A stretch of 64,000 nucleotides of DNA, from NCBI RefSeq assembly GCF_000151315.2, contig NW_011887294.1, positions 975,951 to 1,039,950 on the forward strand, written 5' to 3'. Below are positions 1 through 64,000 of the stretch, one piece after another (within the stretch, counting starts at the first letter, position 1; every line of letters starts with the position of its first letter). A program made the translations under genes and the position numbers. The DNA is from Capsaspora owczarzaki ATCC 30864. Its lineage: Eukaryota > Opisthokonta > Filasterea. The notes beneath the pieces were generated by a model. The model saw nothing but the letters and a program-made list of their open reading frames with translations. It searched no databases and was not told where the DNA came from.

Positions 1-343
1 ACAAAGAGCGCAGTGAGCCCAAAGACATGAGAACACGCTGTTCACTGCTGGCTGTGTTGTATGTAATGCCGCAGTGGATAGTGCTCGGCTTGATGCGTGT
101 GTGTGTGTGTGTGTGTGGTTTCGTTATCGATCGCCACATGCTCATGCAATTTGCAGAGCGAAAGGGCAGTTTCCATGTGTGTCGCTCTCTCTCTCTCTCT
201 CTCCCTCAACCCTGCCTCACGCTCAATCCCTTTTGCAAAACTGCAAACGAAATGCAGGTAGAGAGGCAAGTCAACGCATCGACTCGTATGCGATCATCTT
301 GAAGCACTCCGCCAAGAATCAGCGTGAGCGTTGTTTCATCACC

Positions 344-378
<35 letters not shown>

Positions 379-403
379 TCTTTTCTTTCAGCCAAGAACT
401 CAC
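1..403 (-). other. Intron of the AdoMetDC gene, rich in simple repeats
   Basis: Starts at a GTGAGT donor (sense strand) at 403 and is not closed inside the window. It holds a run of about 34 T (+ strand, about 344-377), a TG repeat near 97-117 and a CT repeat near 184-203. No frame here matches the second AdoMetDC segment. Confidence 0.5.
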
Positions 404-646
404 CCGGTCGTCGCAGCTCGGGCTGTCGGCAAACTCAATCTCAAGAAGCTTCTCGGTGCCTTCGAAGAACTCGGGCGATTCCGGCTGCTCCGGAGCGGCA
501 GGACTTGCGCTGATGGCGGCGCGCGTGTCGGCGTCGGTGTCGGCGTCGGCGTCGGCGGTTTTACAGAGCATGGCACGCTTGAGGAGCTCGCGGTCATCGC
601 CATGGTCGCCATGGTCGCCAGATCGCTCGCATGTGTGTGCCGTCAT
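404..646 (-). CDS. AMD1: S-adenosylmethionine decarboxylase proenzyme, first coding exon (partial)
   Basis: Makes decarboxylated SAM, the aminopropyl donor for spermidine and spermine. The exon encodes a low-complexity Asp/Ala leader followed by FFEGTEKLLEIEFA, the N-terminal signature of eukaryotic AdoMetDC (human: FFEGTEKLLEVWF). It ends at a consensus donor (GTGAGT, sense strand, 403-398). In-frame ATGs lie at 646 and 571; the second would shorten the leader by 25 residues. The rest of the gene, including the self-cleavage serine and catalytic residues, lies past the left edge; positions 1-403 read as intron with a long sense-strand poly(A), a CA/TG repeat and a CT/GA repeat. The family is clear from the motif; the start is uncertain. 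Confidence 0.8.
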
Positions 647-718
647 GGGTGCAAAACGAGCCAGGGTCTCTTTTGATGTCTCGCAATGCAGCTTGATGGT
701 TGGTCGTGTTACTCCCAA

Positions 719-1091
719 AAAAAAAAAAAAATGACTACCCGTTGAAATCTAAAATTGTGATTATCCTCTGCGATATTTCACTCGCATCTCGTGGCCGTGT
801 TACGACGGCAAAAAAATCACAATCACAAGCCAAGCGAATCGTGGCACGAGAACGCCCACCTCTGAGGTACAGTTCCCGACCTGGAATGTGAGATTTTGTC
901 GGGGGTTTTTTTTTTTTTTTTTTTCGTTTTTTCTTTTTCTTTTTCTTGACTTTTCACCATCATGATTATTTTAAACAAGTGCATCACCGCAAATTCTCAT
1001 ACTGCATGACATGAAATTTGCACAGGTGGGCTTTTGGTGCGAATTGCTGCATTTGGGTTCCGACACTTTGACACAAATTCAAACAAAAATC
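719..1091. other. Intergenic: AdoMetDC upstream region and bZIP 3' flank
   Basis: No convincing coding frame or RNA gene. Contains a poly(A) run near 717-731 and a poly(T) run near 905-924. Confidence 0.5.
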
Positions 1092-2825
1092 TCATCGTGA
1101 AGCGCTTGGAAGCGGCATGCCAGGGATGACTTGCGACAAGAGCATCGACTTGAGGTAGCTGACTTCTTGCTCAAGAGAATGGATGCGCACACGGAGATTG
1201 GCATTTTCTTGCGCCACCGTTTCGCATTGAGACTTTGCAGCGAGAGACTTTTCGCGGTTTTTGTCGCGGCAGCGTCGAACAGCAATGTTGTTGCGCTCGC
1301 GTCGAGAGAGCTTGCGCTGCGGAAGATCGCCAGCGTCGAGTTCTTGGGCGCCGTCAGAATCACTGCTTGCAGAAGGAGCAGCAGCAGCAGCCTTCTCGGC
1401 AGCAACTGCAGCAACGGCACTGGCCTTGACAGGCTTGTTGCTGGAAGCAGCGGCACGCTGTGTGGTCGCTCGCGAGCGGGAGGAAGCAGCTCGCGGCTTG
1501 CTAATCGGGGACTGTTCGACAACTGGAGCAGCTGGAGCAGCTGGAGTAGCAGCAGCAGCGGACGGCGAAGGTTGGGGCGTCGACTCTTTCAACGGCGACG
1601 CAGGACTAAAGCTCTGCTCGGAAAAGAAGGCCGCGGGAGGTTGGAACGGCGAGAGGTCGTCAAACTCGAAGAGACCTGCAAAGTCGGGAAAGTGGGCGTT
1701 CGCAACGCTGGACGAGTTCAACGCATGCTCGACGCTCGAGTCGTCCAGCAGGCTCTGGAGGGCCCGAGAAGGGGAAGTGTCCGAGTGCGAGTTTGACACG
1801 GGCAGCGACCAAGAGCCTGCGGGAAGGCTGTCGCCTGCAAGCAGCAACGGAGCGACGGCAAGATTGTGATCGTGGGAGGAAACCAAAGGACTGGATTTGA
1901 GCAGCAAGCCTTCAACCGAAAGCGAGCGAGGATGATCGGCGAGAAGCAGGTGGTGGTCGTCAGCAAGGGTGACCAGGTCGGTGGCCGACGGAACGAGCGG
2001 AATGGAGGCCAGGACTGGTGGCGAAGACGGAACGTCAAGGCGCACAGCGACTGGCTGCGTCTGCACAGGAAGAGGACTCGCAAGCGACGGGTCGAGCTGT
2101 TGCATGGACAAGGACGGTGCATCAAGGTGCAGCACGAGATTTTCGTCGTTGAGAATGTCACGCAAGGATGCGTGTTCAAACCAATCGACAGCAGAGGAGG
2201 GCGGCGCAGCAGCAGCAGCACTCGAATGGGAGCCATCATCCAGGCGTGGGCGCTGAGCAGGCGGCGAAGCAAGTGCCTCCGAGCTGGGGCGCTTGGTGGC
2301 AGCAGTCGAGGCGCGACGGAAGGGGGCCGCAGAGTGCCCGGCAAGGTAAGACAGCATGTCGGGGTGGTGCAAGAGCCGGTCCACATCGCGCTCCTTGCTG
2401 GACGAGCCGAGAAGCTGGTGGAGATAGAACGCCGCGACAGGAGTAGGCGCGGGAATGTCGTCGCAAGCATCCAAGGTCGAGGGAGGCGATGACAAGGTGG
2501 ACAAAGGGGAAGAAACGGAATCGAACGACGGGGGGAGAATCGAAGCGGCGCGCTGGGAAGCGGCCGTGGCCAGGGAAAACGGGGTACTCACATGACAGGT
2601 TGTTGTTGTTGATGTAGTTGATATTGTGGTAGCTTTGGTGTTTGGGGGGGGGGTTGTTTGTGAAAACGGGGTTTGTAAAACTTCAAACCGAGGTTTTTGG
2701 AGGGCGCTTTTGTGTTCTCGTTCTTCTTGCTTCTTGCATCTGACTTGTCTGGCAATTTTTTGAAAATAAAAAATCGCCAAAACCGACAGAGTTGGGGAAC
2801 AGAAAAGAGGAGAACAAAAGGCCAA
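1092..2825 (-). CDS. bZIP transcription factor, C/EBP-like
   Basis: The C-terminal about 75 residues form a bZIP domain. The basic region contains RRERNNIAVRRCRDKNR (N-x7-R spacing) and is followed by a leucine-zipper coiled coil. The NNIAVR core is that of C/EBP proteins (NNIAVRKSR), so it should bind palindromic DNA as a dimer. The other roughly 400-450 residues are Ser/Pro/Ala-rich, as in activation domains. The frame is open from 2825, but its only in-frame ATG before the bulk of the protein is at 2357, well inside sequence that looks coding; a spliced upstream exon carrying the true start is likely, perhaps between 2830 and 3150. The C-terminal boundary (stop at 1092) is firm. A Cys replaces the C/EBP Ser in the basic region. 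Confidence 0.8.
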   Translation of the reverse strand: MAFCSPLFCSPTLSVLAIFYFQKIARQVRCKKQEEREHKSALQKPRFEVLQTPFSQTTPPPNTKATTISTTSTTTTCHVSTPFSLATAASQRAASILPPSFDSVSSPLSTLSSPPSTLDACDDIPAPTPVAAFYLHQLLGSSSKERDVDRLLHHPDMLSYLAGHSAAPFRRASTAATKRPSSEALASPPAQRPRLDDGSHSSAAAAAPPSSAVDWFEHASLRDILNDENLVLHLDAPSLSMQQLDPSLASPLPVQTQPVAVRLDVPSSPPVLASIPLVPSATDLVTLADDHHLLLADHPRSLSVEGLLLKSSPLVSSHDHNLAVAPLLLAGDSLPAGSWSLPVSNSHSDTSPSRALQSLLDDSSVEHALNSSSVANAHFPDFAGLFEFDDLSPFQPPAAFFSEQSFSPASPLKESTPQPSPSAAAATPAAPAAPVVEQSPISKPRAASSRSRATTQRAAASSNKPVKASAVAAVAAEKAAAAAPSASSDSDGAQELDAGDLPQRKLSRRERNNIAVRRCRDKNREKSLAAKSQCETVAQENANLRVRIHSLEQEVSYLKSMLLSQVIPGMPLPSASR

Positions 2826-4427
2826 AGACCAGAAACCAGGAAGAAGCTTCAGGGGGAGGGGAGAATCCGGTAGAGAGTAGAAATGTCAAAGCGGGAAGCG
2901 AGTTCGGGGTGTGAGGATGTTTTCAATTTCTTGAGCTTGTGTTTTGTTCTTGGTCTTTTTTTGGTCCAACGACAGGTCGGGACGGGAAGGTGGCAAAATC
3001 GCTCAGATTTGCTGAAAAGCGGCAAGGAAGCGTTAAACGCGTTTTGTGCAGACTTGGAAAAGTTGATGTAGACCCATGGTGCGGGCACCGACGTTGCTAG
3101 CGAACGGCACCAGTGTGTTCATACTGAACAGCGCAGCTGCAGGGTAGCGGCTCCGAGCGGCGATTCAAGCAAAAATAGAGAGCGAGCGATTTCGGACTTT
3201 GGCCAAAAAAAAAAATACTCAGAAAAAAATAAAAAAAACACGGAAGCCAAAGTAAATCCAAACTTGGAGACCATGACGTCAAGTCAAAAGAAATTGACGA
3301 CAAGCTTGGAGTGTGTGGAAAGGCAGAGGGAGAACAAAAAGGAGAAAAACAAAGAGAGAGAGAGAGAAACACAGAGTTCAGAGGCGGGCGCGGCATGGCG
3401 GAAGCGACGAGCCAAAAGTGCCAAAGGGAGCAGCGGAGCCAATGAAAGAATCGGAGTGCCATGCGTTCAAGATGCTGCCGCGACCGCCGCGGACAGACAG
3501 CAAGCAGGCGCATTGCTGCTGCTGCTGCTGCTTCTGCTGCTGGCGGCACGGCAAGTCCATTCGAAAGTCAGCTTGAGACGGAGCGGAGAGCGAACGAACG
3601 GATGGCAGGCGAAAGTTCGAGAAGGAAAAAAAAAAAAAAAAAAAATAGAAAACACGAGGAAAAAAAAAAAGAAAAAAAAAAAAGAAAAAGGTCAACGCTG
3701 ACGAGGTTGGTTCGTCATAGTCGATGAAGAGAAGGACAAGGGAGAAAGAGAAAAGGAGGAGGAGAAGGACCGGAGTTTGGTTTGGTGCTTGGTGTTGTCT
3801 GCAAAGTGTTGTGGCGATTCTGTCTTGGATTTAAAGAATGAGCCAAAGACCCGATTTGGAGGGTTTGGGACGAACGAGAACGCATCGATTGCATCATCAT
3901 GTTGACATCGCCCAGCCAAAGTGATGGATCTTTGCATTGGGCGCGCGACCGCGCAGCAGCCACATGGAATTATTACTCACTCGCATTGAGATTGTCCATT
4001 GTTGAGGGCGTTGATGTCACACAGGTCAAGGGATGCAAAAAAAAAAAAAAAAAAAAATTCGTTTGTTTTGAGGAAACAACACCAAAGTACTCCAACAGCA
4101 ACGTCAACAAACACCACGCATCTCCTTTTTCCCCCCCCCCCACCGACGAAGCGTGGCTCGCGATGAATCGGACATTGCTGATTTGAATAAAAGCGAGGTG
4201 CAGATTAAAGTATTAAAAACAAGAAGAAGAAAAACACATCCACAATGACAAAAGTCCACCAATTGAAACGATCAGCGAGACATCGCTTGGTGGACGGGCA
4301 ACCACAATGACGACAAACAAACATCAAAGAACTATTTGAAACAAAGAAAAAAAGTCCCAACAAAAAGAAGGCCAAGCAATCGCCGAGGAGGAAGACGACA
4401 AACAAGATGAATCAAGGCTGTGCTGCT
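2826..4427. other. Intergenic: bZIP 5' region and SH2-gene 3' flank
   Basis: No frame in this 1.6 kb resembles a protein. It holds several poly(A) runs on the + strand (around 3629-3680 and 4037-4057), a GCT/CTG repeat near 3512-3540 and purine-rich stretches. An undetected first exon of the bZIP gene could lie in its left half. Confidence 0.4.
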
Positions 4428-6313
4428 TCAATCCCAATCATCGTCGTTGACTTCCTCGACCTCATCGTCGTCGTCCGAGTCGCCCAGAGCGTCGTACCGG
4501 GCAACAATCTTGGCAAGAGACTCGGCCATGCTGTTGGCGGAGGCGGTGTTTTGACGCTGCAGCTGGGGCGCCGGCTCGACCTTCTTGAGTTGGCCAGTGT
4601 GTCCTCGAATGGCGCTCAGCAGACTGTCGCGAGCATCGGGGACGGCAGGCGCAATCTCCCTGCGCTCACCGGGTGGTGGCAAAACCAAGGGCGTAAACTC
4701 GGGCATGGCCATCATGGGCGGCGGCGGTGGGGGCGGGGCAGTGAAGGACGGCGGCGCTGGCGGCGCGGCGGAAGCAGCAGCATCAGCATCAGCCGTCTCG
4801 TCCACCTCAGCCAAGGCTTCGGGCTCGGCCTCGGCGGCAGCCGGTGCCGCAAACACTGCCGGGTCGATGAAGAATTGTTGGCCTGACTTGCTGTCCACGT
4901 AAATCTCTGCGCGCGACATGTAGTACTCTTCAATGATTTGCTTTTGCTCCTCTGTTTGGTGCACGTCGTCGCTCGTGCCGTAAATGTCCTCTCCAGCATC
5001 CGAGTAAGGCGCTGGTGCGTTAATGGGGTCCATGTTCATGTACTCGTCTAGTTGGGCGAGCGGGCCGTCCAGGAAGCTCAGCGACGGCAGAGCCGAAGGT
5101 GCAGGAGACGTGCCGACCGGTGAAGTACCGAGGGGCGTTTGTGCCGACGGAGGTTGCGTTGGCGGCGCGGGCGCCATCGACGTTGGCCGTGGCGGCTTGA
5201 ATTCGTTGCTGGTCGGTTGGGACACTGCGCTTGCAGCGGACGGCGGCGGTGGCGGCGCCTTGGACGCTGGCCGGGGTGGCGCAATGTCATTGTTTGACGA
5301 AGGCAGCGGGGAGTGGGGGCCAGCAGCGGCCATAACTGAGTTAAAGTTGCCCGGCGTGACCGAAAGGTGTGCAGGCTTTGCGTTGCGCATCACTACTGGG
5401 GGAGTAGCAGGCTGCGCGGGAGCGGACGGCGAGCCCGGTGCGGCTTGGCCTGGCTTTGGTGGCCGTGGGGGTGCAATTTCCTCGGGCAGAGACGCTGTGC
5501 GATGCACGAGCGATTTTGGCGGAATGACAGGTGCCTGCTCCTCGGCGCCAAAGCTCGCGCCGCGCACAGACTGGCGGCGGGGCAGCGGTGGAGGAGACTC
5601 TGTGTTTGGGCGAGGCAACCGCCCAGTGGTGTTGACGATCGGCTGGTGCAATGCCATGCGCTGGCCAGGCAGCAGCATTTCTTGTGCGGGGCCAGCCATG
5701 TCCGACGGGCGCGGGGCCTTGGGCGGGGGAACGCCGCCGCTGAGGCGCAGCGTGCCGCCACCGTTCGAAATGGTCGAAGGGGGTCGCTGTGTGCCAGGCA
5801 CCGGCGGTGGGTTGTTGTTGGCGGTCGTGCGTTGTGGTCCGGCGGCCATCAGGCGCTCTCGGGTCGCAGTGGTTTGCTGGACAAGCAGGGCGTTGCGGTT
5901 GGCGCTCGCGGGATCGGTCGAGATTGGCACCTTCAGAATGACGGGGTCGTCCGACTTGTTTGTGCGAATGGGTCGCTGCATGTAGTACAGCACAAGCTCG
6001 GGCACGGAGGAAAACTTTTTCTTGGAGATGTACACTTGTTTTGAATCGTCAACGTGAATCTTAAAGTGCTTGATGACGCCCTTCGAGCTGGTCCAGGAAC
6101 GACGAAAGACGATCAGGGCACGACCGACGAGAAAATGAACGTGAAATGATGGAACGCTAGTGAGCAAGCTGTCACACAAAAGTTACCCACACAGAAGGGT
6201 AGAAAGGTGTTGGCTTACATGACGCCGATCGAGTAGGTTCCGGCAATGCTCTCGCTGGGTCGAACGAGGAATGCGCCGTCATATTGGATGTATGCATTCA
6301 AGAGCCCTTGAAC
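4428..6313 (-). CDS. SH2-domain adaptor protein (5' part not resolved)
   Basis: A phosphotyrosine-signalling adaptor without a visible catalytic domain. Two exons are firm: 6219-6313 and 4428-6087. They join in phase (GT donor at 6218, AG acceptor before 6087) to give an SH2 domain: the FLVRPSES strand with the phosphotyrosine-binding Arg, GTYSIGV, then HFKI and a C-terminal SH2 segment ending near PVILKVP. The N-terminal SH2 part (usual W-x-x-G) must lie in an exon upstream of 6313 that I could not identify. After the SH2 come about 450 residues of Pro-rich PxxP sequence with candidate tyrosine motifs, including EYMNMD (5031-5042), DIYGTSDD and EEYYMS, and an acidic C-terminus. The layout suggests a docking protein with SH3 ligands and sites for other SH2 proteins. 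Confidence 0.8.
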
Positions 6314-6906
6314 CTGACAGAAGGGAGGGAGGTGGGAACCGGAAAACAGGCAAACACAGAAGAAAAGAAAGGAGGGAAAAAAAAAAAAAAAAAAAAAAAA
6401 AGAGGCCAAGGTGAGATTTGATTGTTTTGTGGCACGACGCAACCGCTCGATTTGGCTGATGACACGGAGAGCGAAAAATGTTGAACAGAAGAGCCAACGA
6501 GACAACGAGAGACAGAGCTGGATGTTTGACCAAACCCGCCCTCGCAAAAGGCAAAGACAGGAAAGAAAAAAAACCTTCAAAAAACAAAAAAAAAACAAGC
6601 CTCAAAAGCGAGAATGTGGGAAATGGCAAAAAGCGTGACCAACCACAAAACGAGCGAGCACCAAGCCTTGACCACAGACAACATCTGTCCATTCCAATTC
6701 TCCCACCCCCGTCGGCTTTGGGTGAGGAGGCGGGGCTCTTTGAGTCCCGTCATGCAGCGCTGTCGTGGTTGATCTTCGCACATGCAGTCTCGGCTTGTTC
6801 GCCGTCCGCCCTTGCAGAAGTTATCTCGTATTTTTTTGTTTTTTTTTTTTATCCGTTTTTTTTTTTTTGAATTATCTTTTTTTTTTTTTTGACGATTTTA
6901 TAAATC

Positions 6907-6940
<34 letters not shown>

Positions 6941-7139
6941 TTTTGGTGGCTTGTTTTTCCTCTTTTGATATTTGCGTCCACGGGTTCACATTGGCTTCCA
7001 GCGTGGACCCTGCGGTTTTTGCGCCTCGTCATCACGAAACTGGGACGCGCACTGTCCAAATCGATGCAGTAGCACGAGCTGCAGCCACACAGCGCGCATG
7101 CAGCGACACTCGATTTCGCGAAAGTGCCGCTTTTACCAC

Positions 7140-7171
<32 letters not shown>

Positions 7172-8111
7172 CTCGCAGATTGGCCAACCGTCCATTCGAG
7201 GTGGAGAGAGACGGGAGGCGTCCCCGTGCGGCACGAGACACACCATACCGATGCCCCCAAGACTAAAGCCATGCGCAAGTGCCCTTGGCAATCGCGGCAG
7301 GCGGTCGCATGTGGATCAAACGGGGTTGGTTGTCGACTGAAAAAGAAAAAAAAAACATTTTTTGTTGTTTTTGGATTTGTGATTTGGCTCTCCCGCTGTT
7401 ACTCATCCGAGCGCGACGGGTTTGTGCTGGATGGTCAGCAGGAACTCGTCGAGCGTGAGAGCGTCAACGATGAAAGCGCTGGATGAAGAGGAAGGAGAAG
7501 GACGAAAAGAAGGCAATGAAAAAAAAAAAACGCGGCTGGTTCACTGAGACTACAAAAGGGCAAAAGGACAAGAAGAGGGGCAGACTGTGTCGTACGCGAT
7601 CGCGATTAATCGTCACAAGACCGGGGATGGCGGACATGGTCGACAGCACAGGGAATGAATCAAACGCGAACGGAGGTGATTTGATTGAGAAGAGAGGGAA
7701 GAGTTGAGGGGAAAGGAAAGGAGAAAAAAAAAAAAAAAAAAAGACTGCACAAAAGCATTGCCGCCAGACTGTGCTTCTGTCAAGTCCACTTGCAGCATTT
7801 GGGGGGGGGGGAATTGAAACAACCACGCAATATTCTGTCTTAATTTTGATAGTGGGCGTAAGCAGGGGGTCGGGACGCCGCATTATATTTGTTGGAGTGT
7901 GCTAAACTGTATGTGACTCCACGACGAATCACAGTGGTCGCCCTTCGGCTCACCACTTGCAACTGACTTTTAATGTAGCTGTTTTATGGATGCCACTAAT
8001 AGCTTACATTGGTGGCCATAGAATTTACCACCTGACGCACACAGAAAAGCGTAGCTCGACCCCTCTCCCGGACATGTTCGGACATGTTTTCACATCTTGT
8101 CGACCCAAGCA
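6314..8111. other. Upstream region of the SH2 gene and 3' flank of the Rolling-stone-like gene
   Basis: About 1.8 kb dominated by A/T homopolymers (near 6377-6400, 6833-6940, 7140-7168 and 7722-7742). It must hold at least one missing SH2 exon. One short - frame at 7403-7478 has a good acceptor and ends in a stop but links to nothing recognised. No RNA gene seen. Confidence 0.4.
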
Positions 8112-9105
8112 TCACTGGCCGTGTTGCGGCGGGGTGAATGCGCCTCCTGGAACGCTCGGCACTTGACGACGAAGGAAGCGCTCGCGCACAGTTGCTACCA
8201 GGCCTGACAAGACGAAATGTATCACGGGCAGGCCGATCAACAAGACCAGGCACAGGTACATGGCAGCCTTGCCTGGGGTGGCATCGTAATCTAAAACCTT
8301 GTAAATGTATCTAACCAAAAAAAGAGGGGGGGGGAAAGTGGGGAAGACCAAGAAACAACGTGAGAAACTCGGGTGATTGCGGGGCGCGCAAGCAACAACT
8401 CCACTCCAAAACTTACGTGGTGCCATTATCGGTCACACCGTCGGCACCCCACCAAATGAGGGTGAGAATCATGTACGCAATGCCGTAGGTGAACAGAAAG
8501 TAAAGGTGCGCCAATCGGTGCGGCATGTCAGCAACCAGCATCTCAACGACGGCTTGGACTCCGTTGATGGCATGCTCGCTGATGTTGTACTCGGAAACAT
8601 CCGTCGTGGCGCTGTCAAACACCAGACCCCAGTACAGGATGACGACGGTGACAGCCGCGTCTGTGGCGAGCAAGTAGAGCACCCACAGCAGCCGTTGAGC
8701 GACGGTCGGGCGTGTGCCGGTGGGCGCGGCCAAGTTTGGCTCGGACATGCGCATTTGGTTGCTCTTTTCGCTGTCCGGGGAGAGCTGAGAGGTCGATGTG
8801 TGCAACTGGTCCGTTGCAGTGGGCCAACCGTGAAACCAGTGCAAGGCGGCGCCGATGAACGCCAGGGCAAAGTAGGTCGCGAGGAGCAGGTACGACCAGT
8901 TTGTCAGATAGATGAGCCATCGATTGTCGTCGGAATGGACGATGAGGGACACAAGCCAGCCGAACGAGTATCCTGCCTGAAGAAAGCGGTACAGCACAAA
9001 CGCCCACTGTGGCAGGTACGTGCTGGATGTGAAGACGGCGTGATTGGTTGCGTGCAGCCCCCAAACGTAGCGGGAAGGACCAAAGTGGGTCTTGAAGAAG
9101 GACAT
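8112..9105 (-). CDS. Rolling-stone-like (Rost) multi-pass membrane protein
   Basis: Two exons, 8417-9105 and 8112-8310, spliced in phase (GTAAGT donor; acceptor after a pyrimidine run), give 295 aa starting at the ATG at 9105. The sequence has about seven hydrophobic segments. The pattern of WLxHxxNHAVF-like N-terminal text, a central HWFHGW turn, repeated aromatic transmembrane segments and a C-terminal YKVLDYDATPGKAA resembles the Drosophila Rolling stone family (myoblast fusion) and related androgen-induced/FAR-17a-like proteins. In unicellular relatives the role is unknown; membrane localisation is the only safe inference. The C-terminus is Arg-rich and probably cytosolic. Confidence 0.7.
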
Positions 9106-9999
9106 CTTCTTATGGAAAGGGGCTTCGGGTATGATGAAGATGCTTGTTTTGTTGGCTGTCCTAGGGCGTGATACCTTGAGCGCTTCGTTTGAGTGCTTGA
9201 GTGGCTGAGAGACGAAATTGGAAGGCCAAGCGAGGGGCGATTTTGCGGTTTTTGAGGATGAAATTGGCAGAGATTGGTTGTGCCTGTCGTCGCTCGAGCA
9301 AGGAAGAGAGCAGTGAGTTTTGAGATGATATCAGAGCATACTGTATGCAGAGCAGCAGCGGAAGCGGAAGCGAGGGAGGCGTCTGAAATGAACGAGTCGA
9401 AATGGAGAAAATGCGGTATCCAAGGCAAGGGTCATTTAGCAGCAGCCAATTTTGCCCGCCGACGTTGACCAGCCACACATGCACGCGAGGGAGACACACG
9501 GACTGAGCCACTGCGCAGAGTGGTGTTTGTCGTGTTTGTTGTGTTTGTACGGCCCGAACATCGGAGAGGGGGGGGGGCAAGTTGCATTGGGGAGAAGAAA
9601 GGCGGAGCGAACCTGGGAAAAGGATGGAGAAAGCGCACCTACCTCTTGAAGGTAGAGACAGACTGGAGACAACTAGTAAGTAGAATTGAGAGACTGAGCA
9701 AGTGATTATGATGTGGGCTTTTGGAGGCAAACAATGGAAAGAGTGGAAGGATTTGTTGGCTGGTCGGAATTGACGAGACGTTCGTTGAGGAGATGCGATT
9801 TTGCTGCATTGATGGTACGTTTGCATGGGAATTACTCAAAGTCCTTCCTTTGCTCGCAAGACTCTCACCAAGGTATCAACAAGACACTCTGTCAACCAAA
9901 TCAGCCTGTACAACCAACCTGCACAATCAAAAAACTAAAACTGCAACGAAACACAAATCGACGAAATCAAAAAAAAACTTCTGTGAAAAGTCAAGGGTT
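9106..9999. other. Intergenic: upstream of the Rolling-stone-like gene, downstream of H2A
   Basis: No coding frame with family resemblance and no RNA gene. Short ORFs here look like chance. The right end carries the conserved block downstream of the histone hairpin. Confidence 0.45.
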
Positions 10000-10016
10000 G
10001 GTGTTGAATAAACACC
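10000..10016 (-). promoter_or_regulatory. Histone H2A mRNA 3' hairpin
   Basis: On the - strand reads GGTGTT TATTC AACACC: a perfect 6-bp stem with a 5-nt loop, about 95 nt after the H2A stop. The same 17-mer follows H2B. It is followed by AACCC and, 8 nt after the stem, by ACTTTTC. This is the place and form of the SLBP-bound histone stem-loop, which normally has a 4-nt loop and ACCCA downstream. Confidence 0.75.
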
Positions 10017-10110
10017 AGGTATTGTTGTAGTAGTTTTAAGGATTTTGAATAGATAGATAGAAGAGGGAAGAAAGAAGAGCAAAAAGTTACTCGCGTACAG
10101 AAGAGCACGC

Positions 10111-10566
10111 TTAGTACTCCTGGGACTGCGAGCCACCCTTCTTGCCGCTGGCAGCCTTCTTGACGGGGGCAGCGTCAGCTTCAGACTCGCCCTTGGGGAG
10201 GAGGACGGTGTGGATGTTGGGGAGGACACCACCCTGGGCGATGGTGACGCCGGCGAGCAGCTTGTTGAGCTCCTCATCGTTGCGGATGGCGAGCTGGAGG
10301 TGACGGGGGTTGATGCGCGTCTTCTTGTTGTCGCGGGCAGCGTTGCCGGCAAGCTCGAGGATTTCGGCAGCGAGGTACTCGAGGACGGCAGCGAGGTACA
10401 CGGGGGCACCAGCGCCGACGCGCTCAGCGTACGAGCCCTTGCGGAGCATGCGGTGGATGCGACCGACGGGGAACTGCAGGCCCGCGCGCGTCGAGCGCGT
10501 CTTCTGCTTCTTGTTGGCGGCGGCGGACGAAGCCGTCTCGGCGCCCTTCTTGCCACGACCGGACAT
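10111..10566 (-). CDS. Histone H2A, H2A.X type
   Basis: Core histone of the H2A-H2B dimer, 151 aa, no intron. Starts MSGRGKKG at the ATG at 10566 (an upstream non-ATG extension is not needed). The histone fold is typical: [12 protein letters not shown], the acidic-patch region [21 protein letters not shown] and [21 protein letters not shown]. The tail is long and ends SQSQEY: the terminal SQEY fits the SQ[E/D]-hydrophobic motif phosphorylated by ATM/ATR-type kinases (gamma-H2AX). Divergent from H2B with 444 bp between start codons, so co-regulation from a shared promoter is likely. The 3' hairpin suggests replication-dependent, non-polyadenylated mRNA. Confidence 0.97.
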
Positions 10567-11010
10567 TGTGTTTGTTGGTTGGAGTGAGGAGTGTGAAAGT
10601 GAGGAGTGACCCCGTTCCAAAACGGGGAGCGCTTTTAAGAACGGGAAAAGCGCGGCGTTTCCAAAAGCGGGACGTGAATTTGGATTGAGTTTGCGCGACG
10701 GCCGGCGTTCGTCGATTTTCCTGGAGACGTGGGTGGGTCTGTCGGCCCCGCTTCTTCACTGCCTCGCTTCACGCATGTCGTGTGTGCTGTGGACGCAGGG
10801 CGTGGGGGATTCGGACGAGCAGGGGCCGAGCTGTGGCGCAAAAACCATCCGCGCAACTCAATCTCAATCCCAAACCAGCTTCCTATTTTGGCCACGACCT
10901 TTTTCTTTATTTTTTTTCGCGCCATTTTCGTTCGTGTTAAAAAGCGAGCTCCCGCATTTGGAACCGAGCTCACTCCTACATTTTCACTTTCTGAAAAACC
11001 AACAAACTCA
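10567..11010. promoter_or_regulatory. Divergent H2A/H2B promoter
   Basis: Contains three copies of a TTCCAAA-x-CGGG element: 10615-10628 and 10659-10672 (+ orientation) near H2A, and 10950-10963 (reverse complement, TTCCAAATGCGGGA) near H2B. The GCGGGA part resembles the core of E2F sites. AT-rich TTTTAAGA lies between the first two. Spacing relative to each start codon is about 50-105 bp. Confidence 0.55.
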
Positions 11011-11394
11011 ATGCCACCGAAGGTCGCAAAGAAGGGCGAGAAGCGCGCCGGCAAGGCCGCTGCCAAGGCTGCCTCTGGCGCCGACAAGGACAAGAAGAAG
11101 AAGAAGCGCCGCAAGGAATCGTACGGCATCTACATCTACAAGGTCCTCCGCCAGGTCCACGCCGACACTGGCATCTCCAACCGCGCCATGAACATCATGA
11201 ACTCGTTCGTCAACGACATCTTCGAGCGCATTGCTGGCGAGGCGTCCCGTCTGGCCCACTTCAACAACCGCTCGACCATCTCGTCTCGCGAGATCCAGAC
11301 TGCCGTCCGTCTCCTCCTCCCCGGCGAACTTGCCAAGCACGCCGTCTCTGAGGGCACCAAGGCCGTCACCAAGTACACTTCCGGCGCCAAGTAA
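11011..11394 (+). CDS. Histone H2B
   Basis: Core histone, 127 aa, no intron. Lys/Ala-rich N-terminal tail, then [18 protein letters not shown], the alpha-2 helix [21 protein letters not shown] (split here for reading), [23 protein letters not shown] and the C-terminal VTKYTS with the lysine that is ubiquitinated in other species (KAVTKYTS). Length and sequence match canonical H2B. Transcribed away from H2A; ends 81 nt before the shared 3' hairpin. Confidence 0.98.
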
Positions 11395-11474
11395 AAACAA
11401 CAACTTGCTTGTGCTTCGGGAGCCGTGGCGCTCTTCTTTTCTCTTTTTACTTTACCAAAAAAAATTATCAATTC

Positions 11475-11491
11475 GGTGTTTATTCAACACC
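11475..11491 (+). promoter_or_regulatory. Histone H2B mRNA 3' hairpin
   Basis: The same 17-nt hairpin as after H2A (GGTGTT TATTC AACACC), here 81 nt after the H2B stop. Followed by AACCCC, then ACTTTTC 9 nt after the stem and a purine-rich GAAAGAGA that could act as a histone downstream element. Confidence 0.75.
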
Positions 11492-11929
11492 AACCCCTGT
11501 ACTTTTCGAAAGAGATTTTTTGCTGTTGTAGTTGTTTTCGTGTATGTGTGTGTGTAGATGTGGTTGTTGCGGTAGATTTGTAATCGGGGACCGGAGGGAT
11601 TTTGGAGGAGCGATCTGTCGCAAAACGAAGCTGGCAGCCTTCGAAAACGGACTCAGACTTCGCCCAGGACCGTCCAACCTCGAGCTTGAATAATGTGTGG
11701 GTGAATGTACAGAACAATCCTCAACGCTCCCTTTGCTTTTTGAACGCTGCAGAGCGAATCACCCGTTGAGAATGACTTTTTGGTCACCTCAGAGATCTTT
11801 TGGCCTCTCCCTCCCTCCGTCCCGTTCCTTGAAACTCGACAATTCAAAACAGCAATGTGACCAAGCCTAGTTCAACACAGTCGTTTTTTTTTTTTTTTTT
11901 TCCTCTGCACACACGCTCAATCACGTTCA
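11492..11929. other. Intergenic: H2B downstream and UBR3-like gene promoter
   Basis: No gene seen. A poly(T) run at about 11884-11901 lies just upstream of the UBR3-like start codon. Confidence 0.5.
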
Positions 11930-14900
11930 ATGGCGTCGAGCACAGGCAATGAAGCGGCTGCATTTACGCAGGTTGTTAGTCGGTTGCTGAACAACGGCAG
12001 CCCGAGCAGCGCCGAGACTGCACAGACACGTCAAGATCTCGAGTCGCTGCAGAGTCTGCTGACCGCGACCAACCAGGACGGCGGACTGAGCGGATACGCC
12101 GACGCCCCGGTTCCGATGACGCTTGCACAGCGACTTGAGCTTGCTCAGCGCGTTGACATGCTGTGCCAAAGCTTGTCGTCTTCCACTGCTGCTGCTGCTG
12201 CTGCTGCTGCTGCCGATGGTGATGGTGACGATGCTGCTGCTACTGCTTCTGGTGCACATGAAGCGTCATCGCGGTCGCCATCGTCGCTCATGCATCATAT
12301 CGGCGGTGTGGATGCGCGGTCGCTCCTCCTGCCAAGCAACAACCAGCCGCCCAGCGCCGTTCAGCGTCAGTCTGTTGCGCGCCTCCTCGCCGTCCGCGAA
12401 GACGCAGCGACCACCAACACCTTCCTCGCCACGCTGTTCTCTGCTCAGGTGAGCGCCTTTTCCCCCTTAAATTGTTGTGGATGGCGAGAACTACGTTTCG
12501 TTTCAGAAATTTGCCAACTTTTGTATTTATCATTTCTTTCTCTGTGATTTTGTCTGTGTGTTGATTTTGTTCAACTTTCGAGTTCTTCTTCCGAGTTTTT
12601 AACTTGTTTTGCGCTCATGTCTGCCTTGCTTCAGACACTCATCAAAACTAAATCACCGAATCCAAGACGAACATCCGCGTTAACTGGTCGACGACACCGT
12701 CGATCTCCATCGCCAACACTCCAGCGGCGAACGGCTACCCGGACGGAAGGGCGCCAAGCCCCGACTGTGGATTCTGAGGTCGACACCAACTCCGAGGACG
12801 AGAATGGCATGTCGATCGATTCTTTGGATTCAGAGTATGCTGCACTCTTTGCAGATATGCACCACGCCTTCCTATCCGACGGCCACGAGCGCGATGACGA
12901 GGAAGAAATCAGCGACGACGGTCAGGACTACGAAGACAGCGCTCAAGACGCGTCGGAACCAGCCCGGAATGGCGCAGATCAGGCAGCAGCTCCCCATCGC
13001 TTCACTTTGCTGCAAAACTTTTACTCGGCAATACGCCGAAACCATCCCAGTCCAAGCACCAGCACCAGCACTAGCACTGGCACCAGCACTGGCACTCAAT
13101 TCCCCCCAACAACACGCGACAGGCCAGCTTCCATGGCAAGGCGTCGTCTACCAGCAGCGCCAGCCAATGCCAACGGCTGGCCTGTCGATAACACCACCCC
13201 GGCAGAGCTCGACTTGGATGCTTTGAACAGCGCCTTGGATTGGTGCTCTGTGCTTATCGCTGGCGGGGCGTCGTCGGACGACTTTTGGACTAGACTCGCC
13301 GCGGACAAGCATGCAACGGCAGCAACCTCGTGCTTCTTTCTGTGGGACGCAGACTACGTTGCGTACCGTTGCAAAACGTGTGGTCTGTCGCCTTGTACGT
13401 CCATTTGCGCAGCCTGCTTCGAGAAGGGCAACCATGTCGGGCATGATTACTCCATGTTTCGCTCGTTCACTGGCGGTGCGTGCGACTGTGGCGACTCTGG
13501 TGTGATGAAAGCGAGCGGGTTTTGCGCCGACCATTGCGTCTCGGATCCCGAAACCCGACGCCAGAAAGAGGAGCGCGAAGCGGCCCTGCTCCCAAGCTGG
13601 CTCTCGCCGTATTCCCAGTTCTCTTGCCGCCGTGTCTTGACGTGGCTTGTGCGCCATGCCCTGCATCTCTATCTGTATGCACAGACCGCCCCCCACGCCA
13701 CCGCCTCGCGTCGATCCCCGCGTTCAGCTGCACTTGTTTCGGACACCTCTGCATCCCGGACTCTGGGTCTTGTGGACGCCAGTGCGCGTGCCGCCATGGT
13801 GGCAGACGAGATACTCGCGGCGTGTTTCAAGTGGATGTCGACCAGTAGTGATTTGCGTGTTGTGATGAGTCACATTCTGCTGGAGGAGATTGCTCTTTCG
13901 GAGGACATTCCGTTGGTTGCCGAAATGTTGTTCCAAGCCAATCCGCAAAACGCTCTTCCTTCGTGGCCGGTTTCCTCGGACGACTCGGTGACGCACACCT
14001 CCGCGACTGGGCACTCTTCATTGCCCGGCAGCACTCCACAGCCGCAATCGACTACTTCTGTTGCTAGAGCTTCCGCCGCGTCTGCCACGTACTGTCCAAC
14101 GATAGCTGGCATTCCAATCTACCCACCAGGTGGTCCTTCGGCATGGGGCCAATCCCTTGATGCGCATCGAGTGCCCAGCAACGCATCTGCCGCGCCGTCA
14201 CACACCTTGCTCTATTGGTTGATGGCTGCTTCGGCGTTCGTCGGTTTGCCACAAACATTTGTTACCTTTGCACTCTATGTCCTGCCGTTCCAGCGTGTCA
14301 AGGACGAGGCCGCGCACGCATTCAGCTGCCATTACTTGCGTCTGACAACAGCCATGCCCCAGAGTCACGATCCGGCTCGCTATTGCAATCGCGTCGTCCA
14401 TATTAGCTGCCAGTTGTTTAGCAATCCTGGCCTTGCGCTGCAGTCCGAGGAACGCGACAACTGCTCTGCCAAGCTGGCTACATCCCTGTGTCACGTCCTC
14501 GGCAGCAATGTCAAACACGCGCCTCTCGCGGGCAGGGCAGATCTCGGGGTCAACCAGGACGTGGTTGTGAACATTAATGCACCCTTCATCAAGAAGCACC
14601 AGTACTGGTCTGTAACCAGTGATCTTGTCAACATTTTGACACACCCGCAAGTGGCGTGCATGATGCTCGGGAAAGCGCCGACGCTGTGGTCCCTCGCGCA
14701 AATCGTGTCCTTGATTCAAGGCATATTTTACAACACTCGTTGCACGACTGTGCATATCGAGTACGAGCCTGATGAGTATTCGACTGCCTTTGAACTCGAA
14801 ATCGAGGCGAGTGGCACTTTTCTGGGTTATTTCCGGGCGGCACTGGAAACACTTCTCCCTCCTGCAGCCCAGCTTGCTGGCACGCAGTCGCGTCTGGTGA

Positions 14901-17900
14901 ACGCAGCCGCCAGTGCCGCGCCTGCCCTCAACAAGGCTCGTTCTCAGCCTCGAACAGTTCGAGAATTGCTGCTGCCAGGTCTCGAACCCGCATCGTTACG
15001 GGAGAGCCTCTGCGCTGAACGACTCGAGCATGTCCTGCCTGCGCTGTCCGCGCTTGCGCAAATGCTGGTGGATTGGCACAGCCGCGCCGGCATGACTCGC
15101 CGGGAGGTGCCCCACAACCGCAGCGCCGGACCCGTGTTCGACTTTGCCGTCGACGTGCGTCCCATCACGCTGCACATCCCTCTGCACCGATGGTTTGCAG
15201 TGTTTGCCAGCCGCGGAATGGCTTGGACGGGCCTCACCTGGCCCATTCTTTGGTCGAAAATCCACAAGTTTGCTCAAGACTTTGAGCGTGATCGGCAACA
15301 GAGCGAGATGACTGCCTGGTTGGAAGAATCTCGTGCAGCCATGAAGCTTGAGTCGAGTAGTGCATCTGCTGCGAGCTTGGTTTCAGCTCCCCGTCGAGCC
15401 TCAAGTCGTGGGTTTTATTCCGATGTGTTGCTTCAACACCAAAGCCTGCCCGCCATGGAAAGTTTCATTGCGGCGTTCTTTGAGTTCCCGCTGCGCGTCT
15501 ATGTGCTTCGGGCACAAGCGCGCGCTGGCATGTGGCGGCGCAACGGCGAATCACTCGCACAGCAAGTGTGGATGTACATGCATCCAAGCTTTGCAGAGAC
15601 CTTTGTCGATCCAGACATTTTCGCGCTTCAGGTAAGCACGAAGCAAGATTGGAGGAGGAGGAGGAGGAGGAGGAGGAGGAGGGGAGAAGACGTTCGTTTC
15701 TGGTGGCTGTCGGCCGAATTGTGTCATTTATTGATTTTGCTGTTTGTTGTTCATTGGTTTGCTTGTGTTTGCTGCTCTCTCCTTCCTCGCTCAGCTTGGC
15801 GCAATCGCGCTCTCGCCGAACACGCTGCTGACGTCGATGGCAATGCGGTTTGGGCTCGCCTCAGAGCTCTCGTTCTCCGCCCCCGAGTTCCGCGTGGGCG
15901 ACACTCCCGACTTGTTTGCCGACTTTTTCAGCTTGTTAATCACCATGCTGTCAGAGCGCACCTTCCTCGGTATGAGCTTTGGCGAGTATGTCCGCATGGA
16001 AATCATCCACCGCCTGGCCGTCGATGATTTCACCCACTCCAGCCTGACTGAAAGCCTTCCCCATCGTGTGGGTGCGGACGAGCAGTTTGATGAAATCCTC
16101 AAGCAAGTTGCGGATTACCACGCCCCGGCAAACACTGCATTTTCGATGCGTCAAGGATTCTATTCGCTGCGCCGAGAATGCTGGGATGAGGTCGATCTCG
16201 CTCACTTGGTCGCGCGCATCTATTCCAAGTCCACCATCGCGAAAGGAATTCAGCGAATGGCATTTGCTCGGCCAGACCTGGTATCGGCGACGGCTACCGC
16301 TGGCCTCCTCACACCTGCAGAGTCTGCCTCAGGCAGCGGTGAACTGTCGACCAGTCCGGGCCACACAGGCGGCACCGCGGCGGCAAGGTCTTCCAACGCG
16401 TCCGTCTGGGCGACGCGTTTCCCGTACAGGCGTCTGCAGCCACTCTCCAACGAATTTGCGGGACTGCTGCGAATGCTTGACGATCCTCTGCTCCATGCAC
16501 TCGTGTTCTTTGCCGCGTATCGCTTAATTTATGCAATCGAATGTGACCGGCGAGTGCGCGATCGAGCAGCTGACGCGGCGGGTCCAAGCACCACGGCGTG
16601 CGAAGCCTCGTTTTTCGAGGCCATGCACGTGCTTCGATGCGCGCTGGATTTCCACGACACCCGCTATGGAGTGGGCGTTGGCCCGTCTCGGGCGATCTGG
16701 ACTGCAGCTGCAGCCGTTCGGCCGCACCGCGTCGCAAGCTCGGTGTTTGACCTCGGCTTGCCGTCTAGCGACATTGTCGTCAACATGTGCTTTGAGTGCG
16801 TCGTCCCTCCTAGGATTTCTGTCGGAGGATCGTTTACAGCCAGCTCGGGTACGCCTTTAATGAATGCCTCTATCCTTTCCCTGCTGAACGCACTCTGCAC
16901 CATGCCCGAAATGGAATCCCATGCCTCGTACTTGAGTGCCGTCATGGACCGCATCGTAGCATGGTCTGGCTGTCGTGCCTACTGCCTTGCTTTGCGGTCC
17001 GGCACCTCCGACTCTCCCTTTGAACATGCCGTACGGGCCGTTGTCGAAGACGCGGCTGCCAGCTCTCTCCATTCCGCCTGCGCTCAGTCTCCACCAAAGA
17101 ATGGCGCTGACTTGACCGATTACATGCAGCATGCCGCAGCAGAACAGGCGGAGTCCGATGCGGCGTCCTCTGCAAAGCGCAAGCAAGCCGCCAGTCAGCG
17201 AAAACTCGCCATCATGAATGAGTTTTCCGCACGCCAGCGTGCATTTGTGCAGCACACGCAAGCCGAGGAGAGCCGCGCCACCGCTGCAGTTTCCACAGAG
17301 GTCGGCGAGACTGAGGACTCGGTCTCTTCCACTCCGATGAGCGTGGACGGGTCTGATGCGAATAACGCGAGCGCGCCAGTGTACGAGTGCGTCATTTGCC
17401 TCACCAGCACGCCATCCACGCTTGCTGAACCGATGGGCTATGTGGCGTGGGTTTTCCCGTCGGGCGTATTGGACAATGAGGTCGACCAAGCGGTGGACCA
17501 AGCGGTGCACCAAGCGGTGGGTGCTGGGGCCAACGAGCACGAAAGCGCCACGACACCGACACCACCAGCACTCGATTCTCACGCGACAGTAGCATCCACC
17601 GATCCCGTGGCCATCAGGCTCTTCAGGCAAGCAAACCGGCAGAAGAAAAGTGTTGATGCTCTCGCTGCTGAGCACCAACCAGACCGCCATCCACTGCACA
17701 TGCTACAACACGTCGACATTCAAACCACGAAAGGCGATCAGGCTGTGAGTCTGCAGGTCCGGTCTTGTGGACACTGTATGCACTTTGAGTGCTATTCGCA
17801 GTTTATTTGCAACACATTCCACACTCCGTCGGTCAGTGCATACATTGATACCAGTCACGGCATGTACTCGTGCACAACGTGCCGTCGGGTGGCCAACGTG

Positions 17901-20007
17901 CTTCTTCCCATCCTTCCAGTCTCGGCAGTATGTTCGTCGGATGTCGCTGCTGTCGGCCTTGGTGTTGACTCGGAGCAACCCGAGGCAGCAGATGCCGCAG
18001 ATGCAGCATGGACGGAAAGTGCGCTGTCACCAGAAGTTCTGGATGATGACGCTACAGCCGCCAACGTAAACGGCGTTTCTGAAATGCGCGCTGTGGTTGC
18101 GGCAACGAGCATCATTCGTCAGGTGACGCAAGCGTCGCGGCTGGGCGGCAGGTTTGAGGATTGCAGTTTTGCGACCGTTGCATCGACCATGCGAAATATC
18201 ATCCGGTCGGCGCTTCTCCAAGCAAGCAGTGTGTCTCAGGACGCGGCCCGACGGCGTGAGCTTTTGGACAAGATGACGGGCTACGGCGAACTCGTCCGCA
18301 TGCTCTTTGGCTGCTGCCGCAACCAACCTGACAACAACGACAACATCGACAACGACAGCAACGACAACAACAAGGGGACGACTCTGATGGAACACGATAT
18401 GCGTCACAGCTTGCTCCCGCTGATTTGGAAGGCGTTGGTTTGCCAACCTTCGCAACAGTCACCTTCCGACCTTTCAAGCAGCCGCACACCAACACCCCCC
18501 TCCAAGATGCACTCACCACCTAGTCCTGGTTTTGCGCATCTGAGCACGCTGGCACACGAATTGTTGCGCGCGGACCCGCCATTCATTGCGCGCAACCCGC
18601 TCGGGTGTGATGCCCTTTCTGTTTTGTGCCATCTACTTTGTCTTTGGCCGCGAGCGATCACGTTGGCCGAGATCGGACGACTTGGGCGAACTGTCTTCCC
18701 TCTGTCCATTGTTCAGGCACTCATCCCGGCGCTCTTGCACGTAGGTCAACAGTTTGCGCTGTCGACCGACGCTGTCGCTCAAGTTGTCGACGACGCGCTG
18801 GCAGCAACCACGTTCGAGACTCTTGACGACCCCTCCGATCGCATCGACACTTGGCTGCTCCAATTCGCCAAGACAATTTGCAGGGTTCTCGCGACTCAGT
18901 CTGCCCTGGTGAGCGGCCTGTCGCTAGACTTGGCGGTGGTCATGCTGGACAAGTCTGTCGACATTTTTGGCATGCCAGAAGCGGATTTGCCGCCTGTAAC
19001 TGCCTCTCCCTCGATGGAGTCGGTAGCCAATCCCGATCAGGACGTGGGCTTGGACGCTGGTGACGCTGTCCGTGTGCGTGAGCGCGTCATTGCACACCTT
19101 CTCGCAGTCACGCGGAGGTTGTTGCAGCCGTACGTTCACGGCGTGCACCTTCTTGGCAACTATCTTGCTGGACAGCCATTGGCGCGCGAGCATCTCTTTT
19201 CGGACGCCTTGTTTGACGCGCTCGCCCTCGTTTCTCCCTCTCTTGAGTCGATTGCGCATCCCGCGCTTCGATGCTATCCTGCCCGATTGGCCGACCCTGA
19301 TGTCGATGTGCGGGAAGTGCTGCCCGCTGCATTTGGAGAGCAGACTGAGCAGTGGCTCGCGTTGTTGTCGGCAGCTCTTCCGACTCCGGGTGAGCGTCAA
19401 GCAACCACCCCAACCATGCACATTGGTATTGTTCCCTCTCGCCCCGTCCAGTTGATTCCGCTTCCAAACTGTTTCGACGATCTCTTCCGCTCCTTCCGTG
19501 GCATGACCTGTGGGAACTGTCACAGCGTACCAGCGCAGGGCGCGCTGTGCTTGATCTGCGGCACCTTTTTGTGTGTGCCCATGCGCTCGAGTGCGCTAAA
19601 CTGCTGTACTGTGGCTCGTACAAGCGAAATCGTTGCGGTGAGTGAGTTTGGCTATTTTGATTTGAATCAGTTTTTCTTGAGAGTGCTTGTTTACTCATTC
19701 CTGTTTGTGTCCCTGTTCTGTCCCGGCTCTGTCAACCTGTCCTGTGTAGCATTCCCGGTCGTGTTGTGCAGGCCTGGCAGTCATTCTGATTCTGTCATCC
19801 TCCGCCGTTCAGATCTACCGAAGTCAAGTGACGTGCTCCTGGGGCTCGCCTTACTTGGATGTTTTCGGCGAGGAAGACATTGACCTTCGACGCGGCCGTC
19901 CGCTCTTCTTGAACCAGGCTCGGTACGCGGCCCTGAATTCTCATTTTCTTCTTCAATCCTTTGATAATTCTTCTGCCAATTGGAGCTACCAACCCCACGA
20001 GCGGTAG
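11930..20007 (+). CDS. UBR3: UBR3-type N-recognin-family E3 ubiquitin ligase
   Basis: A very large RING-type ubiquitin ligase, 2,537 aa from four exons joined in phase: 11930-12448, 12635-15631, 15795-19637, 19750-20007. A UBR box lies at about aa 405-473 (YRCKTCGLSPC, CFEKGNHVGHDYSMF, GGACDCGD), closest in wording to UBR3. A RING-H2-like domain begins near aa 1700 (YECVICLTSTPSTLAEPMGY), with its second half after a low-complexity insert (RSCGHCMHFECYSQF, YSCTTCRR). The C-terminal UBR autoinhibitory domain ends with PYLDVFGEEDIDLRRGRPLF, which matches the conserved UBR tail. Animal UBR3 is about 1,890 aa; the excess here comes from a low-complexity N-terminus and linkers. Whether it binds N-degrons cannot be told; animal UBR3 does not bind classic ones. 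Confidence 0.93.
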
Positions 20008-20222
20008 TCGGGGCGGGGAGTTGTTTGTGCTCGTTTGGTGTTTGCTTCTTCAATGCAATGTTTCCTTCAGTTCGTGTACTTTGTTTGGCATTTTAATTCA
20101 CGACAAAAACAATGCGCACCTTGAAAAGCTCCGCTCCTCACAAACCAATAACAGCAACGACAACAATAACAGCAACGACAACAACAACAACGACGACAAC
20201 CAACAAATCACATCTTCACAAT

Positions 20223-23200
20223 TCACAAGGCGATCACCTTTTGACCTGCTGGGCTGCTGGCAGGAGTGATCAACCCTTGGCTGCCTTCGACAACGGACTC
20301 GATCGTCATGGCCTGCTCGGAATGACTCGGGGCTTGACGCTGCGTGCCAGCTGATGAGAGGAATGATGCAAGCGGGAAGAGCTCTTTGGTCGTTGCAGTG
20401 GTAGGCGACGGGCGCTTCCTGGGGCGCTTTTGCTTGTCACCGGAGGTCGGCGGCGTGAGCTGCTGTCGCTTTGAATCCATCGGTGTCGTGGGCTGCTGCG
20501 CATCTTGTGGTTGCTGTGGTTCCTTGGTTGCATCCAGCTGTTGGCGCTGCTGCCGCTCGGCCTCCTGCTTGGCCTTGCGAGCAGCAGTTTCGGCAAAGTA
20601 CGCGGGCTGCAACGACTCCAAACCCAGAGAGGCAAGCATCTGGTCTTTGACAAAGAACAGTGGCTTTTTAGAGATGGCTGGCCGGACCTCCTTGACGGCA
20701 ATGTCGAGCAGCTTCTTGATGGTTTGACGCTTGCTGACCTCGGGATGCCGAGTGACAAACTCGGCTCCGATGGGATCCACGCCGCGACTCGTGCCGTGGA
20801 CCATGCGCACAAGCTCGGGCAGCAAGTCGTCCGTGAAAGCCTTCACGTTGGAATTCAGGGTCGCTGCTTCGCCGGGCTCGGCTGGGTTGGCCGACTCGCC
20901 GGTGGTTGCCGCGACAAAAGCAGCGGGAGGGGCAAAGTTGAAGGGATCAACACCCTCAGCGCCAAAGTCAAACAGGGGATTGACAGCAAACTTGGCCAGG
21001 AAGTGGAACTGCTGCAAGGTCTTTTGCTTGGACAAGGCGACAGCCCGCGAGATCTTGTTGGCCGGCAATCCTGCGGGAAGACGAGCAATGACACTTTCGT
21101 CGGAAGGAGGGGCGTACGGCGCAAACAAGACACCAATCTTGAGGGAAACTAGGTTTTGTGCTCGCTTCTTGAGCTCGAGCTCGGCCGCTTGCAGGTGACG
21201 CTTTTTGCGCGCTGCAGCCTCCTCGGCTGCGTTTGCTTCGCCGCTCTGGCTTTCGCTGTGTGTGCGCTTGGTCGAGAGACGTGGTTCAGCCGGCGCCGCT
21301 GCACTCTCGTCGTCCGAATCCACGCGCATCGAGCTGGGCTGTGCCTTGCGTGACGCGGCAGGCTTGCTGGGGGTGGGTTGGTCGGCGTCATCCGCAGACG
21401 TGTCGTCGTCGCTGCCTTCATCGTCACTGGCGTCGTCGTCGGCAAACTCGCCAAGGTCGTCGTCGGCGTCATCTTCGTCGGCAGCGGCGTCCACGCCTTC
21501 GTCGTCAGAAAGATAGCCATGAGGCACGACAAAATCGTCCATCTCCTCGTCGATGGCGAGCTCGTCCTCTTCGCGGGAGACTTTGCGCTTTTCGGCCTTC
21601 TTGGAGCGAGGAGCAAAGTCGCTCAACTCGCCCAGACCAGCCGTGGCCTCCATTTCCTCCTCGTCCTCTTCGCACGAGCTGAGAGACTCGCCAATCTCGG
21701 CATCCGCCTCGTCCCAATCCTGGTCCGAGTCGTAATCATCGTCGTAGTTGTACTCGGGATCGGGCAGGAATGGTCGACGAGGGTTGGCAAACTTGGGCAC
21801 GTGCATGCAGCTGCCAAAGTACGGCGGACGGATTGAGCCGTCGTGTTGGATGTGGCGCATTTGCACAATCCGGTCGCCATGGATCAGCGGAGGGTTTGTT
21901 CGGGCGACAACAGGCCGACCAAGAATTCGATCGAGTTGAGCAGTCACCTCGGGACAAACGGTCACTGGTGCGACTTCATCGTCATTGTCAACGGCCATCG
22001 CCTCTGTTTCGGCAGCAGTAGCAATAGAAGTGTGTCGACGAACCAACTCGCGTCGGCTCGCGTGCCAACGACGCTTCAACTCGCGAGCACGAAGCTTGGC
22101 CTCGTGAAGGAAGGTGGGTGTCGCGGAAGCTTGCAGTGCCAGCAGGGTGTCAAGGCGCTGGGTATCTTCCGCCGTCCACTTGATGCGGACGCAGGGGGCC
22201 TCGTTGGGCTTGTTCTTGTTGTCCTTTGCCTTGGTCTCGACCGTTGCCTCCTCCGACACAGCCTTCACAGGGTTGGTGGTCTGAGGTGCGCCGCTGCTGC
22301 CTTTCATGAGCATTCCGAAAAATCGAGCTTCGGCTTGCTTCTTCTTGGCCAGTTCGTCCTCAATGGCCTTGGCCTTGGCAGCCTCATCCGCGAGTCGCTT
22401 GTTTTCCTTGTCTGCCTCTCGCTTGGCCTTCAGGGCGGCCTCATCGGCAATGCGCTTGGCCCGCTCGGCTTCCTGCTGGGCCTTGGCAGCCTCCTTGCGC
22501 ACACGCTCTTCCTCCTTGGCAAGGTCCTTTTGTCGCTTCTCGTCCTCCTTGCGCTTCTTGGCGTCTTCGCGCTCTTGGTTTTTCTTTTGCACTTCCAGCT
22601 CGCGTTGAAGCTTTTGTTCGTCCTTTTGCCGCTTTGCGTCTTCCTTTTGGCGAAGCAGCTCCTCCTTTCGGCGGGCGGCCTCGGCTTTGGCCAGCTTGGC
22701 AGCCTCGTCCTTCTCGGCGCGCTTGGCGGCAGCGGCAAGCTTGCGAGCTTCGCGTGCATCTTGGTTTTCGTTGGCATCAGGCTCCTCTGCGTCTGCCGCC
22801 TCTGTGGCCTCTTCTGCGGGCTCGGCATCAAGGCCGTCGTCTTGCTCTCCTTTCGCAAGCCGATCGACAGCCTTCTTGGCAGCTGTGCGCCGTGGGCGAC
22901 CGCCATTGTTGGTTTCGGTCACTGGGGTGCCCTCGTCGGCAGAAACGTCCATCGGCTCGGCAGCCTCGACCAGGTCTGGAGTGGAAGCGGCGCCCACTTT
23001 CGGAGGAGAGGAAATCACACAAGAAGATCCGACCGGGAAGCCAAAGAACGAGCTTTGAGACGAAATATCCTCGGCACCTTCAGGAACGGTCAGTGCAGGC
23101 CTCGCAATGGCAACCGCCGCTCGAGGTGCCACGCCAAAGAAGGAGCTTTGTGAAGACATGTCCTCGGCACCTTCAGGGACGGCGAGTGCAGGCATGGCAA

Positions 23201-24216
23201 TGGCAAACGCTGCGCGGGGTGCCACGCCCAAGAACGAGCTCTGAGAAGACATGTCCTCGGTTCCATCAGCCACCAACAACGGCGGCGTGATTAGAGTTTC
23301 GAGCGAAGCGACAACCGGCACAACCACCGTTGGCTCGTGCAGGCTCTCGAGACGCTTCAGCTCGGCCTCTCTGCTTGCCTGTCGAGCCTTGTCTTTGTTA
23401 CTCGTGATGACCACCTTGGTGTGCGGCGCTGCGAAGGGAGTGATGTCCTCATCGCGCTCAGACACGATTCTTGGCTTTTTGCTCGGTGACTTTGCAACAA
23501 CTCGGGGCTCCTCGACGGGATCCGCCTAGAATCAAAAAAAAAAAGGTGATGAGAAGAGTGTAAAATAGAAACCGAGTCAGCAAAAGTCATGCAGCACTCC
23601 ATTGAACGCGAACAAAGAAACGACAAGTGAACAAAAAAGAGTAGAGGTTGCGTTACCAATCGCTTGCTTGTGACTGCCGCTGATGCCTGCTCTGCAACCT
23701 GTAGAGTGGAAGACATATGTTGCGAGCGCATCGCGACCACACCAAGTGAGCAACCGAGACAGATCAGGCAGTTGCAAATGCAGCACAAACAAACGAATGA
23801 AATAAAAAAAAAAAAAGGCGGGAAAAGCTCGGTTGGTGGCGGGAAGCCAATCGCGCACTCACCTGCATAGACGGCGCGGGATTCTGCGCTGGAGTCGCTG
23901 AGGATGCCTGTGTCGTGTCCTTGGATTTCGCTCCTTGCCTTGCGAACAGGGCGGCAATGCCGGTTCTGAAAACAGGCGCGCGACCATAACAAGCAAGCGT
24001 TGGCGGGAGAAAATTTGAGTTTTTGGCGCCAAAAGGCCTTCCAGCGTTTCTCCTCTTTGTCGCGTCGCCCAACGCCACCGCCGTGACCAAGCCACGAGCC
24101 CTCGAGGGCTTGGTGTGGCAGCAGACCCCCGATGCGGTCGCGGCGGCAAGGGCCGAGCACACCAATCCCCCTAATCCCCCGTCTATTGGGCCTTACGCTT
24201 TGCCTCGACTGCTCAT
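20223..24216 (-). CDS. CHAF1A: Chromatin assembly factor 1 large subunit (p150/Cac1)
   Basis: Histone H3-H4 chaperone subunit that deposits nucleosomes behind the replication fork with PCNA. Four exons join in phase: 24197-24216 (only 20 nt, MSSRGKA), 23863-23965, 23657-23698 and 20223-23525, giving 1,155 aa. The long exon shows, in order: a tandem 31-residue repeat; a highly charged KER coiled coil (dense Lys/Glu/Arg with KRQKDEQK-type runs); RFFGMLMKG just after it, where CAF-1 proteins have a PIP-like motif; the ED domain beginning RPPYFGS and running into acidic DYDSDQDWDEAD; and the conserved DDFVVPHGYLSDDEG. The C-terminal region would carry the winged helix. Its start codon is 145 bp from that of the divergent MMAA gene. 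Confidence 0.92.
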
Positions 24217-24361
24217 TTTTTGGAAAAGAAGAATTGCTCAAAAATAAAAGAGTAGCACCAAACTATAAACGATGAATCGAAATTGATAGGAGAGAGTTTG
24301 TCGCTTCTGAGATGAGTGTGGTGAGCGTTTGTGTTCAGTCGTTTGTTTCATTCAGAGATCA
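24217..24361. promoter_or_regulatory. Short bidirectional promoter, CAF-1 / MMAA
   Basis: Only 145 bp separate the two divergent start codons (24216 on -, 24362 on +), so both 5' UTRs and core promoters must overlap here. AT-rich, with an ATAAAAG stretch near 24245; no further element is evident. Confidence 0.5.
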
Positions 24362-26639
24362 ATGCTGCTGGCGTCGTCGAAACTGGCTTGTGCTGCAACG
24401 CCGCTCCTGCGTGCTCAACGAACAGCTTCTACTCGTTTGGCGCTGCTGACGGCTTCGTCGTGGACGCGTGCTCAAGCAGCGCCTCTGCAGAATGACCAAC
24501 GACGCGGCGTGAGCTCATCCGGAACGCGGCCGTGTCTTGGTCTTGGCTCGCTTCCGAGTGCTCCCTCGACCCGCGCCGGACTGCACCAGCATGCAACCAG
24601 TAGCAGCACGCCGAGTATGTCCGCCACAGAGCGAGAGGAGTGCTCCGCGCGTCTTAGTGTCCCAACGCGATCCGTCAGCACGCAGTCGACGCCGGTCACT
24701 GTCCAAGCTCCGGTTCAACCTCAAGCTGCAAAGAAGACCGAGAATGATGCCTTCAACGTCGACCACTTGTTGCATCTCAAGGAAGCTGATCAGGCATGGC
24801 TCCAGAAGCTCTACGACGGCATTCTGCAGCAAGATCGCAGCGCGTTGGCTCGCGGAATTACACTTGGTAAAGTGCATTGCTTGGTCGACCCTGCTGCCGA
24901 GCGTTGCATGCCAGGTGTTTGGAAGCTTCATGCCCAGCTGGGCAGCTGGAATTTTACTCATCCACGAATCGCTGTGTGCTTTTTGCTTTGCATGTTGTGC
25001 CATTCGATTCGGTCTTGCAGTCGAATCTTGGCGCCGTGACCACCGCCGAGTTGCTCAGAATCTGCTCGATCGCATTTTGGATGTGCTTCACGACCGCTGG
25101 AGTCACGTCCAATCCCTGGGATCTCGAGCAGTGTCGACAGTTACCCTCAAAAACAACCAGACCACGACTACCCTTCCCACCCCCTTCCGGATTGGCCTCT
25201 CGGGTCCCCCTGGTGCTGGAAAGTCGACGTTCATCGAAACCTTTGGCATGTTTCTTGTCAACCAGGGTCTTCGAGTCGCCGTTCTGGTATGTATTGAAGG
25301 ATTTGCATCATGCCCGTTCTTGCCACCTTGATGGCTGTTTCTTGTTGTTGTTGTTTTGGCGGGTATGTCGCTGTGCTGAGGGGGTGGGGCTTGGGAATAC
25401 TCATCTTCATATCCTACTGTTCTGGGATTAGGCTGTCGACCCTTCGTCCTCAGTGTCGGGTGGTTCGATTCTCGGAGACAAAACTCGCATGACAGAGCTC
25501 TCCCGAAATGACGCTGCTTACGTTCGCCCATCACCCTCTCGCGGCTCTCTTGGTGGTGTAACGCGGAACACGAGCGATGCCATCGTGCTGTGCGAAGGTA
25601 CTGCAAACTTATTTTCGACTGCGAGCGTTTGTATGGCCAACGCGGTTCAACGTTGCTCATCTTCGTGTTTGTATTTAGGATCTGGCTACGATGTCATTAT
25701 CATTGAAACTGTTGGCGTGGGCCAAAGCGAAACCGCTGTGGCGGATATGGTTGATTTGTTTACTTTGATTGTGCCCCCAGGAGGTGGCGACGAGCTTCAG
25801 GTGCGATTTTTTTTTTTTTTTTTTTTTTTGTTTTTGGTGTTGATGTCGAGCTCGGCTTGAACGCTTGTTGGAAGGCGAGACAACGGGACAACTGTGCAAA
25901 CATTTTGCTTTTGTTGCTCTTTTTGTTTTTGCTGCTCGTTGGGGTCACAGGGTATCAAGAAAGGCATCGTCGAGCTGGCGGACTTTGTCATTGTAAACAA
26001 GGCCGACGGAGACTTGCTTCCCGCTGCGCGAAAAGCCAAATCGGAATATACCAGCGCCATGAAATTGCTGCGGCCTCGAACCGCATCCTGGACCCCTGAG
26101 GTATGCAGCCTTGATGAGAGACATTGCAGATCAAGTTGGCGACAGCTGATTGACTGTGGGGGTTTTTTACAGATTGCGATGCTTTCGTCGCTCGATTCCA
26201 CGGGCTTGGCCGATGCGTGGAAGTTGATGCTTCAGTTTTATGACAGTCAGATGGTATGAACCCAACGTTGACTGAGTGATTTTGGTAGTTGGGCTTGGGA
26301 CATTGATTTTTTTTTTCTCTCTTTCTTTCTTTTTTTTTTTTTTTTCTTTTGTTCTCTTTGCAGAAAGGGGGCGAGTTTTTCCTCAAGCGCAGCCAACAGC
26401 GGAAACGATTGATGTGGAAGCACGTTTCCGATGGTATTTTGGAACGGTATGAGTTGGGCTTGATGATTTTGCTCCTTTGATTGCCTCAACTAAAATTAAA
26501 ATGTTGTTGCTCGTGTTTGCACAGATTCCAAGCACACCCTGAAGTTTCGCGTGTCATCGCAGGCGCAGAGCAGCAAGTCATGCAGGGCTTAGTTGCGCCT
26601 GGATTGGCTGCTGATGAGCTTCTCGACCGGTTTCGCTGA
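24362..26639 (+). CDS. MMAA: MMAA/ArgK-type GTPase, mitochondrial
   Basis: G-protein chaperone that loads and protects cobalamin on methylmalonyl-CoA mutase. Eight exons join in phase: 24362-24866, 25021-25286, 25432-25597, 25679-25800, 25951-26100, 26173-26253, 26364-26446, 26525-26639; 495 aa. The N-terminus is Arg/Ser/Ala-rich with no acidic residues for the first 40 or so positions, as in a mitochondrial presequence. G-motifs are intact: Walker [39 protein letters not shown] and NKADGD. Implies that the organism has B12-dependent methylmalonyl-CoA mutase. An AATAAA lies about 160 nt after the stop. Confidence 0.95.
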
Positions 26640-27042
26640 ACAACTATAGTTGAGCACTAGGGGGAAACAAAACAGTATGCGCAATGGTTTTGTGGTGTTT
26701 TGTGGTGTGTTTTTGAATGTCTGTGTGTATTTTTTTTTAGTGGACAAGCTGGCAAAAAATAAGATTGACCACTGGCACAATTGCATTCGACACTTCCGCC
26801 CAATAAATGAAGTGTGGGAATGAATGGCAGCAAAGAAGAAAAAAAAAAGAAGGACACGCATGATGGCAAGGAAAGAACTCGGACCAGCGCCGATCAGACG
26901 CTCCGATCACAAGGACGACATCACTGCGGTTTGAAAAAGAGAAGGCAAAGGGGGAAAAGGAAACAAACCCGAAACCCGACAATTTAAAAAAAATCAATCA
27001 AAAAAGAAAAGAAGAGAAAAAAAGGGGGAAACCAGATTGGCT
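26640..27042. other. Intergenic between convergent MMAA and PABP genes
   Basis: 3' flanks of both genes; AATAAA near 26801 fits MMAA polyadenylation. No other feature seen. Confidence 0.5.
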
Positions 27043-29893
<2,851 letters not shown>

Positions 29894-30175
29894 TTAGTTT
29901 TTTGAAAAAAAAAAGAAAAAGTTTTTTTGTTTTTTTGGCGGGCGGAAGAGTGAATCGACCAAAAACAAAAAAAAAAATAATAAAACGATTATTATTCATG
30001 ATGGTCTGAGAATCAATGCAAGCATGATGATGGAGTCCCCGTTCTCATATGGAAGGACATGAGTGTGTTTGACCAAAAAAAAAACATCATGCAGGCCAGT
30101 ACTGTATTCAAACGATCACATTGGTGCAAAACCAAATAAAAGTACACACCGAAACTTATGAAAAAATGAAAAAAA

Positions 30176-32791
30176 TCAATTGATCGCTTCATACCCTTGG
30201 CTTCTTGGCTTGCTGCTGGGCTCGCGCTGCCAAAAGCGGAGTGAAGACCACCATGGACGGCGGCGGGTGGGCATGGGGTCGGATGGTTCATCCATGGGAT
30301 CTGGCAAGGCCGTCACGGAGCGGTAGCGAATTTTGCTGGATCGCCCCAAGAGGCGCGTGCACACGACCCGGTCGAAGAGCGAATCGGACTCGTTATCGGT
30401 CGCGCCGAAAACGAGGAGAATGGCAAGGAGGACCAGCGTGGCAAGAGGCAGACCGACATAGACTGGATAGGCGCCCATGCCGACAGGGAGCGTGCAGAGC
30501 AAGACCGAAACGGCGCCCACGAGCAGCACGTACGGAGTTTGAGTCTTGATGTGCGCATTGAGATCGCACGATGTGGCGATGGTGGAGAGAATAGTGTTAT
30601 CGGCAATCGGCGACGCGACATTGCCAAACACGCAGCCGCCCATAATGGCGGCCGCGGTTTGTGTGCGCAAGTCGTCGCTTGTCGTCAACTCGCACACAAT
30701 CGGGATGACGAGCGGGAACAAGATTCCCATACTGCCGAACGAGGTGCCCGTCGCGTACGACATCAGGTAGGCCACCAACACGACAATCGTGGGCAAGTAG
30801 ATGGGATTAATGCCAGTGCCAATCAGCTGCGACAAGTACCTGCCTGTCTGCAACTGATTGATGACATCGCCAAGGGCCCAGGCCAGGACCAAGATCATGG
30901 TGGGCTCGACAACTTCACGGACACCACAGATGATAGCCTGCGTGCACAAGGAGGGGAGGGGAGGGGAGGGGAGGGGAGGGGAGGGGAGGGGAGGGAACGT
31001 TACAGTAACGTAACAGCAACCAACAAAGCGGGTCAGCAGCCAAACAGTCAGGGAATTGTGAGAGAAGGAAAAAAAACACCCCAAAATCAATCAAGCCACA
31101 CAGCTCAAAGGCTGGAAAGGGCAACTCACCTGAAGCGATTCCGACAGGTTCAAAATGCATTGAACCAACACCAAAATCAGCGAAATCATCACTCCAGCAA
31201 GCGAGCTCCAAATCAGCGCGTCCATGCTGTCTGCGTTCGAGAAAATGTTTTCGGCAGTGGTTGGAGGCCGATCGCTGGCAGGCATATGGTCGATCGTGTT
31301 CAGGCCACTCAGGTACATGCCGACGAACGTCAAGACAATCACAGCAACGAACGGGATGGCTGCGTTAAACCAGCGAAGCGGCGTCGAATCCTTGGGGCTC
31401 AGTGGGTTGTGGGGCTCGATTGGCACGTAACTGGCAGAGCTGTACGACCGCCCGCGTCCACCGCCAACCGGCTCGGTCAGCGGTTCGGCCCCGCGGTCGG
31501 ACAGGAGCAAGCCCTGGGCGTGCGGACGTGCTCGAAGCATGGGTCCAAAGTCGCGCTGTGTCACAATCACGAGAAAGACAAAGACAATCATCAAGATGGG
31601 GAAGGCGCGGTACGGAATGGACTCGAGGTACATGACAAACGCGTCGACCGAGACATGCGAGCCGGCAAACGAAGACGTAATGTAGCCAAGTTGCACTGCA
31701 ATCCAGCTGGACACGGGCGACATGCTGGTGAGTGCGGGTCCCATGCTATGAACGAGAAAGGCAAACTTTTCGCGCGGAACGTGCAGCGACTCGAGCACGG
31801 TGCGCAACGAGCTGCCCACAATCAGAATGGAGCTGTAGTCGTCGAAGAAGATCATGAGCGAGAGAAAAAAGGAGGCGAGGCAGGCTCGGAGCGGCGTGGT
31901 GGTAATGCGCTTAAACACGCGCGAGAGGCCAAGAGCGCCGCCGCTCTTTTGCACGAGCCCAATCAAGCCACCGAGCTGGAAGGTGAACAGGATGATGCCC
32001 GCGTGGGAGGTTGAAACGAACGTCTGGAGAATGTAGTGATCGACGGTGCGCAGGGTTGCATTCAGCGGGTTGTACGACTCGATGAAGAAGGCGCCAAGCC
32101 AAGTGCCGAGCAGCAGGGCGCACAAAACCTGCCTCAGCGCCACGGCCAAGATGATGCACAAAATCGTGGGGAAGAGCGATGCCCAGTCGGGAATCGTGTT
32201 GCGCTTGACCGGCACGGGCGCACACTGGTCGACAATCAGATGCAAGGTCTTGCCGCCGTTTCCAGACACAACAATCCCGTCGAGCTCAAACTGCAGCACA
32301 ATGCGGGCGGACTGGGACGCGTCCATCGTGATGAAGGTGCCATTGTCCAAGATCTCGTTCTGAGTGACATCGACGAGCAAATATGGCAGCGCGATTGGCC
32401 ACATCTGGTTGCCCTCCAGGTAAGGCGGCAGAGTCACATTGATGGAGAAGGCGACACCCGAGAGCAGCACGCCCGGCATGTCCAGCCGGATGCCCGTGCA
32501 GTTGTTCGTGCCAGTGTGGATTGTCGTTGTTGGAAGGGCCTGGGCGAGCGCAGCAGCAACGGACGTAGCCGCGCCATGAGTCTCGCTGCTGCCGGTCTGC
32601 GTCGCACCGAGCATGGCCGCAGGGCTTCCTCCGCGGACGCTGGGGCCCTTGACGGCCATCGTTTGCGAGCAGGCCAGCATCATCACGACGACTGCAAGAG
32701 CCACGGCTGGCATGGTGACTGGGCTCGACCATGCGCGCGAGCGACGCTGCCGACCCGCGTGAGCCTTCTTGCCGCCAGTCCGAGTCATCAT
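30176..32791 (-). CDS. NhaC-type Na+/H+ antiporter with N-terminal extracytoplasmic domain
   Basis: Predicted multi-pass cation/proton antiporter, 807 aa from exons 31130-32791 and 30176-30937 (in phase). The start is the first of two adjacent ATGs (32791). An N-terminal hydrophobic segment (about aa 18-40) looks like a signal peptide or anchor. About 150 residues follow with N-glycosylation sequons (NNCT, INVT, DNGT), so this part probably faces the lumen or outside. About 11-12 transmembrane segments then include MIFFDDYSSILIVG and SMSPVSSWIAVQLGY, patterns typical of NhaC-like antiporters. The last about 60 residues are Arg/Ser/Pro-rich and probably cytosolic. NhaC-like proteins of this kind occur in bacteria and some protists. 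Confidence 0.82.
30951..30994 (+). repeat. (GGGGA)n tract in antiporter intron
   Basis: About eight GAGGG/GGGGA units on the + strand. In the sense (-) direction it is a CCCCT run forming the polypyrimidine tract just before the acceptor of the antiporter intron (acceptor before 30937). The G-rich strand could form a quadruplex. Confidence 0.85.
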
Positions 32792-34713
32792 CAATGAAAA
32801 GGGCAACAGGGGCAACAGGGGATTCAGGCGCGCGACGTTAATCCCCCAAAATGAAAATGGACGATGACGAGCAACAAGAGTGTCTTTGGGGACGCGGTGA
32901 GTGGGAGGGGGGCTCGAATCGCGCTGGCGTCGAATGAATCAGAGCGGCAAGCGGAAACGGAAGCCTTATGAAAAAAAAAAAAAAAAAAAAAGCAAAGACT
33001 AACCGAACTGCATGACAAAGCTTCTTCAAACTTGGGTGACCATTGGTGCATCGTGCACTCCAGATCTCCGGTGACGGTTGCTGAGCACATTCACAATTTT
33101 TGCCGAAAAGAATGGCGAAAAAAAGAGCCTAGTTTAGCAATGGATTGAATAAAGTATTCGCCCGCTGCAATCGGCGAAACAAACCGACACGCGCGAAACG
33201 CCTCGAAGTGAGCTGTCGCCTCGAGCGGTGCGGACATGCTGTCTGCCTCAATCATCGAGTGTCGCGGCAGAGGACTATAGGTGGTCGCAATTCGCATCTC
33301 TGAGCGTGCGCTTCGGTTCACACCTCTTAGCTGCTTTAACCACAAGCACAAGGTGTGAATTGATTGAGGCATACGATTTGTGAGACTCCGAATCCCACGG
33401 GTTGGGTCGTTCGCTATTGGCCGAATAACGTCGATTGAATGATACAACATGCGCAATGCGCAATGACAACCCATTCCTCAGCTTCCAAATCCGCTCGAAT
33501 CGACGAACTTTTGGCCGGGACCTGACTCGACCTGCCTCCAATTTTTGTTTTTGTCTGATTTCCATCTCCATTCCGCGTCGTGTCTGCGTTGCTCCTGCGC
33601 CCCGTGCCTCTGTCCCTGTCAAAAGTCTAAGGAAAAATGTCGCGTTGCGTTGTGACTGCATAGCTCGGCGACGCACTTTGTCTGATCATTCTTGTTTTTT
33701 TCTGCTTTCGATTTTATTTTATTTTTTTCGATTTTAATCAAACAATTGCTTTTCAAATCAATTAATTTGGGTGAGTGCGTCTCGTGCATGCTCTGCTCCA
33801 CGACCAACTCCCAACTCCATCACCACCACCAGCCCCTCCTCCTGTCGCATCTTCATCGCTGTGTCATGTATGAGCAGTCCGAGCAGTCCCAGTGAGCGTT
33901 CGGTGCGCAGAAACCAAAGACCCAGACCAAATTTTTCGTTTGTTTTGTGTGTTTTTTTTTTTTTTTTTGTTTTTTTCGCGGGGTTCTTACCACCTCCTCG
34001 CTTTTGGCGTCTTTTTTCCTTCCTTCTCGTCGGTGCAATGGCGCAAGGGGAAGGCAGAAATGCTGTCTGCATTCCTATCGTTTCACAGCCGGTGGCTCTG
34101 GCCACTGCACCCTTGTGCGTTTTGAACGTTTTGGCATTCATGCCCAACACCTCTTCGTATTGAGAGCTCGAGCCGCCGCTTTTTTTTTTTTTTTTTTTTC
34201 GCTTGACAACCATCGCACACACTCGACCTGGGCCCTCCCCGTGTCGCCGACTCCAGCAAATTTGTCATCGCACATCCCTTCCGGAAGGCTCGTTCAACAA
34301 AATAAGCCCATCCTATGCACTTTGGCATCCGGACGCAAATCCTGATGTACGCATCGCACTTCCAGCAAGCTCATTATCACGACCTTGTATTCTTGAATGG
34401 GGCTTTTTTTTTTTTTTTTTGGTTTTTTTTTTTTTTTCCTTCAATAAATTTTAACTTTTTTTCATTCTTCATTTTTTTTTTTTTTTTTTTTTTTTGAGTG
34501 CGTGAAAAAGGTGTTGTTTCTGGTACAAAATCCACAATCCAAAAAAACAGTCAACTGCGCGAGACTCACGGGTTTTTTTTTTTTTTTTTTGGTTTTTTTG
34601 ATGCTGGCTTGTTAGATCAGAACCAGATCTGGGTGGTTTTTTTTTTCCTTTTTTTTTTTCTTCTTTTTTTTTTTTTCTTTTGAAAGCACCTTTCCTCTCC
34701 TGCGTTCCTACAA
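32792..34713. other. Intergenic: divergent antiporter and kinase upstream regions
   Basis: About 1.9 kb with no protein-like frame and no tRNA. Poly(T) tracts on the + strand cluster toward the kinase (near 33950-33970, 34180-34199, 34406-34438, 34471-34495, 34574-34600 and 34640-34678). Some of this is probably the kinase 5' UTR, possibly with introns. Confidence 0.4.
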
Positions 34714-37700
34714 ATGGCCGCGACCAAAGTCGACGACTTGCGCATGACCCAGACGTACACACCCGGCGGCAGCAGCAGCAGCAGTGGCAACGGCGCAGCT
34801 GGGACGACCAGACAAGGACAAACGGCAGCCATGACGCATCTTCAATCACAGCAAGATTTCAACGTCAACGGCGAGCACACAGCGTGCGGACCGAGCAGCA
34901 GCAGCTACACGAACAGCGCTAGTCCTCGCAGTAGCTTCAGCAGCGCCAGCAGTGACAGCAGCCCAGCGACACGACGAGCCGGACCGCTCGAGGATCGGGC
35001 CTCAAAAAGTCAACAACGAGCCAACGCCTCTTCGTCGTCATCCGCCCCAACGGGCAACAAACCGCTCAGCACCGTCGCCAGCTCCGGCGACCGCAACGAG
35101 TGCGACGATAGCAGCGACGACTCTGCCTCGTCCGAGTCCGAAGACGACGACGAGGAATGCGAGGACGAGGAGGACGGCCGCGTGCAAGCGACACCTCGCA
35201 CCATCGAAGATGTCGAATCATTCTATCGGCTGGACAAGCAGCTTGGCCAGGGCGCCCACGGCTACGTTCGCCTCGGCTACCACCTCCTCACCAACGAAGA
35301 GGTGAGTTTTTTTGTTGTTGCTGCTCATTGTCGGATTTTTTGTTGCCGCGTGCAGCCCGAATGAAGGCGGTGCACGTGCGGGGGAAAGGGGAGGGTTATC
35401 TTTTCAGACCCTAAAAAGGCGGAAAATTGGGCTTGTTCGCTCGTGCGTGGAGCCCCCGCTTCTGGCCTGCGCTGCCAACAAAGCTGGTGTGGGGGTGGGG
35501 ATGGGAAGGGTGGAGAAGTGGATGGCAGCTCGAGCCACTCCAGGTTGGGAGGGCAGCAGTCAGTGAACACCGAGTGCGAGTCATATTAAAAAAAATCGAA
35601 TACCTGTTGCTTATCAACAAAAAAAAAAAAAGTTTGTGGGGTTTTTGGGTCTATTTTTTTATTTTTTTTTTTTTTGTCGCTTTTATTTTATTTTGATTTT
35701 TTTTTTCGCTTTTTTCTTGTATTCCTTGCTCCTTGCGCTTCTTCCTCTTTGACTTTGACATTTTTCTTCTTCTTCTTCTTCTTTGTCGGCTTTCCCCCAT
35801 TGTTTGAACGATGGTGTCGCGGATGGGCGTCAGACGAACAAAAAAAAAACTCAAAGCAAACGAAAACGAACAAAAACGAAAACAAACCAAACGATTTGGA
35901 AAAATTCGGGGGATTTTTTTTTGTTTTTTTTTTTTTTTTAAGAACCATTCAAATGACTCACCGCATCCAACAAAATTGCGCTGCTGTGATTATGAATCGT
36001 GCCCCTTGGTTGAGCAGGTCGCGCTCAAGTTCATCCCGCGCAAAGAGTTTGACATGCACGCATTCGAAGTTCGTGCGTTGCGAATGCTGCATCACCAGCA
36101 CATTGTGCGACTCTACGATGTCATCGAGACGTCCAAGCATGTAGTCCTTGTTCTCGAGTACATGCCAGGAGGTATGTGCTGCATGACCAGCTGCGTGTGT
36201 ATTCTGAGCTCGTTTTCTTGCGTTCTCAATTCGCAACAACAACAACCTCAAAAAAAAATGCTGCTACCTTAACTTAGGCGAGCTTTTCGATCACATCGTT
36301 GCGCGTCAACGATTGAGCGAGCACGAAGCAAGAAAGATTGCCCGTCAGCTGGCATCGGCGCTCCACTACTGCCACAAGCAGGGCATCGTTCATCGTGATC
36401 TCAAAGCAAGTTTTCCTCGCTGCTTTCGTCGTTGAAAGGTGGATGGCGCCTTCTCACTTTGACCTTTTGGTGCTCTTTTTGTCTCCTTGCTTGTAGCTTG
36501 AAAATTGCCTGATGGACTTGGAGGGCAAGGTCAAAATTGCAGACTTTGGTTTTGCGAACGCCTTTGCGCCTGGACAGCTGATGGTGCGTTTCCAACAGTG
36601 CAGCAGAATTGCAGGTTGCTTTTGAGAATTTTTTTTGCACTGCTAACCCACACTCTTCCTTTGCAACTTGTTGTTTGTGCAGTCCACGTTTGTCGGCTCC
36701 CTCGCCTACACCTCACCGGGTAATGTTTGAGTTTTATTGCTGCTTTGAACGCCTCCATCCAGCACATTCTAACTCCCACCCCTCCCCCATCCCTCGATTT
36801 TACTCGCAGAAATTATCAAGAACGAACACTACGTCGGGCCGGCCGCCGACGTGTGGAGCTATGGTGTCTTGCTGTTTACGCTGGTGATGGGTCGTCTCCC
36901 GTTCGCCAGTGAGACGCTCAATCAAGGCGAGATGATTTCGCGCATTCTTGCTGGATCTTTTCTTCTTCCCGAGATCCAGCTGTCTGGCGGTGAGTAGGAG
37001 CACGCTGCTTGTTTGCGTTTGGGTTTGTTTGCTTGCTTGTTTGTTCGGACTGCTGCTGCTGATAACTTACCAACAATCATGGTTGTTGCTACGCAGAGTT
37101 CTGCAACTTGATTCGAAGCATTCTGCGTGTCGTGCCATCAGAGCGCCCGACCATTGAGCAAATTCTCAGCCACCCCTGGATTCTCGGGCCTTCGCAGACC
37201 CCCGTCGAGCACTGCCAGGGCGAAAGTCGCGAGATTGATGAGACTGTCATTGCCGAGCTGGCGCGCATGGGTCGTCCTGTGGGCGATTTGCGTGCTCACC
37301 TGGAAACCCAGTCTGTCAATCATGCCACGGCTGATTATCTGCTGCTCAATCGCCGTATGATTGCCCAGCGGCAAGAGGCAGAGATGAACGCGATGATTGA
37401 GCAGGTAGCTCTGCAACTGGCCGAGCGCTACGCCAAGCCGCCAGCGCCCAACTCTGGTCGGCCACCAGCCGCTGCCAACCGCCATCGACGCTTCTCGGTG
37501 GACACCACCACGCTGAAAACGCGCCAATCGCACTCCAATGCAGAGTATGACTTGGCCCACAAGCTCGAGCCTGATCGCACACCGCGCACAAGAACGCGGA
37601 GCAGCGGCGCACCAGCATATCTGGACGTCAATCGTCGCAAGGAAGAAACCATCCCCAAGCCGTCGGCGAATCGTCGTCTGAGCATTGGCCTCGCGAGTGC

Positions 37701-39141
37701 TTTCGGATTTGGCTCGTCCAAGAACAAGCCTTACGCGACCCACTCGCCGCGATCGGGGTCCCCGGCTCCGACGCCTGGCTACGACACCAACGACGACTCA
37801 TCCGCCCCATCGTCGGCAAACACGACGGGCACAGGGCGCCGATTCTTCCGTGACTCTGGCTTTGGCAGTGATATCAACATGAGCTCCTCCAGCCTCAACA
37901 GCAATGGCGAGCCGGCATCGCCCTGCGCCACCTCACCTACGACAGGTCAACGCCTTGCCGCTTGGATGCGCAAGCGCTTCCGTCGCAGCTCCACCGCCGA
38001 AGACGTTTCGGCCTCCAAGAGCAACCCCACCAGCCCCAAGCTCTCCAATCGTTCGTCGCGTTTAAGCGTCTGCGACACTGACGCCCACCACCACCACCAC
38101 CACCACCAACAGCCGAATGAGACAGTCATGCTTCAACCGGTGCCCAAGCCTGAGGACGTGCAAGCCGTCATTGATTTCTGGTCCATCGCCGAAGCTGAGG
38201 AAACGATTCTCTCCATGCCCGTTCCCGCAAACGACACGCTCGCGCTCCCTGCCGATCCCGCGGATGAGGCCACTCCATTGGCCCAGTCTCCTGCTGCACC
38301 CGCTAGCTCCACTGCATTCCGTGCCACTGATCAACAGCTCCACCAGAGCCCGCCGAAACCTGCCAAAGTGGCTCAACTGCAGCTTGACGATGCCACCACC
38401 TCCTCGTCGACGATTGGTGCGCACACAGAGTCTGCAGACATGTGCACCTCATCCGCCGACGCGACTCCCCAAGGGTCAGCTACTACTCTTCCGTCGCCAC
38501 GCTTGTCCTTGCGCAGCGGCAAGGCTCGTCCGCTGTCAGAAGAGCCAATGCGCTTTGGCGAGCACCCTAGCTCTGCCTACCGAATTTCCGGCGGTGCAGC
38601 ATCGACTGGGGCGCCAGCAGTCTCTGAGCCTAAATCATGGATGACTGCCGCCTTGACCCCACGAAGCGACTCTGCTCTTTCGCCCGACTCGCAGCTCTAC
38701 GAACCCAAACGTGCTTCGTTTACCCGCTTCATCCAGCGCTTCCGAAACTCGTCCGACTCCACGGCGGATCCGCTGACTGCCTTGAATGCCCAGAACGATC
38801 GCCGTAGCAAGGCGTTCCACATGCAGGAGGTTGAAGTGTCGCTCTCAAACAGTGCTCGCAAAGCCCATGCGCGCAAGTTTGGTGTGGCGACCACAACCAC
38901 CCTCTCCCCTTCCAAATTGCTCGACCGCGTGACGGCATCGCTGGTTCACAACAAGGTTCGCTTTACCATCCTTGGTCTGATCGTGTCTTGCTCCGCTCAA
39001 GACCTCAGCTGGGAAATTGAAGTGTGCAAGCTCCCTCATCTTGACGGATTCAGCGGCATTGTCTTCCGTCGCACCGCTGGCGAGCTTTGGCGCTACAAGC
39101 AAATGACTGATCGCCTCACCAAGGACATGAACCTCGTGTGA
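34714..39141 (+). CDS. CAMK-group Ser/Thr kinase with UBA-like and KA1 domains (MARK/AMPK-related)
   Basis: Seven exons join in phase: 34714-35301, 36018-36171, 36278-36405, 36497-36583, 36683-36719, 36810-36989, 37097-39141; 1,072 aa. A Ser-rich acidic N-terminus precedes the kinase domain (about aa 170-418): [10 protein letters not shown] glycine loop, VALKF lysine, HRDLKLEN catalytic loop, DFGFAN, SPE and the terminal HPWIL. All catalytic residues are present. A UBA-like helical stretch (IAELARMG to ADYLLLNRR) follows, as in MARK/AMPK-related kinases. A long low-complexity region includes a poly-His run. The C-terminal KA1 domain ([25 protein letters not shown]) binds acidic phospholipids in MARKs. 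The activation loop reads [13 protein letters not shown], unusual for MARKs; MELK, NUAK or Kin4-like alternatives remain open. Intron 3 is GC-AG. Confidence 0.92.
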
Positions 39142-39267
39142 TTTTTTCCCTCTGCAATTCTCTCGCTGGTTGCTGAACAGATTTTCGATGTTTGAGATTG
39201 ATTTTTTTTTTTGTTGTTGTTTGTTTCTAAGTCTGTGTCTTAGTTCTCTTTGTTTTGTTTTTCTTCT

Positions 39268-39306
<39 letters not shown>

Positions 39307-39500
39307 TCTTCTCTTTCTTTTTCTGACTCTCGCTGCTCTGTTGATATCTGCTCCATTTATGCTTCGCTTGTATTTAGCCATTTGAAAATGTACAATAGTT
39401 TGTATTGGACCGAGACATCAGTAGTACCCAATGACAACAACAACAGCAACAACAGCAAAAAATTTGCGTAATGATGCGAAATTCAGTGAACAGCTACTTG
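39142..39500. other. Intergenic between convergent kinase and Spindly-like genes
   Basis: 3' flanks only, with a TTC repeat near 39262-39312 and a CAA/AAC-rich stretch near 39436-39462. No gene seen. Confidence 0.5.
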
Positions 39501-41459
39501 TTACTGCTGAACGCAAGCAGGCTCGGTTTGGACATTGGCCTGCTTAATGTTAATCACTCGTGCTGAAGGCTCTTCTGCTCTCGCAATGCTCTTCTTTGCA
39601 GTTGCATTTGGGGGATTAGATGCCTGGACGAGCTGCGGAGCGTTCAAATTCTCGCTCTCCAAGTCAGGAATGGGGCAAGTCTTGGATTGAACCGTGGGTG
39701 GCGATGGAGCTTGTGTATCAGCCGCCTCCTTTGATGGAAGTGCTTCGTGCGGGCGTGATTGGGGCTGCTGGAGTTGCTGCGATTGCTGCGGCTGCTGCGA
39801 TTGCTGCGATTGCTGCGGCTCAATGCCGTTTGTCGACGACTCCACCTGCTGCATCAAAAGCGTCTCATCCAGCTTGATTTTAAGCTGCACGTTTTCTTTG
39901 CGGAGCTCTTCGATTTGAGTTGCTTGGCGATAGCTCTGCGTCTCGAGATCGCGCACCCGGTTGATGTCGTTCAGTTGGAGCATTTGGCGAGTGCGGAGCT
40001 CCTTCTTGCTGGTCGCGAGGGCCGCTCGAGCCGTTTCCGCCTCGGTCTCCAGGTACTCAATGTAGGCACTGTGCTCTGCAGAGAGGCCTCCGGCACCAAA
40101 CTCTCCAATGACACGGCCCGACGACGACGACGACTTGGATCCGGAACTGGCGGAGGAGGAGCCAGTGCCCATGACTGCCCTAGCTTTCACCAGTTGGGAC
40201 TGGATGTGCTTCTTATCGTCCTCCAAGAGCTCGATTTGCAGGCAGAGCTGGCGCGTTTCGCTCTGGAGCTGCGCGTTGTCTTGCTCGAGGCGCGTCATTT
40301 TCGCTTGATCCGCCTTGCTGCCTTGCATCTGGAGCATGTTGTTCAGCTGCGCGTTCAACTTTTGATTCTGCAGGCGAGCGAGATCAAAGCTCTTGGCGAG
40401 CTGTCTGAGGGTGCTTGTGGTGGATGCGAGCTGACGCTCCAGCTCGGCACGGCGGTCTTCGACATCGCTAAATACCGACCTTCCGGTCTGCATTTTGCCA
40501 GCGCGCCGGTCGGCTTCAAGAGAGCACTCCAACTCGAGATCTTCAACTCGCTGACGCTGGGACTCGATCGTATTGGTCAGCGAAATGATTTGCGCTTCGT
40601 GCTCTTGGGCGGCTCCCATCAGTCCGCCAATCTTGGCCTTCAAGTGCTTGGACTCGGACAGTTGAGTCGCAACTGTCGTCTCCAGCGACTGGATGCGCGA
40701 CTGTCGCTCTTCGCTGAGCACCTTGGTCTTGAGGAGGGCCTCTTCCAGCTCGTACACACGCTGAATGGCAAAGTCATCCGCGTCGTCGTCCGGTTCATTC
40801 TCGTTGTTGTTGTTCTCGTCGTGGACTTGGTCCTCAGCGTCTGCGTCTGCTGCATCCTTCGACGCGCTGCCCCGCGCACTCGGCGGCGACTGCTCTGAAT
40901 CTCGAGTCGGGTCGGTCGCCAGGCGCAACCACTTGCTTCGCATGCGCTTTCGGGCGAGCTCAGCATTTCGAACCGCCGACTCTGTGCGAATCAGCGCCAA
41001 TCCCTGCTGCTCGTGCGCCGCCTGGAGCTTTGCAAACGCAGCCCGCTGCTCCTCCGTGTCGGCCTGGGCCAGTTCCAGCTGGGTCGTCAGGTCCTGGACG
41101 ACTTGAGCCTGGCGCCGCTCGCGTTGCTGAAGCTCTTGTCGCTCTGTTTCAAGCTCCTCGCGGGCGACCACGGATTCGCGGTCCAGGTCGCGTCGAGCGT
41201 TGGCCAGCCCTCGGCTCGAAGCTTCCAGCTGCACTTGAAGCTGGTGGTTGGCGTTCTCGAGCCCCGCGATGCGGGACGACAGCTCTGAAACGGCCTGGTC
41301 GTGCTGGGCGGTGAGCTGGTTGTTGCTCTCCAGCAGCGCCTGCCCAAGCTGCGCAGACAGAATCAAGTCAGACTCCTTGGCACGCAGAATGCTGTTCACT
41401 TCGTCTAGCTCAGTGCGCAGGCGTTGAATCCGCGCGGCAGCATCGCTCGTATCGGTCAT
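39501..41459 (-). CDS. SPDL1: Spindly-like dynein adaptor, coiled coil, C-terminal CAAX box
   Basis: A 652-aa, almost entirely coiled-coil protein in one exon from the ATG at 41459. Near the N-terminus, AKESDLILSAQLGQALLES matches the CC1 box (AAxxG-type, dynein light intermediate chain contact) of BICD/Spindly/TRAK adaptors; here the first Ala is Ser. About 280 residues in, GRSVFSDVEDRRAELERQL matches the Spindly motif (human SLFGEVEDRR, from memory), which contacts the dynactin pointed end, and the following LNNMLQMQGSKAD resembles human Spindly too. The protein ends CVQQ, a farnesylation-type CAAX box like human Spindly's CPQQ. The spacing of all three elements supports Spindly over BICD or TRAK. 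Predicted role: dynein-dynactin recruitment to kinetochores with the RZZ complex. The acidic insert (DDDADD) is local. Confidence 0.8.
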   Translation of the reverse strand: MTDTSDAAARIQRLRTELDEVNSILRAKESDLILSAQLGQALLESNNQLTAQHDQAVSELSSRIAGLENANHQLQVQLEASSRGLANARRDLDRESVVAREELETERQELQQRERRQAQVVQDLTTQLELAQADTEEQRAAFAKLQAAHEQQGLALIRTESAVRNAELARKRMRSKWLRLATDPTRDSEQSPPSARGSASKDAADADAEDQVHDENNNNENEPDDDADDFAIQRVYELEEALLKTKVLSEERQSRIQSLETTVATQLSESKHLKAKIGGLMGAAQEHEAQIISLTNTIESQRQRVEDLELECSLEADRRAGKMQTGRSVFSDVEDRRAELERQLASTTSTLRQLAKSFDLARLQNQKLNAQLNNMLQMQGSKADQAKMTRLEQDNAQLQSETRQLCLQIELLEDDKKHIQSQLVKARAVMGTGSSSASSGSKSSSSSGRVIGEFGAGGLSAEHSAYIEYLETEAETARAALATSKKELRTRQMLQLNDINRVRDLETQSYRQATQIEELRKENVQLKIKLDETLLMQQVESSTNGIEPQQSQQSQQPQQSQQLQQPQSRPHEALPSKEAADTQAPSPPTVQSKTCPIPDLESENLNAPQLVQASNPPNATAKKSIARAEEPSARVINIKQANVQTEPACVQQ

Positions 41460-41721
41460 GGTGTGCAAGCAAAAAAAAAAAAAAAAAAAAAAACTGTTTC
41501 AAAATGAAAGTGTTTCAAACAGTTTTTCAAATGGACTGCGTTTTTTGCGCGCCAAATCAAAATGCAAACGACGCGGGGCAAACAAAGACAGCAGGGAGTG
41601 TGAAGATAGATAAAGAATGCACACTTCAAAGGCTTGGATATGTATTGATCAACAAGAAGAAGAAAGAAAAAAAAAAAACGAGAAAAATAGAGAAAGAGTG
41701 AAAAAAAAATCAATCCAATTC

Positions 41722-46189
<4,468 letters not shown>

Positions 46190-46460
46190 CGCCAAAGCGT
46201 GTTTGCAAAAAACCGAAAGAGAAAGGGGAAGGAGACTGGAGGGGAAAGCAAGAGACAAAGAAGAAGAAGGAGGAGGAGAAGGAAGGAGATGACTTGGAAG
46301 CGGATTGAGCGTGAATGAGAATACAAGAGTGACTTTGAGATGATCCAGTGCGGATGATACAGAAATACGAAATAGCACATGTGCAATCGTATAATGTGAG
46401 CCAAAGAGTGTGGGCGCGTGGAACGTAAAATGTGAGAGCGAACGAACGAACGAAGCGAAA

Positions 46461-46779
46461 CTACAGATTTGCCAAGATTTCGAATCCAACAACAAATCCA
46501 TCACGAATCTCATCCTTGTCAATGCAGTTCTGGTTGAAGCAAGCAAGACCCAACAGGTTCAGAACCAACCCCGTTTCAACCACAAGTGAGCACTNNNNNN
46601 NNNNNNNNNNNNNNNNNNNNNNNNNNNNNNNNNNNNNNNNNNNNNNNNNNNNNNNNNNNNNNNNNNNNNNNNNNNNNNNNNNNNNNNNNNNNNNGTGTGG
46701 GAATGGCAATCTCAATCAACTCTTCTGGCAACTCGGGCGTGTTATCCTCGACAATGACGATGCCGCCGACCAAAGCCGA
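46461..46779 (-). CDS. Unrecognised gene interrupted by the assembly gap (partial)
   Basis: Two - strand exon pieces flank the N run. Upstream piece 46695-46779 follows a strong acceptor (long pyrimidine run, CAG) and encodes [13 protein letters not shown], then [15 protein letters not shown], before the gap. The downstream piece 46461-46529 follows an AG acceptor and encodes [22 protein letters not shown] (split for reading at DG/FV), ending in a stop. The hydrophobic-strand/acidic-helix pattern looks like a folded protein, but I do not recognise the family. Its 5' part would have to lie between here and the FGD-like gene or overlap it. Treat as a probable fragment. Confidence 0.45.
46595..46694. 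other. Assembly gap (100 N)
   Basis: One run of exactly 100 N, the usual placeholder for a gap of unknown size. It cuts the unrecognised - strand gene and may hide the first exon of the FGD-like gene. Confidence 1.
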
Positions 46780-46860
46780 CTGAAAAAAAAAAAAGGGGAG
46801 AAAAGGGTTGCAAAACAACACAACAAAAAGTCAGCAAGCCATTCACCACCACAACCGCAG

Positions 46861-49800
46861 GAATCACAACCAGTGCCAGCGTCCCAGCGTACCGCGCTCC
46901 CCCAAGCATCTTCCCTGCTGCTGCCCATGGCATCTCCATCACCGCCACGTCCGCCACGTCCGCCACGAGCAGCCCGGCCGACCGCGAGACGGCAGCGTCC
47001 AAGCCAAACACTCCTGCGGCTTCTGCTGCTGCTGACGCTGCTACCGCTGCTACCGCAACTACTGCTACCGCCACTGCCACTGCGACTTCTGCGACGAATG
47101 GAGCTGCACCTCGCACGTTCATCCCGCTGGGCTTGGGCGGTGCTGGCAGTGGCTCGGACTTTAGCAAGCTCAAGGTCTCGTCGCTCAACATTCTGGCAGC
47201 GCGGACGCAGGCCATTCTCGATGAGCTCGAGCAGACGGACGCCGCAATGACTGAGCGGAAGCGATCCTCGCACAGCTCGCCAGCCATTCAGCCAGCGCTC
47301 GCAGTGAGTGCCAGCCTCAAGCTCGCTGCAGCGACGTCGGCCGCATCCTCACCAAACCTCGCCTCGAACAAGCCCGCCGGCGCAGCCAACTCGAGCAACC
47401 CAACCGTACCAGCAGCACATTCTCGGCGTGTGGATGCGCTTGCTGCGTCGTCGGGCTCAGGCACTCCTCTCAGTTCTGCGGGCTCATCGGAGAACATTTG
47501 CGACGACGACTCGTCCTCGGACGACGAAGGCCCGTTGGTGCGTTACGAGGCGTATTGCCGGGGTGTTGGTTTTTTCATTCGCTCACTCTTCTTGGTTGTT
47601 GTTGTTGTTGTTGCTTTGGCTTTGTAGGAACCCGAGGAGGAAGCCAAGGTAACGATCGCAGCGCAAAAAAATCACCAATTCTCACAATGTTGAAACGGAA
47701 TTGCTCATCCCTCAGGTGTTTTTGTTGTTGTGGTTGCTGTTGCTGTCGCTGCTGCTGTTGCCTGATACCCCTCCAGATCCTGCGCAAACGGTGGCTCATC
47801 GTACAAGAGATTGTGCAAACAGAACGGACGTAAGTACACCAGTCGATTGGTGACAGTACTGACAGTTGTTTCTGGTATGAGAAGTTCACATGGCTTGTGC
47901 GTGTTTCCCTGTGGATTTGTTGGCTGACTTCCAGTTACGTGCAAACGCTGAAGCTGATTACCGAGGTTTGTCGCACACTGCTTGACACCATTCGTGACGG
48001 TCGGCGCTTCTTCGGCTGGTTGTTCTCACACGGATTTTTTTTTCGCTTGGAACCGAGCGCAGGTCTTCTTGGACGGACTGGTCAAGGCCAACAAGGAGAA
48101 AAACATTGTGCCCGTGCCAGTGATTATTTCTATCTTCTCCAACGTGAGCGACTTGCTGACGCTCAACTCGCAATTGCTGGCCGAGCTTGAAACACGAGTC
48201 ACAGAAGACCAGCAATCGCCACCGCGGATTGGCGATGTTTTTCTGCGCTTTGCCCCATTCCTCAAGATGTACACATCGTACATTCGCAACTTTGATGGAG
48301 CCATTTCGGCCGTGGATGAATGGACGAAAAAATCGACAGCGTTTGCAAACCTTGTCAAGCAATGCGAAGCCAACCCAGCTTGTCGCAACTTGATGCTCAA
48401 GGCGTGTCTGCTGGAACCCGTGCAGCGCATTCCTCGTTACAAATTGCTCCTGGGAGACTACCTCAAGAAGACCCGGAAGGGCGATCCTGATCGTGCCGAT
48501 TCGAAAGGCGAGTTTTTTAAAAGCTGGCGTCTCACCCTGGCCAGAGAATGGTGAAGAATAATGAGGTGTGTCTCGGGTGCTCACGTTTCGGCTGCTTGCT
48601 TCAACATGGAACAGTGGCCGTGAAGGTGATTGCCAGTGTCGCCTTGCATGTGAACGAAAGTATTCGACAACAGCAAAACTTCCACAAGCTGGTGGAAATC
48701 CAATCGTCGCTCGTGGGTCAACCGCTCAATCTCGTCGTTCTAGGTCGTGTCCTCATCCGCGAGGGCAAGCTTCGGAAGATGTGTCGCAAAGGTTTGAAGC
48801 CGCGAGTTTTGTTCTTGGTAAGGGCTGTGTTTGCGAGTCCATTTCGCTTTTGTGTGTCTGTGTGTGTGTGCTGTGCCAAAAAGCTCACCAGCAGCGCCAT
48901 CTTCTCTATCTCTGGAATCCAGTTTAATGACTTGCTGTTGCACGTCAGTCCGCAGCCATCAACTGGCGCCCCGTTGTACGCCCTGCACCTGGCCCTCCCC
49001 TTGAACAAGATGAAGGTTCGCTCGATCGAGAACGAAGCTCAGGAGCACGCATTCCAGATTCTCAGTCAAAAGAAGTCGTTCACGCTTCAAGCAAAGAGCG
49101 CTGAAGAGAAGGCCGCTTGGGTCAAGGTGTGTGTTGCTGGCGGGAAACCATTGGTTGGTTGTTTGCAGGATTCTGCCTTTTTTTTTGCGCGCGTGTTGCT
49201 GATCTCTGGTCCGTCTTGCTGCTCTAGGACATCACCACGGCCATGGAAGCGCTCGAGGAACGCACTCGAAATCCCGGTGGTACGAACAGCGGTTTGATTC
49301 CCATTCCCAACGCTAGCACCCCGGACAATGGTGGCAGAGAAGGCCAGTCGGCAGATAAGGGCGGCAGCTTGATGGGCATTGGCTTGCAGGACGTTGTGGG
49401 CGCTACAGAAGCCCCTGTCTGGGTGCCTGACTCTGGCGCAACCATGTGCATGGAGTGCGCGGCAGAATTTAACATTGTCCGCCGTCGCCACCATTGTCGC
49501 AACTGCGGTCGCGTCTTTTGTTCCACTTGCACTTCCTACTCTGTCATGCTGTCGTACCGTGACAACAAACCTTCGCGTGTCTGCCGCGAGTGCTACGTGA
49601 AGATTTCCCCGCAGGCAGGTGGCACTGCCCGCGCAGTTTCGCCGAATCCAGATACGCCCGATTTTGCTCCCGACACGTCTCTGGCTCCGTTTGGTCTCGG
49701 TACAGGCGCGATGGCCTCGCCGCAAGATCCGGACGAAGAGGATGGGATCGCATCTCCGCACGCTTTGCGTCGGCAGAAAACACGAAAAGTCGTGGCCAAT

Positions 49801-50384
49801 TCGTCCTTGATTGAACCGGCAGCCGGCTTGACCCAGCCGAGCAACTCCACGTTGGCAGGGTTCCTGACCAAGCAAGGCGCGATTCGCAAAAACTGGAAGC
49901 GGCGATGGTTTGTTCTCCGCAACCTTTGCCTCTACTACTACAAGGCACCCGAGGTAAGTGTAGTTGCATGGGTGTGTTTTGCAAAGTGGGAGGAGGGTGA
50001 TGAATGATGGTGGTGGTTGGGGTTAAAAGCAGTCGTTGTAGTTGTTTGATTCACTGACGAAACATGATTGTCTTGTTTTTTTGTTTTTGTTGTTGCTTTT
50101 GTTCTGCTCAAAATTAGGATGTGGTTGCGCTCGGCATGATTCCACTGCCATCTTACAAGGTCGCTGTGACTGAGAGCGCAGATGGCATTGATCGTGATTT
50201 TACTTTCAAGATTCATCACAATGGAATGCGCACCTTCTTCTTCCAAGCTGAAACCAAGGAGGACGTCGAGCGCTGGATGACGGCGTTAGAGATGGCGAGC
50301 CTTGGCATTGATTCTGCCACTGGGCAGCAGTCCGCACTGCCGCTTCTGGAATCTGCGATCGATGATGATGATGCTGATGATTAG
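46861..50384 (+). CDS. FGD-like Rho-family GEF: DH-PH-FYVE-PH (5' end unresolved)
   Basis: Guanine-nucleotide exchange factor of the FGD type (Cdc42 activation at phosphoinositide membranes). Exons: 46861?-47537, 47628-47648 (21 nt), 47777-47829, 47935-47965, 48063-48507, 48615-48817, 48923-49126, 49228-49953, 50118-50384, all in phase. After an Ala/Thr/Ser-rich N-terminus comes the DH domain (RKRWLIVQEIVQTERTYVQTLK, split at EIV/QTE; LLEPVQRIPRYKLLL), a PH domain (FNDLLLHVS), FYVE (RRRHHCRNCGRVFC, the PI3P-binding basic motif with zinc Cys pairs) and a second PH (NWKRRWFVLRNLCLYYYK). Domain order is that of FGD1-4. No in-frame ATG exists in the first exon, whose frame opens at 46758; the start is missing or in the gap. 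Intron 5 has a GC donor. Confidence 0.9.
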
Positions 50385-50620
50385 AGCATGCTTTGGAGTG
50401 CGTTGTGGATCAATGGTGAAGTTCAGATGAAAAGTTCGTTTGAGTGCGTTGTGTGTGTTTGATGCTATGCCTGTATTGTTGAACATTATTTCTGGTTGGT
50501 TGCATGCTTGATCATGTTTTGTGAGAAGAGTGAGATACAGTAAATCTGAGTTTGTTTGGTTGGTTTGACATGTTCAGTCTTTTTTGTTTTGCTTTCTGTT
50601 TGACTGTTCAAACCATCATC

Positions 50621-52186
50621 ATGGTCCGCGTCGCTGTGCTGGGTGCTGGATGCATCGGAAATTACGTGATTGGCTCGCTTGTCTATGGGTCGCTTCAAAG
50701 TCCACCTGGCGAGCAGATCGAGGTGAAACGCTTTGGAATTGGCGAACGAAAGTGATTGATGGCTTGCTTTGCTCAGCCTTTGAGTTTGTCGGAATCGCAG
50801 GCAATCCTCGTTGGTCGTGATCGCCTCAAGAAAGCCGTGGCAGAGCGCAACGGACTGGCCTTGTCGAGCTATCTGCAGCGCGCAGATCAGGCTCCGCTCC
50901 AGGTGCCATTAAAGCGGTCGGGACAGGCCGGGATTTCAGTCATCACCGACATTCAGCTCCTCGTGCGCGAGCACCTGGATGCCGTCTTCATTGCAGTCAA
51001 GCTCGCAGATACTGCTGCTCTGATCCCCGTGCTGAAGCAGCTTCCAACAAGCGTGCAGGTGAGATGAGTGCGGAAGCGGCGAAACGTCGGATTTTCCCGC
51101 TCAGCTCAGTTGGCGGATTTATGGATATGGACGATGCAACGTTGCCATACGACATCCCAACTGTGACTATACGATGGGAGCGCAATGAGAGAATAACAAG
51201 CCTTTCATTTGGTTGGTTGCTCTGGAATGATTTTTTGGCGCTACAGATCATCACGTTGCAAAACGGCGTCCAAGGCATCGCTCAGCTGCAAGAAATGCTA
51301 CCCGAGCATGTGATTGTTGCGGGCAGTGTGCCGTTCAATGTCCGAGAGAGCGGGCCTGCTGCCTACCATCAAGGATCGTCGGGAGCGCTGTGCTTTGAAC
51401 AAACGTTGGACCCGAGACTCCGGGCTGCGTTTGCTCGCGCACCGCCTGGCGTGGCCAACCCAAACTACTACGACCGGTCTGGCATTATGAGCATCCTTTA
51501 CGGCAAGCTCGTCATCAATCTGAACAACTCTCTGAATGCACTGACCGGCATTCCTCTGCGCGACCAGTTCCTGAGCAAGAGTCTCCGCCGCATCCTTAGC
51601 TTTATGCAAACCGAGGCCTTGGCTGTTCTCGCTGCTGCCCGTATTCCCACAAAGGCATTTGTGCCCGTCCCCTTGTGGGTCGTGCCGTGGGTGCTCTGTC
51701 TCCCGGATTGGCTCTTTCCAATCGTCTCGGCGACATCAATCAATATTGATCCCACCGCCCGAAGCTCCATGGTGAGTGAATTGGGGAATGGGTTGTGGCT
51801 GGCATTCCCTGGGTTTGCAAGAGGAAATCAAACAGATAGGATGGTAGATTGGATGGATGGTGCTCTCGAATTGCTGAACTCATTTTTTTGTTTTGTTTTG
51901 TTTTTTCTGTTTGCTTGGATGGACTGCGGTTTGTTTATTTGTTTGTTTGTTTCCTTTCTACCGGATTGACTAGTATGACGACCTCACTTTACATCGCAAG
52001 ACTGAGTTGTCCTTTTTGAATGGAGAAATCCAGCGACTCGCTCGATTGCATGGCATCGCAACACCTGTCATTGACAAGATTTCAGAGCTTGTTTGCGCTG
52101 CCGAAGCCGCCAACGCGGGCTCGCCGCAAATGTCCAGCGATACCCTGGTTGCAGAGTTGCGAGTAGTAGCTCCAGGCAAATTTTGA
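50621..52186 (+). CDS. Ketopantoate reductase (ApbA/PanE)-family protein
   Basis: NAD(P)H-dependent reductase family; the best-known member makes pantoate for CoA. Exons 50621-50722, 50801-51058, 51247-51771 and 51974-52186, all phase 0, give 365 aa. The N-terminal Rossmann motif VLGAGCIGNYVIG is intact. ITLQNGVQG is the conserved substrate-side segment (usual KxNGV form), and the C-terminal helical domain has the usual length. Eukaryotic members often have unassigned substrates, so pantoate synthesis is not certain. No targeting peptide is apparent. Confidence 0.85.
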
Positions 52187-53029
52187 TATTGCGACTTTTT
52201 GCTCAGCTGTGGTACCTCTATGTGATGCACGTGTGAATAAAGTTGTCGACTTGTGTTTTGTTGCAGAGCATGATGGAGGGTTTGGGAATCGGGGGGAGAT
52301 GGGATGCAGAATGTGCACAGCGCCAAGTCGCGTCGGCGAATAATCCTCTGTCTTTCAGAGAGGCAAACACCAGAATCCGCGGCTCTCCGCTCACCGGCAA
52401 TCCCGTGAAATCGTTGGAATATTATTTTACTGCAACATGCATACCAGGCGGCTCGGCTTAAACACCGATCTGGTGTGGATGGCTTGACTCGAAAGTTGGC
52501 GAACAATAGTGTCGTGTGCTGGCAGAATACTGGATCCTCCGTGCCGCATTCGTTGCTGGGACTTTTTATTGTAGAAAATATAATAAGACAAGATTTACAA
52601 GGTTTCCGTGACGAGGAGTTTGAGAATTCGGCAAGTCAGACTCGATCAATCAGCTTGAAAGCAAGTGTAAGTTGCGACCACGCACCCCAACCACCGCCGA
52701 AAGTGCTCTCACGCGCCAGCCCGATTCCAAACAAACCACCATGCGCCAGACATTTGAAGTAAACAAAATAATCATGTTTCGAGTTGCATGCTCGGAAAGA
52801 AAGGCCTGTCGGCGCGAAATGGACGAGGTGAGATGCTGGATTTTCGAGATGTGACGCCTGTGGCAGCTCGCTCTCTTCATAAACAAAGCAGAAGTGACAA
52901 ATTGAATGTTATGATACCTGCAAACACCACGAGCAAGTCCACCAACCAAAAACTGGATTCGCCGTCGATTTGCTTCGCGGACGATTTGGATCGAGAGCGC
53001 ATTGGCCCACCAGCATTCTCAATAGCATA
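52187..53029. other. Intergenic upstream of the serine tRNA cluster
   Basis: No protein-like frame or additional tRNA seen; short ORFs look like chance. Confidence 0.45.
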
Positions 53030-53137
53030 GGGCTGTTGGGTGAGCGGTTAAGCCGGTTGACTAGAAAGGTCTTTGTAATGAAGATCCTAATTATCAACTC
53101 CGATTTTCGGGCAGAGGTTCGAGTCCTCTACAGTCCG
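53030..53137 (+). tRNA. tRNA-Ser(AGA), intron-containing
   Basis: Type II tRNA. Acceptor GGGCTGT pairs with ACAGTCC; D-arm GGT...GCC; anticodon stem GTTGA/TCAAC with anticodon AGA at 53063-53065; long variable arm CCGATTTTCGG; T-arm AGAGG-TTCGAGT-CCTCT. A 26-nt intron sits at the canonical place after position 37. Mature length 82 nt before CCA. A T-run follows immediately as Pol III terminator. Confidence 0.95.
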
Positions 53138-53350
53138 CGCTTTTTTTTTTGCTTTTTCAGGTTTTTTTTTTCTATTCGTTTGCGTCTTCTTTTTGTGCCT
53201 CTCCCTTTCACACATGATTGACTCTTGTTTGGTGTGGACACGTTGTCAATGCTCTGTTTGCTGGAATCGCAGCAGCATCAACACTTGAACTCTCACAGCC
53301 ACAATCCCGAATCAAAAGTCATTTTGCCCACCGAGTCAAACATCAACACG

Positions 53351-53458
53351 GGGCTGTTGGGTGAGCGGTTAAGCCGGTTGACTAGAATGGTCTTCTCAAC
53401 GAAGATCCTGATTATCAACTCCGATTTTCGGGCAGAGGTTCGAGTCCTCTACAGTCCG
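53351..53458 (+). tRNA. tRNA-Ser(AGA), second intron-containing copy
   Basis: Exons identical to the copy at 53030; anticodon AGA at 53384-53386. The 26-nt intron differs at several positions but keeps the hairpin formed by GGTCTT and AAGATCC. Followed by a T-run terminator. Confidence 0.95.
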
Positions 53459-53657
53459 TTGATTTTTTTGATTTTTCTGTTGCTTTTTTTTTTTTTTTTC
53501 AGTCCTTCCGTCCTCCTGCTTCTTTTTTTTTTCAACCAGCTTTCACTCACATTACACCCATCAACTACAAAAAGAAAAAGCATTCAAACGAAGTTGCATG
53601 ACGCTCGGAGCTGGGCAAAAACAAAAAAAACCCCTTCAATCCAAAAAAAAAAAAAAT

Positions 53658-53749
53658 CGCACTCGACAGGACTCGAACCTGTGCCCGAAACTCGGATTTG
53701 ATTTCGAGTCAAACGTAAGAATTGACATTAACCACTCTACCACGAGTGC
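53658..53749 (-). tRNA. tRNA-Ser(CGA) with 10-nt D-loop insertion
   Basis: Acceptor GCACTCG/CGAGTGC, anticodon stem TTTGA/TCAAA with loop CTCGAAA (anticodon CGA, 53704-53706), type II variable arm CCGAGTTTCGG and T-arm ACAGG-TTCGAGT-CCTGT. Relative to the AGA genes the D-arm has ten extra bases (TGTCAATTCT, 53718-53727) between the loop and the 3' D-stem strand; stem GTA/TAC is intact. 92 nt. T-run follows on the - strand. Confidence 0.92.
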
Positions 53750-53953
53750 GCTTTGATGACGACGCGGCTGGCCAATTGCTTACTCGATTAAATCCGCACA
53801 TTCATCCGAAATTGCAAGACGTTCTCATTTCTTCGCGACCTGGCAAGACCCCGCCGTTTCATTGATTCAACGGTATTGGACGGTTTTCCACTGCCAAACC
53901 AGGCCACCCACCAATGCGGATGACAGTCCCACTCTTTGTGCACAATTTTAGCC

Positions 53954-54946
53954 ATGGAACAGTACAAGCACGATTTCATCAAGCTGGCGCTCGAGTACGG
54001 CGTGCTCAAGTTTGGTCGCTTTGAGCTCAAGTCTGGCCGCATCAGGTATGTGACTACTCTTGGACCGCGGTGGAGGCAGAGGCAGAGTTGAGCGGGTGCA
54101 GGGAAGGCAAGGGAATCAACGAGCGTGCGATCGCTGTGGACTGTACAATGAACTCGCCGACACAAGGTGCTATCACCAACCCCCCTTCCCTGTGAACCCG
54201 CGAGTCGCATCCATCCACCCATCCATCCACTACTCCCCCCCCCATCGAAATTGCGGGATGCTCTGCACGCCGTGCTGCATCAGTAGACAATGACAGAAGG
54301 CGCACCTGGACAACGCAATCAGCTCACTCTGCTCATTCTCTGCAACAGCCCGTACTTTTTCAATGCTGGCCTGTTCAACACGGCCAAGGCACTCGCGCAG
54401 TTGGGCCGCGTGTACGCCTCCGCCATTGCCGACGCACAAAAGCGCGACGGCCTCCAGTTTGACGTGCTGTTCGGCCCGGCATACAAGGGCATCCCGCTGG
54501 CTGCGACCACCGCCGTTGCCCTGGTCGAGCACCACGACCAAGACACGCGCTTCTCCTTCAACCGGAAAGAGAAGAAGGACCACGGCGAGGGCGGCGTCAT
54601 TGTGGGCAGCCCGCTGGTCGGCCGCATTCTCGTTGTCGACGACGTGATTACCGCCGGCACGGCCATCCGCGAGTCGGTCGACATTATCAAGCACGCAGGA
54701 GCCTCGTTTGTCGGAGTTGTCATTGCGCTTGACCGCCAAGAGCGCGGCAAGGGCGAGCTGTCCGCCATCCAGGAAGTCCAGAACGAGTTTGGCGTCAAGG
54801 TGGTCAGCGTCGTCACCCTGGGCGACCTGATTGACTTCCTCAAGGCACAACAAGCAAGCGGCAACGGCGTTGCGTACGAGGGACTCACCCCCGAGACACT
54901 CGCGGCCGTCGAGGCGTACCGTGCCGAGTACGGCGTGAAGCTTTGA
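53954..54946 (+). CDS. Orotate phosphoribosyltransferase, stand-alone
   Basis: Converts orotate and PRPP to OMP in pyrimidine synthesis. Exons 53954-54045 and 54349-54946 join in phase (AG|C); 229 aa. Family signature pieces: [20 protein letters not shown] across the junction, [11 protein letters not shown], the flexible-loop region with [11 protein letters not shown] and the PRPP motif [13 protein letters not shown]. The length matches bacterial PyrE and fungal URA5 (about 215-230 aa). The protein ends AEYGVKL with a stop and no OMP decarboxylase follows, unlike the fused UMPS of animals. Lies between serine tRNA genes. Confidence 0.95.
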
Positions 54947-55290
54947 AAAGCTTTTGAGATATTTTTTTGTTTGTTTTCGAGCCTTTTTGTTGCGTTTCCA
55001 ATATAATCCTATACATCTATTTCAACGCTACAAACAAGAAGTAGTATCAATCGAGCTAGCAAAGCTGCGTGGAAGAGCAACGCGCACTTTTGTTCTCTCA
55101 ACGAAGCTGCTGAAAAAACCACTGCTTCTTGTTGCTTTAAGATTTTTATTATCTGAATGGTGAGCAACATGACAACGTATTTCATCCGCTCCAAGTTGCA
55201 AAGTGTCTATGTTCAAATTTCACAAGGAATAGCAAAAGTTGTACTGCACAAGTAATCTATCGTATACGCATTCGCCCCGCCAACTTTCAC
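54947..55290. other. Intergenic between OPRT gene and tRNA-Ser(CGA)
   Basis: 3' flank of the OPRT gene; nothing else seen. Confidence 0.5.
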
Positions 55291-55382
55291 GCACTCGTGG
55301 TAGAGTGGTTAATGTAAATTCTTACGTTTGACTCGAAATCAAATCCGAGTTTCGGGCACAGGTTCGAGTCCTGTCGAGTGCG
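55291..55382 (+). tRNA. tRNA-Ser(CGA) with 10-nt D-loop insertion, second copy
   Basis: 92 nt, differing from the 53658-53749 copy at only one base, in the inserted segment (TGTAAATTCT, 55313-55322). Anticodon CGA at 55334-55336. Long T-run follows as Pol III terminator. Confidence 0.92.
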
Positions 55383-55624
55383 ATTTTTTTTTCTTTCTGT
55401 TTTTTTTTTTTTTTTTTTTTTTTTTTGCATCCCACGCCTCGAACTTTGAGGACCTTTCCCCATTCTTACAACATACATCTCACCACATCACAAGTACACA
55501 ACCGAACGCCTTTTGTCTCCTTTTGTCTCATCGATTTGGCTCAGTCTTCAAATTCAGTCCATCGACGCTCTTTGCTTTTTCGTCTGCCTCCTCAGTCCGC
55601 CGTTTCGCCCTTGTTAACACATCC

Positions 55625-57044
55625 ATGTTTGTCGATTTGTGTGTTTCTGCACCTGCGACACAGTCCGATCGGCTGCAGTTCCGCCAGCACTTGACGTCGT
55701 GTGCGTAGACTCGAGTTGACACATGCTTCTGTCGCAGAGAGCACTCCTCACTCACTTCCAGCACTTGCATCGCACCTTTTGAATTACCACAGTTGGCTAT
55801 GGCGCAGTGGCATACAACCAGCGCTTTGCAGGGCGCATCGCCGTTGGCAAGAACGTTCCTCCACCCCCGTTTGTCCCTGCTGCTGCCGACGGAGTGCACG
55901 CACCAAGTAGTTCAAGTAGTACACCCACGTCCAATGCTGCTGCTGCTGCTGCGGCCAGCAACATAGCCTCAAGTCGCACTCGCTGGACTGCTGCAATCGC
56001 CGACCGACTCAAACAGACGCCAACTTCATCCATGCTGGAGCTGTCTCGCCTCACTGTGGTGATTGCCGACCAGCAAGATTGGGCAGGATATGTACGGTGC
56101 ATTGCGTTTTTGTTTTGCTTGACTGGCTCGATAAGGGGGATTGCAATGAGCGACAGGACCAACTTTGACTCGCTGCACTTTGACTTGCTGCGTGCAGTGC
56201 ACCAACTACCAGCAAGTCCTCAAAAACTACGACATTCTGGCCGTTCAACCGGAAACGGAAAAGCTGTTGCAGCAGTGCCTGCAGTCCAGCGAGGTGGACA
56301 TTATCACGCTTGACATGTCCAAGCGAACACCGTTTTTCATCAAGCATAGCATGGCGCGCGTTGCCCTTGAACAAGGGATTGTATTCGAGGTACGTGTAGC
56401 TGCCGTCAGTGAGCACTCGTCCAGGCCATAGCATGGCTTGCGACATGTGTGCTTCCTTTCTTTTTCGGTGCGTTGGGTTTTGGAAGCTAACCCACATTTC
56501 CCCCCCCCAAACCCTGTGCTCACAGCTCTTGTACACGGACGCCATCCGCAACTCTGAATCGCGTCGCTCGCTGATATTAAACGCACTATCCTTGATCCGG
56601 GCAACGAAAGGCCGAAACGTGATTCTCTCCAGCGGCGCGCAAAAACCGATCGAGCTGCGCTCACCTTACGACGTGATGAATCTTGGTCTCCTTTTCGGAC
56701 TCACCCACGAGCGTTCGCGCAATTGCTTGACATCCCTACCCCGCGGCGTTCTGTACCATGCCGAAACACGACTCACGACTGGTCTCTCTGCTGTTCGCAT
56801 CACTCCGCTCGCAGCAACCGCCGCGAAAGCCGACAAAGCTGGTTCCAAAAATGCTCCCTCCAGCAACGCTGCTGCTACCATGAAACCACTTGCCAACACT
56901 ACTGCAGCCAAAGGCAAGCGACCTATCAGGAGCACTTCTGCAAGCGGTGATGATGACGACGACGAAGACGAGGATGAAGACGTCAGCGACGACGAGGATG
57001 ACGATGATGATGATGACACTGACCAAACTCCGATGAAGCTATGA
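55625..57044 (+). CDS. RPP30: RNase P/MRP protein subunit p30
   Basis: TIM-barrel-like protein subunit of nuclear RNase P and MRP (tRNA 5' and rRNA processing). Exons 55625-55700, 55793-56091, 56198-56389 and 56526-57044 join in phase; 361 aa. Conserved blocks: MFVDLCV start, GYGAVAYN, DILAVQPETEKLLQ, VDIITLDMSKRTPFFIK, GIVFELLYTDAIRNSESRR, KGRNVILSSGAQKPIELR and SPYDVMNLGLLFGL. The C-terminus is a lysine-rich then strongly acidic (poly-Asp/Glu) tail beyond the usual family end. Ends 96 bp from the stop of the convergent importin gene. Confidence 0.95.
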
Positions 57045-57140
57045 TGCCGAGCGCAATTACGGCTTTTACTATGGAATTATTATATTTTTGCAATAATTAA
57101 CAAAACATTCTCAAGTAAAACACGAGTTCCCAGCACCTCG

Positions 57141-60100
57141 TTAAAACCTTGCGTGCCTCAGACTGGCCAGCTTGCGGAGTTCTGTATCCCATTCGTCTTC
57201 ATCCTCAGCGCTAGAATCAAACCAAGAGAAGAAAAAAAACACAATGCAATAGCAGTGTCAACGATGAGAATCACATTTACTCACGCAAAACCACACTCTC
57301 TCCGTTTTGCTCACCTCGTCAACGTTGCAATAGCTGCATCCGTTATCGCCGCAACTTGACTCGCGCCACCCAGCGATCCAGCATGCTGGGACTGCTCTTG
57401 TTGCTGTTGTTCCAGCATGGTCGCGACGTGTGCTTGCGCGAGCTGCAGCACCAGCGCCTTGTCCAAACGCGCACACTTGAACAGTGCCTCTGTGACAAGG
57501 CCCGTGTGTTCAACGCGCCACCGGCTGGCTTGAATGAGCCCGTGCAGCAACGTCGTGACGAGAAGCCCGAGGGTGCTCAGCTGGGAGGAGTCGCTTGCGA
57601 CAGAGTTGGCAATGGTAGGGCTCACGACGACCTGGCACACATTGCCAGCAGCAGCCATCAAGGAGGCCATCTGGTTGGCCACGGCGATCATGACGCTTGG
57701 CGAAATCAGGGAGCTGCTGCTCTGCTTGAGCATGGACGATTGCGTGCCATATTGCGAATCCACCGCAATCTGGACGAGATCCAACAATGGACCCACAAAT
57801 TGCAAGACTTCCAGGGTGAGCTGACGGTCGTCGACAGCCAGAGCCGCAAAGCCCAGCCGAATGGCTGCAAGGAGGGCATTGAACTGTGCCACCCCTTCCA
57901 CGACGCCGCTGCAAAGCACGTACACACAAAGCCGAGAGTCGAGAATGCACCGCGTGACGAGACGCAGCGTTTTGATGACAGCCTGCGCGTCCGACAGCAT
58001 GGCCGCATCGCCGACTCGAGGAATCGACGCAACAATGTGGACGACGCGGTCGACAAGACTCGCGAGAGCGTCCAGCAACTCGGTCGGACCCTCGCTCATC
58101 ATCCCCGGATCGACCAGCGCATCTGTGAACGACGGCACCGTCGCCACAAGCTCCATGACAAGGTCAAGCACGCAGTCCATCGGACACCACAGATGGCTCG
58201 CGAGCATTTGCGCAGCAATTGGATTGAGCGCGTCACCAAATTGCTGCTGCGCCTCAAGCAGACTGGCCTGCAGTGGGTTGGCAAGCACTTCCGCCAGCTT
58301 GCGCGCAATCACACTGACAAACAGCAAGCGACGCGCCTGGAGCGCCTTGAGCGCAGCAATCAAGCACCGGCACGCCTTTGTGACAAGCTTCTCAGCGGCC
58401 GTAATCGACAGCAAGGACGACGACACGAGCTGCGTCCCAAACGCCGCCGTCACCACGCGGCGATTCTCGCTCAGCGAAGGTAGCGCCACGTGAATGATTT
58501 GCAACAAGAGCGGCCAGCTTTCGGTCAGCACAGGAATGCACGGATGACTTGCGCTGCTGAGAAGAGTGGAGGACACTGGCGCACTTTCTTTAAACACGGC
58601 TTTGAGGCGACTCAGCAACACTGCCATGTCCTCGTGGGACGGCGCCTGCTGGTCGTCGATACCGGCACCCTTCGTTGTCGCTTCTTGCACATGGGAAAGA
58701 CTACCATTCTCGTCATCGTCATCATCATCATCAAGGACGACGACACTGTTGTTTGGGATCCGGTTGTGTGCCTGTTGATGGCGTTGCTGTTGCTGTCGCT
58801 GTGTTCGCCGCCCAATGAGACGGGTGCTGCGCACATCTCCCGTGAGGATTGGATGCTGCGCAATCTGCCCAATGATGGCACTGGAAATACTTGCAAACAA
58901 CTGCGAGCACAGCTCGTTGTTGCCAGCGGCACTTCCTTGTCCAGCCGCAGCGACCGAAATGACGGCCTTGACCAGTTGCACCACGCTTCGAGGATCCATG
59001 GCCATGGTGATTTCGGTCGAGTCAATGACCTGCATGAGGACTTCGACAAACGATAGCAAGCTGCGCTTTTGCTCAGAGCAGCCAATGCTAATCTTGGCGA
59101 TGCAGTTGGCAGCCAGCGACGTGACGACGCTGTTCTCGCGCTGCAGCACAAAGCGGATGAGTGTTTGCATGAGTCCAGCAAGCAATTCGTCCGGTAGATT
59201 ACGCGCAATCCACGTTTTCAGCGCAGCAAACAAGCGCAAGATGGTCGTGTACAGGGCCACGTCGACGCCAGCAGCCCCGACGGACTGGACGTTGTTCAAT
59301 AAAGCAACGCAGGATTGCACGAGCGAGTCCAACGGCACGGGATTGCGCTTGAAGGAGAGGTGCGGTGCCAGGCCTGCAAGGCCGTACAAGGCAGCCTCCA
59401 CCCAAGAGCAACCAGCAAGCAAAATTGGGCGACCGGCATCGCTGGTGGCAAACGGTGAGGAATACGGGACTGGCGTAGAGGTCGCCGCAAGCAGCAACTG
59501 CACCGAGAAGGCACTGGATGAGGTAATGGAGGGCACCAGCTGTGCCGGCTCGTTCTGGCCAGAGTGGCTGGCGCGGCTCGCATCGTCAAGCAGGAAAGTG
59601 GCGTCGACATGTTGGGCGAGCAAATGCATCAAATGCAAGCAGCAGGTGTCTGCGTCGACCACAGAGCGCGTGACAAAGGACATGAGATCTTGCGCGTCAA
59701 TTCGAAACTCCCGGAACGAGGATGACGGGTCGAGGAGCTCTCGCGCTGTGCCGACTGCTCGCTTTTCCATTGCAGAGGCTGGGTCGACCGAGTCGTCTTC
59801 CTCGACCAAAGGATCGGCTGACGCCATGTGTGAGACCAACGACGTGAGGAGAAAGCCAAGGCGGGGAAGCAACAGGCGGTCTGCGCGGCTGGAAACTGCA
59901 TCGGCGAGCTGATGCCAAAAGGCAAAGGTCAAACTGGCGGCTTCCGAGTCTGGATGAAAGCTGCACTCGAGGACGGCATCGACCAACGCGGTTGCCGACG
60001 CAAACTGCCATTCCTCCAGCACATCGCCAATTTCATCCACAGCAACGACGCTAGAGTCTGGTTGATTGGCGACGCTGCCAGTGTACGTGGCAATAGAGCT

Positions 60101-61698
60101 AAGCATGTCAATGTAGCTATCCGCAGCACCGGCGAGAATGCGAATCACCGCATTGCTCATGTCTCCATCGTCTTCAGCCACGGATTCGCGGTAAAGGTCG
60201 ACGAGGCGGAGGATGCGCGGAAGCAGCTCAGCGACCCACGGACGGTATCGAGCCACATGGCTCGTAGCCGAGCAGAGGGCTTTGATGGTATCGCTGGCGG
60301 GATCGAGAAGCTCTGGATGCTGCTGCAGGATGGCAAACGGGAAGGCAAATGCGGGAAACGCGGTGAAGAGGGATTGGTCCAGCGTGTACGGGGAAGGCAG
60401 CTTGCACAGCTGCAGCCACAAGCGCAAGCAAGTAAGTGTTGCGGTGGCCAACTCTCCGCCAACAGACAGCGAGCGAACAATCGAGCCCAGGGTGGCTGCC
60501 AAAGGCGTGGGCATGATGCTCTCCGCTGGCTGCGACGCAACCGCGGCAGAGATGGCCAACGCGAGCGTGCCCAGCGATGCAGTCTTCCCCAGCAGCACCA
60601 TCACCTCTGGGAAGGCCACTGTAAGGGCTTCGGTGGCCGCAGATCGCACGTGATCGGGAAGCGCCGTGTTCATGGGTGACGCCTCTTCAGCAATCTTGAT
60701 GAGCAAATCGACCATGCACGGCGCAGAGAGGAGCTGATCGAGGAGTGCAGTGGAAACAGACTCATCCAACGAGCCCAGACGTTGCTGTGCAATGTAAACG
60801 GGGTCGACTAGAAAGCCCGCGGTTTCGATCGTCTGCAGGAACGAATCCTGAAGCATGTCCGAGCCAAAGTCTCGCAGCAGCGACTCTAGCACGGCAGTGA
60901 CGTTACCGCTCGCAATGGCACAGTCGGCCAACGCAACCAATAGCTGAGTGCGAACCGTGGATGGGCCATTTCGATAGAGCCCGACCAATTGTGCCAAGTT
61001 TTGCGTGATCATGTTGAGGGCGTCTGGGGCAATTCCAGCAGCTTGCAGCCGTACCTTGAATGGAGATGCCCAAGCCACCGCCAAATCCAAATCCAAATCC
61101 AAAAACACAAAACCAAGACCACGTACATTGTTGCGCAATGAGTGAGTAACACTATGCCAAAACAAATGGACGTGGACAACAGATCCATCTCAGAATCAAA
61201 AACCACAACCCCCCTCTCCACCTTCTCAATCAGCAAAAATGCACGATCGACCACCATTTCTTTTTGTACCTTGTTCTTCAACATTTGAGCAGCAGTTACG
61301 CACATGTAAGCCTCAACACCCATGTTGATCGAGCGCAGCCGCGCAAGCGCAGCCGACACTGAGCTTGGCTGAGCGGCGGAGGCTGACGACGCGGATGATG
61401 CGCTGTCGACCACCGCTGCGAGAATCTGCAGAAAGTGAGGTGCATACGCCTGTAGCAGTGACACGCAGGACGACCACGCAGCGTCGTTGGCTTGGAACTG
61501 GGCGAGGTAGCCGAGGGCGCGCTCGAGCTCCATTGCAGACGATCCAGCCGCCTGCTGCGGTCCAAGCCCAGCCAACGGTGCTGGCGATGCCGAGCTGGAC
61601 GTATGTGCAACTCGATTGCGCAGGGCACCACCCGAGAAGGCAATCTCGAGGGCCGCGCGGAACTCGGCGTCCACGAGAGCCAACGCTGCGCCGTCCAT
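57141..61698 (-). CDS. Importin-beta family transport receptor, importin-13/transportin-3 like
   Basis: HEAT-repeat karyopherin for nuclear import (SR proteins in TNPO3, diverse cargo in IPO13). Exons 61270-61698, 57315-61054 and 57141-57210 join in phase; 1,412 aa from the ATG at 61698. The N-terminal RanGTP-binding region shows AWSSCVSLLQ and AYMCVTAAQMLKNKV followed by ALNMITQNLAQLV and TQLLVALADCAIA, the pattern of TNPO3/IPO13 (AAQTxKxK, QLxxALADLA). The rest is amphipathic helical repeats. It is about 450 aa longer than animal TNPO3/IPO13 (920-960 aa), partly through low-complexity and acidic inserts. A short last exon adds EDEDEWDTELRKLASL. Which of the two animal proteins is closer cannot be decided by eye. 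Confidence 0.82.
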
Positions 61699-62099
61699 CC
61701 CTCTCGTTCGTCTGGTATCTGTCTGTATGTCAAACTTGAGTGGAGTGGCAAAAAAATACAAAAAGAGTAGGACAAGAAAAAAAAAACCCCACAGACTGAT
61801 TGTCTGAGTTGATGCGATTCAATGCAGAACAAGTGAACAAGAAGAAGAAGAAGAAGCAGCTCAACCCAGGGTGATCATTGTGCCAATCGCTCCAACCGAT
61901 TCCCCCAAGTATCGATGGGCATAGCATGCAATAACCGTGCCATCATGCCATGCTTGTTATGTTGCGCATCTCAGCCAGTCTTTGATTTCATTTCTGAGTT
62001 TGTTCGTTTTCCGTTCTGCCTCGAGGTCGTCTCGAACCCGCACTCTCACTCGTTGACGCACCCTTACACACACACACACACATACATACGCAGCAAAGC
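61699..62099. promoter_or_regulatory. Divergent upstream region, importin / SNF5
   Basis: 401 bp between the two divergent start codons; contains a CA repeat near 62070-62084 and an A-run near 61781-61789. No gene seen; likely shared promoter region. Confidence 0.45.
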
Positions 62100-62302
62100 A
62101 TGTTTGCCTTGTCACAGACGGTGGCGCAGAACGGCTTGATACCGTTTGGCAGCACGGCTGTGCCATACATTGCATGTGCTGAGATTACATTGCAGCAATC
62201 AGGAGCAGTATCACCGTCACCATTGGGGCCATACAGTCACCCGTCCAAGCGATCGCAGTCGCATACATCGGTGAGCACTGCAGCGCGGCCAGAGCAGCAC
62301 CC

Positions 62303-62336
<34 letters not shown>

Positions 62337-63898
62337 AACGACAACGACGGCAGCGGCAAGGACGCTTTGACAGGTCGCAGCATTGCCGCTACGTCGGACA
62401 CGGCGCGCGATGCACACGCCGCACAGGCAAGACAAGGCTCGCCACGAAGCGAAACTACAGCCCCCGCCAGGCTGGACGACGAGGACGAGGAGGAAGCCGT
62501 CGCAGCATCATCGCGTCCAGCTCGACTGGCTGCTGCAGTCCCGACCGTGTCGCTGGTGGCTGCAGGCTCGCTCGCGCCACCTCGACTCGTGCCAATCAGA
62601 CTCGACCTTGAAATCGAAGGAATCAAGCTGCAAGACGTGTTCACTTGGGATCTCGGTGGTACGTGCTCTACATCACTAACTGAAGCGATTTCCCGCCAAT
62701 TCTTTGATTCTTGGTCCTCACACTCACTCTGCTGTTGCTTGGAATCATCTCCAATGACTCTCACGGAATCCATTTTCTTTTTACCTCCCCTGTGGTCGCG
62801 CATTGTCGCAGAAACGCAAACAACACCGCGACGCTTTGCTGAACTGCTCTGCGCCGAGCTTCGCTTGCCAACTCCCACCTTCGTCCCTGCCATTGAATCT
62901 GCGGTTCAGCAACAGCTCTTGGAATTTGCTGCTCTACCAATGCCTGATGTCGGCGGAGACCATCGCATCATGATTAAGGTATGTGGCATGAAGCATAACG
63001 TTTTTTTTTTTTTTTTGGTTTGCTTTGCCAACAATGCTAACTTTTGGCTTGCCATTCGATTTACGCCCCTGTTGTGTCGTCGAGCAGCTGAGCATACACA
63101 TTGGCAGCATTTCGCTACGAGACCAGTTCGAGTGGCAAACTAGCCCCTGGCTGAACGATCCAGAGGCGTTCGCCGTCAATTACTGCGCCGAGCTGGCTCT
63201 CGGTGGCGAGTTTATTTCGGCTGTTGCCCACAGCATTCGTGAACAATTAGTCGGTCACGCTCGGTTGCTGATGCACGGTGGCCAAAAAGGAGATGCTGGT
63301 AGGTGATGTTGGATTTTTGGAAGCCACTCCCGTCCATTGTTTTTGTCTCAACGATTTTTTTGTGTGTCTTTTTGTTGCCGCAGCGATCGCCCAGGGTCTA
63401 GTGCCTCCAATCAACGTTGTCTTCCGGCCAACAACACTGCTTAACGACTGGTCACCGCAAATAGAAATGCTATCGGAAACAGAAATGATGCGATTACGGC
63501 AGAATACCGAGCGCGAAACGCGGTACGGAGCTCGAGCGTGCTAATATTGAAGCAGCTCGTTTGTTGTGTGTTTGTTGCCAGTGTGTGGATGGCAAGCGAC
63601 ACGCACCTTGCAGCATATAGCATCCCCCACAATTGAAAACTTATGCTTCGACTTTGTGCTTTTTGACTTTGCTGCTCACACCACCCACAGACGGATACGA
63701 CGTTTGCAGAAAAAGCCCACTTCGGGTCACGAAGCTCAGCAGCCTACATTTTCCAGCACTCTGCCTCGCACACAGGCTGACATTGACGCTTTTCGGGAGC
63801 CGGTCGACGAGGACACTGTCTTTACACGCAGTGGGCGCCTGACTGGCCCTTCTCGGAATCGGGCCGGATACACTGGGTTCCGAAGCAAGCGCGGTTGA
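62100..63898 (+). CDS. SMARCB1: SNF5/SMARCB1 subunit of SWI/SNF remodeller
   Basis: Core subunit of BAF/SWI-SNF that contacts the nucleosome acidic patch. Exons 62100-62655, 62812-62978, 63088-63298, 63384-63522 and 63691-63898 join in phase; 426 aa. Both SNF5 repeats are clear: Rpt1 VPIRLDLEIEGIKLQDVFTW with TPRRFAELLCAELRLP, and Rpt2 IKLSIHIGSISLRDQFEW with NDPEAFAVNYCAELALGGEF and SIREQL. The N-terminus starts MFALSQTVAQNG, like the first residues of SMARCB1, but the winged-helix domain is not evident. A poly-Asp run (about aa 68-78) and another acidic linker precede Rpt1. The Arg-rich C-terminus (RIRRLQKK) may correspond to the acidic-patch-binding helix. Confidence 0.93.
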
Positions 63899-64000
63899 GC
63901 AAAAGTGCTTGTTAACACTGTCATGCTCCACCATAGCGTGCCCACGACGAGCGTTACCGTTGTTGTTGGCAGGAACTGAAAATTCCATGCCGAACAACTC

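Follow-up and report, generated by a model that had tools for sequence, protein, structure and literature searches.

Gene and genomic context

The window (the whole 64,000-nucleotide stretch of Capsaspora owczarzaki DNA analysed here) contains, at positions 39501–41459 of the minus strand, a single open frame of 652 codons plus stop that runs from ATG to TAA with zero internal stops. On the basis of this open frame and of its region-wise similarity to human Spindly, it is annotated as a Spindly-like gene. The original prediction of one uninterrupted coding frame is borne out, with the strand, which it had left unstated, being minus. The sequence elements it named are also present in the order given, with SAQLGQ beginning at residue 35, SVFSDV at 328, LQMQGS at 376 and CVQQ at 649.

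Convergent with this gene is a 677-residue frame on the plus strand (window 37108–39141) that carries a KA1 domain at its C-terminus (E 2.3e-14) and is likely to be part of a KA1-type protein kinase. Directly upstream of the Spindly gene lies a low-complexity, Q-rich frame, also of 677 residues (window 41722–43755, minus strand), for which a Pfam scan returned no match at E <= 0.001. A 293-residue frame (window 44225–45106, minus strand) gives a weak Cupin_8 match (E 2.5e-5, below the cut-off) and was judged by eye to encode a JmjC-type protein. Elsewhere in the window, an 1100-residue frame (20226–23525, minus strand) carries a CAF1A dimerisation domain (E 3.2e-13) and is likely to encode the large subunit of chromatin assembly factor 1.

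Motifs and domain layout

A single-sequence AlphaFold2 model (mean pLDDT 67.2) was used for its helix boundaries alone. It places helices at residues 4–132, 136–182, 184–187, 226–321, 327–431 and 461–543, followed from residue 544 by a low-confidence tail. In this model the arrangement of CC1a, CC1b, CC2 and CC3 as separate helices with a low-confidence tail is the layout of human Spindly described in PMC9481740.

The CC1 box (residues 29–52; window 41304–41375, minus strand), with its core SAQLG at residues 35–39, is where the dynein light intermediate chain (DLIC) is predicted to bind. It is identical to BICDR1 at 13 of 24 positions, to Spindly at 10 and to BICD2 at 9. Against the strict consensus AAxxG printed in PMC9481740 the candidate reads SAxxG, so that two of the three fixed letters are kept and the third is a small residue; relative to human Spindly, A23 is replaced by Ser, with A24 and G27 retained.

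Between CC1a and CC1b a disordered linker is predicted at residues 188–225 (window 40785–40898, minus strand), where the model has no helix and low pLDDT. Human Spindly instead has a two-residue insert, R154-V155, which favours autoinhibition (PMC9481740). The linker may be the equivalent of this hinge insert, a suggestion in which the position of the hinge is uncertain, since CC1b lacks a significant alignment: an extra stretch of the candidate (residues 186–236) is set opposite human residue 171.

The Spindly motif block (residues 326–345, GRSVFSDVEDRRAELERQLA; window 40425–40484, minus strand), a predicted contact with the pointed end of dynactin, is identical to human Spindly at 13 of 20 positions. 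It keeps the S and F at human positions 256 and 258 together with EDRR. The candidate motif is VFSDV, compared with LFAEV in the human protein. Measured against the adaptor consensus L-theta-x-E-theta given in PMC9481740, each fixed letter is changed to a similar one, with V in place of L and D in place of E. A helix break at residues 322–326 of the AlphaFold2 model immediately precedes the motif, and in human Spindly a break in the coiled coil lies directly before it (PMC9481740).

Within CC2, the LQMQGS block (residues 376–381; window 40317–40334, minus strand) is matched by LQMKGS of human Spindly in an ungapped alignment. Joint charge reversal of R295 and K297 opens the autoinhibited human protein (PMC9481740); in the candidate, the residue corresponding to R295 is Lys and that corresponding to K297 is Asn. 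The CC3 helix spans residues 461–543 (window 39831–40079, minus strand).

The candidate is 47 residues longer than human Spindly. Its Q-rich tail (residues 544–648; window 39516–39830, minus strand) is predicted to be disordered, with pLDDT <50 nearly throughout, and has no similarity to the human Spindly tail apart from the CAAX box (z −0.6). The C-terminal CVQQ (residues 649–652; window 39504–39515, minus strand), a predicted farnesylation (CAAX) box, abuts the TAA at 39501–39503 and occupies the same position as the C-terminal CPQQ of human Spindly. With residue frequencies drawn from the candidate and from a 1415-residue CENP-E-like frame described below (C 0.8%, Q 10.8%), CxQQ would end a protein by chance about once in 10,000. 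The farnesyl site of human Spindly is C602 (PMC10630089). Drosophila Spindly has no CAAX box (PMC10630089), and this feature is therefore not universal in the family.

Comparison with Spindly, BICD2 and BICDR1

The references were human Spindly, human BICD2 and a 480-residue piece of BICDR1, the first two as sequences checked in part. The comparison set consisted of stop-to-stop frames with a minimum length of 300 residues, 66 including the candidate; frames with masked letters had been dropped, and many of the 66 are not genes. Against human Spindly the candidate gives a Smith–Waterman score of 306; the stalk of the CENP-E-like frame comes next at 153, and the candidate read in reverse reaches 102. 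For human Spindly residues 251–605 the candidate has the top score, 184, against 85 for the runner-up among the 66 frames. The local alignment is collinear over candidate residues 25–542.

Coiled-coil background is high in such comparisons: with BICD2 the score is 226 for the CENP-E-like stalk and 127 for the reversed candidate, and with BICDR1 the stalk reaches 176. Whole-length scores were for this reason rejected as stand-alone evidence, and each region was scored against 1000 heptad-preserving shuffles; an earlier run with 300 local shuffles gave a matching picture. One other frame of the window that scores with BICDR1 (133) is the 1100-residue frame with the CAF1A domain.

Motif plus CC2 matches Spindly (z 11.2) and not BICD2 (z 0.2); its lower score with BICDR1 (z 3.1) stems from a non-corresponding part of that protein (residues 78–175 of the 480-residue piece). 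CC3 likewise matches Spindly (z 5.0) and neither BICD2 (z 0.7) nor BICDR1 (z −0.1). CC1a is similar to all three in the order BICDR1 (z 12.6), Spindly (z 9.1) and BICD2 (z 2.7), and CC1b matches none of them (z 0.8, 0.9 and −0.1 for Spindly, BICD2 and BICDR1). None of 1000 shuffles reached the Spindly score of CC1a, of motif plus CC2 or of CC3. The BICD2 scores were reached by 402 (motif plus CC2) and 245 (CC3) of 1000, and the BICDR1 scores by 6 and 516, respectively. Tail scores are z −1.3 with BICD2 and z 1.8 with BICDR1, the latter non-significant and reached by 17 of 300 shuffles.

The preference for Spindly over BICD-type adaptors expected in the original prediction thus holds from the Spindly motif onwards and fails for the CC1 region taken alone, which is nearer to BICDR1.

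A search of the PDB with the candidate produced six sequences at E <= 10: four of BICDR1 (7.4e-7 to 1.3e-6), the Spindly chain 8arf (0.058) and a FAK–paxillin chain (0.24). An assignment to BICDR from this whole-protein search was rejected; the ranking is attributed to the CC1 region and to the short coverage of 8arf, the one Spindly chain found, which spans just 100 residues of the protein. In Pfam, two families appeared at E <= 10, both below the cut-off: DUF4472 (E 0.025, residues 285–372) and a CAF17 domain (E 0.35). Neither BicD nor HAP1_N matched the candidate at that threshold, and by this profile comparison it differs from TRAK/HAP1-type adaptors.

Assignment

Very probably this gene codes for Spindly in a unicellular holozoan, as an orthologue of the animal protein and a predicted adaptor with a CC1 box, a Spindly motif and a CAAX signal. 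The assignment follows from the region beginning at the Spindly motif, where Spindly diverges from the BICD family and where the candidate matches human Spindly in order. With animal Spindly (SPDL1), for which the human protein was compared, it shares the succession of CC1 box, Spindly motif with EDRR, LQMxGS, CC3, disordered tail and CxQQ; it differs in its SAxxG box, which is nearer to that of BICDR1. A CC1 region of the BICD type is present, as judged from the CC1a scores, and the CC1 box itself is common to several adaptor families. With BICD2 the candidate shares the general plan of a CC1-box adaptor, and nothing after CC1 matches. The C-terminal cargo-binding region of BICD-type proteins is absent, there being no Pfam BicD match and a CC3 unlike that of either BICD2 or BICDR1.

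The combination of a BICDR-like CC1 with a Spindly-like CC2, CC3 and CAAX box might also be expected if the protein descended from an ancestor shared by Spindly and BICDR/BICD and had kept features of both, the animal BICD-type proteins having split off later. This reading, which overlaps with that of a Spindly orthologue, is considered unlikely, though it is the most probable of the alternatives. A BicD profile search of the genome gave no match, and the BICDR1 query found the candidate and one other CC1-box frame (E 0.044), as would fit such an ancestry. However, BicD was also blank in control genomes, so that its absence is not demonstrated, and similarity in a CC1 box that is short and common to several adaptor families cannot date the split.

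The BICDR1 query also bears on a different proposal, that the protein is a vesicle adaptor of the BICDR/BICD type whose CVQQ anchors it to membrane rather than to the Rod–Zwilch–ZW10 (RZZ) complex. The candidate is the best genome match of BICDR1 (E 1.1e-6), and BICDR1 is in turn its best match in the PDB and the protein to which its CC1a is nearest; the genome match runs through residues 4–175 of the BICDR1 piece. Beyond CC1 the similarity to BICDR1 is confined to the non-corresponding stretch noted above, and CC3 is unlike both BICDR1 and BICD2. Given also that no BicD domain was matched and that motif plus CC2 and CC3 both match Spindly, a vesicle adaptor is regarded as highly improbable. 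That an unrelated coiled-coil protein acquired these motifs by chance can practically be dismissed: the high background set by the CENP-E-like stalk and the reversed candidate is the one point in its favour, and it is countered by the failure of all shuffles to reach the three Spindly scores and by the 13 of 20 identities in the Spindly motif block.

Partner genes in the genome

The genome (27,456,641 bases in 29 contigs) was searched in six frames with profiles and sequences. Rod is represented by a 2428-residue frame with KNTC1_N, three ARM domains and Rod_C; for a piece of 1871 residues the sole PDB match at E <= 0.01 is KNTC1 (1.1e-82). Zwilch was found at E 2.0e-9 in the genome search, with a 438-residue frame at 3.4e-17. 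The middle and C-terminal domains of ZW10 occur in six of the seven frames scanned (best ZW10_C 5e-28), and Zw10_N had no match in the genome search. ZW10 also serves vesicle traffic (PMC5579357), and it therefore lends weak support to an RZZ–Spindly set. The search for Rod, Zwilch and ZW10 proposed with the original prediction thus recovered all three, Zw10_N alone being unmatched, and with the Spindly-specific similarity of motif plus CC2 and of CC3 the prediction of a protein closest to Spindly in a genome containing RZZ is upheld.

In one frame (L012) all 15 matched PDB sequences are named farnesyltransferase and none geranylgeranyltransferase (best E 2.7e-9, about 50 residues), which identifies it, from sequence, as a putative exon of the beta subunit of farnesyltransferase. 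The top-scoring prenyltransferase gene (L008) was rejected as a farnesyltransferase, its best PDB matches being the beta subunit of Rab geranylgeranyltransferase. Two further prenyltransferase loci lie at 2306 kb on contig C3 and at 769 kb on contig C12. DLIC is present (E 3.0e-27), as are the dynactin subunits p62 (8.9e-7) and dynamitin (4.4e-29), the two covered by the search. Integrin beta matches were recorded on contigs C2, C3, C6 and C8.

A CENP-E-like motor and a neighbouring frame ending in CAQQ

A motor sequence of human CENP-E was used as a query. The best of its 19 matches (contig C12, 445872–446498) has 63% identity over query residues 161–360; the first part of the motor was not located with this query. 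At this locus (contig C12, 437000–446900, minus strand) the 1415-residue frame, which ends in CAQQ, comes after the motor frame at a distance of 276 bases. Judged by eye, an intron of the form GTAAGA...GAAACAG would join the two frames in phase. In Obazoa the CAAX box of CENP-E is reported to occur together with Rod, Zwilch and Spindly (PMC10630089), and a CENP-E-like motor with a CAQQ frame fits this reported co-occurrence.

Functional and evolutionary implications

By analogy with animal Spindly, the orthologue would be a dimeric coiled-coil adaptor, in which the CC1 box would bind the dynein light intermediate chain and the Spindly motif the pointed end of dynactin. CVQQ, if farnesylated as in animals, would bind the Rod–Zwilch–ZW10 complex. 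Dynein would thereby be brought to unattached kinetochores, from which the corona would later be stripped. What the sequence itself shows is an uninterrupted reading frame, motifs in the same succession as in Spindly, similarity to Spindly that begins at the Spindly motif, and partner genes in the genome.

The further claim that the whole arrangement, lipid anchor included, predates animals agrees with published dating: Spindly has been placed at the base of Obazoa, and its CAAX box has been dated to no later than the ancestor of opisthokonts (Wu et al., 2023; PMC10630089). The pre-animal origin of the RZZ–Spindly system is thus already in print there, and the present gene confirms it rather than discovers it. 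A Rod–Zwilch–Spindly module is described in PMC5579357. Capsaspora is among the species profiled for mitotic and kinetochore proteins in PMC11153136, in the accessible main text of which the word 'Spindly' does not occur; as far as their accessible text goes, neither that study nor PMC8047447 settles the point. The literature searched contained nothing treating Spindly, the kinetochore and Capsaspora together.

Our analysis offers a check from the genome upwards that a unicellular relative of animals encodes an RZZ–Spindly set, and that Spindly and the frame next to the CENP-E-like motor each terminate in a CAAX-like sequence. Capsaspora is accordingly a place to ask what role the kinetochore corona had before animals.

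The BICDR-like CC1 region leaves room for a derivation of BICD-type adaptors from Spindly. Spindly would then be older than BICD, and the Capsaspora protein would retain the original architecture, in which a CC1 region like that of BICDR is combined with a kinetochore half of the Spindly type and a lipid anchor; the animal vesicle adaptors BICD and BICDR would go back to a duplicate of Spindly in which RZZ binding and the CAAX box were lost. We regard this as a speculative scenario, somewhat less probable still than simple descent from a common ancestor. The literature searched on the evolution of the adaptors, so far as its text was accessible, yielded no discussion of a BICDR-like CC1 region in Spindly.

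The other frame found by the BICDR1 query (contig C2, near position 243556) encodes a second CC1-box protein (LRLAAELGNLLLERN). It gave no PDB match at E <= 1 and has a weak HAP1_N match (E 0.0025, below the cut-off), and is possibly, from its sequence, a TRAK/HAP1-type adaptor.
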